From Polaribacter sp. IC066 (GTDB lineage Bacteria > Bacteroidota > Bacteroidia > Flavobacteriales > Flavobacteriaceae), in assembly GCF_007997085.1 (NCBI RefSeq), contig NZ_VORR01000010.1:1-64000 (forward strand): a stretch of 64,000 bases of DNA. Direction: 5' to 3'. Below are positions 1 to 64,000 of the stretch, one piece after another. The notes under the pieces were generated by a model, which saw only the letters and a list, made by a program, of their open reading frames with translations, was not told where the DNA came from and did no database searches. A program made the translations under genes and the position numbers. How positions within the stretch are numbered: the first letter of the stretch is position 1; the number at the start of each line of letters is the position of its first letter.

Positions 1-561
1 TTATTTATGCATAAGGTAAGAGAAGCCATGAAATCTAGCGAAAATCATCCAATGGACGGAATTGTTCATATTGATGAGTTTGTTATTGGTGGAAAGGAAG
101 TAGGTAAAGTGGGAAGAAGTTATAATAGTAAGAAGAAAAAGATTGTAACTTCAATAGAATTAACAGATAAAGGAAAAGTTAAAAGAATGTATGCCTTAAA
201 AATTGATAATTATTCAGCCAAAGAATTAGAGATCATATTTGACAAACATATTGATAAAAATGCAGTAATAACCACAGATAAATGGAAAGGCTATCGCCCT
301 TTATCTAAAGATTATAATATCACTCAAATAGAAAGTAATAAAGGCAAGAATTTCATGGCATTGCATACGATGATTCATCAAGTAAAATCATGGATTAGAA
401 CAACCTTTTCTTCAGTAAGTGATTTTAACATAAACAGATATCTTGATGAGTTTTGTTATCGAATTAACCGTTCTCAAAGCAAAAAAAATATCTTTAATAA
501 TTTAATAGTAAGAATGGTCAAAGCAGATAAAATATATCAAGCAAAAATCATATGTTCTTAA
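1..561 (+). CDS. IS1595-family (ISXO2-like) transposase, 5' truncated by window edge
   Basis: C-terminal part of a DDE transposase of the ISXO2-like domain. The reading frame is open to the first base (Leu-Phe precede the first Met), so the true start and any N-terminal zinc ribbon lie outside the window. Visible catalytic-core features are HIDEFVIGG (first acidic residue, about residues 22-30), TTDKWKGY (second Asp, about 89-96) and the C-terminal LDEFCYRINRSQ block typical of ISXO2-type enzymes. It ends in a normal stop followed by about 115 bases of AT-rich sequence in which I could not recognise a terminal inverted repeat. No passenger gene is visible. Family call is confident; whether the element is intact cannot be judged. 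Confidence 0.85.
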   Translation, partial: LFMHKVREAMKSSENHPMDGIVHIDEFVIGGKEVGKVGRSYNSKKKKIVTSIELTDKGKVKRMYALKIDNYSAKELEIIFDKHIDKNAVITTDKWKGYRPLSKDYNITQIESNKGKNFMALHTMIHQVKSWIRTTFSSVSDFNINRYLDEFCYRINRSQSKKNIFNNLIVRMVKADKIYQAKIICS

Positions 562-678
562 CTACTTACCTCAATAAGATTAAATTACCTTAAAAACCAA
601 AAGCTAACTCTCTACTGTTTTTAATCTATAGAAAACTTTACGATGAATTAGCAAATTGGTTTTCCCCTAGCAAATACT

Positions 679-3060
679 TTACTTTTCAGGTTTTAAAATC
701 AACACATTTTCGCTTCTTCTTATTTGAATCTCGTTCAGCTTCATTTTTACATATTCGCCATTTCGGTATTTCTCTGCTTGGTCTTTATAATGCTCGCTAA
801 ACACGTTTCCTGATTGACCTGTGGGAATAATTGCCAAACTATTTTCTACATCAGAAAAATCTACAATTATTCTAGTTGAAGCCCCAGCAGTTACGTTGTA
901 AAGCCCTGTGCTATCTAATTTAAAAATTTGGTTATTAATAACCTCATGCCCCCCTATTGTTTCAAAAGGTCCTACATTAAAAATTTTACGCAACAGGCCT
1001 CCTGCTTTTCCGATAGCATGCTCATGTTCTACAGAAATTACACGGCTCCAGAGCCAATCATCCACATTTTTTCCTAATTGATTTTCTAAAAAAGAAAACG
1101 CATTCTTAAAAGAATTTGAAATAATTTCTTCTCTATTCTCTAATTTTGATGGCGTACTAATATCATCCCACCAAACAGATTGTGCTCTATTTATTTGAAT
1201 TGGTAAAGCTTGGTCTTGCAGTTGCGAGTTGATAAACAAATCAAAACCATCGCCTAACTCATCTTTGTAGGTTGCGCTTAAAAATTCATATAAGAAACGA
1301 TTGTAAATAGTGGCGGCAACTGAATTTTTAAAGTACGATCCATCCCATTTTTCGAGAATAAGAATTGCTTTCTTTTCTGAAACAGATAAACCTACGCTAT
1401 TTATATTTTTTATTAAATTATTTGCTATTTCTGAAACCGTAGAAGATTTTACATCAAACATCATTTTTGCCACATCTTCTTTCGTAAAATCGTCTTTTTG
1501 ATCCAATAATTCTACAATTCTTTTAGCTCTATCTTCTGGTTCATAATACCCGGGATATAATTTACCTCTTACAGAATCTATCTGATTGTTTGCAGAATAC
1601 ACATAATTGCTCTTTGGGTTTATCGCTTTAGGGTTTTCACTAAAAGGTATATAGGCTATAATTTCATCCTTTCCAGAAACCCCGTCTAAATAGGTTTTGG
1701 AAGAAACACTATCTCTTAACTCATATAATTTTGCAGATGCAAACCAAGCAATATTGTTTTTTGCATCTCCATACATTACATTTAATCCCGGCGCATGAAT
1801 TTTTGAAACTGCCTTTTCAAAAGTGGCTAATGATTTTGAGTGAGACATTTCATAAACAGCATCTAATACTTCGCTGTTTAGCTGCGTATAAATCCAATTC
1901 ATGGCAATGGGTCTATCCTCTTCAAGATGCGAAATTAAACCATTCATTATTGGCCCATGCGTGCTTACTTTTACTTGAAAAGTAGTGTCTTGCTCATCCT
2001 TTATATGAATTGTTTTATCAAAAATTTCATAGTCTTTGTATCCTTCAGAAGTTTTATATTGATTTGTATTTTTAGGATTATTTTCTTCGACATAAAAGTT
2101 TATATCGTCATTTGCTAACATCGTTAAACCGTAAGAATACTCGCTATTATGACCTAATAATGGGAAAGGTATCAAGGCAATATTGAACCCGTACATTTCA
2201 AAATCTGGTGTTGTTATATGACTTTGATACCAAACAGAGGGTTGGGAAAAAGCAATATGAGGGTCGTTTGCAAAAATCACTTTTCCGTTTTTTGTTTTTT
2301 CTGCACCGATTACCCAAGAATTACTTCCTATAAAAGTAGAGACGGGTAAATTATCCATAATTGTACTTACAGCATTTGATATACCTCCTTTAATTTCTGT
2401 TACTTCAGTTTTATTAATTGTAAGATTCTCACTAGAGCTTGTCATTAGTTCCTTAAAATAAGCATTTCCTAATTTCTCTTTTACCTCTGTTAATAAAGGA
2501 TCTGTTTTGTGCGCTACTGCAAAACTAAATGCCATATAGCCAATTACATTATGAATATCTTTAATTGTATAATTCTCTTTTTTGATCCCTAACAAAGAAA
2601 ACTCTAAAGGTGTTTTACCTTCATTTATAAATTGATTTACGCCCGCTAAATAAGCTTGGGTTAAAAGGTATGTTTTTGAATTTTTATCAAGATTAGCCAC
2701 AGTTTTTTCAGAAGCTTCTTCTATCCCTAATCCTGCAAAAAAAACATCTGTTTTTAAAAGCTCTTTTCCCAAAATTTCTGACAATCTACCTGCGGCAATT
2801 CTTCTAATCAACTCCATTTGCCACAATCTATCTTGCGCATGCACATAGCCTAAAGTAACATAAGCATCTTTTTGATTTTTGGCATTGATATGGGGAACCC
2901 CAATTTCATCAAAATAAACAGTTACCTCATCAGATAAGTTTTTAAGCTCTAATTCGCCATTATAAGTTGGGTGATATGTTTTTGAGTAGAACCAGACACC
3001 AACAACCAATATAATGATCACTAAAACTAAAATTTTTAAAGCTTTTTTAATAAATTTCAT
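679..3060 (-). CDS. Penicillin acylase family protein (Ntn hydrolase)
   Basis: A 793-residue precursor of the penicillin/acyl-homoserine-lactone acylase family. These enzymes are exported, cleave themselves into two subunits and hydrolyse amide bonds with an N-terminal nucleophile. Seen here: one hydrophobic N-terminal segment (residues 8-25); the alpha-subunit signature GYVHAQDRLWQMELIRR (about 71-87); and GSNSW at 245-249, where Ser246 would become the N-terminal nucleophile of the beta subunit. FANDPH follows at about residue 263 and the motif LLGHNSEYSYGLT is also typical. The substrate (beta-lactam, acyl-homoserine lactone or other amide) cannot be told from sequence. It is divergent from the DegT gene with a back-to-back promoter pair between them, and its 3' end faces the transposase. 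Confidence 0.9.
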   Translation of the reverse strand: MKFIKKALKILVLVIIILVVGVWFYSKTYHPTYNGELELKNLSDEVTVYFDEIGVPHINAKNQKDAYVTLGYVHAQDRLWQMELIRRIAAGRLSEILGKELLKTDVFFAGLGIEEASEKTVANLDKNSKTYLLTQAYLAGVNQFINEGKTPLEFSLLGIKKENYTIKDIHNVIGYMAFSFAVAHKTDPLLTEVKEKLGNAYFKELMTSSSENLTINKTEVTEIKGGISNAVSTIMDNLPVSTFIGSNSWVIGAEKTKNGKVIFANDPHIAFSQPSVWYQSHITTPDFEMYGFNIALIPFPLLGHNSEYSYGLTMLANDDINFYVEENNPKNTNQYKTSEGYKDYEIFDKTIHIKDEQDTTFQVKVSTHGPIMNGLISHLEEDRPIAMNWIYTQLNSEVLDAVYEMSHSKSLATFEKAVSKIHAPGLNVMYGDAKNNIAWFASAKLYELRDSVSSKTYLDGVSGKDEIIAYIPFSENPKAINPKSNYVYSANNQIDSVRGKLYPGYYEPEDRAKRIVELLDQKDDFTKEDVAKMMFDVKSSTVSEIANNLIKNINSVGLSVSEKKAILILEKWDGSYFKNSVAATIYNRFLYEFLSATYKDELGDGFDLFINSQLQDQALPIQINRAQSVWWDDISTPSKLENREEIISNSFKNAFSFLENQLGKNVDDWLWSRVISVEHEHAIGKAGGLLRKIFNVGPFETIGGHEVINNQIFKLDSTGLYNVTAGASTRIIVDFSDVENSLAIIPTGQSGNVFSEHYKDQAEKYRNGEYVKMKLNEIQIRRSENVLILKPEK

Positions 3061-3080
3061 TTGAAAGTTTTTGATGAGCC

Positions 3081-3110
3081 CAAAGATAAAATATTTATGT
3101 TGTATTTTTG
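3081..3110. promoter_or_regulatory. Divergent back-to-back promoters with TAnnTTTG -7 boxes
   Basis: TATCTTTG on the minus strand (3088 to 3081) precedes the acylase gene, whose ATG is at 3060. TATTTTTG on the plus strand (3103-3110) precedes the DegT gene, whose ATG is at 3134. Both match the Bacteroidetes -7 consensus TAnnTTTG. The boxes lie only 14 bases apart, so the two polymerase footprints must overlap. I see no good -33 box for either. Confidence 0.6.
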
Positions 3111-3133
3111 ATATTCTAACTATTTCTTCATTT

Positions 3134-4300
3134 ATGAAAAAAATTCAAATGGTTGACTTACAAAGTCAATATCAACAAATAAAAACAACTGTAGATGCTT
3201 CAATTCAAGAAGTTTTAAATTCATCTTCGTATATAAACGGTCCTTTAGTCAAAGATTTTCAAAAAGATCTAGAAGACTATTTAGGCGTAAAACATGTAAT
3301 TCCGTGTGCAAACGGAACAGATGCTTTGCAAATTGCTATGATGGCGCTAGGTTTAGAGCAAGGTGACGAAGTAATTACTGCAGATTTTACTTTTGCTGCA
3401 ACTGTAGAAGTCATCGCCCTTTTAAAATTAACACCTGTTTTAGTAGATGTGGATGCTACAACTTTTAACATCGATATTGATGCGCTTAAAAAGGCGATTA
3501 CCCCAAAAACAAAAGCGATTGTGCCGGTTCATTTATTTGGACAAGTTGCCAATATGGATGCTGTTATGGAAATTGCCAAAGAACATAACTTATTTGTAAT
3601 TGAAGATAATGCCCAAGCAATTGGTGCTAACTATACTTTTAAAGATGGCACGCAACAAAAAGCAGGAACTATTGGAAATGTAGGAACCACCTCATTTTTT
3701 CCTTCTAAAAATTTAGGCTGCTATGGAGATGGCGGTGCAATTTTTACAAACAATGATGAACTTGCTCATACTATGAGAGGTATTGTAAATCATGGTATGT
3801 ATGAAAGGTATTACCATGATGTTGTGGGTGTAAACTCTCGATTAGATTCTATTCAGGCTGGAGTTCTAAAAGCAAAACTACCCAACTTAAATACTTATTG
3901 TGATGCACGTAGAAATGCTGCTCGTTTTTACAATACTGCTTTTGCAAATCATGCTCATATTATTCCGCCTACTGCAAAATCTAACAAAACCGAGCAATGC
4001 AATCAAATTTGTGATGTTTGTGACTGCCATGTTTTTCATCAATATACCTTACAAATTACCAATGGTAAACGTGACGAATTGCACAAGCATTTATTAGAAA
4101 ATGAAATACCGAATGCCATTTATTATCCTGTTTCATTGCATGCTCAAAAAGCCTATAAAGATTCGAGATACAACGAAGAAGATTTTCCTGTTACCAATCA
4201 ATTGATTAAAACCGTAATTTCTTTACCGATGCATACAGAATTAGAAAACGATCAATTGCGTTTTATAACCGAAACAATTTTAGATTTTTTAAATAAGTAA
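3134..4300 (+). CDS. DegT/DnrJ/EryC1/StrS family sugar aminotransferase
   Basis: PLP-dependent aminotransferase of about 388 residues, of the family that makes amino sugars for surface polysaccharides. The start chosen is ATG 3134 (MKKIQMVDLQSQY), because this is the usual family N-terminus and the -7 box ends at 3110; the frame stays open upstream to 3071. Motifs: ANGTDALQIAM near residue 71, VEDNAQAIGA (PLP-ring Asp) near 155, and FFPSKNLGCYGDGGA carrying the Schiff-base Lys (PSK). An unusual Cys cluster C289-x3-C293-x2-C296-x-C298 directly precedes the conserved HVFHQYTLQ segment and could bind a metal; this is inference. galE begins 18 bases downstream, which suggests a nucleotide-sugar operon, but no other glycan genes follow. 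Confidence 0.9.
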   Translation: MKKIQMVDLQSQYQQIKTTVDASIQEVLNSSSYINGPLVKDFQKDLEDYLGVKHVIPCANGTDALQIAMMALGLEQGDEVITADFTFAATVEVIALLKLTPVLVDVDATTFNIDIDALKKAITPKTKAIVPVHLFGQVANMDAVMEIAKEHNLFVIEDNAQAIGANYTFKDGTQQKAGTIGNVGTTSFFPSKNLGCYGDGGAIFTNNDELAHTMRGIVNHGMYERYYHDVVGVNSRLDSIQAGVLKAKLPNLNTYCDARRNAARFYNTAFANHAHIIPPTAKSNKTEQCNQICDVCDCHVFHQYTLQITNGKRDELHKHLLENEIPNAIYYPVSLHAQKAYKDSRYNEEDFPVTNQLIKTVISLPMHTELENDQLRFITETILDFLNK

Positions 4301-4318
4301 CCCAAACAACAACCAACA

Positions 4319-5332
4319 ATGAAAAAAATTTTAGTAACAGGAGGTCTTGGCTTTATAGGATCTCATACCGTAGTTGAACTACAAAGCGAAGGCTTTGAAG
4401 TAATTATTATAGATAATTTAGCAAATACAACCCTTTCTGTTTTAGATAGCATTACAGAAATTTCAGGTATAAAACCAACTTTTCATAAGGTAGATGTTCG
4501 CGTAAAGAGTGAAGTAAAATCGGTATTTGATGCACATGAAATTGACGGAATTATCCATTTTGCTGCCTATAAAGCGGTAGGTGAAAGCATGGGAAAACCT
4601 TTAGAATACTATGAAAACAACTTAAGTTCTTTAATTTACATCTTGCAAGAAATGAGAGATCGTAAATTAGATAATTTTATTTTCTCGTCTTCCTGTACAG
4701 TTTATGGCCAAGCAGACCAATTACCAATAACAGAACAAGCACCTGTTAAAGCTGCAGAATCTGTTTATGGAAACACCAAACAGATAGGAGAAGAAATTAT
4801 TAAAGACGCAAGCAACGCACATCATCTAAACTGTATCGCATTAAGATATTTTAACCCTATAGGTGCTCATCCTTCTATAAAAATTGGCGAATTACCATTA
4901 GGAGTTCCGCAAAATTTAATTCCGTTTGTTACACAAACCGCAGCAGGAATTCGTAAAGAGTTATCTGTTTTTGGTGATGATTATCCTACGGAAGACGGTA
5001 CGGCTGTTCGTGATTACATTCATGTAGTCGATTTAGCAAAAGCACATATTGCGGCTTTAAAAAGACTTATCGACAAGAACAATAAAAAAGCTTTTGAATG
5101 CTTTAATATTGGTACTGGCAAAGGAAGTTCTGTTTTAGATATTATTACAACTTTTGAGAAAGTAAATAACTTAAAGTTGAATTATAAAATAGTTGGTAGA
5201 CGAGAAGGTGATGTTGTAGCCGCTTTTGCAGACACTACAATTGCCAACAAAGAGCTAAATTGGAAAACAGAAATTAGCCTAGAAGAATCTTTAGAATCTG
5301 CTTGGAAATGGCAACAGAAACAATCTGTGTAA
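4319..5332 (+). CDS. galE: UDP-glucose 4-epimerase
   Basis: A 337-residue extended short-chain dehydrogenase that interconverts UDP-glucose and UDP-galactose (or their N-acetyl forms) in the cytoplasm, using tightly bound NAD. Seen: the Rossmann motif TGGLGFIGSH (7-16), catalytic SSSCTVYG and Y-x3-K (YGNTK, near 150), ALRYFNPIGAH near 182, and the UDP-binding end VGRREGDV near 298. Length equals bacterial GalE (about 338). It lies 18 bases after the DegT aminotransferase gene and ends at a bidirectional terminator. Together the pair would supply an amino or galactose-type nucleotide sugar. Whether it acts on UDP-Glc or UDP-GlcNAc cannot be read from sequence by eye. Confidence 0.95.
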   Translation: MKKILVTGGLGFIGSHTVVELQSEGFEVIIIDNLANTTLSVLDSITEISGIKPTFHKVDVRVKSEVKSVFDAHEIDGIIHFAAYKAVGESMGKPLEYYENNLSSLIYILQEMRDRKLDNFIFSSSCTVYGQADQLPITEQAPVKAAESVYGNTKQIGEEIIKDASNAHHLNCIALRYFNPIGAHPSIKIGELPLGVPQNLIPFVTQTAAGIRKELSVFGDDYPTEDGTAVRDYIHVVDLAKAHIAALKRLIDKNNKKAFECFNIGTGKGSSVLDIITTFEKVNNLKLNYKIVGRREGDVVAAFADTTIANKELNWKTEISLEESLESAWKWQQKQSV

Positions 5333-5352
5333 CAAAAAAAAAATTACGCATT

Positions 5353-5390
5353 AAAAAAGCTTCATAAATTAATTTTTATGAAGCTTTTTT
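5353..5390. terminator. Bidirectional intrinsic terminator
   Basis: Perfect 16-base inverted repeat (5353-5368 and 5375-5390) with a 6-base loop. It starts with six A and ends with six T, so it can work in both directions. It lies between the convergent galE and DUF2911 genes. Confidence 0.85.
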
Positions 5391-5410
5391 AATGTTTAAA
5401 TTTATAATCT

Positions 5411-5953
5411 CTATCCTTTTACAGGCACAGAAACCACCGTATTTCCCCAACCTAAATGCATCGTTGCAGCATTTTCTTCGCCTTCAAAAACAACAGAAAA
5501 AGATTCTATAACATCTTTAGATTTAGATACTTTGCCAAAAACCCTTACAACATCTTCTGTTTTATCATAAAAATAAGAGCCCCAGACGTTTTTTTGTGTA
5601 CTTAAAATAATCGTCCATTCTGTGTCTGTAGGAATCGTAAATAGCGTGTACGTGCCCGCTTTTACATCTCTATCGCCAAAAGTAACATCTTTATAAAATG
5701 TAATTTCTGCTGCTTCGTTTGCACCTGTTCTCCAAACTTTATCATTGGGCGCTAACTTATCTAAAGTTCTTCCTTTTAATTGAGGTCTGCTGTACACTAC
5801 TTTTACAAGCTTATCAGAATTTCTCCAGTTTACAGGATATGAAGATGCATCCATAGGACTGACATCTACTTTTGGAAATTTTTGTGCAAAGGTATTTGTT
5901 GATGAAATCAAAGCAATTGTAAAAATTGCAATTGAAAAAATGGTTTTTATCAT
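5411..5953 (-). CDS. DUF2911 domain-containing periplasmic protein
   Basis: A 180-residue exported protein of the DUF2911 family, common in Bacteroidetes and without a known function. Seen: a signal peptide (residues 1-23, hydrophobic core IFTIALISST, cleavage likely after TFA), then the family-typical VVYSRPQLKGR, WRTGANEAAEITF, AGTYTLFTIP and a C-terminal block with HLGWGNTVVSVPV. Length is normal for the single-domain form. It stands alone, convergent with galE. Family call is confident; the cellular role is unknown. Confidence 0.85.
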   Translation of the reverse strand: MIKTIFSIAIFTIALISSTNTFAQKFPKVDVSPMDASSYPVNWRNSDKLVKVVYSRPQLKGRTLDKLAPNDKVWRTGANEAAEITFYKDVTFGDRDVKAGTYTLFTIPTDTEWTIILSTQKNVWGSYFYDKTEDVVRVFGKVSKSKDVIESFSVVFEGEENAATMHLGWGNTVVSVPVKG

Positions 5954-6039
5954 ATGTAGTTTAAAATTTATTTATTAAAATAATAACCTCAAAATTAAAA
6001 AATATTCTCATTTTAAGGTACTAATATTCTGTTAAGCTT

Positions 6040-6156
6040 TTAATGACAGCCACAATCTGAACTACATTTTTTTACTTTTTTTGACGGAATAAAATATTTC
6101 TTTATCAAAAAATATGCGGCTAAAATGACGAGTATATAAACAATAATTTCTTGCAT
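6040..6156 (-). CDS. FeoB-associated Cys-rich membrane protein
   Basis: A 38-residue protein: one transmembrane helix (residues 2-20, IIVYILVILAAYFLI) followed by a basic stretch and a Cys-rich tail KKCSSDCGCH. This is the architecture of the small FeoB-associated proteins that often close feo operons. The start is ATG 6156-6154; it shares one base with the feoB stop codon (TAATG), indicating translational coupling. The frame runs further upstream inside feoB, but that part has no family likeness. It probably assists or modulates ferrous iron uptake through FeoB; this is inferred from context, and its exact action is not established. Confidence 0.85.
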   Translation of the reverse strand: MQEIIVYILVILAAYFLIKKYFIPSKKVKKCSSDCGCH

Positions 6157-8264
6157 TAACTTAAAATTTGATAGGTTAAAAACGAAGCTACATAGGCTAA
6201 TATAGCCATGCCGAATAACTGAATTAGTGGCCATTTCCAGCTTTTAGTTTCGCGTTTTACAATCGCAAAAGTGGCCATACATTGCATCGCAAAAGCATAA
6301 AAAACCATTAAAGACATCCCAACAGGAAAATTAAAAAGGATACCGCCTGTTTCGTTTACTTCAGCCGCCATTTTTTGTTTTATCGTTGTCGTATTTTCAT
6401 CATTTGCTTCTACACTATAAATAGTTGCTAATGTACCCACAAAAACCTCACGAGCCGCAAAAGAAGTAATCAAAGCAATTCCTATTTTCCAATCGTAGCC
6501 TAAAGGCTTTATAGCTGGTTCTATGGCTTTTCCCATCATACCAATATAAGAGTTCTCTAATTTTGCTGATGCTATTTTTTGCTGAAGTTCATCCTTATTT
6601 AAGGTTTGATTCACTACATTTTCTGTGATAGCCTTTTCTACATTTTTATAAGTAGTACCTCCATTTGATGCTAAAAACCACAAAACAATAGATAATGCTA
6701 AAATTATTTTTCCGGCTCCAAAAACAAAAGCTTTTGTTTTTTCTACAACTTCAAAGAATACATTTTTAAGAGATGGCAATTTATAATTAGGCATTTCAAT
6801 AACAAAAAATGACTTCGATTTTATATGTAAAGTTTTATGTAAAATATAAGCTGCCAATATTGCGGTTACAAAACCCAGCGCATACAGAGAAAGCAAAACC
6901 AATCCTTGAAGGTTTAAAAATCCGAAGAATTTTTTATCAGGAATTATCAATGCAATTAATATAGCATAAATGGGCAAACGTGCAGAACAGGTTGTAAAAG
7001 GCGTCACTAAAATGGTTATCAGACGTTCTTTCCAGTTAGCAATCGTTCTTGTAGCCATAATTGCAGGAATTGCACAAGCAGTTCCTGAAATTAACGGAAT
7101 AATACTTTTTCCGTTCATACCAAAACGTCTCATAATTTTATCCATTAAAAAGACAACTCTACTCATATAACCTGTTTCTTCTAAAACGGCTATAAATAAA
7201 AATAAAATGGCAATTTGAGGAATAAAAATAATAACGCCACCTATTCCTGGTATAATGCCTTCTGTTAATAAATCTGTAAAAACACCGTTGGGTAAACTGT
7301 TCTTGGCAAAATCTGCTAATTGCGCAAAAGAGCCATCAATAAAATCCATGGGTACAGAAGCCAAATCGAAAATAGATTGAAAAATTATAAGCAGAATTAA
7401 AAAGAAAAATACGTATCCAAATATTTTATGCGTAAATATTTTATCTAGTCTACCCCTTAAATCTGTTGCTTTTGATTTATCAATAAGATAGGTTTTCTTT
7501 AAAATTTTATTAATTTCCTGATAGCGGTAAATGGTTTCTTTGTGCTGATACTTTTTTAGTTTAGAAGCATCCTTTTTAAACGCTAATAAATTCTCTTTTT
7601 CTTCTTTCGTAACGGTGTCTGGAAAGTTATTTTGAGTAACCATCAACCATAATTCATAAAGAGAATAATTAGGACTAATTTCTTTTAATTTTTTAAAGTA
7701 ATCTGGATCAATTTTATGATCAATTCCGCATAAAGGAGATGCTTTTGCCGCAACATGACAACGAATTATGGCTGCTTTAACATCTTTAATTCCTTCGTTT
7801 TTTCTTGCGCTTATTAATATGACTTCTGTATTTAATTCTTTTTTAAGAAGCGATAAATCGATAGAGATTCCTTTTTTCGTCATTTGATCAACCATATTAA
7901 TGGCCAATACTGTCGGAATTTCTAAATCTTTAATTTGAGAAAATAATAGTAAATTTCTTTTTAAATTTTCGACATCAGCAACCACTAAAATTACATCTGG
8001 AGATTCTTTAATATCTTTTTTAAGCAAGGTTTTTAACACAATACTTTCATCAATAGAAGTAGGATTAATACTATATGTACCCGGTAAATCTGTAATAATG
8101 GCATTTTGCGTGGGTGATAGTTTACTGACGCCTAATTTTTTATCTACGGTAACTCCAGGATAATTGCCAACTTTTTGGTTTAACCCTGTAAGCTGATTAA
8201 ACAGCGATGTTTTGCCTGTATTTGGGTTTCCTATTAAAGCAACTTTTATATCAGTTTTAGACAT
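6156..8264 (-). CDS. feoB: Ferrous iron transporter FeoB
   Basis: Inner-membrane Fe(II) uptake protein of 702 residues, with an N-terminal GTPase domain and a C-terminal membrane domain. Seen: G1 GNPNTGKTS (12-20), G2/G3 with DLPGTYSINP (about 59-68), G4 NMVDQM and G5 SARKNEG. The membrane half contains repeated Gate-type segments, including EETGYMSRVVFLMDKIMRRFGMNG and the conserved SGTACAIPA, and a second copy with AAREVFVGTLATIYS. feoA lies 3 bases upstream and the Cys-rich partner overlaps by 1 base, so this is a three-gene operon. Expression is probably iron-controlled through the palindromic site next to the feoA promoter. Confidence 0.97.
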   Translation of the reverse strand: MSKTDIKVALIGNPNTGKTSLFNQLTGLNQKVGNYPGVTVDKKLGVSKLSPTQNAIITDLPGTYSINPTSIDESIVLKTLLKKDIKESPDVILVVADVENLKRNLLLFSQIKDLEIPTVLAINMVDQMTKKGISIDLSLLKKELNTEVILISARKNEGIKDVKAAIIRCHVAAKASPLCGIDHKIDPDYFKKLKEISPNYSLYELWLMVTQNNFPDTVTKEEKENLLAFKKDASKLKKYQHKETIYRYQEINKILKKTYLIDKSKATDLRGRLDKIFTHKIFGYVFFFLILLIIFQSIFDLASVPMDFIDGSFAQLADFAKNSLPNGVFTDLLTEGIIPGIGGVIIFIPQIAILFLFIAVLEETGYMSRVVFLMDKIMRRFGMNGKSIIPLISGTACAIPAIMATRTIANWKERLITILVTPFTTCSARLPIYAILIALIIPDKKFFGFLNLQGLVLLSLYALGFVTAILAAYILHKTLHIKSKSFFVIEMPNYKLPSLKNVFFEVVEKTKAFVFGAGKIILALSIVLWFLASNGGTTYKNVEKAITENVVNQTLNKDELQQKIASAKLENSYIGMMGKAIEPAIKPLGYDWKIGIALITSFAAREVFVGTLATIYSVEANDENTTTIKQKMAAEVNETGGILFNFPVGMSLMVFYAFAMQCMATFAIVKRETKSWKWPLIQLFGMAILAYVASFLTYQILS

Positions 8265-8267
8265 TTC

Positions 8268-8495
8268 CTATTCGCTTTTTAAAATTTTAATTTGTAGAGC
8301 TGTTTCTTTTCTAATGGCTAAATGGCTCCCGTTTACACAAATGTATAGCAGGTCTTTAAGAGGTGCAATTTGCACGAGCCTCACTTCTGCTCCGGGCAAA
8401 CACCCCATCTCTAATAATTTTAAAGGGATGAAATCTAATGAATCTTCAGAAATGTATCCTATTTCTCCGATGTGTAAAGATGCGATTGTGATCAA
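8268..8495 (-). CDS. feoA: FeoA domain protein
   Basis: Small cytoplasmic SH3-like partner of FeoB, needed for ferrous iron uptake. The diagnostic block is IPLKLLEMGCLPGAEV, followed by APLKDLLYICVNGSHLAIRKETA. The frame can be read from a TTG at 8516, but that codon lies inside the -7 box TATCTTTG (8521-8514). The next in-frame TTG at 8495 gives a 75-residue protein beginning MITIASLHIGEIG, as FeoA proteins do, and a leader of about 14 bases. No in-frame ATG fits. The start is therefore inferred to be TTG 8495. The gene is 3 bases from feoB. Confidence 0.85.
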   Translation of the reverse strand: MITIASLHIGEIGYISEDSLDFIPLKLLEMGCLPGAEVRLVQIAPLKDLLYICVNGSHLAIRKETALQIKILKSE

Positions 8496-8513
8496 AGATT
8501 TAATTTTAGGAAG

Positions 8514-8542
8514 CAAAGATAATCATTTAGAATGATTCTAAA
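8514..8542 (-). promoter_or_regulatory. feo promoter with overlapping palindromic operator
   Basis: Minus-strand -7 box TATCTTTG spans 8521-8514. Directly upstream lie two overlapping palindromes: AATCATT-TAG-AATGATT (8521-8537, perfect 7-base arms) and TTTAGAAT-G-ATTCTAAA (8526-8542, perfect 8-base arms). They fill the space between the -7 and -33 regions, where a bound repressor would block transcription. The layout resembles iron regulator sites (Fur 7-1-7 or DtxR-family boxes); which regulator binds is not determined. Confidence 0.6.
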
Positions 8543-8546
8543 CAAG

Positions 8547-9227
8547 TTATTTTCTGGTATATTCTTTTTTCAAAAGAGCCATATCTTTCTTCAACTTTTC
8601 CATGTCTTCTGTTTCTGTGCCATCGTAATAACCACGAATACGTTTTTCTTTATCAACCAAAACAAACTGTTCTGTATGAATAAAATCATCTTCTCCGCCA
8701 TCACCAGCTTCTATAATAGCCATATAACTCTTTCTTGCTAATTCGTAAATGTGCTTTTTATTACCCGTTGTCACATTCCATTTTTTATCATTTACCCCTT
8801 TATTTATAGAATATTCTTTTAAAACAGCAACGCTATCTATATTTGGCGTTACAGAATGTGATAAAAACATAATATCGTCATCATCTTTATAAAACTCTTG
8901 CAATTCGCTCATATTATAGGCCATGGCAATACAGATGTTGGTGCAACGTGTAAAAAAGAAATCTGCAATATAAATTTTATTTTCATAATCTTTCTGGGTA
9001 ATCAAATCTCCGTTCTGATTTATTAATTCAAAATCTGCAATGGTATGATCTCTAGTTATGTGTTTTATCGATACGTCTACCAAACGCGGATTTACATCTG
9101 CAGGATGATATACTTTTAACTTCTTTTCGACTTTCAATAGATTATAGTAAATAGGAATAGCGACTGCTGAAAAGACTAGCAAAAAAATAAATGTTGATCT
9201 ACTTTTTTTGAAAAATTTTAAATCCAT
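8547..9227 (-). CDS. SCO1/SenC family copper chaperone
   Basis: Membrane-anchored thioredoxin-fold protein of about 226 residues that delivers copper to cytochrome c oxidase or keeps its cysteines reduced. Seen: one N-terminal transmembrane segment (FIFLLVFSAVAIPIYY), the metal-binding C-x3-C in FTRCTNICIAM, and the downstream His in DFIHTEQFVLVD, the third copper ligand. The start is ATG 9227 (MDLKFFKK), because a -7 box TAAATTTG ends at 9245. The frame extends 14 codons further upstream, but those would precede the transcript. It has its own promoter and is followed after 18 bases by the feo operator. ctaA, for heme A, lies elsewhere in the window. Confidence 0.88.
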   Translation of the reverse strand: MDLKFFKKSRSTFIFLLVFSAVAIPIYYNLLKVEKKLKVYHPADVNPRLVDVSIKHITRDHTIADFELINQNGDLITQKDYENKIYIADFFFTRCTNICIAMAYNMSELQEFYKDDDDIMFLSHSVTPNIDSVAVLKEYSINKGVNDKKWNVTTGNKKHIYELARKSYMAIIEAGDGGEDDFIHTEQFVLVDKEKRIRGYYDGTETEDMEKLKKDMALLKKEYTRK

Positions 9228-9244
9228 GAAACAAGGTATTTTTG

Positions 9245-9252
9245 CAAATTTA
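9245..9252 (-). promoter_or_regulatory. -7 box for the SCO1 gene
   Basis: Minus-strand TAAATTTG matches TAnnTTTG and ends 18 bases before ATG 9227. This placement supports the shorter SCO1 start. Confidence 0.55.
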
Positions 9253-9359
9253 CGGCTTAAAAAAACCATAGAGAAATAGCATATCTTAAAATACTTCTAA
9301 AATCTTTGTTAAAATAAAAGCAACTATTAATAGTTCTTCTTAAACTCTCTTTAAAAACG

Positions 9360-9367
9360 TACATTTG
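9360..9367 (+). promoter_or_regulatory. -7 box for rseP
   Basis: TACATTTG matches TAnnTTTG and ends 29 bases before the rseP ATG at 9397. I see no convincing -33 box. Confidence 0.5.
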
Positions 9368-9396
9368 TACATTTTTAAAATCTGATTTATCGCTGA

Positions 9397-10743
9397 ATGG
9401 AAATATTAATAAAAGCATCACAATTTATTTTAAGTTTGTCTCTTCTAATCGTCTTACACGAATTAGGGCATTTTATCCCCGCAAAATTATTTAAAACTAA
9501 AGTTGAAAAATTTTATTTATTTTTTGATTATAAATTCTCAATTTTTAAGAAAAAAATTGGCGATACAGTTTACGGTATTGGTTGGATTCCTCTAGGTGGT
9601 TATGTAAAAATAGCCGGAATGATCGATGAAAGTATGGATAAAGAACAAATGGCTTTACCACCAAAACCATGGGAATTTAGATCAAAACCAGCGTGGCAGC
9701 GTTTAATTATAATGCTCGGTGGTGTTTTTGTAAACTTCGTTTTAGGAATCTTTATTTACATTATGTTAATGTGGAGTTATGGTGATAACTATTTACCGAA
9801 CGAAAATGTAAAAGACGGTGTCTGGGTGCGAGACTCTTTAGCCATGAATATAGGCATACAAACAGGTGATAAAATCTTAACTGTAGATGGTCAGAAAATA
9901 AGAAAATTCTACGGATTAACATTAGAGTTCATCAACGGAAATAACTTTCAGATAGAAAGAAACGGCCAAATCATTGACAAAGAAATTCCTACCAACTTTA
10001 TTTCTCAATTAATGGATCGAGGTAAAGATGCTGGACCTATTTTATACCCGAGATATCCTTTTGTAATTGGTAAGATTTCTGAAGACTCGCCGAATATAAA
10101 TTCAGATCTAAAGCCAAAAGATATTCTTATTGCTATTAATGACAACGCTGTTAAGTATTATGATGAGGCAGAAGCAATCTTGTTGAATCATAAAGGTCAA
10201 AAAATTACCGCTACAGTTTTAAGAAATAAAAAAACAGAAAAAATTGACTTACAAATTACCGATGAAGGTAAAATAGGTGTTTTTAGCACAACGATTCCTG
10301 ATAAAGATTTAGAAAGATTAGGCTATTATGAACTTGCCAATTTAGAATACTCTTTTGCAGAAGCAATTCCTGCGGGATGGAATAAATCATGGAAAACTTT
10401 AACCGATTATATTAAACAACTGAAAAAGATTTTTAACCCAAGTACAGGTGCTTATAAAGGTTTAGGTGGTTTTATTTCTATTGGTAGTATTTTTCCTGAT
10501 GAATTTAGCGCAGAATCTTTCTGGAACATCACAGCCTTTTTATCAATCATGTTAGGGTTTATGAACTTATTACCAATACCAGCACTAGACGGAGGCCATG
10601 TGGTATTTACACTCTGGGAAATGATTACGGGTAAAAAGCCCGGAGATCGATTTTTAGAATATGCCCAAGTTGTAGGCTTTATTCTTTTAATTACACTGCT
10701 ACTTTTTGCAAACGGAAATGATATTTTTAGATTATTTAAATAA
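9397..10743 (+). CDS. rseP: RIP metalloprotease RseP (site-2 protease)
   Basis: Inner-membrane zinc protease of 448 residues that cleaves membrane-spanning substrates such as anti-sigma factors. Seen: HELGH at 21-25 in the first transmembrane helix (zinc ligands and catalytic Glu), the G-x-GG segment WIPLGGYVKIAGM near 66, a central tandem PDZ region (about 130-290), and the third zinc ligand in NLLPIPALDGGHVV (Asp398). Last helices are at the C-terminus (VGFILLITLLLF). The gene is monocistronic with its own promoter and a strong terminator. Its role in envelope stress signalling is known for the family; its local substrates are unknown. Confidence 0.95.
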   Translation: MEILIKASQFILSLSLLIVLHELGHFIPAKLFKTKVEKFYLFFDYKFSIFKKKIGDTVYGIGWIPLGGYVKIAGMIDESMDKEQMALPPKPWEFRSKPAWQRLIIMLGGVFVNFVLGIFIYIMLMWSYGDNYLPNENVKDGVWVRDSLAMNIGIQTGDKILTVDGQKIRKFYGLTLEFINGNNFQIERNGQIIDKEIPTNFISQLMDRGKDAGPILYPRYPFVIGKISEDSPNINSDLKPKDILIAINDNAVKYYDEAEAILLNHKGQKITATVLRNKKTEKIDLQITDEGKIGVFSTTIPDKDLERLGYYELANLEYSFAEAIPAGWNKSWKTLTDYIKQLKKIFNPSTGAYKGLGGFISIGSIFPDEFSAESFWNITAFLSIMLGFMNLLPIPALDGGHVVFTLWEMITGKKPGDRFLEYAQVVGFILLITLLLFANGNDIFRLFK

Positions 10744-10755
10744 TATTTTTAAACC

Positions 10756-10788
10756 AAAAAGCCTCACATTAAATATGTGAGGCTTTTT
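10756..10788. terminator. Intrinsic terminator after rseP
   Basis: Perfect 14-base inverted repeat (10756-10769 and 10775-10788) with a 5-base loop and a T-run to 10792. Runs of A on the other side make it usable by the facing zinc-ribbon gene at 10795-10950. Confidence 0.9.
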
Positions 10789-10794
10789 TTTTGG

Positions 10795-10950
10795 CTAAAT
10801 TCTTAAGCTTCTGTTTATAATCGGAAACCAAGTATAGTAGGTATTGCACTTATCGCATGAATAAGCTCTGGAACCTGGAATTAATTTAACAAAAGCCTTT
10901 CTTTTTAATCTATGCTTTGACACAGATTTACATTTCGGGCAGGCTTTCAT
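10795..10950 (-). CDS. 51-residue zinc-ribbon microprotein, copy 1
   Basis: Short gene with ATG at 10950 and TAG at 10795. The protein begins MKACPKCKSVSKHRLKRK and carries a second pair CDKC near residue 32, giving a C-x2-C ... C-x2-C zinc ribbon, then YYTWFPIINRS. It is basic and lacks a signal peptide, so probably cytoplasmic. A paralogue lies 275 bases upstream on the same strand and is identical at 35 of 49 aligned positions, with all four cysteines kept; that conservation is the main evidence that both are real genes. Function unknown; binding of nucleic acid or a ribosome-related role is only a guess. It converges on rseP across the shared terminator. Confidence 0.8.
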   Translation of the reverse strand: MKACPKCKSVSKHRLKRKAFVKLIPGSRAYSCDKCNTYYTWFPIINRSLRI

Positions 10951-11225
10951 AATAGTTGTATTTAGTTAGCAGCAACGAATATAATTAAAAATCAAGTAAT
11001 TAAACTAATTTCGATTCACTAAAAAAGTGTAAAGATTAACAATTACACCTCCTTTATAAGCAATTTAAACGTTTTAATTTCTTTGTTTTTTTTTAAAACA
11101 AAACACTATAATAGCGCTATTTGCTTTGTAATTTAACACAACTTATTTAAGGTACTTGCTTATTTTTAATTCGGAAGGAACATAAAACTAAAAGAAATAT
11201 TTTACAATCTTTTTTAGTTTCAAAT

Positions 11226-11375
11226 TTAAAAAGAACGATTGATGAGTGGAAACCAAGTGTACACAACATTGCATTTATCACAACCGTAAGCCTTTGTTCC
11301 TGGAAATAGTTTAGCCAAAAATTTTCTTTTCATTCTGTGTCGTGACACCGACTTACATCGAGGACATGCTTTCAT
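11226..11375 (-). CDS. 49-residue zinc-ribbon microprotein, copy 2
   Basis: Paralogue of the gene at 10795-10950. ATG at 11375, TAA at 11226. It starts MKACPRCKSVSRHRMKRK, has CDKC near residue 32 and ends YTWFPLINRSF. Differences from copy 1 are mostly conservative (K/R, L/M, I/L), with more change at the third codon positions, so the pair looks like an established duplication under protein-level constraint rather than a recent one. The 275 bases between the two genes are AT-rich and hold no other gene, so the copies may be transcribed separately. Function unknown. Confidence 0.8.
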   Translation of the reverse strand: MKACPRCKSVSRHRMKRKFLAKLFPGTKAYGCDKCNVVYTWFPLINRSF

Positions 11376-12259
11376 TCGTGATAATTTTCAATTTGTTCGC
11401 AATCTACTTAAAAGCAGTTTCTTATCTATTAAATAAGGCTAAACATCCATTTATTTGTTCTGAAAGTATCTATTTACGTTCTGAAATTACTTATTTTTTT
11501 TTCTAGTTGGTTAAGTTTTAATCTTATTCAATTGTTCACTACATCCTAACACCTCTTTTTACAGAAAAGTTATAGATCCATTTTAATTCATTTCTTTAGT
11601 TTTTTATTAATGATCTTTAAATTCTAAACAACAAAAATTAATAACATTCTAACAACATCGATGTACCGCTAGAAAAACAAACAAACTCAAACATTAGAAC
11701 ATACTACCCAATTAATTTTATGATGATGTTTGATTTTATGATGACGTTTGTAGACCATGGATAATTTTTACTTAAAAAATTAAAAGAAGGAACACAAACT
11801 TTATTTTAATATTTTCTTTCAGAAAAAAGTAAGCAAATATTTATATCGACAAGCAAAAAAACCAATTTATTAAAACCTAATAAAATTAAATTACTGCTAT
11901 TAACCTCGAAGTAATTATACTTTAAAGTTGTCTTACAATTTTATTCATTTTTCTTTTCCATTGACCTTTCGACTTCGCTCAAGATAAATTCCAAGAAACA
12001 AAAATCTAGACTTCTGATAATTTTATTGAATTCTACAAGATATTTCGCTATCGTGTCCAGACCGCAAAAGGGCTGTAGAACAGGTAACCGCTTCCTATCT
12101 TTTGAACTCTTACTAAAATTATCGTGTGTCGGGTTTAGATTGTGAATGCTATATCCCGAAACTTCGAGAGTAGAAATCTGTCATCTAACGCACGGAACTG
12201 ATGATGTCCTTTAACAAAATAGGCTCTTTAAAAAGTAAACTTCTATTGATGCGAGTTTA
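11376..12259. other. Gene-free stretch of about 880 bases
   Basis: No coding frame is supported. The first 560 bases are simple AT-rich sequence. Near 11962 there is a short motif TTCGACTTCGCTCAAGATAA of a type often dispersed in flavobacterial genomes. From about 12030 to 12210 the sequence is visibly less AT-rich than its surroundings, and its minus strand is open for roughly 70 codons without a usable start or a recognisable product. This could be the remnant of a gene or mobile element; I cannot identify it. Confidence 0.5.
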
Positions 12260-12365
12260 ATACCAAATTAGCCTTATAATGCCGTAATAAATCGTTTCTT
12301 TTCGCTTACCTTTCATCAAAAATAATTCAATTTATTTGCACGTCACTATAAAACTAAATTGGTAT
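12260..12365. repeat. MITE-like repeat, copy 1 (106 bp)
   Basis: Flanked by near-perfect terminal inverted repeats: ATACCAAATTAG at 12260-12271 and CTAAATTGGTAT at 12354-12365 (11 of 12 pair). The body, read on the minus strand, matches the element at 60863-61021 almost throughout, except that the other copy holds 49 extra bases. No coding capacity. Small size, TIRs and two dispersed copies fit a miniature transposable element. Confidence 0.7.
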
Positions 12366-12396
12366 AATAGTTATTCGTTGAGGAATTTGATTAAAA

Positions 12397-12428
12397 AAAA
12401 TCCATCTACTCAAAAGTAGATGGATTTT
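12397..12428 (-). terminator. bioB terminator
   Basis: Perfect 14-base stem (12397-12410 and 12415-12428) with a 4-base loop. On the minus strand it is followed by a run of eight T, 23 bases after the bioB stop. Confidence 0.9.
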
Positions 12429-12450
12429 AAATTAGAAAAACACTTTGTAT

Positions 12451-13548
12451 TTATACCTTCAGAGATTTAGCCTCTTGCTTCTTCACTTCATTACGTTCAA
12501 TTTTGTGCCCGGGTCTTGTCCATTTTGGTTTTTCACCTAAAGCTTGATAAGCAGATTCTGATGCCTCTACAGTTTGTGGTTGTACTTTTTTAGTAAATGG
12601 TTTTTGCGGATTTAAGCCTAATAATTTAAACATTTTCATGTCTTCATCTACATTAGGGTTTGGCGTTGTCAATAATTTATCGCCAGCAAAAATAGAATTT
12701 GCACCCGCAAAAAAGCACATTGCCTGCCCTTCTCTACTCATTTCTGTTCTTCCGGCAGATAAACGTACTTGTGTTTCTGGTAATACAATCCTTGTGGTTG
12801 CAACCATTCTAATCATATCCCAAATATCAACAGGAGTTTCATTTTCTAAAGGCGTTCCTGCTACTGCAACTAACGCATTAATTGGTGTAGATTCTGGTTG
12901 CGGATTCAAAGTTGATAAGGCAACTAACATTCCTGCTCTGTCTTCTGCTGCTTCTCCCATTCCTATAATGCCGCCAGAACAAACGGTTACATTTGTTTTA
13001 CGAACATTATCAATAGTATCTAATCTGTCTTGATACCCTCTTGTAGAAATTACTTTTTTATAATATTCTTCGGATGAATCTAAATTGTGATTGTATGCGT
13101 ACAAACCAGCTTCTGCCAATCTTTGCGCCTGATTTTCAGTCACCATTCCTAACGTGCAACAAACTTCCATTTCTAGTTTATTAATGGTTCTTACCATATC
13201 TAAAACTTGGTCAAATTCTGGCCCATCTTTTACATTTCGCCAAGCTGCACCCATACAAACACGAGAACTCCCACTTTCTTTAGCTCTTAAAGCTTGAGCT
13301 TTTACCTGGTTCACCGTCATTAAATCGTTACCTTCTACATTGGTATGATATCTTGCTGCTTGCGGGCAATAGCCACAATCTTCAGAACATCCGCCAGTTT
13401 TTATAGACAATAATGTTGATACTTGAACAACATTAGGATCGTGTTGTTTTCTATGAATTGTTGCTGCATCATACAGCAGTTCCATTAACGGTTTATTATA
13501 TATTTCTAGAACTTCTTCTTTCGTCCAATTGTGTCTTACTTCGCTCAT
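12451..13548 (-). CDS. bioB: Biotin synthase
   Basis: Radical-SAM enzyme of 365 residues that inserts sulfur into dethiobiotin, the last step of biotin synthesis. The 4Fe-4S cluster motif C-x3-C-x2-C is at Cys54, Cys58 and Cys61 (CSEDCGYC). Further family blocks are MGAAWRNVKDG, CCTLGMVTENQA (2Fe-2S ligand Cys), CSGGIIGMGE, LSAGRTEMSREGQAMCFFAGANSIFAGDKLLTT with the conserved Arg ligand. The C-terminal 20 residues are basic and variable. It stands apart from the other bio genes (12 kb away) with its own -7 box and terminator. Confidence 0.97.
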   Translation of the reverse strand: MSEVRHNWTKEEVLEIYNKPLMELLYDAATIHRKQHDPNVVQVSTLLSIKTGGCSEDCGYCPQAARYHTNVEGNDLMTVNQVKAQALRAKESGSSRVCMGAAWRNVKDGPEFDQVLDMVRTINKLEMEVCCTLGMVTENQAQRLAEAGLYAYNHNLDSSEEYYKKVISTRGYQDRLDTIDNVRKTNVTVCSGGIIGMGEAAEDRAGMLVALSTLNPQPESTPINALVAVAGTPLENETPVDIWDMIRMVATTRIVLPETQVRLSAGRTEMSREGQAMCFFAGANSIFAGDKLLTTPNPNVDEDMKMFKLLGLNPQKPFTKKVQPQTVEASESAYQALGEKPKWTRPGHKIERNEVKKQEAKSLKV

Positions 13549-13571
13549 AAATGTTCACTTAATTTCTACAC

Positions 13572-13579
13572 CAAAAATA
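13572..13579 (-). promoter_or_regulatory. -7 box for bioB
   Basis: Minus-strand TATTTTTG (13579 to 13572) matches TAnnTTTG and lies 24 bases before ATG 13548, inside the 42-base gap after the large ATPase gene. It suggests bioB is transcribed independently of the upstream operon. Confidence 0.55.
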
Positions 13580-13590
13580 CAGTATTTCGT

Positions 13591-16500
13591 CTATTTCTCT
13601 AATCCTTTTTTCAAAACTTCTTGAATTCCTTCTAAATGCTCACTAAACTGCATCATTTGCGCTAACACTTGCGTCATTTCATTAGCATTCCCAAAACCTT
13701 TTAATTTGTTGTTTTTCACAAATGTGGTTTTGATTGTTTCCCAGCGTAATTTTTCATCCACAGATAATAGATTCCCTAATTCTTTGTATTTTAAAAGATT
13801 AGACTCTGCTGCACTTGTTAAGGTTTGAGATTCGTTTTCATAATGAGACAATAACAAAATTTCTAACTCTTTATTATTCATAATTGGTACCACTTTAGCA
13901 ACCAGTTTATTCATATCTCTATAAGAGCCTTGCAATTTAAAATTAGGTTCAGTTCTGTTCTGGTCGTCCATGGCAGCAGATTTTATATATGCCGCATTTA
14001 CCTCCATCACTCGATCTCTAACAATCATTACTTTCTCTAAAACAGACAAATAATCATTTAATTCTTGTTTTGTGTAATTTCCTTTTAACTCAATGCCTTC
14101 TCTATTTCCTGTTTCAACAATTTTCACAAATTGATAAATATCATCAAAATTTGTGCTGGAAACTTGGCTCAAAATCGGATTTGAAGTCAACGAATTTTCG
14201 ATTAAGCTCATCTTAAACAACGATGCTGTATCCCCAATAATATCTCCCAAATTATAAATATCTGCTCTATTGGCAAGCATATCCGGAATTTGAAACTTGT
14301 CGCCGCTTTCTGTATACGGGTTTCCAGCCATAATTACACAGAACTTTTTATCTCTAAAATCATAGGTTTTTGGTTGCCCATTATAAACACCTTCAATTTT
14401 ACGTGTTCCGTCTGCCAAAGAAATAAATTTCTGTAAAAACGCTGGATTACAATGCTGAATGTCATCTAAATACAACATTACATTATTGCCCATTTCAAAC
14501 GCTAAATTCAGTTTTTTTAATTCTTCACGCGCTGCAATATTTGTCGCAGACATTGGGTCTACAGAAGTAACTTCATGACCAATTGCAGGACCATTTATCT
14601 TCATAAAAACAAAACCCAATCTGTTTGCCAAATATTCCATTAAAGTGGTTTTACCATACCCTGGAGGCGAAACCAACAACAACATTCCCATTCTATCAGT
14701 ACGTTTATTGCTACCTACACTTCCTAATTGTTTCGATAAATTATCGCCAAACAAAGGCAAATACACTTGATCTATTAATTGGTTTCTTACAAAAGACGTT
14801 AAAACTCTTGGTAAAAATTCTTCTAACTTTAACCCTTCTTTTAGTGCTTCTGTAACATTGTGCTTTTCCTTTTTATATTGATGAAATCCGGAAATTTCAA
14901 CCGCTGAAAAATGTGCTAATTGCGCTACAAATTGATGATAATCGAAAATAAATTCTTGGCTTTTTATCGAAGAATGACTTCCTAATAAATCTTTGATAAT
15001 TTCTTCTGCTTCAACATTCACTATATTTTGCGCAGATTTATCTTCATATAAAAACAAACAAACAATTTCGTAAATATAAGCTGCATCTTTTTCATGTGAT
15101 GATTTTACAAAAGAGGACACCCATTCGGTTGCTAAATTAATTTTATAGGCTTCATTATTAAGCAACTGAATTTCAGTTCTTAAATTATGAACGTTCTTGT
15201 TATCATTTAAAACTTTTAGAAACTCGTCAAATAAAGTAATTGCTTTCTGACTTACATAAAAACTTGTTTCATCACTTAATTCTTGAAATAAATAATTTGC
15301 AATTTCGAACTGATTTTCTTCTTGATACTCCTTACTATTTACTAAAACCTTGGCAAAAATAGTATGTATAGATTTCCCTAAATCTGTAATCAGCTGTAAA
15401 TGACTATCACTTTTTGGAAACACCTTTAAAACGGCTGCAGATGCTTTTATTTTATCACCATAAAAAGTTCTTTTTTCTTCGGATAAACAATGCCAAAATA
15501 ACTGTGAAAATGCTCTAATTTTTGGAGAGAACCTCAACAAACCGAGTGAAGTTTCTTTGATTATAAAAGTTTTTAAAATTTTAAATGCATCTACATCATG
15601 AACTCCTTTTGTGTAGCCTTCTGTATAACTTTTTGAAGCAACAGTTTTCACTAAATCCAACAATTTTTCATCGGTTCGATTGTATAAATCTTCGATAGTA
15701 TTTTCTTGTGTAATTCGATACGCTAAATAAGCTGCGCGATAGACGTTTTCATTTTCGGAAACAAAAGATTGATTCCAATATTTCTCTGATTTTAATAGAA
15801 CCTCATTTTCAATTTCTTGGTAAAAATCTGTTCCAGTTAAATGATAAGAAAGGGATTTGTCTTTATACACAATCGTTAAGTCTAACACTTGCTTGTTTAC
15901 CCCAAATTTATGTTTCCCTAGCCTAATTACATTTTCGCCATCTTCATATAAATCTTGTTTGTCTTTTAGTTTTCTAACAGCATCTTCTTTGGCTGTTTTT
16001 AAACCCGTTTCAATCATTTCTGCTTTTCCACCATCTTCTAAATCATATAATTGAGTAATGATGTCTCGCAGTTTATTAATCATTAAATCGGATGCGAAAT
16101 ACCCATTAATTTCATTTAAAAATTTAAAACTTTCTGCTTTTTTAACAACGCCATTTAAAATTCTTTTTGCCGCTGTTTCTAAAGAAATTGCTTTCCTATT
16201 TCTGGCTTCAATAATGCTACTTTTCTTTGCCTGAAAGGCATTATAGACTTCTTCTCTTTTTTCTAAAATATCTGCAATAAATTCGTCATAATCTGCAAAT
16301 CTACCTTCTAAATCTTCTAACTGAATCGCTACTTTATTTAGCAATTCGTCTGTTTTTTCTGGCGTTGTGGCAATGTCTAAATAATTGACAATACTTTGAT
16401 CAATCAGTTTTATTTTAGAAGAAAAATCTGCGCTTGCTTCTTCTGAACTTAACGATTTAACTTTATTCTTAATTCCTGCTTTTAGTTGATTAATCGTAGA

Positions 16501-18468
16501 AAAAATCAACGAAATAGAATCGATAATTTTTGTAGAATGAGAAGTATCTTCAATCTCTAAATTAGACACAATTTCTATCAGCAATTCTAAATCTGTAACA
16601 ATTTGATTGACTTCTTTTTCTACTGCTTTTGCATTGATTACTTTACTGATTTTATCTAATTCCGTTTCTTTTTCTGCTACTCTTTTATGATACGGTAGCA
16701 ATGCTTTTTCATCCAACAGAAAAGAAACACATCTTTGTGAAATTGTTTCTGTTTGTGCGACAAGTTCGGCTTCTAATTTTACTAAATAAGCTACATCTAT
16801 ATATCTTATTTCTTTAAAACCAATAATTTCTCCTCGTAAGGTTCTTAATTGTGACAATGCTTGCACAAAATCATCAATAGATTTGAACGAAGTACTTTTT
16901 ATTTTACTAAAAAAAACGTTTGCTTTTCCAGCAATTTCTTCCGTTATCTTTTTGGCATTTTTTCGAAGTTGTACCACCTTATCAAACTCGTCAATAGCTG
17001 CATTTGCTGAAGCGTTTATGGCTGCTAACGGAATGGATAATTCAAAGGTTTTTGATTCTTTTATCCAGTAATAGCTATCAGAAATATCCAAGGAAATTTT
17101 AGCAATGTCTTCATACAACCCGTCATAATTATCTTCTTTATTTAAAAGTGTGATTAAAACTTGGCATTCTGCCATCGCCTTCACAATATCTTTATTGCCA
17201 ACTTTGTATAAAAAAGAGTCTTTAAATTCTGATGGAATTTCGGTGCCTTGCGTAAATGGTGTTTGCCAAATCTGAATTACATGATGCCTTGTTTGATCTT
17301 CATTATCTTTAAAATAGCACAATTCGCCATTTTTTAAGAAGGTAAATCCGCTACAAATAATTGGCGTTTTTACCTCTTGCTCAATCACATTATAAGACAT
17401 CAATACATACAATCCTGTTGTTTCTTGATAAAAGACATAGAAAAAATCTTCTCCGTTTTGTGAGCTTATTTTATCTTGAAACTTTAAATCTGTGAACTGA
17501 TTATCAAAAATTTTAAAACCACCCGATTGTAAATAATATCCGTTTGAAAAAATAATTCCTTGGTCGTTTGGCAATAAAACAGCCGCATCTTTTATCGCAT
17601 CTATCTTCTTAACCTCTTGTATTTTATGATTGTACACAAAATAACGCGTTGCTTCTTGAAATGGTTTTATTTCTAAAATGATTAGATTTCCTAAATCGGC
17701 AAAACGGTATTGACCATCATCTAATGTTTGATCTGCTTGCGTAACCGACTCATTATAAATACCTTTTCCGTCATCGGTATTATTTTCGATTTTTATGGTT
17801 AAATCACCGCCAACAGTTTCCACAAAAACCTTATCTAAAATACTAATATGCGGATGTTTGCCATAAAAATGCATGTCTCTCGTAACTTCTTGCCACCTAT
17901 ATTCATGCTGATTTGGAAATACAAACTCGTGATCACTCCTGTTATCAACATAACTTAAAGTTCCGTCGGTTATTAACCATTTAAAAGTTTTGATATCGCT
18001 AGCGGTTTCACTTAATTGAAAAACCAAATGCAAGTAATTACCAATAATGGCAAATTTGCTAAAAATGGTGTTTCTGTAATATTTATAAAGATTCGTGAAA
18101 TCTAACGTAAAAGCATCATTTTCTAGAAAATCTAAACCTTTGTTCACAAATTGCGTTCCGTCATAAGAGAAAATGCTGAAAACATCGTTTAACTTTACAT
18201 CTGTTCTTAATCCTAAATGAACATTATATCCAAAAATACTGATATTGCCAATCGTTATAATATCTCGAGCAATACAGTTGTTTTCTGTGTTAATTCTATT
18301 GTTTGCAATTAGTTTAGTTTCTACACTACCAAATACTTTTGCACGTTCTTGGTTTAATTGACCAAGCCGGGTTTGCAGTGCTTCTTTTTGCTTTTGAAGA
18401 CGATTTTGAATAATTTCATACGTTCCGTCTTCGAGAATATTCTTTTGATTTTTTTCTTCTTTTTGCAT
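13591..18468 (-). CDS. Giant AAA-type ATPase (annotated elsewhere as DNA repair ATPase)
   Basis: A 1625-residue cytoplasmic protein without a signal peptide. The first 50 residues are a short coiled coil; about 50-430 is beta-rich with repeated WD-like or propeller-like strands; about 430-860 is dominated by long helices and coiled coil; the AAA domain is at about 1240-1420, with Walker A SPPGYGKTT near 1266 and Walker B VMLYLDDIQH near 1331, then an Arg-containing MAGNPYTESGDKFQIPDMLANR region. Proteins like this are labelled DNA repair ATPase in databases, but the neighbours (flotillin, NfeD-like, PspA) point to membrane or envelope stress work. It lies 158 bases after the flotillin gene, with inverted repeats between. 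Exact role unknown. Confidence 0.85.
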   Translation of the reverse strand: MQKEEKNQKNILEDGTYEIIQNRLQKQKEALQTRLGQLNQERAKVFGSVETKLIANNRINTENNCIARDIITIGNISIFGYNVHLGLRTDVKLNDVFSIFSYDGTQFVNKGLDFLENDAFTLDFTNLYKYYRNTIFSKFAIIGNYLHLVFQLSETASDIKTFKWLITDGTLSYVDNRSDHEFVFPNQHEYRWQEVTRDMHFYGKHPHISILDKVFVETVGGDLTIKIENNTDDGKGIYNESVTQADQTLDDGQYRFADLGNLIILEIKPFQEATRYFVYNHKIQEVKKIDAIKDAAVLLPNDQGIIFSNGYYLQSGGFKIFDNQFTDLKFQDKISSQNGEDFFYVFYQETTGLYVLMSYNVIEQEVKTPIICSGFTFLKNGELCYFKDNEDQTRHHVIQIWQTPFTQGTEIPSEFKDSFLYKVGNKDIVKAMAECQVLITLLNKEDNYDGLYEDIAKISLDISDSYYWIKESKTFELSIPLAAINASANAAIDEFDKVVQLRKNAKKITEEIAGKANVFFSKIKSTSFKSIDDFVQALSQLRTLRGEIIGFKEIRYIDVAYLVKLEAELVAQTETISQRCVSFLLDEKALLPYHKRVAEKETELDKISKVINAKAVEKEVNQIVTDLELLIEIVSNLEIEDTSHSTKIIDSISLIFSTINQLKAGIKNKVKSLSSEEASADFSSKIKLIDQSIVNYLDIATTPEKTDELLNKVAIQLEDLEGRFADYDEFIADILEKREEVYNAFQAKKSSIIEARNRKAISLETAAKRILNGVVKKAESFKFLNEINGYFASDLMINKLRDIITQLYDLEDGGKAEMIETGLKTAKEDAVRKLKDKQDLYEDGENVIRLGKHKFGVNKQVLDLTIVYKDKSLSYHLTGTDFYQEIENEVLLKSEKYWNQSFVSENENVYRAAYLAYRITQENTIEDLYNRTDEKLLDLVKTVASKSYTEGYTKGVHDVDAFKILKTFIIKETSLGLLRFSPKIRAFSQLFWHCLSEEKRTFYGDKIKASAAVLKVFPKSDSHLQLITDLGKSIHTIFAKVLVNSKEYQEENQFEIANYLFQELSDETSFYVSQKAITLFDEFLKVLNDNKNVHNLRTEIQLLNNEAYKINLATEWVSSFVKSSHEKDAAYIYEIVCLFLYEDKSAQNIVNVEAEEIIKDLLGSHSSIKSQEFIFDYHQFVAQLAHFSAVEISGFHQYKKEKHNVTEALKEGLKLEEFLPRVLTSFVRNQLIDQVYLPLFGDNLSKQLGSVGSNKRTDRMGMLLLVSPPGYGKTTLMEYLANRLGFVFMKINGPAIGHEVTSVDPMSATNIAAREELKKLNLAFEMGNNVMLYLDDIQHCNPAFLQKFISLADGTRKIEGVYNGQPKTYDFRDKKFCVIMAGNPYTESGDKFQIPDMLANRADIYNLGDIIGDTASLFKMSLIENSLTSNPILSQVSSTNFDDIYQFVKIVETGNREGIELKGNYTKQELNDYLSVLEKVMIVRDRVMEVNAAYIKSAAMDDQNRTEPNFKLQGSYRDMNKLVAKVVPIMNNKELEILLLSHYENESQTLTSAAESNLLKYKELGNLLSVDEKLRWETIKTTFVKNNKLKGFGNANEMTQVLAQMMQFSEHLEGIQEVLKKGLEK

Positions 18469-18515
18469 TCGGATTATAGATAGATTTTACTGTAGAAATT
18501 AATAATCTGTAGTTC

Positions 18516-18610
18516 TATCCTGCAAGGTTTTAATACCTTGTAGGTATGTTTAATTCGAAATAGTTTTTAATCTTATCCCTACAAGGTCAAGAAAAAGACC
18601 TTGCAGGATA
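18516..18610. repeat. Pair of facing palindromic repeats (REP-like)
   Basis: Arm 1 (18516-18544) and arm 2 (18577-18610) are inverted copies built on TATCCTGCAAGGT and ACCTTGTAGG; each arm is itself partly palindromic. It sits between the flotillin stop and the ATPase start and could form a large cruciform or RNA hairpin, splitting or tuning expression within the operon. The core AGACCTTGCAGG resembles the palindrome at 25109-25141. Confidence 0.7.
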
Positions 18611-18626
18611 TAAAATGTAATTAATT

Positions 18627-20696
18627 CTACCCCAACTTCTTATCAGACAATCCTAAACCTTTTGCAAGATTCATTAAATTCGAAAACAAGTTGCTTTCTT
18701 CATTATCAGAAGTTTTCGATTTTAAATCCATCAAAATACTCGCTACAGAAAGATTTTTTAAATCTTCTGATGATACATTGTATTTATCAGCAAAATCTCT
18801 CACTTTTTCTAGTAAATTTCCTTTAACATCATTGCTGCCAAGAATTGCATTTTTTACCTCTTGAATATTATCAGAATGTTTTGTCAATCTGTCAATACCT
18901 TTTGCTCTTGTAATTTGCCCAACAATCTGATCAAAGAACATGGTTTCTCCGCCAACAATATCAATATTCGCGGCTTTCAAGGCCTCTCCGATTACACTTG
19001 CTTGCGCATCTGCTATTTCTTTCTGAATATTAATTTCAGCCAAGTCAACTTGTAATTCTTTGTTTAAACGCAATTTAAATTCTTCATGCTCTTTACCAAC
19101 ACCATCTAATTTCTTCATGGCATTTGCTTTTTCTTCAATTCCGGCTGCATCTGCCAAAGCTTTTTCTTTGATTACGATTGCTTCTGCCATTCCTTGTTTC
19201 TGAATCGCTGTTGCTTTTGCTTCAATACCAGCCGCTTCTGCTTTCGCTTTTTTCTCAATAATTAAGGCTTCTACAATACCTTCACGCTCATGCGCATCTG
19301 CTTTTGCATGCATTACTTGCGCTTCAGACATTCCGATTACAGCTTCTTCTTTCGCTGTTGCTTCCGCTAAAATTTTTCTTGATTCCGCTTCTTTTTCACT
19401 GGCTTGTTTCTTCGCTAACGCTTCAATATTAATTTCTTCTGCTTGCTGAATTGCTGCTTGCTTTTGTGCTTCTGCAGCTTTCGTCGTTTTAATTAGCTCT
19501 TCTTCTGCATTTCCCTCTGCAATCGTAATTTTAACTTGCTTTTCTCTATCCGCAGTTTTAAAAGCCTGAATATCTTTCATATTCTCTTGCTCTTGTACCA
19601 CTCCTTTTTCTAAAACAACACGATCACGAATTACATCTTGAATATTCTTCTTCTCAACTTCTAATACTCTTTCTTTTTCTATCTGCGCTAAAGTTACAAT
19701 TCGCTCTCTTTCAGTTGCTTCTAACATTCTGTCTTTTTCGACTCTCTCTGTTTCTACAACACTTGTTCTTTCTTTATTTTTAGCAGCGACAATTACTTGA
19801 CGTTGCATATTTTCTTCGGCAACTTGCAATTTTTCTTCTGTAGCGATTCTTGCACTTTCAGATTTTAAGCGCTCTTCTTCATTTACTTTTAAAATACTTG
19901 CTTCTTCGCGAGATTTAATATTGGCAATTTCTCTTTTCTGCGATTCTTCTTTTTCTGCTAATTGCTTGTCTAATTCTAAAATTGCCTCACGCGCTTCAAC
20001 GTCTTGTTTTCTGATGGTTTTTTGTTCATCACGCATAATTAAATTCGACTTCACGTTTTGTGCCGCCGTTAATTCGGTGATTTTTTTAATCCCCTCTGAA
20101 TCTAAAATATTGTCTGTCTTTAAAAACGAAACTGGCGTTTGTTCTAAATAATCAATTGCACAATCTTCTAGCGTATATCCGTTTAAATCCGTGCCGATAA
20201 TATCAACAATTTCATCTCTAAATTCTCTACGCGCCTCGTATAATTCTATGAACTCAAACTTTTTTCCGACTGTTTTTAAGGCTTCAGAAAATTTTGCTTC
20301 AAATAAATCTTCTAATGTTTCAATATCGGATGCTCTTGCACAACCAATAGTTTGTGCTACTTTTTTAATATAATCGATTTCATTATTTACACGAACAAAA
20401 AACGCCACTTTAATATCTGCACGCATGTTGTCTTTACAAATAAGACCTTCATTACCAAGTCTTTCTATTTGAATTTTCTTTACAGAAATATCCATAATTT
20501 CTACTCGATGAAAAACAGGCACCACATACATTCCTTTATCTGTGGCAACTTTAGTACCACCCATACCTGTTCTTACCAGCGCTTGCCCTTGTGGTATTTT
20601 CTTATAGAACATGGCAACAATAGCAACAACAAGAATAAGTAGGAAAATAAATACTCCTAAAAAGATTCCAATAAGTGGTGATAAATTTTCTAGCAT
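18627..20696 (-). CDS. Flotillin/YqiK-type SPFH protein
   Basis: A 689-residue membrane-anchored scaffold. Seen: one N-terminal transmembrane helix (9-31), a YKKIPQGQALVRTGMGGTKV segment entering an SPFH/Band-7 domain (about 33-220), then a very long coiled coil (about 210-560) with repeated Ala-Glu-rich units (KAEAAGIEAKA and similar), and a helical C-terminus. This is the architecture of E. coli YqiK (553 residues) but longer. Flotillins organise membrane microdomains. The NfeD/YqiJ-like partner starts 12 bases upstream on the transcript, matching the common flotillin-NfeD pairing. Confidence 0.9.
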   Translation of the reverse strand: MLENLSPLIGIFLGVFIFLLILVVAIVAMFYKKIPQGQALVRTGMGGTKVATDKGMYVVPVFHRVEIMDISVKKIQIERLGNEGLICKDNMRADIKVAFFVRVNNEIDYIKKVAQTIGCARASDIETLEDLFEAKFSEALKTVGKKFEFIELYEARREFRDEIVDIIGTDLNGYTLEDCAIDYLEQTPVSFLKTDNILDSEGIKKITELTAAQNVKSNLIMRDEQKTIRKQDVEAREAILELDKQLAEKEESQKREIANIKSREEASILKVNEEERLKSESARIATEEKLQVAEENMQRQVIVAAKNKERTSVVETERVEKDRMLEATERERIVTLAQIEKERVLEVEKKNIQDVIRDRVVLEKGVVQEQENMKDIQAFKTADREKQVKITIAEGNAEEELIKTTKAAEAQKQAAIQQAEEINIEALAKKQASEKEAESRKILAEATAKEEAVIGMSEAQVMHAKADAHEREGIVEALIIEKKAKAEAAGIEAKATAIQKQGMAEAIVIKEKALADAAGIEEKANAMKKLDGVGKEHEEFKLRLNKELQVDLAEINIQKEIADAQASVIGEALKAANIDIVGGETMFFDQIVGQITRAKGIDRLTKHSDNIQEVKNAILGSNDVKGNLLEKVRDFADKYNVSSEDLKNLSVASILMDLKSKTSDNEESNLFSNLMNLAKGLGLSDKKLG

Positions 20697-20708
20697 AATT
20701 TTAAATGT

Positions 20709-21422
20709 TTAGTTCGTTTTATAGGATTGTACGTAATAATAATTTTTGTCTGCACTCTGTTTAATGATTAAAATAGACTCTCTAAAATTAATTAGTTCGC
20801 CGTTTAAAGATTTTACATATATGGATAAAGGTGTTTCTTCTACCACAATTTCTGCAGAACCCATTTTATTCTCTTTTATAGTAGATAAACAAATTCCTAC
20901 TCTTCCAATAATATCGATGGGTACATCGCCATCTTTATTAAAATTTTTAAAGAATTTCTTAAACGGAATTGTAAATATTTTGTTGATAATTAAGGACGGA
21001 AATATGGCCAATAACATAATTAAAACCCCAAAAGAAGTATCATAACTATAAGTAATTGTTGTGATGGTGGTTGTTAGCATCCACCAAATAAAAATCCAGC
21101 AAGTGAAAGCAAACATAAAGGGCAAACCGACAAAATTAAAGTATACAAGTACAACTTGCCACCATTTTAAGGGGCTTCTTCTGTTGCCTATTATATGTTC
21201 TTTTTCAATTTGTGCGTTAGAGACATCTTGAAAATCAATATTTCCACCTTCTATATTCGCATCAAAGTCCGCATCAATATCAAAATCGACGTCAATATCA
21301 AAATCTACATCAAAATCTACTCCAGAAATCATTGTGACTAACCAATACAAAATGAGTATCAGCATCAAAATAGTTAGTGTAATGTTCACTGGAGAGAATA
21401 ATATGTCTATAAGTGAATTCAA
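20709..21422 (-). CDS. NfeD/YqiJ-like OB-fold membrane protein
   Basis: A 237-residue protein. It has an N-terminal helix (residues 8-30), then an acidic dipeptide tract (about 34-57) of alternating Asp with Phe, Val or Ile, two central transmembrane segments (about 90-115 and 125-150) and a beta-rich C-terminal OB-like domain (about 160-237: GRVGICLSTIKENKMGSAEIVVEE and following). It corresponds in position and layout to YqiJ, the NfeD-type partner of YqiK flotillin. The acidic tract is unusual and could bind cations or a basic partner; this is inference. It is 2 bases from pspA-like and 12 bases from flotillin. Confidence 0.75.
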   Translation of the reverse strand: MNSLIDILFSPVNITLTILMLILILYWLVTMISGVDFDVDFDIDVDFDIDADFDANIEGGNIDFQDVSNAQIEKEHIIGNRRSPLKWWQVVLVYFNFVGLPFMFAFTCWIFIWWMLTTTITTITYSYDTSFGVLIMLLAIFPSLIINKIFTIPFKKFFKNFNKDGDVPIDIIGRVGICLSTIKENKMGSAEIVVEETPLSIYVKSLNGELINFRESILIIKQSADKNYYYVQSYKTN

Positions 21423-21424
21423 TA

Positions 21425-22141
21425 TTATGATTTTATATCGTTAGAAAAACCTAACTGTTCTTTTAATTTTGTCAATTCGTTTTCGGCTGAATCAGCTGTA
21501 AAATCTATGGCTTTGTCAATTTCATCATCTATAGATTTGTTAGCGTTTGCAATATCGCCGTACGCTTCTGCTAATGCTTCTTCTTGATGTACTTTTTCTT
21601 TCATTCTTTCTAACATTGATACCGTACTTGATGCATCAATATCTGCCATTTGCTTATTCAATTTTTGCGTTGCATTAGAAACTTTTACTCGTGCTTTTAA
21701 CGTTTTTAATTCGTTTTCCCATTTACTGATATTCTTCCTAACTGCTACAACATTCTTTTCTAATTGAGATACAGAACCTTCTAATTTCGCAGATTCTGCT
21801 TTCGAGTTTTCTGCATGCACACTACTTTCCTCTTTTTTAATTAAAGATTCTTTTGCCAAACGTTCTGCTTCAGACATTTTTAACGTACCTTTTTTAGCTT
21901 TCGTTAATAACAACATCGCTTTTTCTTGGTAATTCTCTACTTTAGATAAAAACTCTTCGTACTCATTTTTAGACCTAATTGCCAAGGCTTTTACTTGTGC
22001 CAAGGCTTCTAAACTTTTTTCAAGATCTACTTTCATATCTCTTATTCCTTGCTCTGTCAATTTGATAGGATCTTCCATATTGTCTAAAGTCGAATTCGCT
22101 TCGGCTTGTCCCATTTTAAATAATCGTTTAAAAAAATTCAT
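21425..22141 (-). CDS. PspA/IM30 family protein
   Basis: A 238-residue, almost wholly helical protein of the PspA/IM30/Vipp1 family, peripheral membrane proteins that coat and protect damaged inner membrane. It starts MNFFKRLFKMGQAEANSTLDNMEDPIKLTEQGIRDM, the standard amphipathic helix and dimer hairpin; long coiled coil spans about 25-185, and a short C-terminal helix follows. Length is typical (220-240). It is preceded by the DUF2170-like gene (3-base gap) and followed by the NfeD-like gene (2-base gap), so translation is probably coupled. This set parallels enterobacterial yjfI-yjfJ and yqiJ-yqiK modules merged into one operon. Confidence 0.92.
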   Translation of the reverse strand: MNFFKRLFKMGQAEANSTLDNMEDPIKLTEQGIRDMKVDLEKSLEALAQVKALAIRSKNEYEEFLSKVENYQEKAMLLLTKAKKGTLKMSEAERLAKESLIKKEESSVHAENSKAESAKLEGSVSQLEKNVVAVRKNISKWENELKTLKARVKVSNATQKLNKQMADIDASSTVSMLERMKEKVHQEEALAEAYGDIANANKSIDDEIDKAIDFTADSAENELTKLKEQLGFSNDIKS

Positions 22142-22144
22142 AAT

Positions 22145-22540
22145 TTAATATTTTGAAAAGTTTATAATTTGTTCTGAATATTCGCTCAACAACAAGCTCA
22201 ACGAATTTAATGACGCCTCTAACTCGTTTAAATCGAGGTTTTCAATTTGCAGAGTGTCTCTAAAAATTACTTTTTGTCCGGTTTCATCAAGTACAAATGC
22301 ACCGTGAATAATATCTCTATTTTTCTGCAATAATTTTTTAAAAACCTCTTCATTTTTATTTTTGATGTTAAAAATATGTTGCTCCATAATTAACATTGGC
22401 GGCGCAATTCCTAAAATCAAATTTTTAATCCCTTCACTCTCTTTGCTAATCATTAAAATACCGTCTTCAGAATTTTCAAAAACAATATTAAAATCGAGTT
22501 GCATTAAAAAATTTTTAATTTTTGTGTTGTAGTTTTTCAT
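22145..22540 (-). CDS. DUF2170/YjfI-like small protein, first gene of the PspA operon
   Basis: A 131-residue cytoplasmic alpha/beta protein. The size, the position immediately before PspA, and blocks such as ILGIAPPMLIMEQHIFNIKN and IIHGAFVLDETGQKVIFRDTLQIENLDLNELEASLNSL (a substrate-chaperone-like fold, sometimes labelled molecular chaperone Tir) match the YjfI/DUF2170 group that accompanies PspA. The family call is moderately sure, made from pattern and context. It probably works with PspA. It opens the five-gene operon facing the XRE regulator. Confidence 0.65.
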   Translation of the reverse strand: MKNYNTKIKNFLMQLDFNIVFENSEDGILMISKESEGIKNLILGIAPPMLIMEQHIFNIKNKNEEVFKKLLQKNRDIIHGAFVLDETGQKVIFRDTLQIENLDLNELEASLNSLSLLLSEYSEQIINFSKY

Positions 22541-22695
22541 AGTTAGTTATTTGTTGTTTGTTCTTTTTCTTTAAAAACACAATTACCCAATATTACAACA
22601 AGTTAGACAAAATCGCTACAAGTTTTAAAACAAAAATAAAAAGGCAATACACAAGTAAGATCATATTTTAAAAGTTTAAGTTGGTTGATAAAATG

Positions 22696-22789
22696 CTAAT
22701 TCTGTTAGTTTTTATTCCTATTTTGATAAAACAGCAACAAAAAGCTAGTTAGATTAGCACAATTAAAAATAATTAACTAATATTGTTAG
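22696..22789. promoter_or_regulatory. Candidate operator cluster between XRE gene and PspA operon
   Basis: Two direct copies of CTAAT-N2-TGTTAG (22696-22708 and 22777-22789) agree at 11 of 13 bases and are themselves imperfect palindromes. A third related site, GCTAGTTAGATTAGC (22744-22758), is read in the opposite sense. The gene-free gap is 297 bases between divergent genes; the cluster is nearer the regulator gene (ATG 22838), so autoregulation is plausible. Confidence 0.55.
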
Positions 22790-22837
22790 CGTAAAGATAC
22801 ACTTAAATTTAAATAATGCAAATTAAATTAGCAAAAT

Positions 22838-23596
22838 ATGTCTTTTTTCGGAAAAAATATTAAAAAAATAAGAACAGTAAAAGGATTAAGCCAAACAGCA
22901 TTCGCTGATATTTTTGGCTTAAAGCGATCTGCATTAGGTGCTTACGAAGAACACAGAAGTGAACCAAAAATAGAAACAATTATTAAAATTGCTAATTATT
23001 TTAGCATAAAAATAGATACGTTGTTAACGAGTGATATTACTGTTAACGAGTTATTACAGTTTAAAGAAAGTTTAGCAACCTACACTGAAGATATCAAAAA
23101 AGAACCGTTTGCAAAAGTACCATGTATTACAGATAATAACAATATAGATTATCTGCAGCATTTTAAAAATGATATTTTTATTGACGAAATGCCTTGTCTT
23201 CAAATCCCTATAAATACGTCTAAAAATTTTAGAGCGTTTACCGTTTCTAGTTTAGAAATGACCAACAAAGACAAAGGTTTTTATCCGAAGGATATTGTTA
23301 TTGGCGAACAAACACCGATAAATGTCATAAAAAAACTTACAAACGGAACGTTGGTTTTTGCAATTATCGACAACAACATATTATTCAGAAGACTACATAT
23401 AACCAACAACAATGTTATTTTTAGAGCAGATCATAAAAATATAGAAGACGAAATTTATAAAATTTCTGATGTAAAAGAACTTTGGCGCGTTCGATACGTT
23501 TTCTGTAAAAGAATTCCAGAATTTTCTACTTCTTTTGAAGATAAGTTAATTACAATAGAACAAGAAATTTTAAAGATGAAAGCGAAAATGGAGTAA
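22838..23596 (+). CDS. XRE-family regulator with S24-like C-terminal domain
   Basis: A 252-residue DNA-binding protein. An HTH of the Cro/CI type is at about 8-62 (IRTVKGLSQTAFADIFGLKRSALGAYEEHRSEP). The C-terminal part (about 110-225) resembles a LexA/CI S24 fold: YPKDIVIGE and TLVFAIIDNNILFRRLHI. The usual catalytic Ser-Met and Lys are not clearly kept; the position of the Lys is occupied by Arg in FRRL, so self-cleavage is doubtful and ligand or dimer sensing is more likely. A short helix closes the protein. It is divergent from the PspA-flotillin-ATPase operon and is its most obvious candidate regulator. Confidence 0.8.
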   Translation: MSFFGKNIKKIRTVKGLSQTAFADIFGLKRSALGAYEEHRSEPKIETIIKIANYFSIKIDTLLTSDITVNELLQFKESLATYTEDIKKEPFAKVPCITDNNNIDYLQHFKNDIFIDEMPCLQIPINTSKNFRAFTVSSLEMTNKDKGFYPKDIVIGEQTPINVIKKLTNGTLVFAIIDNNILFRRLHITNNNVIFRADHKNIEDEIYKISDVKELWRVRYVFCKRIPEFSTSFEDKLITIEQEILKMKAKME

Positions 23597-23626
23597 GGGT
23601 TTTTAGCTTTTGGTTGTTAATTTTTG

Positions 23627-23654
23627 GCTTTTAGCTTTTAGCTTTTAGCTTTTA
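23627..23654. repeat. Heptamer tandem repeat (GCTTTTA)4
   Basis: Four perfect units of GCTTTTA, with imperfect relatives just upstream (23602-23626), directly after the XRE gene stop. A second, longer heptamer array with a different unit follows ctaA. Confidence 0.85.
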
Positions 23655-23735
23655 GTAATCTAAAAAATTAAGATATAACTGAACTATTTAACAAGGTTAT
23701 TTTTAGTTAAATTTTAAACTAACTCTTCACACATT

Positions 23736-23780
23736 GTCACATCGAGTGATGCCGCTTTTGGGCGGGATTGTATCGAGATG
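23736..23780 (+). repeat. Dispersed repeat family C, copy 1
   Basis: Outer words GTCACATCGAGTG and TGTATCGAGATG enclose a variable 20-base centre. The same outer words flank a different hairpin centre at 62514-62559 on the other strand. Non-coding. Confidence 0.65.
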
Positions 23781-23891
23781 CCCTTTTAGTCTTTTATGCA
23801 TTTTAAAAAAATCCAAAAATAACTTTTATGCTCTACTTCCAAAAAATCACTTGCACAGAAAGCACTCAATATTGACTTTTTATTAGACACA

Positions 23892-25085
23892 TTATTTCGA
23901 CAACAACACAGAAACCGCATTTCCACCAAAACCAACTGCATTTATAAGTACATTTTTAATTTTCTTCGGATGCATTTGTTTCTCTGCAAAAGGAACTTCT
24001 ATTACTTGTTGATGCTGTAACATCAGCAAACCCAATTCTAAACTCAACATTCCAGATGCACCAAATGTATGTCCTAATTTCCATTTATTAGTGGTTAAAA
24101 AGGGTGTTATTTCTCCGAATAAACTTTTAATTGCATTCACTTCAGATTGATCTCCTTTGATAGTTCCTGGAGCATGCATCACAATTACGTCAATTTCATT
24201 GACTTTTATTTCTCCTAAAGCCATTTTCATAGATTTCTGAAAGCATTTTGCATCTGCTGATATTGAAGTGTTATGTTGCAGAACTTCCGTTGCAAAACCA
24301 ACTCCTACAATTGTTGCTAAAGCATTTTCTACAAATCCTTTTTCTAAACAAATTGCGGATGCGCCCTCACCCAAAACCATAGTATTTTGTTTCTTTTTTA
24401 AATCAAAAGATTTACAGGGATAAAATTCTTTATGAGCGTCAGCATCATGCTTCGCATAGACCTTTAAAGCTTGCATTTGTGCAATTGTAAAATCGGTTAA
24501 AGCCGCTTCACTTCCGCCTACCAAAAATTGTTCTGACATTCCTGAATTTATCCAAGCAACTCCGTTTAAAAGCGAATGTAAAGCTGTAGAACAGGTTACA
24601 GAATGCGATATTTCTGGACCTGAAGTTTGCAAATCATGCGCTACCCAAGACGAAATATTACCTAGTGTTGTGGTTGGAGAACTTAATGTTGATGATTTTT
24701 GAGTTTCTAAAAACTCCTTATGATATTTCTCAAACAAAGAGGTTGCCCCTCTTGAAGATCCAAAATTAATTCCGAAATGATTGTCTTGAGATTTGTCGAA
24801 AGATTTCTCTGATTTCCAATTTGAGTTTTTAACAGCCTCTCTAGAAACATAAATGGCAAATAAAACGGAATCGTCTAAATTTCTGTATTTTGAATCAGAT
24901 TTTCTTAAAGATCTAATTTTCTGCTGATTTTCTGCTGATAGCTGCCCAACAAAAACAGTTTTTCCACTCACCTCTTTTTCTGACAAAAAGTGTGTGTTTG
25001 ACAGATAATTTTGCCAAATTTCTTTTGGAGAACTACCTAATGCAGAAATAGACGCGATTGATGTGATAGAAACTGGTTGAATCAT
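23892..25085 (-). CDS. Beta-ketoacyl-ACP synthase-like protein in the biotin locus
   Basis: A 397-residue thiolase-fold condensing enzyme of the FabB/FabF type. The triad is present: Cys165 in SVTCSTALHS, first His in VMHAPGTIKGD (a variant of HGTGT) near 303, second His in KLGHTFGASGMLSLELG near 341. It lies downstream of bioA on the same strand, with 216 bases of repeats between. Because bioC and bioH are not seen in the window, a role in making the pimelate-type precursor of biotin is tempting but is inference from position; general fatty-acid or secondary-metabolite synthesis is the alternative. Some family blocks are divergent from housekeeping FabF. Confidence 0.85.
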   Translation of the reverse strand: MIQPVSITSIASISALGSSPKEIWQNYLSNTHFLSEKEVSGKTVFVGQLSAENQQKIRSLRKSDSKYRNLDDSVLFAIYVSREAVKNSNWKSEKSFDKSQDNHFGINFGSSRGATSLFEKYHKEFLETQKSSTLSSPTTTLGNISSWVAHDLQTSGPEISHSVTCSTALHSLLNGVAWINSGMSEQFLVGGSEAALTDFTIAQMQALKVYAKHDADAHKEFYPCKSFDLKKKQNTMVLGEGASAICLEKGFVENALATIVGVGFATEVLQHNTSISADAKCFQKSMKMALGEIKVNEIDVIVMHAPGTIKGDQSEVNAIKSLFGEITPFLTTNKWKLGHTFGASGMLSLELGLLMLQHQQVIEVPFAEKQMHPKKIKNVLINAVGFGGNAVSVLLSK

Positions 25086-25108
25086 TAATTACTATTATTA
25101 TCTGCACA

Positions 25109-25141
25109 AGACCTCACAGGTTTTAAAAACCTGTGAGATCT
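25109..25141. repeat. REP-like palindrome
   Basis: AGACCTCACAGG with TTTT, then AAAA and CCTGTGAGATCT: 15 of 16 positions pair. It belongs to the same style of palindrome as the pair at 18516-18610 and lies just upstream of the ketosynthase start. Confidence 0.75.
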
Positions 25142-25156
25142 GTAAATTTTCACAAA

Positions 25157-25302
25157 GATAAGTTTTGCGTTAAGGATTGAAGCATTGTCGGAGCTCATTT
25201 TTGTTGTTTTTTCAACAAAAAAAGCGACTGCGGAAAGCCTGACGTTTTTTAAATCTAAAAGTTTTTTTTTCAAAACTTTTAGATTTAAAAAACGGAACGC
25301 CC
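25157..25302 (-). repeat. Dispersed hairpin element, family A, copy 1
   Basis: Read on the minus strand it begins GGGCGTT within the bioA stop codon and ends AACGC...TTATC. Two hairpins are inside: 22-base perfect arms at 25244-25265 and 25272-25293, and a smaller one with TTTTTGTTG arms near 25197-25220. Shell words shared with 61817-61928 include TTTGCGTTA, GATTGAA, GAGCTC, AAAGCGA, GAAAGC and AACGCCC, while the stem sequences differ. It may double as the bioA terminator. Confidence 0.75.
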
Positions 25303-26567
25303 TAAACAATCTCTAAACTTTCTTCAATAGTATTATACACTTTTTGTAATTCAATTTCAGAAATTACATACGGAACTTGAATATAAATCGTGTTCCCTAA
25401 AGGACGTAAAAAAACACCTCTTTCCATGAAAAACTTCAATAATTTGTCACGTAAATTACCGTAACGTTCCATTTTGGTATCTAAATCTAAAGCAAAAATA
25501 ACACCTTGTGAACGTGCTGTTTTTACTTTTGAATGTTTTAAAATATGTTCTTGAAACTTAATATGAGACGCTGAAATTGTTTTTATATTTTGCTGAATTT
25601 CATCCGTTTGTAACAATTCTATCGCGGCAATTGCAGCACTGCAAGCAATCGGGTTGCCAGAATAGGTATGGCAATGAAAAAAACCTTTTGCCATTTCATT
25701 GCTTAAAAAAGCATCGTAAATTTTTTCGGTACAAGAAGTAATTGCCAACGGAACTAAACCGCCAGTTAACGCTTTACTCAAACAAATAATATCTGGTTTG
25801 GTTTCTATATAATCGGATGCAAAATTACGCCCTGTCTTTCCGAAACCTGTCATGACCTCATCGGCAATCGATAAAATATCGTTTGTTTTAAGAAATTTTA
25901 AAATCTCATTTAAGCCCTCTTTATCATGAATTTTCATTCCGGCTGCACCTTGAATAATTGGCTCGTAAATGAAACCTGCTATTTTATAGTTTTTTGTGTA
26001 TTCTTTTAAAGTTGCTAAAATTTCTTCGTGGTTTTCTCCGTTCGGAGTCGGAATTCGTTTTACATCCATCAAAAAATCTTCAAACGGACCATTGTAAACC
26101 GACAAACCAGAAACCGACATGGCGCCAAACGTGTCGCCGTGAAATCCGTTTTCAAAAGCGATAAAAGTTGTGCGCTTCTCCTCTAAATTAAAATAGTACT
26201 GCAAGGCCATTTTAATACCTGCCTCTACTGCTGTAGAACCGTTATCATTAAAGAAGATCCTATTCTGATTTTTAGGCAATATTTTAATTAGTTCTTCTGA
26301 TAATTTTACAGCAGGCTCGTGCGTAAAATCGCTAAACATTACTTGGTCTAACGTTTGCATTTGCTGGTAAACCCGACTCGTTATAAACTCGTTGCAATGC
26401 CCAAACATGCAAGTGTACCAAGACGAAATTGCGTCGATGTATTCATTGCCATTTTCATCTGTTAAAATACAGCCTTTTGCCTTTACAATTGCTAAACTAT
26501 CTGGGTTTAATTGATGCTGTTTTAACGGGTGCCAAAGGTGTTTTTTATCTCTTTCTTGTAGTGTCAT
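25302..26567 (-). CDS. bioA: Adenosylmethionine-8-amino-7-oxononanoate aminotransferase
   Basis: PLP enzyme of 421 residues that makes 7,8-diaminononanoate from KAPA with SAM as amino donor. Seen: HLWHPLKQH at the N-terminus (substrate pocket), YIDAISSWYTCMFGHCN, FFNDNGSTAVEAGIKMA, FHGDTFGAMSVSG, ADEVMTGFGKTGR (PLP Asp) and the Schiff-base Lys about 265 in SKALTGGLVPLA. C-terminal LRPLGNTIYIQVPY is typical. The start lies 1 base after the stop of the SEC-C gene, so translation is coupled. The stop codon abuts a hairpin repeat element. Confidence 0.97.
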   Translation of the reverse strand: MTLQERDKKHLWHPLKQHQLNPDSLAIVKAKGCILTDENGNEYIDAISSWYTCMFGHCNEFITSRVYQQMQTLDQVMFSDFTHEPAVKLSEELIKILPKNQNRIFFNDNGSTAVEAGIKMALQYYFNLEEKRTTFIAFENGFHGDTFGAMSVSGLSVYNGPFEDFLMDVKRIPTPNGENHEEILATLKEYTKNYKIAGFIYEPIIQGAAGMKIHDKEGLNEILKFLKTNDILSIADEVMTGFGKTGRNFASDYIETKPDIICLSKALTGGLVPLAITSCTEKIYDAFLSNEMAKGFFHCHTYSGNPIACSAAIAAIELLQTDEIQQNIKTISASHIKFQEHILKHSKVKTARSQGVIFALDLDTKMERYGNLRDKLLKFFMERGVFLRPLGNTIYIQVPYVISEIELQKVYNTIEESLEIV

Positions 26568-26568
26568 T

Positions 26569-28176
26569 TTACAAATTTATACAGCATTTTTTATACTTCT
26601 TGCCGCTGCCGCAATGGCAAGGTTCGTTTCTACCTATTTTTTTTGATTCGTTTACAAAGTAAGCAGGACTGATTGGATTCTTCTCTAGAGGAAAATCTTT
26701 ATCAAAATATTCGTCATCAATAGCTGTATCATCAAAAAAAGTACCTGAATCATTTAACCAATACTCTTTAAAAGCATTGTATTTTTCTAAAATAGAGTTT
26801 TCTTTTACAGATAAATCTTCGTTAAATTCTTTAGATATATCTTTAGCTACTTCCTCGTAATCTCCACAAATCCAATATCCAATAATTTCTAAATTAAAAA
26901 GTTCCTTAATTTCTGGCAATAATTCTTTACACCTAAAATTTATTAAATCTGAAACAAAAAGACCTAAAAATTCGGTGTCTACTATATTTTCATCTGCCTT
27001 ATTTCTGATAAAATAATTTAAAATATCTTTGCTATAGCTTACTAAATCAGCTTTAGAACCTCCATTTTTATAATATAAAATTTTACATAAAGTTTCTTGA
27101 ACTATGCTTTTTGTATACGCACCTATATTTGGCTCTTGAATAAAAGAAACCAATGCTTCAACATTATTTTTTTCTGAAAAGTATAGGGCTGGTGTTGCCA
27201 AGCTAGGTAAAGAATCTCCAAACCAAAAATCTAGATAGGTACCATTTTGCTTTAAAACCTCTAATAAAACTGGAAGTGCTTTTTCCTGTTTTAAGTGTGC
27301 AAGCAATAAAAAAGCGTGTGAAACCAAATCGGTCGTTATCTCTTTATCCCCGATATAAAAACGTGAATAATGATCAAATCTAACAATAGAATCATTTACA
27401 ACTTGAATTAAATCTTCTGTAAGTTTGTCTACCTCTAAATGATTAAATAATTCTAATTGACTTTCTTTAATTTCATCAATTCCTCTTGAATATAAAATAT
27501 CAATTTCTCTAGGGTAATTAAAAACTGGAGGATTTATTGTTTGCAAAGCAGATGTTCTATCAATTTCTGGCACCATTAACATTAACTCTCTTTCTTTACT
27601 CATTCTTTTCGAAGCTAAACCGTAGAAGTAATGCCTTTTCATTTCATTAGCAACCAGATACTTTGGGTGTTCATTATCAATCTCTTCTAATATTTCTAAC
27701 CGTACTTCTGCCTCGTCGATATCTCCTACAGCCAACAAGTATTGTATACTAACTGAAAAATAAGCCATTACCTCGTCTAAATGGAACTCTGTGCGTTCTG
27801 GATATAATTCATGTAACAATAAATTTTTACCTAAAACATTTTTTACTTCGTCAAAATTTTCATTTTCTATTAAGGTAGAAGCGAGACTTAACAAGCCAAA
27901 TAAATAATTAGGATGCTCTTTTACTAACCATAAGTTGCATTCTCTTGCCTTTTCTGGGTTGCTATTAAAAATATAATACGTTGTTAGGTAATTTTTAAAA
28001 ACAGGAACTTTAGGAAATTGTACTGTATATTTTAATAACTTTTTTAATGTATTTGTTTTAGTTTTCGGTAATTCTGGATGAATTTTACTTAACAAAGAAG
28101 CAACATACGGTGTTATATGATTCTGTTCATTTAATAGAGAATGATCTGTGGATATTTTAAAGCTAATTAATTCCAT
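26569..28176 (-). CDS. TPR-like and SEC-C domain protein (DUF1186-like region)
   Basis: A 535-residue cytoplasmic protein. The first 230 residues are helical and resemble tetratricopeptide repeats (PEKARECNLWLVKEHPNYLFGLLSLASTLIEN and following). About 260-430 resembles DUF1186 (DLVSHAFLLLAHLKQEKALPVLLEVLKQ, LPSLATPALYFSEKNNVEAL). The last 22 residues are a SEC-C zinc motif RNEPCHCGSGKKYKKCC. Function unknown; SEC-C tails often mediate protein or ribosome contacts. It is 1 base from bioA and heads that arm of the biotin locus, divergent from bioF. A 9-base-arm inverted repeat (28215-28223 and 28232-28240) lies 39 bases before its start. Confidence 0.8.
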   Translation of the reverse strand: MELISFKISTDHSLLNEQNHITPYVASLLSKIHPELPKTKTNTLKKLLKYTVQFPKVPVFKNYLTTYYIFNSNPEKARECNLWLVKEHPNYLFGLLSLASTLIENENFDEVKNVLGKNLLLHELYPERTEFHLDEVMAYFSVSIQYLLAVGDIDEAEVRLEILEEIDNEHPKYLVANEMKRHYFYGLASKRMSKERELMLMVPEIDRTSALQTINPPVFNYPREIDILYSRGIDEIKESQLELFNHLEVDKLTEDLIQVVNDSIVRFDHYSRFYIGDKEITTDLVSHAFLLLAHLKQEKALPVLLEVLKQNGTYLDFWFGDSLPSLATPALYFSEKNNVEALVSFIQEPNIGAYTKSIVQETLCKILYYKNGGSKADLVSYSKDILNYFIRNKADENIVDTEFLGLFVSDLINFRCKELLPEIKELFNLEIIGYWICGDYEEVAKDISKEFNEDLSVKENSILEKYNAFKEYWLNDSGTFFDDTAIDDEYFDKDFPLEKNPISPAYFVNESKKIGRNEPCHCGSGKKYKKCCINL

Positions 28177-28436
28177 GATTTATATTTTGAGTCTATCTAC
28201 TTTTTATTTTCTTTTTTTTAGTCTATTTTTTGACTAAAAATTTAATCTACCAGCAACTGAATTTAAACGTAAACTATTAGTTGATTCATCACTCAAAAAA
28301 TAAAATAATAGCTATTATTCGTTGCAATAAAACTGATTTTTCTTGCAAATTCCGTTTAAAAACTTACTCCAAAAAAGTACAAACATTTTTACAAGTTATC
28401 AATACAAACAGCAACGTAAAGGTATTGAATTTTGTC

Positions 28437-28444
28437 TATTTTTG
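28437..28444 (+). promoter_or_regulatory. -7 box immediately upstream of bioF
   Basis: TATTTTTG matches TAnnTTTG and ends only 5 bases before ATG 28450, so a transcript from it would be leaderless or nearly so. Confidence 0.5.
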
Positions 28445-28449
28445 TAGTG

Positions 28450-29616
28450 ATGAAATTGCCAAAGAAATTAACAACGAAATTAAATATTCGTAAAGAAAAT
28501 AATTCTTTACGAAAATTAACTCCGCCAAATAATTTAATTGATTTTTCTTCTAATGATTATTTAGGACTTGCAAAATCTGAAGATATTTTTGAGTGTACCC
28601 ATCAGTTTTTAGTAGATCGAAAAATCAAACAAAATGGCGCAACAGGAAGTAGATTGTTATCTGGAAATCATTTTTTATATGAGGACGTTGAACGTTTTTT
28701 AAGCGAATTTCATCAAACAGAAGCTGCAACTATTTTTAATTCTGGTTATGATGCTAATATTGGCTTTTTCGCTGCAGTGCCGCAAAGAAATGATATTATT
28801 ATCTATGATGAGTATTCTCATGCTTCGATTAGAGACGGAATTCAATTAAGCAATGCAAAATCGTATAGGTTTCAACACAATAATTGTACTGATTTAGAGG
28901 AGATGCTCAAACGAGTTCGGCATGATCAATCAGAAATTTACGTGGTTACAGAATCGGTTTTTTCTATGGATGGCGATTCTCCTGAACTTATTTCTATATC
29001 AGAAATCTGTAAAAAATACAACGCTTTTTTAATTGTGGATGAAGCACATGCCGTTGGTGTTTTTGGCAAAAATGGTTGTGGTCTTGTGCAAGAACTAAAC
29101 CTACAAAATGATGTTTTTGCAAGAATTATTACCTTTGGTAAAGCTTTGGGTTGTCATGGGGCCGCAATTTTAGGAAGCCAAGATTTACAAAACTATCTCG
29201 TAAATTTTGCACGAAGTTTTATCTACACCACTGGTTTATCTCCTCATTCCTTGGCAACCATAAAAATGGCTTATCATGAGATGCTCAACCAAGTTCGGCA
29301 TACAAAAAAACTTAAAGAAAATATTGAGCTCTTTAAATCTGAAATAATAAAGTTAAAACTACAAAAACTTTTTATTGAGAGTGATTCAGCCATTCATTGT
29401 TGCCTAATTTCTGGTAATGAAAAAGTGAAATTAATTTCAAGGCAACTTCAAGAAAAAGGCTTTGATGTAAAAGCAATAGTGGCACCAACAGTTCCAGAAA
29501 AAAAAGAACGTTTGCGTTTTTGCTTACACAGTTATAATTCTGCAAAAGAAATTAGTGAAGTTTTAAGTTTGTTGACTATTTTTGCTTTCGGTGAATCTAA
29601 TTCAGTATCTGATTAA
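28450..29616 (+). CDS. bioF: 8-amino-7-oxononanoate synthase
   Basis: PLP-dependent alpha-oxoamine synthase of 388 residues, joining alanine with the pimeloyl thioester to give KAPA. Seen: IDFSSNDYLGLAKSE, GATGSRLLSGNH, FNSGYDANIGFFAAV, VTESVFSMDGDSPEL, VDEAHAVGVFG and the PLP Lys231 in ITFGKALGCHG. Start ATG 28450 (MKLPKKLTTKLNIRKENNSLRKL) matches the family N-terminus; a TTG at 28432 is in frame but falls upstream of the -7 box. It leads the plus-strand arm bioF, DUF2007, bioD, umuD-like. Confidence 0.95.
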   Translation: MKLPKKLTTKLNIRKENNSLRKLTPPNNLIDFSSNDYLGLAKSEDIFECTHQFLVDRKIKQNGATGSRLLSGNHFLYEDVERFLSEFHQTEAATIFNSGYDANIGFFAAVPQRNDIIIYDEYSHASIRDGIQLSNAKSYRFQHNNCTDLEEMLKRVRHDQSEIYVVTESVFSMDGDSPELISISEICKKYNAFLIVDEAHAVGVFGKNGCGLVQELNLQNDVFARIITFGKALGCHGAAILGSQDLQNYLVNFARSFIYTTGLSPHSLATIKMAYHEMLNQVRHTKKLKENIELFKSEIIKLKLQKLFIESDSAIHCCLISGNEKVKLISRQLQEKGFDVKAIVAPTVPEKKERLRFCLHSYNSAKEISEVLSLLTIFAFGESNSVSD

Positions 29617-29689
29617 ATAAATTTAGACCAAACCTAAAAACAGAAAGACTTTTAAACCCTTTCTGACATAAAATAATGTAGTTAATGGT

Positions 29690-30067
29690 ATGAACAATAA
29701 CTTTAAAATTTTAGCAGTTTTCGAGTTTTCTACAGAAGCGCACGTTACAAAATCGAGATTAGATTCAGACGGATTTACAACCATGTTGATGGACGAAAAA
29801 ACGATAGATACCGATCCTTTAGTGAGCAATGCTATTGGCGGCGTAAAATTATTAGTACATAAAAATGATTTTGAAAAAGCTGCTGTAGTTTATAATGAGA
29901 TTAGAACCTATCAAAAAGATAAAAACGATAAGGATATTAGCTGTCCGAAATGCAGTTCTACCAGAATTTTAATTGCGCCTATTCAGCGGAAAAATGTATT
30001 TTATATGCTATTTCCTTTTTTTGAAAAAACAAGACATATTTGTAACGATTGCAAAACAATTTTTTAA
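29690..30067 (+). CDS. DUF2007 protein with C-terminal zinc ribbon
   Basis: A 125-residue protein. The N-terminal 70 residues match DUF2007 (FKILAVFEFSTEAHVTKSRLDSDGFTTMLMDE, then IGGVKLLVHKNDFEKAAVVYNE), often called putative signal-transducing protein. The C-terminus is a zinc ribbon, ISCPKCSS ... ICNDCKTIF, with a hydrophobic FYMLFPFF segment between the cysteine pairs. Role in biotin synthesis is unknown; it lies between bioF (73-base gap) and bioD, whose ATG overlaps its stop by 1 base. The ribbon resembles the two microproteins at 10.8-11.4 kb in layout. Confidence 0.85.
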   Translation: MNNNFKILAVFEFSTEAHVTKSRLDSDGFTTMLMDEKTIDTDPLVSNAIGGVKLLVHKNDFEKAAVVYNEIRTYQKDKNDKDISCPKCSSTRILIAPIQRKNVFYMLFPFFEKTRHICNDCKTIF

Positions 30068-30678
30068 TGCAAAAAAAATATTTTATTACCGGAATTTCTA
30101 CAGAGGTCGGCAAAACAATCGTTGCCGCAATTGTTACAGAAGCATTAGAAGCCGATTACTGGAAACCCGTTCAAGCAGGAGAATTAGACAATTCTGATAC
30201 ACATAAGGTTAAAAAACTAATTTCTAATTCGAAATCGGTATTTCATCCAAATTCGTATGCCTTAAAAACACCGATGAGTCCGCATGCAGCTGCAGAAATT
30301 GATGATGTTACCATCGATTTAAACAAAATACTAGAGCCAGAAACCAAAAATAATTTGGTCATTGAAGGCGCTGGTGGTGTGCTAGTACCTTTAAACGATA
30401 CAACTACTATTTTAGATTTAATAAAACCTGAATACAAGGTAATTGTAGTTTCTCGCCATTGTTTAGGCAGCATTAATCATACTTTATTAACCCTAAATTT
30501 ATTAAAAGAAAAAGGGTTTGAAGTCGCTGTTATTTTTTCTGGTAAGGAACATAAAACAACAGAAGCAATCATCAAAAAAATGAGTGACGTACACGTTATT
30601 GGCCGAATTGATGAGGAACCATATTTTGATAGAAATGTGATTAAAGAATATGCTGAAAAGTTGAAAGAAAAATTGTAA
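30067..30678 (+). CDS. bioD: Dethiobiotin synthetase
   Basis: ATP-dependent carboxylase of 203 residues that closes the ureido ring of dethiobiotin. P-loop variant GISTEVGKT at 9-17, then YWKPVQAGE (substrate Lys), TPMSPHAAAE, and VIEGAGGVLVPL, the third family signature. Start ATG 30067 overlaps the DUF2007 stop (TAATG), so translation is coupled; this start also places the P-loop at the usual distance. The umuD-like gene follows after 10 bases. Confidence 0.95.
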   Translation: MQKKYFITGISTEVGKTIVAAIVTEALEADYWKPVQAGELDNSDTHKVKKLISNSKSVFHPNSYALKTPMSPHAAAEIDDVTIDLNKILEPETKNNLVIEGAGGVLVPLNDTTTILDLIKPEYKVIVVSRHCLGSINHTLLTLNLLKEKGFEVAVIFSGKEHKTTEAIIKKMSDVHVIGRIDEEPYFDRNVIKEYAEKLKEKL

Positions 30679-30688
30679 TTTACAAGCC

Positions 30689-31123
30689 ATGAAAATATCT
30701 GAAAATCTTACTTTTTTTTCTCCAAAAGCTTCTTCTGGAAATGGCGCTATGTTAATTGATGTAGGAATTTCGGCAGGTTTTCCTTCTCCAGCAGGCGATT
30801 TTAACCAAAACCGAATCTCTTTAGATGATGAATTGGTTAGAAATAAGGACAGCACTTTTTACGCAAAAGTAAAAGGACAATCTATGATTGATGCAGGTTT
30901 AGATGATAACGATTTACTAGTTATTGATAGAAGTTTAGAACCTGCTAACAACAAAATTGCAGTTTGCTTTCTAGACGGCGAATTTACCGTAAAACGTTTA
31001 CGAGTATCTAAAAATGAAGTTTGGTTACAGCCAGAAAACCCTGATTATCCGATTATAAAAATAACGGCAGACAACGATTTTATGATTTGGGGAATTGTAA
31101 CAAACGTCATCAAAAAAGTTTAA
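30689..31123 (+). CDS. UmuD-like S24 peptidase without a umuC partner
   Basis: A 144-residue LexA-type self-cleaving protein matching UmuD, the accessory subunit of DNA polymerase V. Cleavage site Ala29-Gly30 in ISAGFPSPA, nucleophile Ser65 in KGQSMIDAG, general base Lys102 in TVKRLRV; all at normal UmuD spacing. No HTH. In most genomes umuC follows directly; here the next genes are DUF2975 membrane proteins and no polymerase gene lies anywhere in the window. The 10-base gap after bioD makes cotranscription with biotin genes likely. It may act with a distant UmuC, or have a different job. Confidence 0.88.
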   Translation: MKISENLTFFSPKASSGNGAMLIDVGISAGFPSPAGDFNQNRISLDDELVRNKDSTFYAKVKGQSMIDAGLDDNDLLVIDRSLEPANNKIAVCFLDGEFTVKRLRVSKNEVWLQPENPDYPIIKITADNDFMIWGIVTNVIKKV

Positions 31124-31149
31124 AATTACCTTTTTTTAATATTTTATTA

Positions 31150-31177
31150 TTGTTTTTCGATAATTTTTATATATTTG
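31150..31177 (+). promoter_or_regulatory. Promoter of the DUF2975 module (-33 TTG, -7 TATATTTG)
   Basis: TTG at 31150-31152 and TATATTTG at 31170-31177 have the spacing of the Bacteroidetes major promoter. The predicted start is near 31182, which excludes ATG 31180 and supports ATG 31198 for the next gene. Confidence 0.7.
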
Positions 31178-31197
31178 CAATGTCAAATCATATAAAA

Positions 31198-31701
31198 ATG
31201 AAAACAATACCTCTTTTAAAAAAACTAATTAATTTCTATTATTACCTGCTCCTTTCAGTACTGCTTCTTTTTGTGGCAATTCTTCCTGTTTTATTTGCAA
31301 CTGATAAAATTAAATCAATAAATATTGTTGAAGGATTTGATTTATCTAACTTAAGTACTCTCCAATTTGCTCTTCTTCTAATTTCATCAACCGTAATTTA
31401 TCTACTTTATATTTGCGCAATTTACTTTCTAAAAGAATCTCTGGACGATTTATCTAATGAGAATTATTTTTCTAAAAAAGTAATTAAAAACTTTAATACA
31501 TCTGGAAAACTAATTCTTTTATCCGGAGTATGTTATGCTATTTTTAATTTTCTTATAGCCTTAATTTTCATGAACGAAATTAAACTTGGTATAGATAATT
31601 CTTTTCTCGTCTGTACACTTATAGGATTATTTTTAATGTTCTTAAGCGAAGTTTTTGAAAAAGGTAGAAAGACAAAACAAGAAAACGATTTAACTATATA
31701 A
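31198..31701 (+). CDS. DUF2975 membrane protein, first copy
   Basis: A 167-residue protein with four predicted transmembrane helices (about 13-36, 58-80, 104-128, 139-155), of the DUF2975 family. Start ATG 31198 (MKTIPLLKKLINFYYYLLL) is chosen because the promoter -7 box ends at 31177. The C-terminus ends KQENDLTI, the same tail as the next protein (QQENDLTI), a family feature that precedes the HTH partner. DUF2975 proteins pair with small XRE regulators, as in B. subtilis YoaS-YozG, which follows here after a second DUF2975-like gene. Function unknown; membrane control of the regulator is inferred. Confidence 0.8.
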   Translation: MKTIPLLKKLINFYYYLLLSVLLLFVAILPVLFATDKIKSINIVEGFDLSNLSTLQFALLLISSTVIYLLYICAIYFLKESLDDLSNENYFSKKVIKNFNTSGKLILLSGVCYAIFNFLIALIFMNEIKLGIDNSFLVCTLIGLFLMFLSEVFEKGRKTKQENDLTI

Positions 31702-31703
31702 CC

Positions 31704-32714
31704 GTGAATGAAATTATAATAACAGATGCAATGAATACAATAGATATAATTTATCCCATGCTATTATATGTTGGTTTACTAATTTTCTTTGGATTAGTCA
31801 TAATTAGTTTATTCTACAATAAAAATCTTATCAGGTTTTTAAACGGTATTTTCACAATTGCTTTTTGGTCTGTACTTGCATTTTTTTTATTTCAGATTTC
31901 AATGGAGTTATTTACAGATAATGGCTCTTTTAAAGCATCTGAAAATGGTAGAATGCACTCTAAAGGACATTACTCAAAGGGTTATAATGTTCCTGTTAAA
32001 ATTGACCTATATATTTCACCACCAAAAGAAGAATTGAACTACAAAAAAGATTCAACTAATCAATCTACCTCTAGTATTACATTCAGCAGATTCATTAATC
32101 CTAATGACAACTTTTTTAAAGATAATATTCCTGGTAATTTTAACAAACAGCGTTTAGAAGCGGCAGGATTAACTGAAAAAAAATTAGATAGCTTCTTTAA
32201 GAATTCATCAGGTATAAAAATTACTGGCAATAAGCTTCAAATTGGTTTTTCTTTTGAAAAAAATCAGTTTTTAAAAACAAGTACTTCTTCTTTTACAACA
32301 GAAGGATACTTAAATATAAAATCTTCTAATTGGTTTTTTACACTCTGTCAACTCATTAGAAGCTACATTCCTTTTATAATAACGCTTTTAATACTTTATC
32401 AATTAAAATCTATTTTTAAACTTTTAAAAAAAGAGTTTAACTTTAGTTTAGAATTGTCTAAAAAAATAAAATTTATTGGATTTCTATTGGTTATAGGACA
32501 ATTATTGACCTTAACTTTAAGTGTTATATTTAGTTTTTACTTTAAATATGCTGGTTTTGAAAATACAAGTCAAAACAATGGTATTCGATTAAATATAAAT
32601 CCTAGTATTGAGTTTGACATTACCTTAATTCTTGTTGGTTTAAGTTTATTACTCTTAAGTATTTTATTAAATAAAGGACATCATATTCAACAAGAAAACG
32701 ATTTAACAATATAA
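31704..32714 (+). CDS. DUF2975-like membrane protein, enlarged second copy
   Basis: A 336-residue protein. It has helices at about 16-37 and 45-70, then a large non-membrane insert (about 72-205, rich in Ser, Thr and Asn) and more helices (about 212-235, 250-282, 305-325), ending QQENDLTI. The ends match DUF2975; the insert is absent from the first copy and probably faces the periplasm. The start is uncertain: GTG 31704, 2 bases after the preceding stop, or ATG 31731. The XRE gene starts 1 base after its stop. The insert has no domain I recognise. Confidence 0.7.
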   Translation: MNEIIITDAMNTIDIIYPMLLYVGLLIFFGLVIISLFYNKNLIRFLNGIFTIAFWSVLAFFLFQISMELFTDNGSFKASENGRMHSKGHYSKGYNVPVKIDLYISPPKEELNYKKDSTNQSTSSITFSRFINPNDNFFKDNIPGNFNKQRLEAAGLTEKKLDSFFKNSSGIKITGNKLQIGFSFEKNQFLKTSTSSFTTEGYLNIKSSNWFFTLCQLIRSYIPFIITLLILYQLKSIFKLLKKEFNFSLELSKKIKFIGFLLVIGQLLTLTLSVIFSFYFKYAGFENTSQNNGIRLNINPSIEFDITLILVGLSLLLLSILLNKGHHIQQENDLTI

Positions 32715-32715
32715 T

Positions 32716-32922
32716 ATGGCAATCATAGTGAATTTAGATGTGATGCTCGCCAAACGAAAAATGCGAAGTAAGGAATTGGCAGAAATTATTGGTATTACTA
32801 CTGCAAATTTATCTGTCTTAAAATCTGGAAAAGCAAAGGCTGTTCGTTTTTCTACTTTAGAAGCTATTTGTAAAGCTTTAGAGTGCCAGCCAGCAGATAT
32901 TTTAGAGTATCAAAAAGAATAG
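32716..32922 (+). CDS. Small XRE-family regulator (YozG type)
   Basis: A 68-residue protein that is almost only a Cro/CI helix-turn-helix: VNLDVMLAKRKMRSKELAEIIGITTANLSVLKSGKAKAVRFSTLEAICKALECQPADILEY. This form is the usual partner of DUF2975 membrane proteins. It is translationally linked to the second DUF2975 gene. It probably represses or activates its own operon; no operator is evident. Confidence 0.9.
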   Translation: MAIIVNLDVMLAKRKMRSKELAEIIGITTANLSVLKSGKAKAVRFSTLEAICKALECQPADILEYQKE

Positions 32923-32935
32923 TACTTTTTTTGTG

Positions 32936-32943
32936 TAGTTTTG
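32936..32943 (+). promoter_or_regulatory. -7 box for the M61 peptidase gene
   Basis: TAGTTTTG matches TAnnTTTG and ends 24 bases before ATG 32968. Confidence 0.5.
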
Positions 32944-32967
32944 AGTGATGTTTAAAAACCAACTCTT

Positions 32968-34774
32968 ATGAAAATTACTTTTTTTAAAACTCTACTTTTA
33001 TCAATTTTTATCGCTTTTATTTCTTGTGATAAAAAGGAAACTACCAAAGAAAAATCAATTGTAAAATATAGTATCAGTTTTGAAAATGCCGTGCATCATG
33101 AAGCCGAAGTAAACATTACTTTTGCTGACATTTCTGCGGATACATTTACCTTTAGAATGCCTAGAAGTTCACCAGGAAGATATGCAATACATGAGTTTGC
33201 TAAAAATGTATACAATGTAAAAGCAACCAATAGCAAAGGCGATAATTTAGAAATTACAAGACAGGATCCGTATGAATGGATTGTAGAAAAACACGACGGA
33301 ACTGTAATCGTTTCCTACACCATATTTGCAAATCGTGGCGGCGGTACCTACGCTCAAGTTGATGAAACGCATGCACATTTAAATATACCGGCAACATTTA
33401 TGTTTGCGAAATCACATGTTGAAAATCCGATTGAAATCACTTTTCATCCCAGAAAAGATTTAAATTGGAAAGTGGCAACGCAACTAAAAAAGGAATCAGA
33501 AAACACCTATTCTGCTCCGAATTTGGACTATTTTATGGACAGTCCTACTGAAATTAGCAATCATCAAATACGTTCTTTTAAAGTGGATGAGCAGCAAATA
33601 AATTTTGTTTTACATCATAATGGAACAGCTGGTGAATTGGACGAGTACTTCGAAAAAGTAAAAAAAATTGTGTTACAAGAAAAAGCAGTTTTTGGAGAAT
33701 TACCAGAATTTGACTTTAATGAATATACTTTTTTAGCCTGTTACATTCCCAATGCTTCCAGCGACGGAATGGAACATAGAAATTCAACCATTTTAACAAG
33801 TACAAGAAGTTTAACAAATGGCGGAATGGAAGATAATATCGGAACCGTTTCTCACGAGTTTTTCCATGCTTGGAATGTAGAAAGAATTCGTCCACAATCT
33901 TTAGAACCTTTTAATTTTGAGGAAGCAAATATGAGTGGTGAATTGTGGTTTGCAGAGGGTTTTACAAGTTATTATACCGATTTAATTTTATTTAGAGCAG
34001 CAATTATTACAGATGAAGAATATATAAGTGGATTGAACGGAACCTTCAATTATGTTTGGAATTCTCCTGCTACACAATTTTTTAATCCGATTGAAATGAG
34101 TTATCAAGCCCCGTTTGTAGACGCGGCAACTTCTGTAGATCCTGTAAACAGAGAGAACACCTTTATTTCTTATTATTCTTACGGAAGTGTTTTGGGCTTA
34201 GTATTGGATTTATCCTTAAGAAAACAAGACAAAAACCTAGATGATTTCATGAAATTAGTTTGGCAGAAGTATGGAAAAAAAGAAATTCCGTACACCATCA
34301 AAAACCTAAATGACGCTTTAAATGAATACGCTGGTAATAAATTTGGAAATCAAATTTTTTGAGAACTATATCTATAAAAGCGAAATGCCCGATTACAAAA
34401 CCTTATTTGCATCTGTCGGAGTTTCTTTGGAACAAAAAGAAACAAAAAGTGATTTTGAATCTAATTTAAACGGGATAAATATCAGTGGTAATCCTAAAAT
34501 TGGAAGTTCTATTTACAAAGCTAAATTGCAAAAAGGAGATACCATTTTATCCATCAATAATATAAACACCAAAAATGATAATGACATTTCATCAACATTA
34601 AAAAAGAGTAATGTTGGCGATGAAATTACAATTAGTTTTAAACGTTATGGCGTTCAAAAAACAACAAAACTAATTTTACAAAAAAATGAAACGTATTCAA
34701 TTTCTGCTATTGAAAAAGAAAACCTTTCTGCTAAAATTTTAAAAAATAGAGAAAACTGGTTATCGGCTAAATAA
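32968..34774 (+). pseudogene. M61 family metallopeptidase, frameshifted
   Basis: Exported zinc peptidase of about 600 residues, broken by a frameshift. Part 1 (32968-34362) has a lipoprotein signal with lipobox Cys20 (AFISC), an immunoglobulin-like N-domain, and HEFFH near residue 296 with WFAEGFTSYYTD downstream (third ligand). It stops at a TGA at 34360. Part 2 continues in the next frame (FENYIYKSEMPDYKTLF onward to 34774) and holds the C-terminal PDZ domain (KLQKGDTILSINNI). Removing one T from the six-T run at 34355-34360 would join the frames as NQIFENYIYKSEM, the family sequence. It is either a true slip mutation, phase variation at the run, or an error in the sequence. Confidence 0.85.
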
Positions 34775-34843
34775 AATTTTAAACAAGTTCAAACTAACTT
34801 TCTACTTGCCTGTTTAGGAATACAATTTGATCAAAAAGCATAA

Positions 34844-34873
34844 AAAAACTCCGAATTTTCATTCGGAGTTTTT
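34844..34873. terminator. Bidirectional terminator between M61 and S9 genes
   Basis: Perfect 13-base stem (34844-34856 and 34861-34873) with a 4-base loop, A-run on one side and T-run on the other, between convergent genes. Confidence 0.88.
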
Positions 34874-34920
34874 AGTTTTTTAAAATATTAGCTGCCAACT
34901 AACAGCCAAAATAGCTTAAA

Positions 34921-37431
34921 TTATTTATTCATTGGTTCATTTAAATTCATAAACATAAAATCTACATCTGTATTTTCTTCACCTAATAAATATTTACTAA
35001 AATGATCTGCACGTAACCAGAAAGAATATTCTGTCATATCACCAAAACCATGTCTTTGTCCGGGCATCGTCATAAATTTAAAACGTTTGTGTGCCTTAAT
35101 CAATTCATTTGCCATTCTAATAGTTCCGGCAGGATGTACGTTATTATCCATATCTCCATGAATTAACATTAAATGTCCTTTTAAGTTTTTCGCTAAAGAT
35201 TGATTGTCATCAATTTCATATGTATGAGAAATTTTTCCTTTTTCATCAATTTCTTCTTGCACACCATGATGCGTTTCACTCCACCAAGAATTATACACAT
35301 TATTATCATGATTTCCTGCGGATGAAACTGCAGCTTTAAAGAAATCTGGATACACTAACATTGCTGCTGTAGACATAAATCCACCGCCAGAATGACCATA
35401 TATTCCTATTTTTTCGATATCAATAAATGCATGTTTGTTCGCTAATTGTTGCGCAACATATTTTTTATCAGCCAAACCATAATCACGTAAATTTCCGTAT
35501 CCATAATTATGATACCATTTAGATCGGTCTGGATGACCACCTCTGTTACCAAGCGTAATCACCACAAAACCAACTTGTGCCATTCTATCTAAACGATCCA
35601 TTCTGTATGAAAAAGACTTATTAACAGCCTCTGTTTGTGGCCCAGGATATACATACTCTAAAAGCGGATATACTTTGGTAGAGTCCATATCAAAAGGCTT
35701 GTACATTACTCCGTAAATATCTGTAATTCCGTCATCTGCTTTTACCTTAAAAGTTTCTGGAAATTGATAACCAGAAGCCATTAATTGTGATAAATCTGCC
35801 GTTTCTAAATCCATCACTTTCTTTCCACTTGCATCTCTTACTTCCGATTTTGGAACAGTATTTACACGCGAGTAATTGCTTACAAAATACTCATTAGAAT
35901 CTGCCATAGAGGCACTTGCTGTATAATTACCAGCATCTAATGTGCGCATTCCACTTCCATTTAAACTAATGCTATAGGTATGCAAGTAATAAGGATCTTG
36001 CTTTTTATCTACACCGTTTGCAGTAAAATAAAGCGTTCTACTTTTTTCATCTAACCCCGCAAAATTATCTACATGATAATCGCCTTCTGTTACTTGGTTT
36101 TTCAAATTACCATCGGCATCATACAAATAAAAATGTGCCCAACCATCGCGCTCTGCCCAATGTAATATTTCTGTTTCGTTGTTAAATAAAATTAAAGGTC
36201 TAGATTCTATATACGTATTAAATCGTTCTTTAATAATCGTTTTATACTCTCCGGTATTGATATCTGCAACATGAATATCAAATTTTTTACGATCTCTAGA
36301 AATACTACTAAAATATACCTTCCCTTTTTTTGATAATAATAAGGAGGGCGTAAAATCATCGTCTCTTTGTGACTGTTTTCTTGGTGCTCGATATACATCA
36401 ATACTTTGCTGCTTAACAGTATCTAAAGGAACCATTACATGACTTTTTGTAGGCATATCAAAAATCATCAATTCAGATTTATAAAATTCTTGTTCTCCTG
36501 GCATGTGGTATTTATAAGTTTCTAACGTTGGTCTTTTTTTACCCGTAGAATTAATTACCCATAAATCTTTAATATGTCTTGAGTCAGATTTCTGAAACAC
36601 GAACTTTTCAGAATCATGAGACCATGTTCCCCAAACACCTTTTCTCTTATCCTTGTTTTTTTCTACATCCACATTATCTTCACCTCTATTGCCGCCACCA
36701 TAACCGTAATTTTCTTCGCCATCTTTTGTCCATTGATTTTCTACAACGGTAGAATCTTTTTCGTCTTTGATGAATTTTTTAAAGTTCATTTTATCCATCC
36801 AGTACATATTATAATTTTTGCTATACAAAACAATAGAACTGTCTGGAGCAATATTTGCCCATTTTTCCCAAGGTTTTTTTTCCTTTTTTATGGTGTCTAT
36901 TATTTTTAGACCATTACCACCTAACGTATATTCTAAATGGTAGGTTTTTTTCTCCATTTTTGGCTTTTTCGCCTTTTTGGTTGCTGTAGAATCTTTTTCG
37001 ATTTCTTCCTTCGTTTCCTTTTTATCTTCTTCGATCATCACAACCTCTTCTGTGGCTTTTACTCTAAAGCGAATTGCATTTTCTGCTTCGTTAAACTTAA
37101 AGCTTAAACGAGGTAAATGTTGAGCATCATAAGGATCTTTGGTGATTTCGGTTAACCATTTGGCCATTTTTACATTATCAAAAAGCGGCTTTTTAGACTT
37201 TTTATCTATATCAACCAAATAATGATTAGACCCGTCAGAAGTTTTATAAGAATACCAAAAACGATTTCCTTTTTTTAGCCAATGCGGACTCACACTGGTT
37301 GAATGCACCATTTTAGCTAGGTTTTTTGGCGAATATTTAGCCGCCTGTCGATAATTTGGTTTTGGAGTTTCTTGCGCAAAAATTACTGATGCAGTAATAA
37401 TCATCGCAAAACTTAAGATGCTATTTTTCAT
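34921..37431 (-). CDS. S9 family prolyl oligopeptidase/dipeptidyl peptidase-like enzyme
   Basis: An 836-residue exported serine peptidase. Signal peptide at 1-19 (ILSFAMIITASVIFA). The N-terminal half is a beta-propeller, with a charged Lys/Glu-rich insert at about 130-165. The C-terminal alpha/beta hydrolase carries the triad: Ser about 680 in YGHSGGGFM, Asp about 760 in HGDMDNNVHP, His about 793 in PGQRHGFGD. FVVITLGNRGGHPDRSKWYHNYGY is typical of the DPP IV branch. It probably acts in the periplasm on peptides from secreted proteases. Single gene, converging on the M61 gene. Confidence 0.93.
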   Translation of the reverse strand: MKNSILSFAMIITASVIFAQETPKPNYRQAAKYSPKNLAKMVHSTSVSPHWLKKGNRFWYSYKTSDGSNHYLVDIDKKSKKPLFDNVKMAKWLTEITKDPYDAQHLPRLSFKFNEAENAIRFRVKATEEVVMIEEDKKETKEEIEKDSTATKKAKKPKMEKKTYHLEYTLGGNGLKIIDTIKKEKKPWEKWANIAPDSSIVLYSKNYNMYWMDKMNFKKFIKDEKDSTVVENQWTKDGEENYGYGGGNRGEDNVDVEKNKDKRKGVWGTWSHDSEKFVFQKSDSRHIKDLWVINSTGKKRPTLETYKYHMPGEQEFYKSELMIFDMPTKSHVMVPLDTVKQQSIDVYRAPRKQSQRDDDFTPSLLLSKKGKVYFSSISRDRKKFDIHVADINTGEYKTIIKERFNTYIESRPLILFNNETEILHWAERDGWAHFYLYDADGNLKNQVTEGDYHVDNFAGLDEKSRTLYFTANGVDKKQDPYYLHTYSISLNGSGMRTLDAGNYTASASMADSNEYFVSNYSRVNTVPKSEVRDASGKKVMDLETADLSQLMASGYQFPETFKVKADDGITDIYGVMYKPFDMDSTKVYPLLEYVYPGPQTEAVNKSFSYRMDRLDRMAQVGFVVITLGNRGGHPDRSKWYHNYGYGNLRDYGLADKKYVAQQLANKHAFIDIEKIGIYGHSGGGFMSTAAMLVYPDFFKAAVSSAGNHDNNVYNSWWSETHHGVQEEIDEKGKISHTYEIDDNQSLAKNLKGHLMLIHGDMDNNVHPAGTIRMANELIKAHKRFKFMTMPGQRHGFGDMTEYSFWLRADHFSKYLLGEENTDVDFMFMNLNEPMNK

Positions 37432-37533
37432 GTGTAGGATTTGGTTTTATTTGAATTACCGATAAAGTTCTTCAAAACAAACTAAACTACAAATTTTTTA
37501 AGAAGAGTTTGTTAAAATTTTAACAGTTTCTTC

Positions 37534-37983
37534 TTAATTCAAATTCCTTTTTTCAATAAAAAATCTTTTTAAGATCAGGGAACATTCATTTTCTAAAACT
37601 CCTGTAATCACCGCTGTTTTAGGATGTAATTTGGTATTTAAGTTGATAAAACCTCTATTGGGTTCAGAAGCGCCAAAAACAATTTTATCTATTTGGGTCC
37701 AATAACTAGCCCCTGCACACATTTGGCAAGGCTCTAATGTAACATATAAAACACAATCTTTCAAATACTTACCTCCTAAAAAATCTGCAGCAGCCGTAAA
37801 AGCTTGCATTTCTGCATGGGCAGTAACATCGTTTAATGTTTCTGTTAAATTATGCGCTCTTGCAATAATTTGATTTTTGAATACAATAACAGCACCCACC
37901 GGAATTTCTCCTTTATCAAAAGCTATTTCTGCTTCTTGGTAGGCTTTTTTCATAAAATAAGTATCGTCAAAAGGAAGTATCAT
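37534..37983 (-). CDS. tadA: tRNA-adenosine deaminase-type nucleoside deaminase
   Basis: Zinc cytidine-deaminase-fold enzyme of 149 residues. Zinc and catalytic motif H56-A-E58 (TAHAEMQAF) and P85-C-x2-C89 (LEPCQMCAGA). Length, the first helix (KAYQEAEIAFDKGEIPVGAVIV) and the C-terminal LKRFFIEKR fit TadA, which makes inosine at tRNA wobble position 34. A guanine deaminase assignment is the main alternative. It may start at ATG 37953 (MKKAYQEA) rather than 37983. Divergent from dxs. Confidence 0.88.
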   Translation of the reverse strand: MILPFDDTYFMKKAYQEAEIAFDKGEIPVGAVIVFKNQIIARAHNLTETLNDVTAHAEMQAFTAAADFLGGKYLKDCVLYVTLEPCQMCAGASYWTQIDKIVFGASEPNRGFINLNTKLHPKTAVITGVLENECSLILKRFFIEKRNLN

Positions 37984-38078
37984 AGGGTGTCTCTTAATAC
38001 TGTAAATTTACGGTAAATATTTTACGATAGATTCGCATTTCTTACAGTCCTTTATTTCAGACACAAAAATGTATATCG

Positions 38079-38086
38079 TACTTTTG
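38079..38086 (+). promoter_or_regulatory. -7 box directly before dxs
   Basis: TACTTTTG matches TAnnTTTG and ends 7 bases before ATG 38094, leaving almost no leader. Confidence 0.5.
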
Positions 38087-38093
38087 TAACCGA

Positions 38094-39863
38094 ATGAAAA
38101 ACTTGTTAAACAACATCTCCAATCCGTCTGATTTAAGAAAATTAAATCCTGAACAATTACCGCAATTAGCGCAAGAATTACGAACGTTTATTATAGATAT
38201 TATAGCTGCAAAGGAAGGCCATTTAGGCGCAAGTTTAGGAGTTATAGAATTAACAATTGCGCTGCATTATTTATTTGACACTCCAAATGATTTGCTTGTC
38301 TGGGATGTTGGGCACCAAGCTTACGGTCATAAAATTTTAACAAATAGAAAAGATATTTTTCATACCAATAGACAATTTGATGGTATTTCGGGTTTCCCGT
38401 CAAGAAAAGAAAGTGAATTTGATACTTTTGGCGTAGGTCATTCATCTACCTCTATTTCTGCAGCTTTAGGAATGGCTATTGCCTCTAATTTAAAAGGTGA
38501 AACACACAAACATCATATTGCCGTAATTGGTGATGCTTCTATTGCAAGTGGTATGGCTTTTGAAGCGCTGAATCATGCAGGCGTTTCTAATGCTAATTTA
38601 CTCATTATTTTAAATGATAATGCAATCGGTATTGATCCTTCGGTGGGTGCTTTAAAAGAGTATCTCACAAAAGTAAAAACCGATAGAAAACTAGCAACTC
38701 AAAACAATATTATAAAAGCTTTAAATTTTGATTATTCTGGCCCTATTGATGGCCATGATTTACCAAAACTAATTGCTGAATTAGAACGATTAAAACATGT
38801 AAAAGGCCCTAAATTTTTGCATATTATAACCACAAAAGGTAAAGGTTTACAGAAGGCAGAAGAAGATCAAATAACCTACCATGCGCCTGGTAAGTTTGAT
38901 AAAATTACGGGTGAAAGAATTAAAAAAAAAAAGAGCTTATTTACTAAATATCAAGATGTTTTTGGAGAAACTATTGTAGAGCTTGCCAAAAAAAACGATA
39001 AAATTGTAGGCATAACGCCGGCAATGTTAACGGGTAGTTCTCTTAAATTGATGATGCAAAAATTTCCTGATAGAACTTTTGATGTTGGTATTGCAGAGCA
39101 ACACGCCGTAACCTTGGCCGCAGGCATGGCAACACAAGGATTAATCGCTTTTTGCAATATCTATTCAACATTTTTACAACGCGCTTATGACCAAATAATT
39201 CATGATGTTGCCTTGCAAAACTTGCCTGTTATCTTTTGTTTAGATAGAGCTGGTTTAGTAGGTGAAGATGGCGCAACACATCATGGCGTTTTTGATATTG
39301 CATTCTTAAGATGCATTCCTAATTTAATTATTTTTGCACCAAGAAACGAAATTGAATTGCGTAATATGTTATTTACGGCGCAATTGGGGTTAAAAAATCC
39401 GATTGCCATAAGATACCCAAGAGGAACTGGAAAAACTATAGACTGGCGTCAACCCTTTACATCCATAGAAATAGGAAAAGGAATTTGTATAAGAGAAGGT
39501 AGTGAAATAGCTGTTTTATCTATTGGAACCATCGCTGATACTGTTTCTGAAGCAATTTATTTATCAGAAAAAAATAATGAAATTGCTCATTTTGATATGC
39601 GATTTGTGAAACCTTTGGATGAAAAATTATTGCATCAAGTTTTTAAAAAACATCACAAAATCATCACAATTGAAGATGGTACTGTAAAAGGGGGCTTTGG
39701 AAGTACTATTTTAGAGTTTGCATCAGAAAACAAGTATCAAAATACCGTAAAAGTTTTAGGGATACCTGACGAATTTATAACACATGGTAATGTTACAGAA
39801 CTGCACAAAAAAATCGGTTTAAATGCTGCATCTTTAGCCCAACATTTTAATAATATAAACTAA
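38094..39863 (+). CDS. dxs: 1-deoxy-D-xylulose-5-phosphate synthase
   Basis: Thiamine-diphosphate enzyme of 589 residues, first step of the MEP isoprenoid pathway. Seen: HLGASLGVIELTIALHYLF and HQAYGHKILT (N-terminal His residues), the TPP motif GDASIASGMAFEALNHAG...LNDN, and the transketolase-type second half with FDVGIAEQHAVTLAAGMA and DRAGLVGEDGATHHGVFD. It is shorter than E. coli Dxs (620), as usual in Bacteroidetes. Start MKNLLNNISNPSDLRKL agrees with relatives. Followed by a strong terminator. Confidence 0.97.
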   Translation: MKNLLNNISNPSDLRKLNPEQLPQLAQELRTFIIDIIAAKEGHLGASLGVIELTIALHYLFDTPNDLLVWDVGHQAYGHKILTNRKDIFHTNRQFDGISGFPSRKESEFDTFGVGHSSTSISAALGMAIASNLKGETHKHHIAVIGDASIASGMAFEALNHAGVSNANLLIILNDNAIGIDPSVGALKEYLTKVKTDRKLATQNNIIKALNFDYSGPIDGHDLPKLIAELERLKHVKGPKFLHIITTKGKGLQKAEEDQITYHAPGKFDKITGERIKKKKSLFTKYQDVFGETIVELAKKNDKIVGITPAMLTGSSLKLMMQKFPDRTFDVGIAEQHAVTLAAGMATQGLIAFCNIYSTFLQRAYDQIIHDVALQNLPVIFCLDRAGLVGEDGATHHGVFDIAFLRCIPNLIIFAPRNEIELRNMLFTAQLGLKNPIAIRYPRGTGKTIDWRQPFTSIEIGKGICIREGSEIAVLSIGTIADTVSEAIYLSEKNNEIAHFDMRFVKPLDEKLLHQVFKKHHKIITIEDGTVKGGFGSTILEFASENKYQNTVKVLGIPDEFITHGNVTELHKKIGLNAASLAQHFNNIN

Positions 39864-39892
39864 AAAAAGACGCTTTTACAGCGTCTTTTTTT
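39862..39892 (+). terminator. dxs terminator
   Basis: Perfect 13-base stem (39862-39874 and 39880-39892), 5-base loop, seven-T run. It begins within the dxs stop codon and, being A-flanked, could also serve the convergent M36 gene. Confidence 0.9.
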
Positions 39893-39917
39893 AGTTATTG
39901 TACTTCTACATTGCTAA

Positions 39918-42551
39918 TTAGTTTATAATTATTTTTTGACTATAACTAATTACTTCATTATTGATTTTCAAAATATAAATTCCTGCGCTTAAGTTTTCAG
40001 TATTTATTGTTACCGTTCCTTTTAAGTCTGATTTTTTAGAATATACTTCTCTTCCGTTCATATCATAAATTGCAGTAGTTGCGTTTTTAACTTCGCTTAC
40101 TAAAGAAATACGTATTAAGGTTGTTGCTGGGTTTGGATACACAGTAAACATTTTTAAAGTTTCAGTATTCAGGTTTAAAGCAGCACATTTAGAAGCTGGT
40201 AATACACTTTCTGGTGGCATATCAAACGCTATTGTTTGGTCTGTAAAAGAATCTGCATCACCAGAGTCTGCGCTATATCCTAATCCTCTTCTAGCAAATA
40301 CTTCCCAAATAGCACATTGGTTCACTCCGTCATTTAGAAGCTCATCAGCTGCAAGAATTGCATCTCTTGCCCCAACAAATCCAGAATTACATGGAGTAAG
40401 TTTTAAACCAGAAATTACTAATTGCATGGTTTTATTGTTTCCACCATTACCTGTGTACATGTTAGAATCAAACCCGTAGATACCAATCATTTTCCATTGC
40501 AAATCCCATAACATGGCTGCCCATATAGAACCTACACCATGAACAGATACAGAACCATCTCCTAATCCTTGATCTTTTACATCACTAAATATAAAAGGAT
40601 TCACAGACATGTTTGTAGTATAAGGATATCGTCTAATTCCTCTACCTGTAATTGCTTCTGATCTTGTAAACGTACCAATACCTCTTAACGTTGTATCTGT
40701 ATCTCCTGGTTTCATTGTAATCGCTAATCCAAAATAATCAGACCATCCTTCTCCTAGTTGCTCTTGGTTACTTAAACAGTTTACATTACCACCACCACCT
40801 ACTAATCTATTAGAAATTCCGTGACCATATTCATGCGCTACAATTCCATTATCAAAACTACCATCTAAAGGGGTGCCTGTTAAAGCTACATTTAAAGATT
40901 CTCCGTTTTGTAAAGCTGTAATCATCGCTTCTCCTAGTTCTTGTGAAACTGAAATTGCAGGAATTGTAATGGTTGTTGATTCTCCGCCCATTCTAAATCT
41001 TCCTGGATTGCTATTTACAACAATAACAGCTACTGCGTTATTGTCTTGCGCAAGTTGAACTTTATTTACAAAAAGACAACCACTTGATCTTATCACAGCA
41101 ATATTACCTGCTAAACCAGCAACATCAAGACCACTCTCTGAACAACCTTGTAACGGATCGTCTCCAGAATCTTGCATTAACGCTAAATTAGCCGTTATTG
41201 GATTCTCTTCTAATGAAGCACCAAAACTCGCCTCGTACGCATCGCCAGTATATTTACCTGATAAAGAGCCTGTATTTATTTTTACCACGGCATCATCCCA
41301 AAGAAACATTTGCATTCTTGGGTTTCTGCCGTCTCTTGGTGTTGCAAAATTAGCATTGTTTCTTCCGCTTGCATCTTGTCCGTCTGCGATAACTTCGTCT
41401 CCGTCTGTTGGCGGAAAAGTTAATGCTGCTTCTCTTCCGTAATTGTTGGCTTGAAAATTTCCTGAAACTTCATCAAAACCGTACTGATACCAAATGTCAT
41501 GCATAATATTACTTACATAAAACAAGTTTGTTAGCGAAGCATCTTTATAAGTCTCTGCTGCTTTGCCATCCCTGTCTAACGGAAAGTTAAAGTTTAGTGC
41601 ACTTCCGCCATCTGGTGAATACCCAATAGTTTCATTTTCACCATCATCATCTAATTGTGCATGCACATTGTTTCCTCTTGTAATTGTATATTCTGCACCG
41701 GCTGCACCATCTGTATCATGCCATCCAAAAGGAGAAGCAATTATATTGTGGGGTGATGAAACTATGCTTCTAGAGCCATGATTAGGACTTTCTACAGGCA
41801 ACCTAAAAACATTATATTGATCTAATTCAAAGAGATTTTCTTTTTTTTTTATTAGAATTACAGGACTTTTTACTTCCTCTTTTTTAATTGTTGGCGCATG
41901 AGAGTGTGTATCCGTATCCATATCATAATTACAGTTTACACCCCAATCATTTTTTTGTAAAATAACACCTGTTTTTGCATCAACTCTAATATTCCACCAA
42001 TGAATACCATCTAATTGATATACATTTAACAACCAAGATAATTTTACAGAACCATCTTTTAAAGGCTGGTATACCAGCTCTACTGAAATTTTTTCTTGAG
42101 ATATTCCACTTTTTGAAAACACAAAATTGTTATTCCCTAATTCTTCCATTAATTCAACACCGTTCACCCTTCCTAATTTAAGTTGCTCTGCAACCTGTAC
42201 AATAGCATTTTCAGCCTTTAAAGTTGGCGTAGTTGACTTAATTTTTGAAGAGAGATCTTTAACAAAAGAATTCCCTACAAAAATTACTTTATTGTCTTTT
42301 AACGTAAGATTAGAAACTGCATTAAAAACAGGAATTCCTTTATGCAATTGCTGTATATACACATGTCTTACTTTTGTTTGTTTAGAAAATACCTCGTTGG
42401 TCATCTTCCATTCTTTAATATCATCCTCTAATAAATCTAATTTTTCTAGGTTGTTAGAGAGGTACTCTTTTATTGCGTCATTATAATTTTGTCCAAAACT
42501 AATAAAAGATAAAAACAGCATAGCGGCTGTTAAGAACCTTTTCTTATTCAT
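39918..42551 (-). CDS. M36 (fungalysin) metallopeptidase with PA domain and type IX sorting signal
   Basis: Secreted zinc protease of 877 residues from ATG 42551 (MNKKRFLTAAMLFLSFISFGQ, a clear signal peptide); an in-frame ATG 15 codons upstream would put charged residues before it. Domains: FTP propeptide region (about 25-190), catalytic domain with HEYGH near 569 and downstream GWSDYF, interrupted by a PA insert (LQGCSESGLDVAGLAGNIAVIRSSGCLF), and a C-terminal type A sorting domain (VYPNPATTLIRISL to the end). The last is the type IX secretion signal. It degrades protein outside the cell. Confidence 0.93.
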   Translation of the reverse strand: MNKKRFLTAAMLFLSFISFGQNYNDAIKEYLSNNLEKLDLLEDDIKEWKMTNEVFSKQTKVRHVYIQQLHKGIPVFNAVSNLTLKDNKVIFVGNSFVKDLSSKIKSTTPTLKAENAIVQVAEQLKLGRVNGVELMEELGNNNFVFSKSGISQEKISVELVYQPLKDGSVKLSWLLNVYQLDGIHWWNIRVDAKTGVILQKNDWGVNCNYDMDTDTHSHAPTIKKEEVKSPVILIKKKENLFELDQYNVFRLPVESPNHGSRSIVSSPHNIIASPFGWHDTDGAAGAEYTITRGNNVHAQLDDDGENETIGYSPDGGSALNFNFPLDRDGKAAETYKDASLTNLFYVSNIMHDIWYQYGFDEVSGNFQANNYGREAALTFPPTDGDEVIADGQDASGRNNANFATPRDGRNPRMQMFLWDDAVVKINTGSLSGKYTGDAYEASFGASLEENPITANLALMQDSGDDPLQGCSESGLDVAGLAGNIAVIRSSGCLFVNKVQLAQDNNAVAVIVVNSNPGRFRMGGESTTITIPAISVSQELGEAMITALQNGESLNVALTGTPLDGSFDNGIVAHEYGHGISNRLVGGGGNVNCLSNQEQLGEGWSDYFGLAITMKPGDTDTTLRGIGTFTRSEAITGRGIRRYPYTTNMSVNPFIFSDVKDQGLGDGSVSVHGVGSIWAAMLWDLQWKMIGIYGFDSNMYTGNGGNNKTMQLVISGLKLTPCNSGFVGARDAILAADELLNDGVNQCAIWEVFARRGLGYSADSGDADSFTDQTIAFDMPPESVLPASKCAALNLNTETLKMFTVYPNPATTLIRISLVSEVKNATTAIYDMNGREVYSKKSDLKGTVTINTENLSAGIYILKINNEVISYSQKIIIN

Positions 42552-42637
42552 TGTTTTTAGGGTTTTACGATAATAAGTGGGTAATTTTTTTTTCATTTTC
42601 TTTTAGTATAGTAGTTAATAAATTTAATTCTGTAATT

Positions 42638-43036
42638 TTAATTTATATCAATTATTACAATGTTTTTATTTTTTGCATCTTTTAACATCACGGCATCGGG
42701 TTCTTTTTCAATCATACCAACGTTTAGATATCCTTTTAATTGATGTAAAGTAAACCATTCTAACTTCATCCCTGTAAAAACTCCAGATTTTAGAACTTTT
42801 TTAGATTTACTATCTAAAACGCTATAATTAATGGTTTTTCTTGGGTTGATATCATTGGTGTATCTGGTCACCAATAACATGGTTTTATCTTTATTATATG
42901 TTTTATTTTCTACGCTATTATTTTGAGTAGTCAAAGTAGCATCATTTTTGTTGTTAGCGACTTCTTTTGATTTACAAGAAATCAGCAAAAGTAAAAGAAA
43001 AATTGAAAAGAAAGCGATTGCTTTTTTAATGAACAT
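42638..43036 (-). CDS. Small lipoprotein of unknown function
   Basis: A 132-residue protein with a lipoprotein signal: basic start, FSIFLLLLLISC, lipobox Cys near 21, followed by Lys and Ser. The mature part has an Asn/Thr-rich linker and a compact 80-residue domain (TMLLVTRYTNDINPRKTINYSVLDSKSKKVLKSGVF) that I do not recognise. It lies between the M36 protease and the BNR-repeat protein on the same strand; 86 bases separate its stop from the M36 start. Confidence 0.75.
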   Translation of the reverse strand: MFIKKAIAFFSIFLLLLLISCKSKEVANNKNDATLTTQNNSVENKTYNKDKTMLLVTRYTNDINPRKTINYSVLDSKSKKVLKSGVFTGMKLEWFTLHQLKGYLNVGMIEKEPDAVMLKDAKNKNIVIIDIN

Positions 43037-43119
43037 AAAGAGGATAGAAGTTAGGTATTCGTAAAAATAAAATATAAAATTGAATTTTAAGTCAATTTCT
43101 CTGTTAATTTTTTGAACAT

Positions 43120-43145
43120 AAAAAAAGACGCTATAAAAGCGCCTT
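43120..43145 (-). terminator. Terminator of the BNR-repeat gene
   Basis: On the minus strand AAGGCGCT and AGCGTCTT pair (7 of 8) around a 5-base loop and are followed by a T-run, 33 bases after the stop at 43178. Confidence 0.65.
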
Positions 43146-43177
43146 CTTCTTAAAACTAGTAAAATAAAAATTATTCC

Positions 43178-46100
43178 CTACTCTAGGATTAACTTGCTAG
43201 TGCCTCTTTTATTATTTTCTCCTATTAATTCAACAAAATAAACTCCTGAACTTAAATTAACTGAAACTTTCTGTTTTTCGTTATTATTAAAATTTAAGCT
43301 GGAATAAAATACTGTTTTACCTGTAATATCAACTAACTTCAATTTTGATTTTCCTAACGTATTTTTACCAAAAACTGTAAAGTTTCCGTTTGAAATTGTT
43401 GGGTAAACCGAAAATAATTTTACTTCGTTTACAACATCAACTATAGATGCCACAGCACCCTCAATAGATTTAATAGCCCAACCAAAAGAGGTAGCGCCAG
43501 CATCTGTTGTTAAAACAAATCGAATAACAATGGTATCGCCAATAGAAAAACCTTTGTCTGTAAGCGAAATAGTTTGAGATTTAAATAAATTATCTGAAAT
43601 AGAAGCGTTTGCTCCTTTATTATATTCATCTAACCATTCATCAAACCTTCTCGCATCGTATTTGTCTAATAAAGTCCAGTTTTGACCATCTGTTGATGCT
43701 TCTATTTTTACAAAATCATAAAAATTATTTAAATCACTTAAATCATCTGAATATGGCTCAACAATAGCCGCATCTGTATACGTAAAGCTTGTAGTTGATT
43801 TTGTTATAATTAGTGGTTTTTTAAAAACATTAACATATGTTTTGTTATCTAAATAAGGATGGTCAGAATTATTTAAAACAAGGCTAGAGACTGCTCCGTT
43901 CATGGTATCAACTATAAAATCATCATTATAAATGTACACATCTGCTGCTTTAAATTCTGTAATGCCTATATTTTGAGAAGGGGCTTCATAATCAATAACA
44001 TCAAACTGATACTCTTTTATGGTTGTTTGATTATTATTGGCATCATCAAATAACTGAACCCCAACCTTATGAACACCTTCTTGTAAATTTACTGTTTCAT
44101 ATTCATAGATAACACCTGTATCAAAATTTTGCAAAACTTCTGTTTGCGCTACATCATCAATAAAAATTTTAACTCTGTTTACTTGATTAGCAGTAACATT
44201 ATACTTTACAATTGTTTTTAAACTTTCGATATTTTTTTGAACCGCAGAAACTTCGGGTAAAGTCATAAACGGTGCAACCATATATTCATCTAACTGGCTT
44301 AAGGTAGCCGACCATATGCCTCTACCATAAGTTGCAATTACTACTTGATTGTTTACAATTTTCATATCATAAACTGCTACAGGTATAAAACCGTTTAAAA
44401 GACTCCAACTAGCACCACCATCCTCTGTTTCAAAAATTCCGATATCTGTACCCGCCCACAAAATATTTTGGTCAAAAGGCATTTCTAGAATAGAATGCAC
44501 CGCAACATCTGGAAGGCGAGAAAAAGCATTGCCTGAAATATTAGTCCAAGAATTCCCTAAATCTTCTGTTTTTAAAATTTTAGCAGCTCCTTGTGATGAA
44601 AAAAGTGCGTAGGCTCTATTTCTCTCTGTTAAAGAAGTACCAATACCGCTAATATTATAACTGTGATTATTTTTAGGACTACTATAAGTATTTGTTTGTT
44701 TGTACGTTTGCCCGTTGTCTTCTGAAACATGCAAAGCCGAAGAACCATCTTCTGTCATGGCAGCACCAGCCCAAACAACATTAGGATCTGCAGGAGAAAC
44801 CTCTACATTTAAAGCACTATTATTAGAAGACCCAAATGCAGAAGCGATTTGAGTTAAATTCCAATTTGCACCAAAATCTGTAGACCTCCAAACACCTCTG
44901 CTTGTTATTGTAAAAACTACATCAGGATTATTATCTGCACTCGAAATTTTTGAATAAAAAGGCGCTATAGAGCTATTTCCAGAGTCTGCGATATCTGCAA
45001 CACCTGCGTATACATTATTTACATATCTACCAATTCTACCATATTGAGAAGTTACCAAAAAATCTCCAGATCTGTTATAATGCCATAACGCTTCATATCC
45101 GTCACCCCCAAAAACATAGGTATAGTTCTTCGATTTATTTGCGTTATCACCCCGAGAAATCCAAGAGCCATTATCTTGAGCACCTGCCAAATAATTATCT
45201 TGACCATTCTGTTTTACTGCACCATAAAATTGTGTGCTGTTTTTACCAATCGCGTCAGCAGACCAATCTCCTTGACTTACTCCAGGGTCTTGTTTAAAAG
45301 AAGTGCTATAAATACCACCGTCATTTGCTAGTAAAATTCTAAACTCTTGGTTATTCCCTAAAATGGTAGTTAAACCATGCTGATCTACATGCACTGCTGT
45401 GTTTATTTTGGTATTATCATACCCAGATGCAATAGAAGAAGATGTAAAGTTTGTACCGTTTATAGTAACTTTAAAAACAGCAACACCCCCTACATAAAAT
45501 ACATTTGCGTTATATGGGTGTGCTAAAATAACATTGTCATACCACCCTTGCCCTGTTAATAGATTTGCATTTTCTGCTGAACCAGTAGTATTTAGATTGA
45601 TAAAAGAATTACCGCTGTTTCTAGAAACATAAAAATCTGTATTTATACCCGTAGTGGCATTTGATGCAGAATATACACTTACAAAAATGGTACTAGGATC
45701 TGCGGGAGAAACACTTGTTTCAAATCTTGCATGATTGCTGTTAAAAGAACTTCCGTTTAAAACAATATCCCAGGTTTGCCCTCCATTGATACTTTTTACC
45801 AAGCCTAAATTTCTTACGGAACCGTATTGTATATTAAAATTTGTAGGATCTACATCTAAATCTTGCACCCAGTTGCTAGAGCGTGTAGGAAAATAGGTTG
45901 ACGTCCATGAAACACCTCCATTAGTAGTTCTATAAATGCCATTTTTTGCCGCAACAATTACATTATTTTTATCATTAGGATTGATCACTAATCTGCCAAT
46001 ATCTCCAAAATTAGACGTTCCTGTTAAGGCAGTCCAAGTAACTCCGCCATCTGTAGTTTTAAAAATTCCAGATCCTCCAATAGCGCCAAGGTTGCCGAAA

Positions 46101-46633
46101 GGTTCTCCGGTACCTGCATACAAGGTGTTTTTGTCTTGCTGACTTATAGCAATCGTTGAAGTAGCTAAATTAGGCAATTGAGCATCTGTTAAATTCACCC
46201 AAGTTTGTCCTTCATCTTCAGTTTTCCAAACTCCGCCACCAACAGTACCAACAAACCACTTTTTATTGTTTGTAGGGTCTACAGCAATTCCTCTTGTTCT
46301 TCCAGGAACGTTTACAGGACCTCTTTCTATAAAAACAGGATTTAAACTATTTGCGCTTTTCTTCGCTTTTAAGTTTTGTTTTGCTTTTTTAAACTCCTTT
46401 ATAAGGTATCCGTCTTCGTAAGAAGTTTCCGACGAATCTAAATGTTTTCTAATTGCCAATTGATAATCGGCCATGTGCTCAATTCCTTTTTTATGGCTAC
46501 TATCCGTTTTTCTAACTTTTTTCTTTTCTTTAAAAGTCTTAATTTTAACCTCTTGTTTCTGCTCTTTACAAGCCGTAAAGATTAGCATACTTATGACAAA
46601 AGTAAAAACGGACCACTTTAAAAATCTTTTCAT
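43178..46633 (-). CDS. Giant BNR/VPS10-like repeat protein with type IX sorting domain
   Basis: A 1151-residue exported protein. The N-terminus (FTFVISMLIFTACKEQ) looks like a lipoprotein signal with Cys22. From about 100 to 780 it holds many BNR/sortilin-like blades with the Asp-box pattern (TVGGGVWKTEDEGQTW, IFKTTDGGVTW, VWRSTDFGANW, IFETEDGGASW), forming one or two beta-propellers. About 790-870 and 900-1060 are beta domains. The last 80 residues (LFSVYPTISNGNFTVFGK to KLILE) are a type IX sorting domain. Databases tend to call such proteins glycosyl hydrolase or sialidase-like; no catalytic residues are evident, so binding or adhesion is as likely. Confidence 0.85.
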   Translation of the reverse strand: MKRFLKWSVFTFVISMLIFTACKEQKQEVKIKTFKEKKKVRKTDSSHKKGIEHMADYQLAIRKHLDSSETSYEDGYLIKEFKKAKQNLKAKKSANSLNPVFIERGPVNVPGRTRGIAVDPTNNKKWFVGTVGGGVWKTEDEGQTWVNLTDAQLPNLATSTIAISQQDKNTLYAGTGEPFGNLGAIGGSGIFKTTDGGVTWTALTGTSNFGDIGRLVINPNDKNNVIVAAKNGIYRTTNGGVSWTSTYFPTRSSNWVQDLDVDPTNFNIQYGSVRNLGLVKSINGGQTWDIVLNGSSFNSNHARFETSVSPADPSTIFVSVYSASNATTGINTDFYVSRNSGNSFINLNTTGSAENANLLTGQGWYDNVILAHPYNANVFYVGGVAVFKVTINGTNFTSSSIASGYDNTKINTAVHVDQHGLTTILGNNQEFRILLANDGGIYSTSFKQDPGVSQGDWSADAIGKNSTQFYGAVKQNGQDNYLAGAQDNGSWISRGDNANKSKNYTYVFGGDGYEALWHYNRSGDFLVTSQYGRIGRYVNNVYAGVADIADSGNSSIAPFYSKISSADNNPDVVFTITSRGVWRSTDFGANWNLTQIASAFGSSNNSALNVEVSPADPNVVWAGAAMTEDGSSALHVSEDNGQTYKQTNTYSSPKNNHSYNISGIGTSLTERNRAYALFSSQGAAKILKTEDLGNSWTNISGNAFSRLPDVAVHSILEMPFDQNILWAGTDIGIFETEDGGASWSLLNGFIPVAVYDMKIVNNQVVIATYGRGIWSATLSQLDEYMVAPFMTLPEVSAVQKNIESLKTIVKYNVTANQVNRVKIFIDDVAQTEVLQNFDTGVIYEYETVNLQEGVHKVGVQLFDDANNNQTTIKEYQFDVIDYEAPSQNIGITEFKAADVYIYNDDFIVDTMNGAVSSLVLNNSDHPYLDNKTYVNVFKKPLIITKSTTSFTYTDAAIVEPYSDDLSDLNNFYDFVKIEASTDGQNWTLLDKYDARRFDEWLDEYNKGANASISDNLFKSQTISLTDKGFSIGDTIVIRFVLTTDAGATSFGWAIKSIEGAVASIVDVVNEVKLFSVYPTISNGNFTVFGKNTLGKSKLKLVDITGKTVFYSSLNFNNNEKQKVSVNLSSGVYFVELIGENNKRGTSKLILE

Positions 46634-46803
46634 GTATTTCTTATTTAATTAATTTTTTTGTTTTTTTATTGATGTGTCTTTTTAAAAATGTCTAAAACTG
46701 TTATTATTTGCTAAATACTAAAATTATCATTCCTTATTTTTATGCAAAATAAAGGGTTTAAACTTTTTTCTAGTCGATGAATCAGAACAGAAAAAATTAA
46801 ATT

Positions 46804-48141
46804 TTAAATTAAATTGCCTGTTAATTTTTTAAACATTCTAATTGCATAGCTATCAGACATTCTTGCTACATAGGTAGAAACTTGCATAAGTCTCTCGTAT
46901 AAATTGTTCGTTTCTAACTGATATTCTTGGGGTAAAAGATTCAAAATTAAGACATCAAAATTAGATTCATTGCCATCAAACTTATTATTAATTGCTTTTA
47001 TATAAACATCTAATAAATCTGCTATTATTTTATAACCAGCAACTTCTTTCTCTATAACCTCTTTACTTTTATAGATTTTCTCTACACTTATTTTAAGTAT
47101 GTCGTTTATTTGAGCCTCATACTTACATTTTTCTAACAAAGATTTATCAAAAGTGCCTTCTAAAATTGATTTTTCATTGGCAAGAAAAATAGCTACTGCC
47201 TCCTCTATTAAAGAACTAATAGCAATAGCACGTAGGTAAGCGGTTCTATCTTTAGTATGTTTTAAAGCATAATATTTATCTCTATTAATACCGTGAATTA
47301 ATTTAGACATATACTCTAAAGCATAGTCTTCATCAATTAAACCTAAATTGATACCGTCTTCAAAATCGATAATTGTGTAACAAATGTCATCTGCGGCTTC
47401 TACCAAATACGCAAGCGGATGTCTGTAAAAGGAATTATTTTCTACCGCTTTAGCTTTCATACCCAACTCTTTTACAATATCTAAAAAAGCGGCTTCTTCT
47501 GACTGAAAAAAACCATATTTTTTATCGACAATATGATTGGTTGGTTTTTTAGGCAAACTTGGTTTCGGGTATTTTAAAAACGCACCCAAGGTTGCATAAC
47601 TTAAACGTAACCCACCAGAAATACCTTCTCTAGATTCTGTTAGAATTTTGAATCCGTTTGCATTTCCTTCAAAATCAATTAAATCTTGATATTCTTTTGC
47701 CGATAATTGGTCTTTATACTTTGCACCATTTCCTGACTTAAAATACTCGCCAATAGCTTTTTCTCCAGAATGACCAAAAGGCGGATTCCCGATATCGTGT
47801 GTTAAAGAGGCCGCCGCCACAATAGCGCCAAAGTCATTAAACGTATACCCAAGCTTACCTAAACTAGGATGGCGTTCTAGCAAAGCCCTACCTACCCTTC
47901 TGCCTAAAGTTCTACCGACCACAGAAACTTCTAAACTATGGGTTAAACGTGTGTGTACAAAATCAGTTTCTGATAACGGAATTACTTGTGTTTTGTCTTG
48001 TAAACTTCTAAAGGCGGATGAAAATATAATTCTATCAAAATCTACATCAAAACCCAAACGGGTTTCATCTTGCGCTATTCTTGGACGCTTTTCTGTATCG
48101 CCAAAACGTTTTAAAGAGAGAAGTTGTTCCCAGTTCATCAT
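46804..48141 (-). CDS. dgt: dGTPase (dNTP triphosphohydrolase)
   Basis: HD-domain enzyme of 445 residues that splits dGTP to deoxyguanosine and triphosphate, controlling dNTP pools. Metal motif H...HD: HTRLTHSLEVS with His about 68, and His115-Asp116 in LTHDIGNPPFGHSGE; further EAADDICYTIIDFEDG carries the last Asp. N-terminal RPRIAQDETRLGFDVDFDRIIFSSAFRSLQDKTQV is typical. Start may be either of the first two Met. It lies near nrdAB, whose product also sets dNTP supply, but is separately transcribed. Confidence 0.93.
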   Translation of the reverse strand: MMNWEQLLSLKRFGDTEKRPRIAQDETRLGFDVDFDRIIFSSAFRSLQDKTQVIPLSETDFVHTRLTHSLEVSVVGRTLGRRVGRALLERHPSLGKLGYTFNDFGAIVAAASLTHDIGNPPFGHSGEKAIGEYFKSGNGAKYKDQLSAKEYQDLIDFEGNANGFKILTESREGISGGLRLSYATLGAFLKYPKPSLPKKPTNHIVDKKYGFFQSEEAAFLDIVKELGMKAKAVENNSFYRHPLAYLVEAADDICYTIIDFEDGINLGLIDEDYALEYMSKLIHGINRDKYYALKHTKDRTAYLRAIAISSLIEEAVAIFLANEKSILEGTFDKSLLEKCKYEAQINDILKISVEKIYKSKEVIEKEVAGYKIIADLLDVYIKAINNKFDGNESNFDVLILNLLPQEYQLETNNLYERLMQVSTYVARMSDSYAIRMFKKLTGNLI

Positions 48142-48213
48142 AATTATAGAGTATTTTCAAAATTAAACAAAAAGAGACGCTTTCTGCTTCTTTTGTTTAA
48201 TTAAAATAATTAT

Positions 48214-48879
48214 TTAGCCTAATCCGAGTTTTTCGTCTATATCTAGCACACGAATAACTTCATATTCATCTTTTGTAAGAATTTTTAGCCATTCTGTAAA
48301 ATTTTTCACTTTATAATGAAGTTTTTGATCGCTATAATATGCTAAAGGCCATTCGTTATTATTTTTTTCTTCTGATGTTAGCCAACACCAAGCGCCTCCA
48401 TTAGAATCTTCTGACATCAAACAAAGTAAACTGTCCACATTTATATTTTGTCCATTTAGCAGAATTGTTTTATTCAAATCCTTTCTGTAATCCCTTAACC
48501 AAGAATAATTTTGAATGCTATCTATATTTTGACAAAATACCCATGAACCTCCATCAGCAAAATACCTTAAAAATATCTTATACGATTCGGGTAATTTAAA
48601 ATTTAATTCATTCTCTATCGAATTGATTTCATCTTTATTTAATTTTTGACCTAACGCTTCATGAACATTTAAGTTTTCTAATAATGTTAAGATTGATGAT
48701 GAAATTGGATGCTGGAAATCTAGTGAAGTTTTGAAAGTTTCGATATTTTTAACCTGCTTTACTTTATCCAGCATCTTTTTTTTAATCTCTTCCGATCTCT
48801 TTTTATTTTTATTCATAAGTAAAAAGACACCTAGAGAAAATATTCCTAAAAGAAGTAAACAAATGGTTTTTGTCGTCAT
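48214..48879 (-). CDS. Membrane-anchored SMI1/KNR4 family protein
   Basis: A 221-residue protein. An N-terminal hydrophobic segment (5-21) anchors it, a basic helix follows, and an SMI1/KNR4 domain covers about 80-205: LNKDEINSIENELNFKLPESYKIFLRYFADGGSWVF, then WLTSEEKNNNEWPLAYYS. SMI1/KNR4 proteins are often immunity proteins for polymorphic toxins, but no toxin gene is adjacent. Membrane anchoring is not typical for the group. Function is unassigned. Hairpin-type terminators lie on both sides. Confidence 0.8.
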   Translation of the reverse strand: MTTKTICLLLLGIFSLGVFLLMNKNKKRSEEIKKKMLDKVKQVKNIETFKTSLDFQHPISSSILTLLENLNVHEALGQKLNKDEINSIENELNFKLPESYKIFLRYFADGGSWVFCQNIDSIQNYSWLRDYRKDLNKTILLNGQNINVDSLLCLMSEDSNGGAWCWLTSEEKNNNEWPLAYYSDQKLHYKVKNFTEWLKILTKDEYEVIRVLDIDEKLGLG

Positions 48880-48909
48880 AAAAAATATTTAAATAAGCAA
48901 GAAAACAAA

Positions 48910-48937
48910 AAAAGAGAAGTTTTTCAGCTTCTCTTTT
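48910..48937 (-). terminator. Terminator after nrdA
   Basis: Ten-base stem (48910-48919 and 48928-48937) around an 8-base loop, with T-run on the minus strand, 35 bases after the nrdA stop at 48972. Confidence 0.75.
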
Positions 48938-48971
48938 CCTGAACTTTTAATAAAAATCATATTTTAAACAA

Positions 48972-50753
48972 CTATCCTTCACAATTCAAGCAATCTTTCT
49001 TTTGCTTAAATTTTTGTGCAGCGTTCATACTATGTTGGTAATACATCGATTTTACACCTAATTTCCAAGCATTAATATAAATAGCATTTACGTCTTTAAT
49101 TGGCATATCTGGGTGTACCATAACGTTTATAGATTGTCCTTGATCTATATGATTTTGTCTATTTGCTGCTTGATAAACAATTACATTTTGATCTATTTCT
49201 GAATAGGTTTTAAAAACTTCTTTTTCTGCATCTGTTAAACAATCTAAATGCAATACAGAACCGTCATTGTCTCTAATACTTTTCCAAATATCTGATGTAT
49301 TAAAGCCTTTTGCTTCTAATAATTTTTCTAATACGGGATTCTTAATCGTTGTTTTTATTTTAGCAATATCTTTTACGTAAATATTAGACCATATTGGCTC
49401 GATACCTTGCGATACTTGTCCCAAAATAAATGCAGACGATGTTGTCGGTGCTATTGCGTTTAACGTTGTATTACGTCTTCCATACCCTTTTAGCACAGCT
49501 GGCTCGCCATACAATTTTGCCATTTCCTCAGATGCTTTGTATGATTTTTCTTTAATAACCTTAAAGATTTTGGTATTCAATGAATACGCCTCTTCACTAT
49601 CAAAAGCTAGCATTTTAGACTGTAATAATGAGTGCCAACCCAAGGCTCCTAAACCTAATGCTCTGTTATCTTTTGCAAAATTATACGCCTTTTCCATGAA
49701 TCGAAACGTAAACTGATCGTCTCTATTCGGTGAATCTTTAAATACTTCTAACTTTGTGATAAACTCTTGCATTACTGCATCTAAAAAGTAGGCTAACGTT
49801 TCTACCGCATCGGTATCTTTCCATTCTTCAAAATGCACTAAATTAATGGATGATAAACAGCAAACAAATGACCAATCATCGTTAGATGGTAACATGATTT
49901 CTGTACACAAATTACTTGCGTAAATTTCATGATTTTTGTCTTTATAAACATCTACCGTTCCGTTGTTCGCATTGTCTCTAAAAAGAATATATGGGTATCC
50001 TATTTCTCCTCTTCGCTGTAATATTTTAGCCCAAATACTTCTCTTTTCTGCATCGCCATCAATCATTTCTTGCATCCATTGATCACTAACAGTAACACCA
50101 TGTGTTAATTCTTGAATTGGATTTCCTTCTGTTCCTATTTCTAAAAACTCTTTAATATCCGGGTGATCTACTGGTAAATAAGGAGAGAAACGACCTCTTC
50201 TTACAGAACCCTGACTCACAACATCTACCATTTTTTCAAACAATTGCATGATATGAACAGACCCAGATGATGAACCATTATTTTTAACATCTGCACCTCT
50301 TTTACGCAATTTACCAAAATAACCAGATGTTCCTCCGCCTAGTTTAGACATCATACCAACTTCTGATTGAGAGAATAAAATATCGCCCATATCATCTGCA
50401 ACATGAGACCCAAAACAACTAATAGGTAAGCCTCTTTTTTTACCAAAATTAGACCACACAGGTGATGACAAAGAATAATAACCCGCTGCCATGTACTTGT
50501 AAAACTTATCAGAAAATCCTTTAATTTTCAAGATACCTTCTGCATTGTCGGCTATTTCACGTATTCTTTCTTCTGGTGTTGTTGTTCCGGTTAAATAACC
50601 AGACTCTAAAAATTTACGGCTATTTTCTGTTAACCATTTAATTTCAGGTTCTTTATTTTTTTCGAGCATCTCTTTTCTTGCAAAATTTGTTGCTTGAATT
50701 AACTTTTCGTGTTCGGTAAGGTCAGTTTTTTTCAGTAGGTCTTGGTCCATCAT
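48972..50753 (-). CDS. nrdA: Ribonucleotide reductase class I, large subunit, without ATP-cone
   Basis: Catalytic subunit of 593 residues that reduces ribonucleoside diphosphates. It begins straight at the barrel domain (KWLTENSRKFLESGYLTG) without an N-terminal ATP-cone, so is far shorter than E. coli NrdA (761). Active-site Cys residues appear in SNLCTEIMLP and VCCLSSINL; the radical-transfer Tyr pair precedes the C-terminus (YYQHSMNAAQK), and the redox tail ends DCLNCEG. The overall activity control is carried by NrdB instead. Its first base follows the nrdB stop without a gap. Confidence 0.93.
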   Translation of the reverse strand: MMDQDLLKKTDLTEHEKLIQATNFARKEMLEKNKEPEIKWLTENSRKFLESGYLTGTTTPEERIREIADNAEGILKIKGFSDKFYKYMAAGYYSLSSPVWSNFGKKRGLPISCFGSHVADDMGDILFSQSEVGMMSKLGGGTSGYFGKLRKRGADVKNNGSSSGSVHIMQLFEKMVDVVSQGSVRRGRFSPYLPVDHPDIKEFLEIGTEGNPIQELTHGVTVSDQWMQEMIDGDAEKRSIWAKILQRRGEIGYPYILFRDNANNGTVDVYKDKNHEIYASNLCTEIMLPSNDDWSFVCCLSSINLVHFEEWKDTDAVETLAYFLDAVMQEFITKLEVFKDSPNRDDQFTFRFMEKAYNFAKDNRALGLGALGWHSLLQSKMLAFDSEEAYSLNTKIFKVIKEKSYKASEEMAKLYGEPAVLKGYGRRNTTLNAIAPTTSSAFILGQVSQGIEPIWSNIYVKDIAKIKTTIKNPVLEKLLEAKGFNTSDIWKSIRDNDGSVLHLDCLTDAEKEVFKTYSEIDQNVIVYQAANRQNHIDQGQSINVMVHPDMPIKDVNAIYINAWKLGVKSMYYQHSMNAAQKFKQKKDCLNCEG

Positions 50754-52028
50754 TTAAAATAAATCGTCACTGGTTATACTTTTTGTTCTTTTACTATAGT
50801 TGATTGATCTTTTTACGAAAAAATCACCATGTTTAGTTCCTATAATCTCATCATCAAACCAGTCTGTTTCTGCTAATAATTTTTGATCAACATCAAATAT
50901 TTTAGCAAGACCAATGCTCGATAACGAATTATTAAATCTGTTTTTTATAAATTCTTTAATCACATCTTTAGGCAAGAAGTCTAATTCTCCCTTTTCAAAA
51001 ATCCAATCAATAATTTTACTTTCAGAAAGAAAAGCTTCTTTACAGGTTTCTTGAATCATTAAACCATGATCTTCATCAAACCACTCCGGATTTTCTTCTT
51101 TTATAATTTTGATAATATCAATGCCGAAATCTCCATGAATTTGTTCTTCTTTAGAGGTTGCCTCTACTACATTAGAAATTCCTTTTAAAACATTTTTATG
51201 CTTATTAAAAGCCATTATAATTAAGAACTGAGAAAATAAAGATACGTGCTCTATAAATAACGAGAATAAGATAATCGACTCTGAAAACTCTTTATTGTTT
51301 TCACTTTTTACATTTTTTAGCGCGCCTTCTAAATAGTTAACACGTCTCATCATTACGGGATTTTTTTTCAAGTTTGCAAACTCGTTATTTAACCCTAAAA
51401 TCTCTAATAAGTGAGAATATGCGTCATGATGGCGTACTTCACTTTCTGCAAATGTTGCACCCACCGCACCAATTTCTGGTTTTGGCATACTTTTATAGAT
51501 ATCGCCCCAAAAAGTTTTAACGGCCACTTCTATTTGAGAAATTGCCAACATCGTATTTTTAATCGCACTTTTTTCTACCTCTGTTAAATGTGCTTTAAAA
51601 TCTTGAATATCGCTTGTATAATTAAACTCTGTATGAATCCAATAAGAATGTCTAATAGCATCTACATAATCCGTTAAAGCCGGATAATCATAGGGTTTTA
51701 AGTTTAATCTCTTTTCAAAAATATTTCTTTTTCTGTTTCTTGTTTGCTCGTTTCTATATAAGATGTATGCTTTGGCAACATCATGAAAAGGGCTGTCCAT
51801 TAGTTTATATTCTACAATATCTTGAACTTGTTCAACCGTAGGAACATAATCTGGTTCTTTTAACTTTCTTTCTAATAAAGTGCCATTCACAATATTAGTA
51901 ATTGCAATTGCATCTCTTAAGGTACCATTGTTTACAGAAAGCATAGCTTTTTCTATGGCCTTTGTTATTTTGTCTAACTCGAAAGTGCTAATTTCGGTGT
52001 CTCTTTTTATTATTTGAGTTATTTCCAC
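50754..52028 (-). CDS. nrdB: Ribonucleotide reductase class I, small subunit with N-terminal ATP-cone
   Basis: Radical-generating subunit of 424 residues. Residues 1-95 are an ATP-cone (ITQIIKRDTEISTFELDKITKAIEKA ... VPTVEQVQDIVEYKLM ... AKAYILYRNEQ), the allosteric on/off domain normally found on NrdA. The ferritin-like part has metal ligands E197-x2-H200 and E295-x2-H298, and a Tyr204 in the radical-Tyr position. This arrangement is known from Leeuwenhoekiella blandensis, where dATP makes NrdB tetramers, and from Flavobacterium johnsoniae class Id enzymes using dimanganese. By likeness, both may apply here; metal identity is inference. Confidence 0.92.
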   Translation of the reverse strand: MEITQIIKRDTEISTFELDKITKAIEKAMLSVNNGTLRDAIAITNIVNGTLLERKLKEPDYVPTVEQVQDIVEYKLMDSPFHDVAKAYILYRNEQTRNRKRNIFEKRLNLKPYDYPALTDYVDAIRHSYWIHTEFNYTSDIQDFKAHLTEVEKSAIKNTMLAISQIEVAVKTFWGDIYKSMPKPEIGAVGATFAESEVRHHDAYSHLLEILGLNNEFANLKKNPVMMRRVNYLEGALKNVKSENNKEFSESIILFSLFIEHVSLFSQFLIIMAFNKHKNVLKGISNVVEATSKEEQIHGDFGIDIIKIIKEENPEWFDEDHGLMIQETCKEAFLSESKIIDWIFEKGELDFLPKDVIKEFIKNRFNNSLSSIGLAKIFDVDQKLLAETDWFDDEIIGTKHGDFFVKRSINYSKRTKSITSDDLF

Positions 52029-52408
52029 GTTGATGTAAGGTTATTTAAATGTTAATAAAGCTGCTAACAAAGATTGGTTTTTTTACTAAAAAAAGAAAGC
52101 TATACTTATTCACAAAACCACGAAGTTCTTAACAAAATGATGCTTTTCGCACTTTTATCAGTAAAAATAAAATATTACTAAACCACTATAATACAGATTA
52201 TTATAATAAAAAAAACGCTACAACCTCTATTTCTATTGACATTCTTAAAACAAGATTTTACCTTTTTAATTGTGTTATTTTTTTCTAAAAAATCTATTTT
52301 TTTTTTAATAACAAAAACACGTCCTCTTGATTAAACAAAATTGAATTTGTAAAATACAACCCTTTTAACGTATCTTTACAGTATTATTAACAATTTATTA
52401 TATACACA
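52029..52408. other. Divergent regulatory region, nrdB and cold-shock gene
   Basis: 380 bases without a coding frame. Close to nrdB the minus strand has AATCTTTG (52058-52051 region), one mismatch from TAnnTTTG. For the cold-shock gene TATCTTTA (52371-52378) is one mismatch from the consensus and has a TTTG at 52346-52349 at fitting distance. A long run of T (about 52296-52310) lies between. I see no clear NrdR box. Confidence 0.45.
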
Positions 52409-52600
52409 TTGAAAAAAGGAACAATAAAATTCTTCAACGAGTCTAAAGGATTCGGTTTTGTAACAGAAGATGATTCGAACACAGAGTATTTTTTACATGT
52501 ATCAGGTTTAATCGACGAGGTTAGAGAAGGTGATTCAGTAGAATTTGATTTAAAAGAAGGTAGAAAAGGTTTAAACGCGGTAGACGTTAGAGTTCTATAA
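52409..52600 (+). CDS. Cold-shock domain protein (CspA family), TTG start
   Basis: A 63-residue single-stranded nucleic acid binding protein that melts mRNA structure. RNP1 KGFGFV (13-18) and RNP2 YFLHVS (27-32) are intact; the beginning KKGTIKFFNESKGFGFV is canonical. No ATG or GTG is available at the right place, so the start is TTG 52409. It has its own promoter and terminator. Confidence 0.93.
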   Translation: MKKGTIKFFNESKGFGFVTEDDSNTEYFLHVSGLIDEVREGDSVEFDLKEGRKGLNAVDVRVL

Positions 52601-52629
52601 TACTATTTAGATTTTTTTTACATAACAAC

Positions 52630-52663
52630 AAGTCGCTTAAATAATTTTAAGCGACTTTTTTTT
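52630..52663 (+). terminator. Terminator of the cold-shock gene
   Basis: Perfect 12-base stem (52630-52641 and 52646-52657) with a 4-base loop followed by T-run to 52663. The ctaA -7 box begins only 5 bases later. Confidence 0.9.
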
Positions 52664-52667
52664 GGCG

Positions 52668-52675
52668 TATTTTTG
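52668..52675 (+). promoter_or_regulatory. -7 box for ctaA
   Basis: TATTTTTG matches TAnnTTTG; it ends 17 bases before ATG 52693 and begins 5 bases after the preceding T-run. Confidence 0.55.
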
Positions 52676-52692
52676 CAAAAAGTTTATCTCTG

Positions 52693-53709
52693 ATGAAAAA
52701 AAGATTTCCTAGAATTGTTCAATACGCGATTATCTCTCTTTATTTAATATTTTTAGCCGGTGCCATTGTTAGAATGACCGGCTCTGGAATGGGTTGCCCT
52801 GATTGGCCTAAATGCTTCGGATATTACATTCCGCCAACATCTGAAGAACAAATAACGTGGAAACCAGATACTGAATTCAAAAAAGGATTCATTATTATTA
52901 AAGATGAAGTTTTATTTGTTGCCGAAAAAGATTTAAAAACAACAGCTACTTTTAATACTAAAAACTGGTCTGAATACACCAAACACGATTATACAAAATT
53001 TAACAAATTTCATACCTGGACAGAATATATCAATAGATTAGTTTCTGTGCTATCAGGATTTGTCTTTTTATTTTTGATGTACGGAGCTACAAAATTCTGG
53101 AAAGAAAATAAAACAATTACGCTGCTCTCTTTTGGCGCTTTTCTCTTAATGCTTTTTGAAGCATGGTTAGGAAAAACAGTAGTAGATAGTAATTTAACTC
53201 CAGAAATTATTACCATTCACATGGTGGTTGGTTTAATTATAATCGGCATTTTACTGAAATTAAAGTTTATTGTTTCTTCTAAAGATAAAATTTACAGATA
53301 CAACTCTCTTTTTAATAAATTACTTATTATTTCTGTCATATTCTCGCTAATTCAAATTGCTATGGGAACCCAAGTAAGACAATATATAGATGAGCAAGTA
53401 AAGGAATTCGGATTTGAAAATAAAAACTACAGTTTAATGAACCCTAGTTTTAAGTTCTACTTCCATAGATCGTTCACTATCGCCATTGTATTGGTAAACT
53501 TCGGATTATTCTATATTAATCAAATGAAAAATTTGGGGTATAAACTGGTAAATTGGATTGTTTTCTTGATCTTTTTAGAGACCATCACCGGAATTTTAAT
53601 GTACTATGCAGAATTTCCTATTGGAACTCAAGCAATACATTTATTATCTGGCGCCCTTTTATTTGGATTGCAATTTTATTTATGGTTGCAAAATAGGTCT
53701 GCGAAGTAG
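52693..53709 (+). CDS. ctaA: Heme A synthase (COX15/CtaA)
   Basis: Inner-membrane monooxygenase of 338 residues that converts heme O to heme A for cytochrome oxidase. About eight transmembrane helices; motifs include FLAGAIVRMTGSGMGCPDWPKCFGYYIPP, FHTWTEYINRLVSVLSG, ITIHMVVGLIIIGILL, QIAMGTQVRQYIDEQ and AIHLLSGALLFGLQF, giving the conserved His heme ligands. The pair Cys-Pro-Asp-Trp-Pro-x-Cys near residue 35 is typical. A functional link with the SCO1 gene in the window is likely through oxidase assembly. Confidence 0.95.
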   Translation: MKKRFPRIVQYAIISLYLIFLAGAIVRMTGSGMGCPDWPKCFGYYIPPTSEEQITWKPDTEFKKGFIIIKDEVLFVAEKDLKTTATFNTKNWSEYTKHDYTKFNKFHTWTEYINRLVSVLSGFVFLFLMYGATKFWKENKTITLLSFGAFLLMLFEAWLGKTVVDSNLTPEIITIHMVVGLIIIGILLKLKFIVSSKDKIYRYNSLFNKLLIISVIFSLIQIAMGTQVRQYIDEQVKEFGFENKNYSLMNPSFKFYFHRSFTIAIVLVNFGLFYINQMKNLGYKLVNWIVFLIFLETITGILMYYAEFPIGTQAIHLLSGALLFGLQFYLWLQNRSAK

Positions 53710-53716
53710 GCGGTTC

Positions 53717-53786
53717 GTGAATTGTGAATTGTGGATCGTGGATCGTGGATCGTGGATCGTGGATCGTGGATCGTGGATCGTGGATA
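53717..53786. repeat. Heptamer tandem array after ctaA
   Basis: Two units of GTGAATT (53717-53730), then seven perfect units of GTGGATC and a last GTGGATA (53731-53786): ten units in all. It starts 8 bases after the ctaA stop codon. Likely to vary in copy number by slippage. Confidence 0.95.
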
Positions 53787-53916
53787 AGCAAAATAAAAAA
53801 TAATTTGCTCTTTATTTCGAATTATCACTTTTTATGTAGTTAGATTACAAAAAAAACGACAAGAGATATTTTTACTTCTGCTCTACTGAATCGAATTGAG
53901 CAGAAGTAGCTTAAAT

Positions 53917-54120
53917 AATGAACAAACTCGAAACAGCGCCATCAAGGCATCAAAAAAGAATATCCTTTTGATATTCCGACACAGCGCTTCTGGGTATTAA
54001 ACCTAAAATTCAACTAAATACTGAAATAAGCACGCTTGCCTAACAAGCTAAAGTTCAAGGAATAATTTTGAATTCATAATTTTGCTATTTTTCAAGATTG
54101 ACTTTCACTAATAAAACTGA
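53917..54120 (+). repeat. Dispersed repeat family B, copy 1
   Basis: About 200 bases matching 61591-61752 at several blocks: AATGAAC, CAGCGCCATCAAGG, TCAAAAAA, CCTTTT, TTCCGACACA, and near the end TTTCACTAATAAA. A small hairpin GAATATC-CTTTT-GATATTC lies at 53958-53976. No coding frame. Confidence 0.6.
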
Positions 54121-54155
54121 CTATTAATTGGAGATTGAACAACTGCCAGCTAAAA

Positions 54156-54578
54156 TCAAGGATGCGCATTTACCCAAATTTCACCATCCGAGAAATGTTC
54201 TTTTTTCCATATGGGAACTGTTTCTTTTAAAGTGTCTATAGCAAATTCACAGGCTAAAAAAGCCGCTTTTCTATGTTTTGCAGACGCAGTTATAATTACA
54301 GGAATTGCACCGATTTGTAACATTCCTTCTGCATGATGAATGGCAATTTTTTTAATATTAAACTTTTCTAAAGTTAGATCTGCAATTTTTTGCATCTCCT
54401 TTATTGCCATCGGTTTGTAGGTAGAAAAATCTAATTGGGTTACCTCTTTTCCTTGCGTATCGTTTCTTACAGTGCCTATAAAAGCAGAAATTCCGCCACA
54501 AGAATCATTTTCTACAAAAGCATAACACTCCTGTAAATCGAGCTTTTCTGATGTTATTTTAATAGAAGTTCTTATCAT
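54156..54578 (-). CDS. moaE: Molybdopterin synthase catalytic subunit
   Basis: A 140-residue protein that, with thiocarboxylated MoaD, adds two sulfurs to precursor Z in molybdenum cofactor synthesis. Seen: GGISAFIGTVRND, LDFSTYKPMAIKEM, IAIHHAEGMLQIG, and the signature HRKAAFLACEFAIDTLKETVPIWKKEHFSDGEIWV with the catalytic Lys residues. It is separated from moaD by a plus-strand DUF3817 gene, so the two subunits are made from separate transcripts or by long read-through. No other moa gene is in the window. Confidence 0.94.
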   Translation of the reverse strand: MIRTSIKITSEKLDLQECYAFVENDSCGGISAFIGTVRNDTQGKEVTQLDFSTYKPMAIKEMQKIADLTLEKFNIKKIAIHHAEGMLQIGAIPVIITASAKHRKAAFLACEFAIDTLKETVPIWKKEHFSDGEIWVNAHP

Positions 54579-54687
54579 TTTTGTAAAATATAAAAGCGGG
54601 TTTGTCGTTTTACGAGATACTAAAATGCCTAAATAAACTTAGCATAAACAAGTTCTAGACGATAGCAAAAATAGGAAAACAAATTTG

Positions 54688-54695
54688 TATTTTTG
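54688..54695 (+). promoter_or_regulatory. -7 box with a 100-base leader before the DUF3817 gene
   Basis: TATTTTTG matches TAnnTTTG. The next plus-strand start is ATG 54797, leaving a leader of about 97 bases, longer than at other genes here; it includes a small inverted repeat AATCTA...TAGATT (54738-54765). Confidence 0.45.
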
Positions 54696-54796
54696 CAGAA
54701 ATAAAAACAACGTTCGTAGCAAGCGTTTTCGGCTAAATAATCTATCTCTTCATCCGTAGATTGTTTTATCGAATCGCAAAGACAAAAATCAACTTT

Positions 54797-55072
54797 ATGA
54801 AAAATATTTTTAGAATTGTTAGCTTTTTAGAAGGAATTTCTTATCTTTTATTACTTTTTATTGCTGTACCTATTAAATATTTTCAAGGGGATGCGTCTTA
54901 TGTAAAAATGCTAGGAATGCCACACGGAATTCTTTTTATGCTGTATATCGTTTTGGCTATTGTAATTCAAAAGCAAATGAAATGGAATTTTAAATCTTTA
55001 GGAATCGTATTACTAGCCTCTATTTTACCTTTCGGAACTTTTTATGTTGATAAAAAGTATTTGCAAAATTAG
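54797..55072 (+). CDS. DUF3817 membrane protein
   Basis: A 91-residue integral membrane protein with three helices: FRIVSFLEGISYLLLLFIAVPIK (about 4-27), MPHGILFMLYIVLAIVIQ (about 42-60) and LGIVLLASILPFGTFY (about 68-84). FRxxSxLEGxSYLLLLxxAVPIKY and the MPHG are DUF3817 hallmarks. Start ATG 54797 (MKNIFRIVS) is chosen by family fit over an in-frame ATG at 54761. Function unknown. It lies on the opposite strand between moaE and moaD. Confidence 0.87.
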   Translation: MKNIFRIVSFLEGISYLLLLFIAVPIKYFQGDASYVKMLGMPHGILFMLYIVLAIVIQKQMKWNFKSLGIVLLASILPFGTFYVDKKYLQN

Positions 55073-55278
55073 TTTGACTTAAAAGATTGATGCATAGATT
55101 TTTGTAGCTTATTCTTAATGCAACCTCACAGAAGAGACCTCAATATTTTTAAAGAACCTTATAGATAAAGCACAAAAAAATCACTAGTAAATTCACAAAG
55201 AAGAGAGCAAAATAATATTTTATATTGAGTTCATATTGATACACTTATGCTAGATAAAGAAGATTAAGATCGTCTTTT

Positions 55279-55521
55279 TTATCCACCACTAACAGGCGGG
55301 ATCACCGCAACCACGTCTTCTAACTTTAAAAGATTTTCATCATTTGCATATACTTCATTTACCGCAATAGCATACGAATTGATATTTACTAATTGCGGAA
55401 ACATCTCTTTTAAAACAGCTTTTAAATTGGCTACAGAACTATTTTCTGCAAGTTCAATTTGCAATTGAGAAGATTTTACTAAATCTGTGGTAATTCCGAA
55501 AAACAGCACACTTATTTTCAT
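55279..55521 (-). CDS. moaD: Molybdopterin synthase sulfur carrier subunit
   Basis: An 80-residue ubiquitin-like protein whose C-terminal Gly-Gly is thiocarboxylated. The end is VVAVIPPVSGG, the exact MoaD terminus. The gene starts 13 bases after the DUF5686 gene, suggesting cotranscription with it, and moaE lies 0.7 kb further on across an opposite-strand gene. Confidence 0.93.
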   Translation of the reverse strand: MKISVLFFGITTDLVKSSQLQIELAENSSVANLKAVLKEMFPQLVNINSYAIAVNEVYANDENLLKLEDVVAVIPPVSGG

Positions 55522-55534
55522 AGCTCAAAAATAG

Positions 55535-58000
55535 TTAAAACAAACTTGCTCTAAACACAAATCCGGTTTCTTTTACATCCCCATAACGCGCACTTACGTA
55601 TTCAAAACGTAAAAAGCGATACTTACCAAAACCTAAATTTGCCAAACCGATAGAATATTCTGTGTAAGGATTCTTATCCGCCATAAACAAAGCTTTTCCG
55701 CCAGCAACTAAATGCAAACTTAACTTATTTAATAACGGAACTTTACCTAAAAGCGCACCTTTAAAATTATGCTCTAAATGCATTTCTGCATACCGATCAT
55801 TGGTATAATATTTATAATATTCTAACAAATTGAAACTATTTAGTTCTCTATCGATAGGAAACCATAATTGGTTTCCGTTGGCTTGTAAATTATCCATAAA
55901 AGCAATATCCTTCTTTTCTGCAAAAATTCCTCCCCGAATCGTATAGGAAAAATCGCCATAATTACCCGCTTGTATGTCTTGCTTTATATTTGCAGTAAAT
56001 AAATCTGAATTTAAATCGGAGTTCTCTGCACCAAATCTTTTTCTATAGTTTACGCTCACTGTTGGGTAGGTATCACTTCCTTCATTTGATTTCCTATCGG
56101 GATACGACAAGTATTTTTGCCTAAACACAAAAGTAGCGCCTATATTTAAAGATGCAATTGTATGTTCTTCAAAGGCACCATTTGTAAAATCTGTTTGATC
56201 TAGCGGATTGTTAGATGTATATCCAGTATCGTTTTGTTTTGCAAAAGAATAATCTGTTGTATTAAAAAGAGGCGTCCTTTTTGCATATTCTAAAGAAGAT
56301 TCAACATAAAAACCATTTCTAATTTCTTCTGAATACCGAACCTCCGTAAAGGTTTTTTCGTAAATTTTCATATAATTGTTTCTGTAAAACAAAGAAGCAA
56401 TGGTATTATTCAATTTAAAAATGGGTTCTCTCTCATTAAACTGCGGTGTTATTGTGCCGCCAGAAATAGTTAATCTCGGTTTCGAAAAATTATCCCATTT
56501 TTTGGTAAAAGAAAACGTTGGTCTTACTCTTTTATCAGAAAAGCCATAATTCGCAATTATACTTGCAGTCCACCATTTTCCTTCTTCATTAATTTGTTCA
56601 AAATAGCTAAAACCCGCAGAGGCATTAATTCCTTGAACAGTATTAAACCCAGTTCTTACCAAAGGACCGTTGTAAGAAAAAGAGTTGTTTTTATAAGAAT
56701 TTCTATGCGTATATCCTTTTAACGGATCTAACCATCCAAATTTATTTCCTTTTGCATCTAAGGAATCCAAATATTTTTTAGATTTTCTAATGACCTTAAT
56801 ACTATCTTTTACACTATAATCTGTAATTTCTTCTTCGGTAAGTGGCACTGGTCGTAAGGTGTTCCAGAAAGCAACATCTTTTTTTGTAGCATTTTCTTCA
56901 AAAGACAACACCTCGTTTGTAAAGGTAGTTTCTGTAAAATTAGGCTCAAAGTTATAATCTGAATACACGTAAGAAAATTTTCCGTTTGGCTTAAAACCAA
57001 AAAACTTAATATCAAAATCTATCGTTTGACTTATTAAAACCCATCCTGCTATTTCATCAGCATAATTATAACTTTGTTTTAACTTTAAAGAATTTACAAT
57101 CGGTATGTTTACTTGCGCCCCGGTTGTGGTAACATCTACCCCGTACAAAGCCCAATCATCTTCTACAATGTATATAAATCCGTCAAAAACCCGATCATTT
57201 TTTCGTTTCGGAATTAATTTTATTTTGTTAATCAGCTTCTCATTCTTCTCATAAAAAGTACCCACTAATTTATAATTGTAATAACTAAAGGCATTTGTAG
57301 AAATTGGCGAAACCAAATCGTTAAAAACAGCTAAACTATTTTCATACAAATCTAAATTAGAATCTTCTGCTCTATTAAAACTGATACCGTTATCTTGACC
57401 CGATACTTTAGACGCCACTATTTTTTCTTTGAATTGTTTTGGTTTTTTTTGAAAAGAAATATTAGAGAATGTTTCTGATAAATAAATGATACCGGTTCTG
57501 GTTGAATCTAAACCCCCACCAAAATCTCCTGTACTTCGTCCTAAAAAACTCTCTGGCGCATCTTTAATTCTTGTTAAACCACGCGAATAAAATTTAGCCG
57601 TATAATTAGAAAATTTATCTGTGTTCTTCTCTTTGTTAGCAATTACATTTCTAATAATTCTATTGGCTGGGTTGTCTTTTGTTGAAATAGAGATCTCATC
57701 TAGTTTAATATTTTCTTCCTCTAAAATTGCATTCAATTCGAAAGGAAAAGAAGTAATATTGATTTCTTTTTTTAAGGTTTTAAAACCTAAAAATTGAAAA
57801 ACTACGGTGTGAGTTCCTTTTTTATTTAGTTCTAAAACATAATCACCATTATCGTTAGAGGTAGTTCCAGTAACCGTTTTGTCTAGATAAACACTTACAA
57901 AAGAAAGTGGTTCGCCTTCTTTATCTGTAATTTTCCCTTTTACTTGGGCAATCGTAATAGTTGAAATAAAAAGCAATAATAACACCGTAATATTTTTCAT
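55535..58000 (-). CDS. DUF5686 outer-membrane protein with carboxypeptidase-regulatory-like domain
   Basis: An 821-residue protein with signal peptide (1-18, LLLLFISTITIAQ), an N-terminal CarboxypepD_reg-like beta domain (about 20-105: GKITDKEGEPLSFVSVYLDKTVTGTTSNDNGDYVL) and a DUF5686 region to the end, rich in amphipathic beta-strands ending ETGFVFRASLF with terminal Phe, as in outer-membrane barrels. It resembles the non-transport relatives of TonB-type receptors in Bacteroidetes. Function unknown; no Sus partner nearby. moaD follows on the same strand. Confidence 0.87.
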   Translation of the reverse strand: MKNITVLLLLFISTITIAQVKGKITDKEGEPLSFVSVYLDKTVTGTTSNDNGDYVLELNKKGTHTVVFQFLGFKTLKKEINITSFPFELNAILEEENIKLDEISISTKDNPANRIIRNVIANKEKNTDKFSNYTAKFYSRGLTRIKDAPESFLGRSTGDFGGGLDSTRTGIIYLSETFSNISFQKKPKQFKEKIVASKVSGQDNGISFNRAEDSNLDLYENSLAVFNDLVSPISTNAFSYYNYKLVGTFYEKNEKLINKIKLIPKRKNDRVFDGFIYIVEDDWALYGVDVTTTGAQVNIPIVNSLKLKQSYNYADEIAGWVLISQTIDFDIKFFGFKPNGKFSYVYSDYNFEPNFTETTFTNEVLSFEENATKKDVAFWNTLRPVPLTEEEITDYSVKDSIKVIRKSKKYLDSLDAKGNKFGWLDPLKGYTHRNSYKNNSFSYNGPLVRTGFNTVQGINASAGFSYFEQINEEGKWWTASIIANYGFSDKRVRPTFSFTKKWDNFSKPRLTISGGTITPQFNEREPIFKLNNTIASLFYRNNYMKIYEKTFTEVRYSEEIRNGFYVESSLEYAKRTPLFNTTDYSFAKQNDTGYTSNNPLDQTDFTNGAFEEHTIASLNIGATFVFRQKYLSYPDRKSNEGSDTYPTVSVNYRKRFGAENSDLNSDLFTANIKQDIQAGNYGDFSYTIRGGIFAEKKDIAFMDNLQANGNQLWFPIDRELNSFNLLEYYKYYTNDRYAEMHLEHNFKGALLGKVPLLNKLSLHLVAGGKALFMADKNPYTEYSIGLANLGFGKYRFLRFEYVSARYGDVKETGFVFRASLF

Positions 58001-58284
58001 AAGTAAATTTTAATTCAACAGGAAACATAAAGTTTCTTAAAAAACTATAGAATATTAATTTGTGAAACAACCCATACTTGTTTCTTACTTTATAAGACGT
58101 ACAAATAGTAAAATACTTGCTTCTTATTCTTTATTTTTCGATAAAAGTAAGATAAACCTTGAATAGAGAATCGTTTTTAACCGTTAAATTTAAAAGTAAA
58201 AAACAAGATTATTTACAAATACAATGCCATAACTCTTAAAAAGAATAGAGAAACTACAAACCCAAAAGAATACCATAAAACATT

Positions 58285-58380
58285 TATATTTGTAAGCGAT
58301 TAATGATTATTTTTCGGGCTTATTAAAATCATTCATTAAAGAATAAAAACGTTAAGAGCGCATACAGCTAAAACGTTTTT
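58285..58380 (+). promoter_or_regulatory. Promoter and hairpin leader of the Dus gene
   Basis: TATATTTG (58285-58292) matches TAnnTTTG. The following leader of about 145 bases contains a 9-base perfect inverted repeat (58345-58353 and 58372-58380) ending in five T, which could act as an attenuator or simply a stem. The rest of 58001-58441 is AT-rich with nothing else recognised. Confidence 0.45.
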
Positions 58381-58441
58381 AATCAACCAACAAAACAAAA
58401 AAAAACAAATTCTTAAAGCTATTCATTGCTATCCATTTTTC

Positions 58442-59395
58442 ATGAACCAGACGCTCTTATCATCTCCTTTACAAGGTTTCACAGATTATAAATTTAGAAA
58501 CGCCTTTAACCATTTCTTTGGAGGTATTGATACTTTTTATTCGCCCTACATTCGGCTTAACGGAAAGTTGGTGATTAAAAATTCGTATCAAAAAGATATA
58601 CTTTTAGAAAATAATACAACACTCGAAGTAATTCCTCAAATTATTACCAATGATGTTGATGAATTTTTATTCGTTTCTAACTATGTGCAAGAATTAGGGT
58701 ATAAAGAATTAAATTGGAATTTAGGTTGCCCGTATCCGATGGTTACAAAAAGAGGAATGGGTTCTGGGCTCATTAGCGATGCCGAAAAAATAAATAGTAT
58801 TCTTCATAAAGTTCATAACGAATCTGATATTACTGTTTCTATGAAAATGAGAATGGGCTATGATACTCCTGAAGAAATTTTAGGTGTTTTACCCATTTTA
58901 GACCGTTACCCTCTAAAAAATATTGCCATTCATGCAAGAATAGGAAAACAGCTGTATAAAGGAGGAACTAATTTAGAAGCATTTCAAAAATGTTTAGATA
59001 ATAGTAAACATAAAATGTATTATAATGGCGATATTACTTCCGTTGCCGCTTTTAAAAAACTACAAAAACGCTTTACATCGATAGACCATTGGATGATTGG
59101 CAGAGGCTTAATTGCCGATCCTTTTTTACCAAGTATGATTAAAGCGAACACCACAGAATATCCTAAAAATAGATATGACGTCTTTAATGAATTTCACGAC
59201 CGTATTTATCAAGAATATGATGCTGCACTTTCTGGCCCTACTCCTATTAAAATGAAAATGCTTGGTTTTTGGGAGTACTTTTCTCAAAGTTTTTCAAATC
59301 CGCAGAAAACGTTCAAGAAAATTAAAAAGGCACAAAATGCCAAGATGTATGAAAATGCTGTAAGAGAAATTTTTAAAGAAGCTAAAAATGGCTAA
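58442..59395 (+). CDS. tRNA-dihydrouridine synthase family protein
   Basis: FMN-dependent enzyme of 317 residues that reduces uridine to dihydrouridine in tRNA D-loops. Seen: SPLQGFTDYKFRNAF at the N-terminus, NWNLGCPYPMVTKRGMGSGLI with the catalytic Cys, VSMKMRMGYDTPEE, IAIHARIGKQLYKG, and MIGRGLIADPFL. Closest to the DusC-like branch by the shortened barrel loops; which U is modified is not known. It converges on the EEP gene with 1 base between the two stop codons. Confidence 0.92.
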   Translation: MNQTLLSSPLQGFTDYKFRNAFNHFFGGIDTFYSPYIRLNGKLVIKNSYQKDILLENNTTLEVIPQIITNDVDEFLFVSNYVQELGYKELNWNLGCPYPMVTKRGMGSGLISDAEKINSILHKVHNESDITVSMKMRMGYDTPEEILGVLPILDRYPLKNIAIHARIGKQLYKGGTNLEAFQKCLDNSKHKMYYNGDITSVAAFKKLQKRFTSIDHWMIGRGLIADPFLPSMIKANTTEYPKNRYDVFNEFHDRIYQEYDAALSGPTPIKMKMLGFWEYFSQSFSNPQKTFKKIKKAQNAKMYENAVREIFKEAKNG

Positions 59396-59396
59396 T

Positions 59397-60374
59397 TTAC
59401 TTCAATCTAAACTCCATAAAAACAGGCAAATGATCTGAAGCTTGTTCAAAATCATTTAACACTTTTCCTGAAATATATTCAATAGAATTTTTGGTGTAAA
59501 AAATATAATCTATGCGTTCATAAGGATTTTTGGCATCAAAAGTATTTTCGATATTTGAAAGATCGAAAGCCGCATTTCCAACTCCTTTCATTTCAAATAA
59601 CTCTTTTATGACTGTATTTTTATTTGTGGCACTTGCATTAAAATCGCCTAATAAAATAGTAGGATACACCTCTTTAAATTGGTTAAAAAGTTTTAAAACT
59701 TCTTTAAATTGCTTTGCTCTTGTCGCTGTGTCAAAAGCTTCTAAATGAATATTAATTACCATTACATCTTTGCCATTTAAAACAACTTTTACAATTTGAG
59801 CTAGACGATCTAAATAAAAAGCATCTCTATGAAAAGGCGAATCTGCAACTCTTGGCAACACAATTCTTTGTTGTTCTTTTAAAGGATATTTACTAATAAT
59901 CGATTGCCCAGAAACCACTTTACCAAAATGCATCGATATAGGCCAATACGGAAAAGGCAAATAACGCTCATCCCAATTAATCGTTTTTGCTCTAAACGGA
60001 TACCCTAAATTAGCAATTTGTTCTTCTTGATTTACATGATAACTTCTTGATGCATTATAATCTATTTCTTGAAAAGCAATAATATCTGGAGCACTTTTTT
60101 TGGTCTCTTTTAAAACTTTTTGTAAATTTTTATCAAATAATTCTTTCGGTTTTGCAATTGGCAGATTGTTTGTCATGCCACTTAAATAACCAATATTATA
60201 GGTTACAATGCTAAATATTGAATCCTTTACAGGCAGCACATTGCTATTTACAATGGTTAGTTTCGCATACTCTTTTTCTTCTAAAGTTGATGAGGATGCC
60301 CAAAAAAAGAAAATGATAAAGGCAATGAGCAACAGTAAAAAAAATTGAGAAAATTGTTTTAAGAAACGTTTCAT
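59397..60374 (-). CDS. Endonuclease/exonuclease/phosphatase family protein
   Basis: A 325-residue protein with an N-terminal transmembrane segment (10-28, FFLLLLIAFIIFFFW), so probably facing the periplasm. EEP motifs: VTYNIGYLSG (Asn), IAFQEIDYNAS (Glu), VINIHLEAFD (His), LLGDFNASATN (Asp-Asn) and SDHLPVFMEF (Asp-His). Substrate (nucleic acid, lipid head group or sphingomyelin-like) not determined. It overlaps nothing, and its stop nearly touches the Dus stop. Confidence 0.9.
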   Translation of the reverse strand: MKRFLKQFSQFFLLLLIAFIIFFFWASSSTLEEKEYAKLTIVNSNVLPVKDSIFSIVTYNIGYLSGMTNNLPIAKPKELFDKNLQKVLKETKKSAPDIIAFQEIDYNASRSYHVNQEEQIANLGYPFRAKTINWDERYLPFPYWPISMHFGKVVSGQSIISKYPLKEQQRIVLPRVADSPFHRDAFYLDRLAQIVKVVLNGKDVMVINIHLEAFDTATRAKQFKEVLKLFNQFKEVYPTILLGDFNASATNKNTVIKELFEMKGVGNAAFDLSNIENTFDAKNPYERIDYIFYTKNSIEYISGKVLNDFEQASDHLPVFMEFRLK

Positions 60375-60862
60375 AAATGTATGTTTTATACTTTCTTTAG
60401 AAAATTACAATCTTATTTTTTAAACAGAAGTATCTATTTTCTTTTCCGTATTACAACACTTTAAAGCTACTCCTTTTTTTGTCAAGAAAAACCTTCTTAT
60501 TGTTTATTCTTTTGTAAACTTTAAAAAAAGCTACTTCTAAAACGCTTTGCAAGAAATAGACTTTCATAGAATTATAAAGGTCGTTCTATTCTTTTTTATT
60601 GTGTACAACTTAAACAAAGAACTTAAAATTAGGTTTAAATACATAATGTATTACCAAAGAAGTCTTTAAAACCTCTAAAAGAACAAGGTTTTAAAGCGTT
60701 TCTATTTGCTGTAGCTCTCTAAAAATAGTGGCTTCCACTTTTTTTGGGTGGTAAAAATCTTGTTTTTCTATCATTTTTTTTGACATAAAACGAGCAGTCA
60801 TCATTCTCATTATTTTTTTTAGAATTAACTTTGTTATTCACAGACTAATTTAAATTAGAAGC
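60375..60862. other. Gene-free AT-rich stretch
   Basis: About 490 bases with no supportable coding frame and no recognised promoter word for the EEP gene. It ends at the MITE-like element. Confidence 0.5.
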
Positions 60863-61021
60863 TTAAACCAGTTTAATTTAATAGTGACGTGCAAATAAAT
60901 TGAATTATTTTTTCATTAAATGAAATATAATTAGCATAGCATCGTTACGCTAATTATTTTTGATGAAAAGTAAATAAAAAAAACGATTTATTACGGCATT
61001 ATAAGGCTAATTTGGTATTAA
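60863..61021. repeat. MITE-like repeat, copy 2 (about 159 bp)
   Basis: Same element as 12260-12365 in the opposite orientation: shared TAGTGACGTGCAAATAAATT, then CGATTTATTACGGCATTA and the end GGCTAATTTGGTAT (right TIR at 61007-61018). The left TIR is degraded (AAACCAGTTTAA). It carries 49 extra bases, flanked by direct AATTATTTT copies (60903-60911 and 60952-60960), with an internal hairpin AATTAGC...GCTAATT. Confidence 0.7.
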
Positions 61022-61087
61022 ACCTTCTCTGTCTGCGGTAGTCAAAGACAAAGTAGTATAAAATACAATTTAACAAAAAATCTATTT

Positions 61088-61492
61088 ATGAAAAAAACAG
61101 TAAGTATCCTCTTTTTAGTATTCGCTTTTACCTTTGCTGCCCAAGCACAAAAAGAGGGTATCAAATTAAAAGCTGAACAGTTGTTAAAAGAAATGACAAC
61201 CGCATTAAGTTTAACTGAAGAGCAACAATATAAAATTAAACCCTTATTAATGGCGCAAGTTATCGATAGAAAACAAGTATCTGAAAAGAAAAAAGAGCTA
61301 AAAGAATCTGGCAAAAAAGCATCTGTAGCTGCTCTTAAAAAAATGAAAGAAGAAAAAATAGCAAAAAAAATCGCTATGAATTCTAAAATGGCAACTATTT
61401 TAAATAAAGAGCAATTTGCAAAGTTTGAAATGATTGCAAAAGAGAAAAAAAAGAATGCCAAAATAAAAAACGACCAAAAGAAAACAAATTAA
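61088..61492 (+). CDS. Small periplasmic helical protein (Spy/LTxxQ-like)
   Basis: A 134-residue exported protein. Signal peptide at 1-20 (ILFLVFAFTFAAQA). The rest is helical and very basic, with LSLTEEQQYKIKPLL, an LTxxQ-type motif as in Spy/CpxP periplasmic chaperones and metal-response proteins, then Lys-rich helices to the end. The LTxxQ assignment rests on one motif, so is tentative. The MITE-like element ends 67 bases upstream and may carry or interrupt its promoter region. Confidence 0.75.
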   Translation: MKKTVSILFLVFAFTFAAQAQKEGIKLKAEQLLKEMTTALSLTEEQQYKIKPLLMAQVIDRKQVSEKKKELKESGKKASVAALKKMKEEKIAKKIAMNSKMATILNKEQFAKFEMIAKEKKKNAKIKNDQKKTN

Positions 61493-61517
61493 TAGTGGTT
61501 CGTTCGTTTGTACTTAC

Positions 61518-61553
61518 AACTCGAATTCTTTATTGAATTCGAGTTTTTTTTTA
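61518..61553 (+). terminator. Terminator after the helical protein gene
   Basis: Perfect 11-base stem (61518-61528 and 61535-61545) with a 6-base loop and a T-run to about 61552. Confidence 0.9.
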
Positions 61554-61590
61554 CGCTTTAAAGTACTGTTAAAAAACTAGGAATCAAACA

Positions 61591-61752
61591 AATGAACCAC
61601 CTAAAGGCAGAGCCATCAAGGTGTCAAAAAAATAACCTTTTCATATTTCGACACATGGCGTCGAGATATGAAGACAAAATTCTGCTAAAGAACCGACTAG
61701 GTAGGCAGGTTCAACTTACAATTTTAAAATTAAGTTTCACGAATAAAGACCT
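61591..61752 (+). repeat. Dispersed repeat family B, copy 2
   Basis: Matches 53917-54120 in the same orientation: AATGAAC, GCCATCAAGG, TCAAAAAA, CCTTTT, TTTCGACACA, TTTCAC and AATAAA in the same order, about 40 bases shorter between blocks. Confidence 0.6.
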
Positions 61753-61816
61753 GATTTTATAATACTCTCTTAACAAAACCCTATTTCAATGAAGAAATCG
61801 GTTTTTTTTGTTTTAT

Positions 61817-61928
61817 GATAAATTTGCGTTAGCGATTGAACGGCTTGTTTGAGCTCTTTTTCTTGTGCTAAATGAAATTTAGCACAAGAAAAAAGCGAGT
61901 AGTGAAAGCGCGACCTTGTGTAACGCCC
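61817..61928 (-). repeat. Dispersed hairpin element, family A, copy 2
   Basis: Same shell words as 25157-25302 (TTTGCGTTA, GATTGAA, GAGCTC, AAAGCGA, GAAAGC, AACGCCC). The central hairpin differs in sequence and has 17-base perfect arms (61857-61873 and 61877-61893) with a 3-base loop. It ends 5 bases from the stop codon of the minus-strand carbonic anhydrase gene, the same relation to its gene as copy 1 to bioA. Confidence 0.75.
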
Positions 61929-61933
61929 AAATA

Positions 61934-62449
61934 TTATTCTTTAAACCAACTAGAATATTTTACATAATTATTCGCAATTCGGTCTATTTCTCCAGAAATT
62001 AATTCTTGAGAGATATCTTTTACTTTTTTAGCCGGCACGCCTGCATAAATACTTCCGCTTTCTACTCTTGTATTTTTAGTAACCACGGCACCTGCGGCAA
62101 TAATTGAGTTCGATTCTATGATACAATCGTCCATAATAATACTGCCCATACCAATTAAAACATTGTCGTGAATTGTGCAACCGTGAACAATGGCATTGTG
62201 CCCAATAGAAACGTTATTGCCAATGGTTGTTGGCGATTTTTGATAGGTAGCGTGAATTACCGCGCCATCTTGAATATTTACTTTATTCCCTATTTTTATA
62301 TAATGAACATCGCCTCGAATCACGGCATTATACCAAATACTGCATTCTTTACCCAATGAAACTTCACCAAGAATTGTTGCGTTTTCTGCTACAAAACAGT
62401 CTTCTGGTATTTGTGGATGTTTACCGTTCACGGTTTTTATAATTGGCAT
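61934..62449 (-). CDS. Gamma carbonic anhydrase family protein
   Basis: A 171-residue left-handed beta-helix of hexapeptide repeats that forms trimers. The zinc His residues of the gamma carbonic anhydrase type appear in VIHATYQ and SIGHNAIVHGC; RGDVHYIKIGNKVNIQDGAVIH is the family signature. Whether it has carbonic anhydrase activity is unproven for most of this group (YrdA-like). A single gene; the hairpin element directly after it may act as its terminator. Confidence 0.9.
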   Translation of the reverse strand: MPIIKTVNGKHPQIPEDCFVAENATILGEVSLGKECSIWYNAVIRGDVHYIKIGNKVNIQDGAVIHATYQKSPTTIGNNVSIGHNAIVHGCTIHDNVLIGMGSIIMDDCIIESNSIIAAGAVVTKNTRVESGSIYAGVPAKKVKDISQELISGEIDRIANNYVKYSSWFKE

Positions 62450-62513
62450 ACTTATTTATTTTAAGGTTAAATTTATGTTAGATTGAAAATTTTAAAAATA
62501 TAGAAAATAAAAT

Positions 62514-62559
62514 CATCTCGATACAAATTTGATGAAAAATCAAATTCACTCGATGTGAC
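62514..62559 (-). repeat. Dispersed repeat family C, copy 2
   Basis: CATCTCGATACA and CACTCGATGTGAC enclose a hairpin AAATTTGATGAAAAATCAAATT. On the minus strand it corresponds to 23736-23780, with a different centre. Confidence 0.65.
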
Positions 62560-62641
62560 AGACTCTAATTAACAAAATTCTAGCATATAAGTTTACTTCT
62601 TGAGTTAATTTTGACAGAAACAGGAATGGTAAAATGGCGTT

Positions 62642-63214
62642 TTATTTAAAATAAGACAACAAATTACTCTTTTGCGAATCAGAAACCAATATTTCTTTTC
62701 CGTTCGAAACTATAACACTTCCGCCTTTTCCCTTTTTGTACTTGGTAATTGCGTTTACATTTAACAGATGTGATTTATGAATTCTTGCAAACGAATACCC
62801 CTTTGATGCTTCTTGAAAATACTTTACCGTTTTGCTTACCAATTTTTTTGAATTCGCTAAATGAATTTCGGTATAATTATCGTCTGCTTTGCAGAAAACA
62901 ATATCATTAATGTTTAAAACTTCAAAACCATCTAATTGCGGAATGGAAATTTTTCCTGTCGCTGAATTTGTTTTTAGCAATAGTATTTGGTGTTGTAATT
63001 AATGCTCTTTTTACTTAATTTCTGCAACAATATTTACGGCTTTCATCAACTCATCATTAGAAATTGGTTTTAACAAATAATAACTTGCATGACTGTTCAA
63101 CGCTTCTATGGCATATTGGTTATTGGCGGTTACAAAAATAGTCTCAAAAGTTATATCTTCTACTTTTTCTAACAAATCAAAAATGGTATTTGCAAAAAAG
63201 CTGTTGAGTTTCAA
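62642..63214 (-). pseudogene. LytTR response regulator, degraded
   Basis: Remains of a LytR/AlgR-type two-component regulator. 63214-63011 encodes only the second half of a receiver domain (TFETIFVTANNQYAIEALNSHASYYLLKPISNDELMKAV, with the conserved Lys of LKPI); the half holding the phosphorylated Asp is missing. Two TAA codons in the same frame (63011-63013 and about 62999-63001) break the linker. 62980-62642 then gives a LytTR DNA-binding domain (FCKADDNYTEIHLANSKK, ARIHKSHLLNVNAITKYKKGKGGSVIVSNG). No sensor kinase is adjacent. The LytTR part could still be translated by itself. Confidence 0.8.
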
Positions 63215-63339
63215 AAAATAAAAGTTACCTCCTCTATTTTTGTGAAATTTAAAATAAAATAACCTTTTTAATTTAGTTAAACACAGTTTAAATGCGCTGT
63301 GATTCCTTTTATTCTAAAACCTATATAAGTTTATAAATT

Positions 63340-64000
63340 CTATTGTAGTACTAATTTCTGCCCGATAACAATCGTATTATCCTTTAGATTATTGAGCTTT
63401 TTTAGTGCATTCACAGAAATATTGAATTTTCGACTCACCGCATATAAAGTATCGCCTTTTTTAACCTCGTAATAGCTAGCGGTTAAAGAAGTAGTTTCTT
63501 CACCGTCTCTATTAGGTGCCTCGTAAATAAAATCCTTCTTTTTTACTTTATCGAACTCGTGCAATTTATAATCTCTAATAATTTTCAATAATTTTGCTGG
63601 GTACCTTGTATCGGTTGCATAACCTGCTTTGCGCAAACCATACGCCCATTTTTTATAGTCTCTTATATGATACTCAAACAAAAAAGCATACCGTTTTCTT
63701 TGGGTTAAGAATAAAGAATGATCGTGGTAAGAAGTTTCTGGATATTGATATTTTCTAAAGCATTCTCCTTTTTCATCATCGTCATGATAAACCCTTTCAC
63801 CCGTCCATTGTGTATGGCATTTTATTCCAAAATGATTGTTAGATTTTAGTGCTAAAACGCTTCTACCTTTTCCAGATTCTAAAATTCCTTGCGCTAAAGT
63901 AATACTAGCCGGAATTTTATATTCGTGCATTTCTCTCACTGCAATTGATGCGTATTTTCTTATATAAGCGAGTGTATACGAATTTAATGCCGGATTTTTC
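63340..64000 (-). CDS. Glucosaminidase-LysM cell wall hydrolase, 5' truncated by window edge
   Basis: C-terminal part of a peptidoglycan hydrolase. The frame is open to the window end (KNPALNSYTLAYIRKYASIAVREM precedes the Met), so the start lies outside. Glucosaminidase domain: IPASITLAQGILESGKGRS with the catalytic Glu, NNHFGIKCH, YQYPETSYHDHSLFL and KAGYATDTRYPAKLLKII. A single LysM repeat closes it (YYEVKKGDTLYAVSRKFNISVNALKKLNNL). It is likely exported and acts on the cell wall in growth or division. Confidence 0.92.
   Translation of the reverse strand, partial: KNPALNSYTLAYIRKYASIAVREMHEYKIPASITLAQGILESGKGRSVLALKSNNHFGIKCHTQWTGERVYHDDDEKGECFRKYQYPETSYHDHSLFLTQRKRYAFLFEYHIRDYKKWAYGLRKAGYATDTRYPAKLLKIIRDYKLHEFDKVKKKDFIYEAPNRDGEETTSLTASYYEVKKGDTLYAVSRKFNISVNALKKLNNLKDNTIVIGQKLVLQ

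What the first reader, a model, noticed from the sequence alone, without database searches (positions are those of the whole stretch)
13591..23596. Five-gene PspA-flotillin-giant ATPase operon with its own divergent regulator
DUF2170-like protein, PspA, NfeD/YqiJ-like, YqiK-type flotillin and a 1625-residue AAA ATPase lie in one direction with gaps of 3, 2, 12 and 158 bases, facing an XRE/S24-like regulator. PspA and flotillin-NfeD sets are known membrane-protection modules; joining both with a giant ATPase commonly labelled DNA repair suggests that the label is wrong and the ATPase remodels the flotillin or PspA scaffold. The architecture is seen; the function is inference.
Basis: partly seen in the sequence, partly recalled or inferred. 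Interest (0 to 1): 0.6.

Follow-up and report, generated by a model that had tools for sequence, protein, structure and literature searches.

The report
Membrane-protection operon with giant ATPase
A marine bacterium carries a set of five genes, apparently kept silent by a neighbouring switch gene until needed, that probably protects its inner membrane; the gene set itself has been described in print before, while the switch with its DNA binding sites, and the closer tie of the giant motor protein to a membrane-scaffold protein than to the shock protein, look like new details.

Summary
Five genes (CesT/Tir-type chaperone, PspA, YqiJ-like, YqiK-type flotillin, 1625-residue DUF3686 AAA+ ATPase) run one way with gaps of 3, 2, 12 and 158 bases, facing an XRE/S24-like regulator. 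One correction: the first gene matches CesT_Tir_1 (PF22550), not DUF2170. The arrangement is already published (Ravi et al. 2024, PMC11237479), with chaperone-like and remodelling readings.

Added here: (1) The ATPase follows the flotillin, not PspA: YqiK is the next conserved gene upstream in 50 of 50 readable loci (four phyla, mostly Flavobacteriaceae), PspA is near in 31 of 50, and ten genomes that keep YqiJ-YqiK-ATPase show no PspA (one clade, probably one loss). (2) In Bacteroidota the regulator comes and goes with chaperone and PspA. (3) The divergent gap holds a conserved operator array around a Bacteroidota-type promoter of the operon (about 22 of 30 loci; no such site before the operon in ten regulator-less loci), so the regulator probably represses it.

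Best reading: a repressor-controlled envelope-stress module whose AAA+ serves the flotillin scaffold. ATPase function is inference; DNA repair has no support beyond its label and weak RuvB matches.

The parts
13591..18468 (-). Giant AAA+ ATPase: DUF3686 31-467 (mostly beta in the model), DUF7902 588-671 and long helices, AAA+ module about 1226-1560
   Evidence: Walker A PPGYGKT, Walker B ending DD, N1383, R1401 and R1517 invariant in 53 aligned homologues
18627..20696 (-). YqiK-type flotillin/SPFH protein with N-terminal hydrophobic segment and long coiled coil
   Evidence: BLASTP to E. coli YqiK E 1e-44; of 16 aligned members only 2 match Band_7 and 1 matches Flot in Pfam
20709..21422 (-). 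YqiJ/NfeD-like membrane protein
   Evidence: placed by position and alignment, no significant pairwise match to E. coli YqiJ
21425..22141 (-). PspA/IM30 homologue; the only PF04012 match in the genome
   Evidence: E 3.9e-41; single genome match
22145..22540 (-). CesT/Tir-type chaperone (PF22550), first gene of the operon
   Evidence: E 3.5e-57
22838..23596 (+). Divergent XRE-type regulator with S24-like C-terminal part that lacks the LexA catalytic pair
22818..22832 (-). Operator-like site 1 GCTAATTTAATTTGC (1 mismatch), overlaps the TTTG box
22776..22790 (-). Operator-like site 2 GCTAACAATATTAGT (exact), just after the TATCTTTA box
22744..22758 (-). Operator-like site 3 GCTAATCTAACTAGC (1 mismatch)
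22695..22709 (-). Operator-like site 4 ACTAACAGAATTAGC (exact); less conserved than sites 1-3
22792..22822 (-). Promoter-like TTTG-N19-TATCTTTA reading towards the operon (Bacteroidota consensus recalled)
   Evidence: within 30 nt of the regulator start in 23 of 30 loci, spacer 19; mononucleotide shuffles mean 0.1 loci

Best explanation
A repressor-controlled envelope-stress module. Shown: gene order and its recurrence; constant pairing of the ATPase with a YqiK-type flotillin in the loci read; the XRE-CesT-PspA block as a separable unit; a conserved operator-like array over a conserved promoter-like element; conserved ATPase motifs. Inferred: the regulator binds the array and keeps the operon off, its S24-like part acting as a non-proteolytic sensor; envelope stress opens the operon. 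YqiK (SPFH) with the YqiJ/NfeD-like partner forms an oligomeric scaffold on the inner membrane; the giant ATPase docks on it through its N-terminal beta-rich and coiled-coil part, and its AAA+ ring remodels or extracts scaffold-bound clients. PspA, partnered by the CesT/Tir chaperone, is an added membrane-repair arm that the core can do without.
For: YqiK is the next conserved gene upstream of the ATPase in 50 of 50 readable loci in four phyla; PspA near in 31 of 50. Ten genomes with YqiJ-YqiK-ATPase: 0 PspA, 0 CesT_Tir_1 (6 of 6 PspA-plus genomes score there). Divergent XRE in 21 of 21 and 7 of 7 Bacteroidota loci with CesT-PspA-ATPase plus the window and Hymenobacter, and not found at 11 of 11 strong CesT-PspA dyads without ATPase. 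Operator-like cores: 25 exact in 7,932 bp of divergent gaps against 4 in the other roughly 730 kb of the same loci; 9-mer CAATATTAG in 21 of 30 gaps, dinucleotide shuffles mean 0.3; two of three genome-wide matches lie in this gap; none in the 600 bp before YqiJ in ten regulator-less loci. Pseudomonas relative: bacA-F co-transcribed, BacB-F raised 6-13-fold in a bacA mutant (PMC10948618, passages); PA3728-PA3732 among 17 genes raised in all phage-infected samples (PMC12041424, one passage); PA3731 overproduced under hyperosmotic stress (PMC2587700, passages); BacA-BacB contact predicted (PMC13092808, passages).
Against: No interaction with the flotillin was tested. The 50 loci are not independent: most are Flavobacteriaceae, and the ten PspA-less ones are one clade, so one event; completeness of those ten genomes was not told. 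A Pseudomonas mutant lacking the flotillin of this operon (paFlo3) has about 20% less biofilm and no oxidative-stress defect, and its authors see no E. coli orthologue of it (PMC13086221, passages). Foldseek's top AAA+ rows mix Lon, NorQ, Vps4 and CbbQ, so the fold does not single out a client. The Walker B ends DD rather than the usual DE (usual form recalled). N-terminal model poor (pLDDT 59.5, pTM 0.32). Repression rather than activation rests on site positions only, and no promoter-like element of this kind reads towards the regulator (0 of 30). That PA3728 is a DUF3686 protein was not tested.
Confidence: 0.6

Rival explanations
1. Vps4-like: the AAA+ ATPase mainly disassembles or remodels PspA (ESCRT-III-like) polymers, and the flotillin only anchors it.
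For: Ravi et al. compare PspA-AAA+ pairs with Snf7-VPS4; full operons carry both; Vps4 is among Foldseek's top rows for the AAA+ model (ranks 6, 8, 11; E 5e-5 to 8e-5).
Against: Ten genomes have the ATPase and no PspA match; 11 of 11 strong CesT-PspA dyads fetched without ATPase stand alone; in the Streptomyces, Nonomuraea, Deinococcus, Vibrio, Photobacterium, Halomonas and Proteus loci fetched no PspA lies in the stretch.
Confidence: 0.15
2. DNA-repair ATPase, as the Pfam and RefSeq labels say.
For: PF12458 description; sub-threshold RuvB_N match around the Walker A (22.4 bits, cut-off 27); RuvB rows.
Against: RuvB profile hits cover about 42-44 residues and rank below p97/NVL-type ATPases; the constant partners are membrane proteins.
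Confidence: 0.04
3. Anti-phage or anti-envelope-attack module rather than general membrane maintenance.
For: Pseudomonas PA3728-PA3732 raised in all phage-infected samples; phage-repressor-like regulator (RstR-type HTH, below its cut-off); variable genes between YqiK and ATPase in relatives; patchy distribution, 8 of 296 Bacteroidota genomes.
Against: PADLOC: nothing for four of the six proteins, HTH-type matches for the regulator and one weak AAA match (E 0.0087) for the ATPase; induction by phage is also what a membrane-stress response would show.
Confidence: 0.1
4. The divergent regulator activates the operon, or controls mainly itself.
For: Site 1 overlaps the TTTG box and four sites allow dual control.
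Against: Site 2 directly follows the TATCTTTA box and site 3 lies further downstream, which fits repression; no site before the operon where the regulator is missing while YqiJ-YqiK-ATPase stay.
Confidence: 0.2

Closest known systems
CesT/Tir-PspA + band-7/flotillin + YqiJ/YuaF + AAA+ operon class (Ravi et al. 2024, PMC11237479)
   Different: XRE, S24 and LexA do not occur in its main text (figures and supplementary tables not seen). It suggests that PspA-free versions might use PspA encoded elsewhere; the ten genomes checked show none.
Pseudomonas aeruginosa bac operon bacA-F (PMC10948618, PMC2587700; passages)
   Same: Chaperone-fold first gene, PspA-type second gene, short NfeD, SPFH protein and further genes, co-transcribed.
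   Different: First gene is DUF2170/YjfI; a proposed sigma-54 site instead of a divergent XRE regulator; six genes.
Bacillus subtilis pspA-ydjFGHI (PMC8581546; title, abstract start and four passages)
   Same: An SPFH protein (YdjI) required to link PspA to the membrane (title).
   Different: The four passages and their term counts show no ATPase in the paper's text; DUF3686 is found in 0 of 14 control genomes.
E. coli yqiJK and yjfIJ
   Same: YqiK homologue; YjfJ is a PspA homologue (PMC10948618, passage).
   Different: yqiJK stands without PspA or ATPase genes beside it; no DUF3686 in 14 control genomes.
HflK/C-FtsH
   Same: An SPFH assembly paired with an AAA+ machine (abstract starts in the listing).
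   Different: No protease domain matched in the DUF3686 ATPase; a different SPFH protein.

Membership tests
CesT/Tir-PspA-flotillin-YqiJ-AAA+ operon class (Ravi 2024) | CesT/Tir-PspA dyad with YqiJ-like, TM-band7-coiled coil-flotillin and AAA+ genes | tested here: met
   the YqiJ-like gene by position and alignment only
DUF3686 ATPase family | PF12458 over the curated cut-off and an AAA+ module | tested here: met
   586.7 bits against 25; AAA_5 33.1 against 22
DNA-repair ATPase | Role in DNA repair | not testable with these tools
   Only the family label and weak RuvB matches
Beta-propeller N-terminus of the ATPase | Closed ring of four-stranded blades | tested here: inconclusive
   Strands at 67-386 and many propeller-type matches, but pLDDT 59.5, pTM 0.32 and VIA Z at most 6.3
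MoxR/dynein/midasin-type AAA+ (clade name recalled) | Nearest structural relatives in that clade | tested here: inconclusive
   VIA: CbbQ Z 14.9 (rmsd 3.7, 211 aligned), NorQ 14.8 (4.0, 227), dynein 14.2 (5.4, 218), Rea1 12.7 (4.5, 235); ClpA 13.3 and ClpC 13.2 are in the same range
YqiK/flotillin (SPFH) | SPFH/Band_7 domain and Flot region | tested here: inconclusive
   BLASTP to E. coli YqiK E 1e-44 starting at residue 11; no Pfam match for the window protein
YqiJ/NfeD | TM segments plus OB-fold domain | tested here: inconclusive
   Alignment shares P101 in all 15 rows and a conserved Gly region; NfeD matched in 2 of 15 members, best E 0.0024; no pairwise match to E. coli YqiJ
DUF2170 (YjfI/BacA) | Match to the DUF2170 model | tested here: not met
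   Not listed at E up to 0.1; PF22550 matches instead; no BLASTP match to a YjfI protein. Ravi et al. place both in one CesT/Tir superfamily
Classical Psp system | PspA with PspF/PspB/PspC | tested here: not met
   PspA present; no PspB, PspC or PspF model among the matches of the six proteins
LexA/S24 autoproteolytic repressor | Ser-Lys catalytic pair | tested here: not met
   LexA Lys156 falls on Arg in 26 of 26; Ser119 falls on Glu by hhalign (Prob 22.6, weak) and on Tyr/Arg/Phe in 23/2/1 of 26 by MAFFT, on Ser in neither

The most novel reading that the evidence does not exclude
An ATP-driven, non-proteolytic counterpart of the HflK/C-FtsH complex: a YqiK-type SPFH scaffold with a dedicated giant AAA+ remodeller is the core, found in four phyla, and the CesT-PspA arm with its phage-repressor-like, protease-dead S24 switch is a plug-in that Bacteroidota carry or drop as one block.
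Probability: 0.3. Interest if true: 0.7.

Novelty: new member of a known kind. Interest (0 to 1): 0.45.

Why it matters
It moves a family labelled 'DNA repair ATPase' to the membrane, names the flotillin as its most constant partner, and supplies a handle (regulator, operator, promoter) with which to switch the system on in the laboratory. SPFH scaffolds are common, but ATP-using partners other than FtsH-type proteases are little known (recalled); a dedicated AAA+ partner in four phyla would make flotillin mechanism directly testable.

Tried and rejected
Profiles of the ATPase against solved structures matched short stretches around Walker A or, for the N-terminal part, one designed helix bundle at E 0.18, and did not place the protein. 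YqiK had no solved relative by phmmer at E 0.001; the chaperone had one at E 0.11. The N-terminal ATPase model was too poor to call the fold; comparisons gave propeller-type proteins at low Z. MAFFT and hhalign disagree on where LexA Ser119 falls; I claim only that neither puts a Ser there. Genes between YqiK and ATPase in relatives are of mixed kinds; I scanned 10 proteins of those listed and left them out of the model. A Flot-model search in 198 Bacteroidota genomes (28 with a match) misses the window's own YqiK, so it was not used for counts. Of 21 weak PF22550 places (of 40) only two were fetched (L093 with a PspA next to it, L094 without). PMC8926400 lists PA3729 in two pull-downs at about 1.3-fold, not enriched. 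PMC9239133 was seen in three passages only. Papers not named with passages above were seen as listings.

Rows dropped before counts: L008, L019 and L033 (contig ends) from 34 to 31 loci; H3 (Proteus, like H2) from 12 to 11 plasmid-collection records; L096 and the record of L105 were not searched for PspA (size limits); 4 of 30 regulators (240 aa or shorter) were left out of the LexA comparison; 21 of 34 loci less L027-like near copies were used for the two structure alignments (20 loci plus the window).
Full report
OBSERVATION. The ORF list gives all six genes at the stated places; gaps computed from it are 3, 2, 12 and 158 bases. Pfam: ATPase DUF3686 (31-467, E 3.2e-176), DUF7902 (588-671, E 4e-24), AAA_5/AAA (from 1263); PspA_IM30 E 3.9e-41; regulator HTH_3 plus a sub-threshold S24 match. 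The first gene is CesT_Tir_1 (PF22550, E 3.5e-57), not DUF2170. The YqiK protein has no Pfam or NCBIfam match but aligns with E. coli YqiK from residue 11 on (E 1e-44). The YqiJ-like protein is placed by position and alignment only. PspA is the only PF04012 match in the genome.

PRIOR WORK. Ravi et al. 2024 (PMC11237479; section 19 read in full; [quoted passage not shown] They propose chaperone-like assembly of membrane complexes and, for PspA-AAA+ pairs in general, ATP-dependent membrane remodelling. In Pseudomonas aeruginosa the related bac operon is co-transcribed and BacB-F rise 6-13-fold in a bacA mutant (PMC10948618, passages); PA3731 is overproduced under hyperosmotic stress (PMC2587700, passages); PA3728-PA3732 are among 17 genes raised in all phage-infected samples (PMC12041424, one passage); PA3728 is listed as an ATPase (PMC8190622, passage). 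I did not test that PA3728 is a DUF3686 protein. Against a strong role: the mutant of the flotillin paFlo3 has about 20% less biofilm and no oxidative-stress defect (PMC13086221, passages). Searches that found no paper on this ATPase with its partners: DUF3686 (0 papers); PspA + flotillin + YqiK + AAA ATPase (0); at least two of DNA repair ATPase, flotillin, PspA (116 papers, 20 listed, none of these 20 holding 'DNA repair ATPase').

THE ATPASE FOLLOWS THE FLOTILLIN. 34 related loci were found in named genomes; 31 have enough upstream DNA. In 31 of 31 the next conserved operon gene upstream of the ATPase is YqiK, with YqiJ before it; mechanical ORFs of 70 aa or more lie between YqiK and ATPase in 25 of 31, gap 124-2456 bp. 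21 of 31 also have CesT, PspA and the divergent XRE; 10 of 31 have none of the three. In the Bacteroidota sample 8 of 296 genomes have DUF3686 and all 8 also have CesT_Tir_1 (39 of 296 have it); the 7 other than the window's were fetched and 7 of 7 have XRE, CesT, PspA, YqiJ, YqiK and ATPase together. In the plasmid collection 12 records match; of 11 fetched, 11 have YqiK directly upstream, 8 a YqiJ-like gene by profile, 2 a PspA in the stretch. Window included: YqiK 50 of 50, PspA 31 of 50, in four phyla (Bacteroidota, Pseudomonadota, Actinomycetota, Deinococcota). The ten PspA-less Flavobacteriaceae genomes show 0 PspA (completeness not told) and 0 CesT_Tir_1 (where 6 of 6 PspA-plus genomes score). 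Ravi's suggestion that such operons might use PspA encoded elsewhere is not borne out in them. In the ATPase tree these ten form one clade inside the full-operon loci (SH-aLRT 100, quick method, no bootstrap), so this is one event, not ten. Of 9 plasmid-collection records searched for PspA, 2 have it beside the ATPase, 3 far away on the same replicon, 4 not at all (replicons, not genomes).

THE BLOCK XRE-CEST-PSPA. Where CesT-PspA accompanies the ATPase in Bacteroidota the divergent XRE is there: 21 of 21, 7 of 7, the window and Hymenobacter. Of 19 strong PF22550 places, 8 are the ATPase genomes; at the other 11, PspA is next to it in 11 of 11 and no XRE of this family, YqiK or ATPase was found in the stretch fetched (6.5-19 kb). 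The switch thus goes with the combined system.

OPERATOR AND PROMOTER. In the 297-bp gap four sites of the form NCTAAYNNNRTTAGN lie at 22818-22832, 22776-22790, 22744-22758 and 22695-22709 (two exact, two with one mismatch). Over 30 divergent gaps, sites with at most one mismatch start at core positions 6-8 (22 loci), 48-50 (22) and 80-82 (20) from the regulator start; exact cores number 25 in 7,932 bp of gaps against 4 in the rest of about 730 kb; mononucleotide shuffles gave a mean of 0.085, at most 1. In dinucleotide shuffles the 9-mer CAATATTAG, present in 21 of 30 gaps, has a mean of 0.3. The loci are related, so these ratios overstate independence. L075, L078, L079, L081 and L095 have no site, L080 one stray one-mismatch site, L077 site 1 only; L009 has the array at shifted coordinates because its start was set differently. 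Sites 1-2 and 2-3 are 42 and 32 bp apart, near 4 and 3 helical turns (10.5 bp per turn, recalled). In the window's genome RCTAAYANNATTAGY has 3 matches, 2 of them here; the reversed control has 5 in all, so specificity rests on the clustering. A promoter-like TTTG-N19-TAnnTTTR (Bacteroidota consensus recalled) overlaps site 1 and ends just before site 2, reading to the operon, in 23 of 30 loci (26 of 30 anywhere in the gap); shuffles mean 0.1; no such element reads towards the regulator in 30 gaps. In the ten XRE-less loci no exact core lies in the 600 bp before YqiJ, nor in the 400 bp before CesT at the 11 dyads. The simplest reading is repression of the operon by the regulator (inference). 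Its S24-like part keeps no LexA-type catalytic pair (weak alignment), so release by self-cleavage is unlikely and a ligand or protein signal more likely (inference).

ATPASE ANATOMY. Across 53 aligned homologues 181 residues are invariant, including Walker A, a DD Walker B, N1383, R1401 and R1517 (the roles sensor-1, finger and sensor-2 are assigned from recall). A model of residues 860-1625 (mean pLDDT 71.8, pTM 0.46) gives an AAA+ core; Foldseek's top rows mix Lon, NorQ, Vps4, ClpA and CbbQ, and VIA-align ranks CbbQ and NorQ (Z 14-15), dynein (to 14.2), ClpA/ClpC (13) and Rea1 (12.7) close together: protein-remodelling AAA+ types, clade unresolved. The model of residues 1-700 (pLDDT 59.5, pTM 0.32) is beta-rich at 67-386, then helical, in line with the published propeller and coiled-coil description but not proving it.

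MECHANISM AND VERDICT. Best reading: a repressor-controlled envelope-stress module whose constant core is an SPFH scaffold with its NfeD-like partner and a dedicated AAA+ remodeller, to which Bacteroidota attach a chaperone-PspA arm. DNA repair has no support beyond the label and weak RuvB matches. The system is a new member of a published operon class; the flotillin-over-PspA linkage in genomes without detectable PspA, and the regulator with its operator-promoter anatomy, are the additions.

Noticed in passing
window 18519-18607: Two REP-like hairpins CCTGCAAGGT...ACCTTGTAGG in the gap between flotillin and ATPase; 10 exact copies in the genome, 0 for the reversed control.
   Followed up: partly
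L003:4792-5106, L013:8911-9915, L014:8494-9857, L025:8461-9990: Relatives carry variable extra genes inside the operon: YbjQ_1 between PspA and YqiJ; a WD40 with 2OG-Fe oxygenase protein, a GNAT acetyltransferase or a protein with weak TPR matches between YqiK and ATPase.
   Followed up: partly
L005, L013, L014, L018, L020, L022, L030: A second, short YqiK-like ORF (about 200 aa) lies between YqiJ and the full YqiK.
   Followed up: no
L097 (plasmid pQBR103): A YjfI-PspA-rhomboid-DUF2491-DUF350-DUF1190-glutathionylspermidine synthase cluster directly precedes a YqiJ-like-SPFH-ATPase set, as if two PspA operon classes were joined on one Pseudomonas plasmid.
   Followed up: no
window 21422: The YqiJ-like ORF starts with TTG two bases after the PspA stop; the mechanical ORF start is TTG in 4 of 4 orthologues looked at (L014, L015, L021, L027), perhaps translational coupling.
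   Followed up: partly
window 23600-23660: Short tandem repeat of the AAAAGCTAAAAGCTAAAAGCC type just downstream of the regulator (seen).
   Followed up: no
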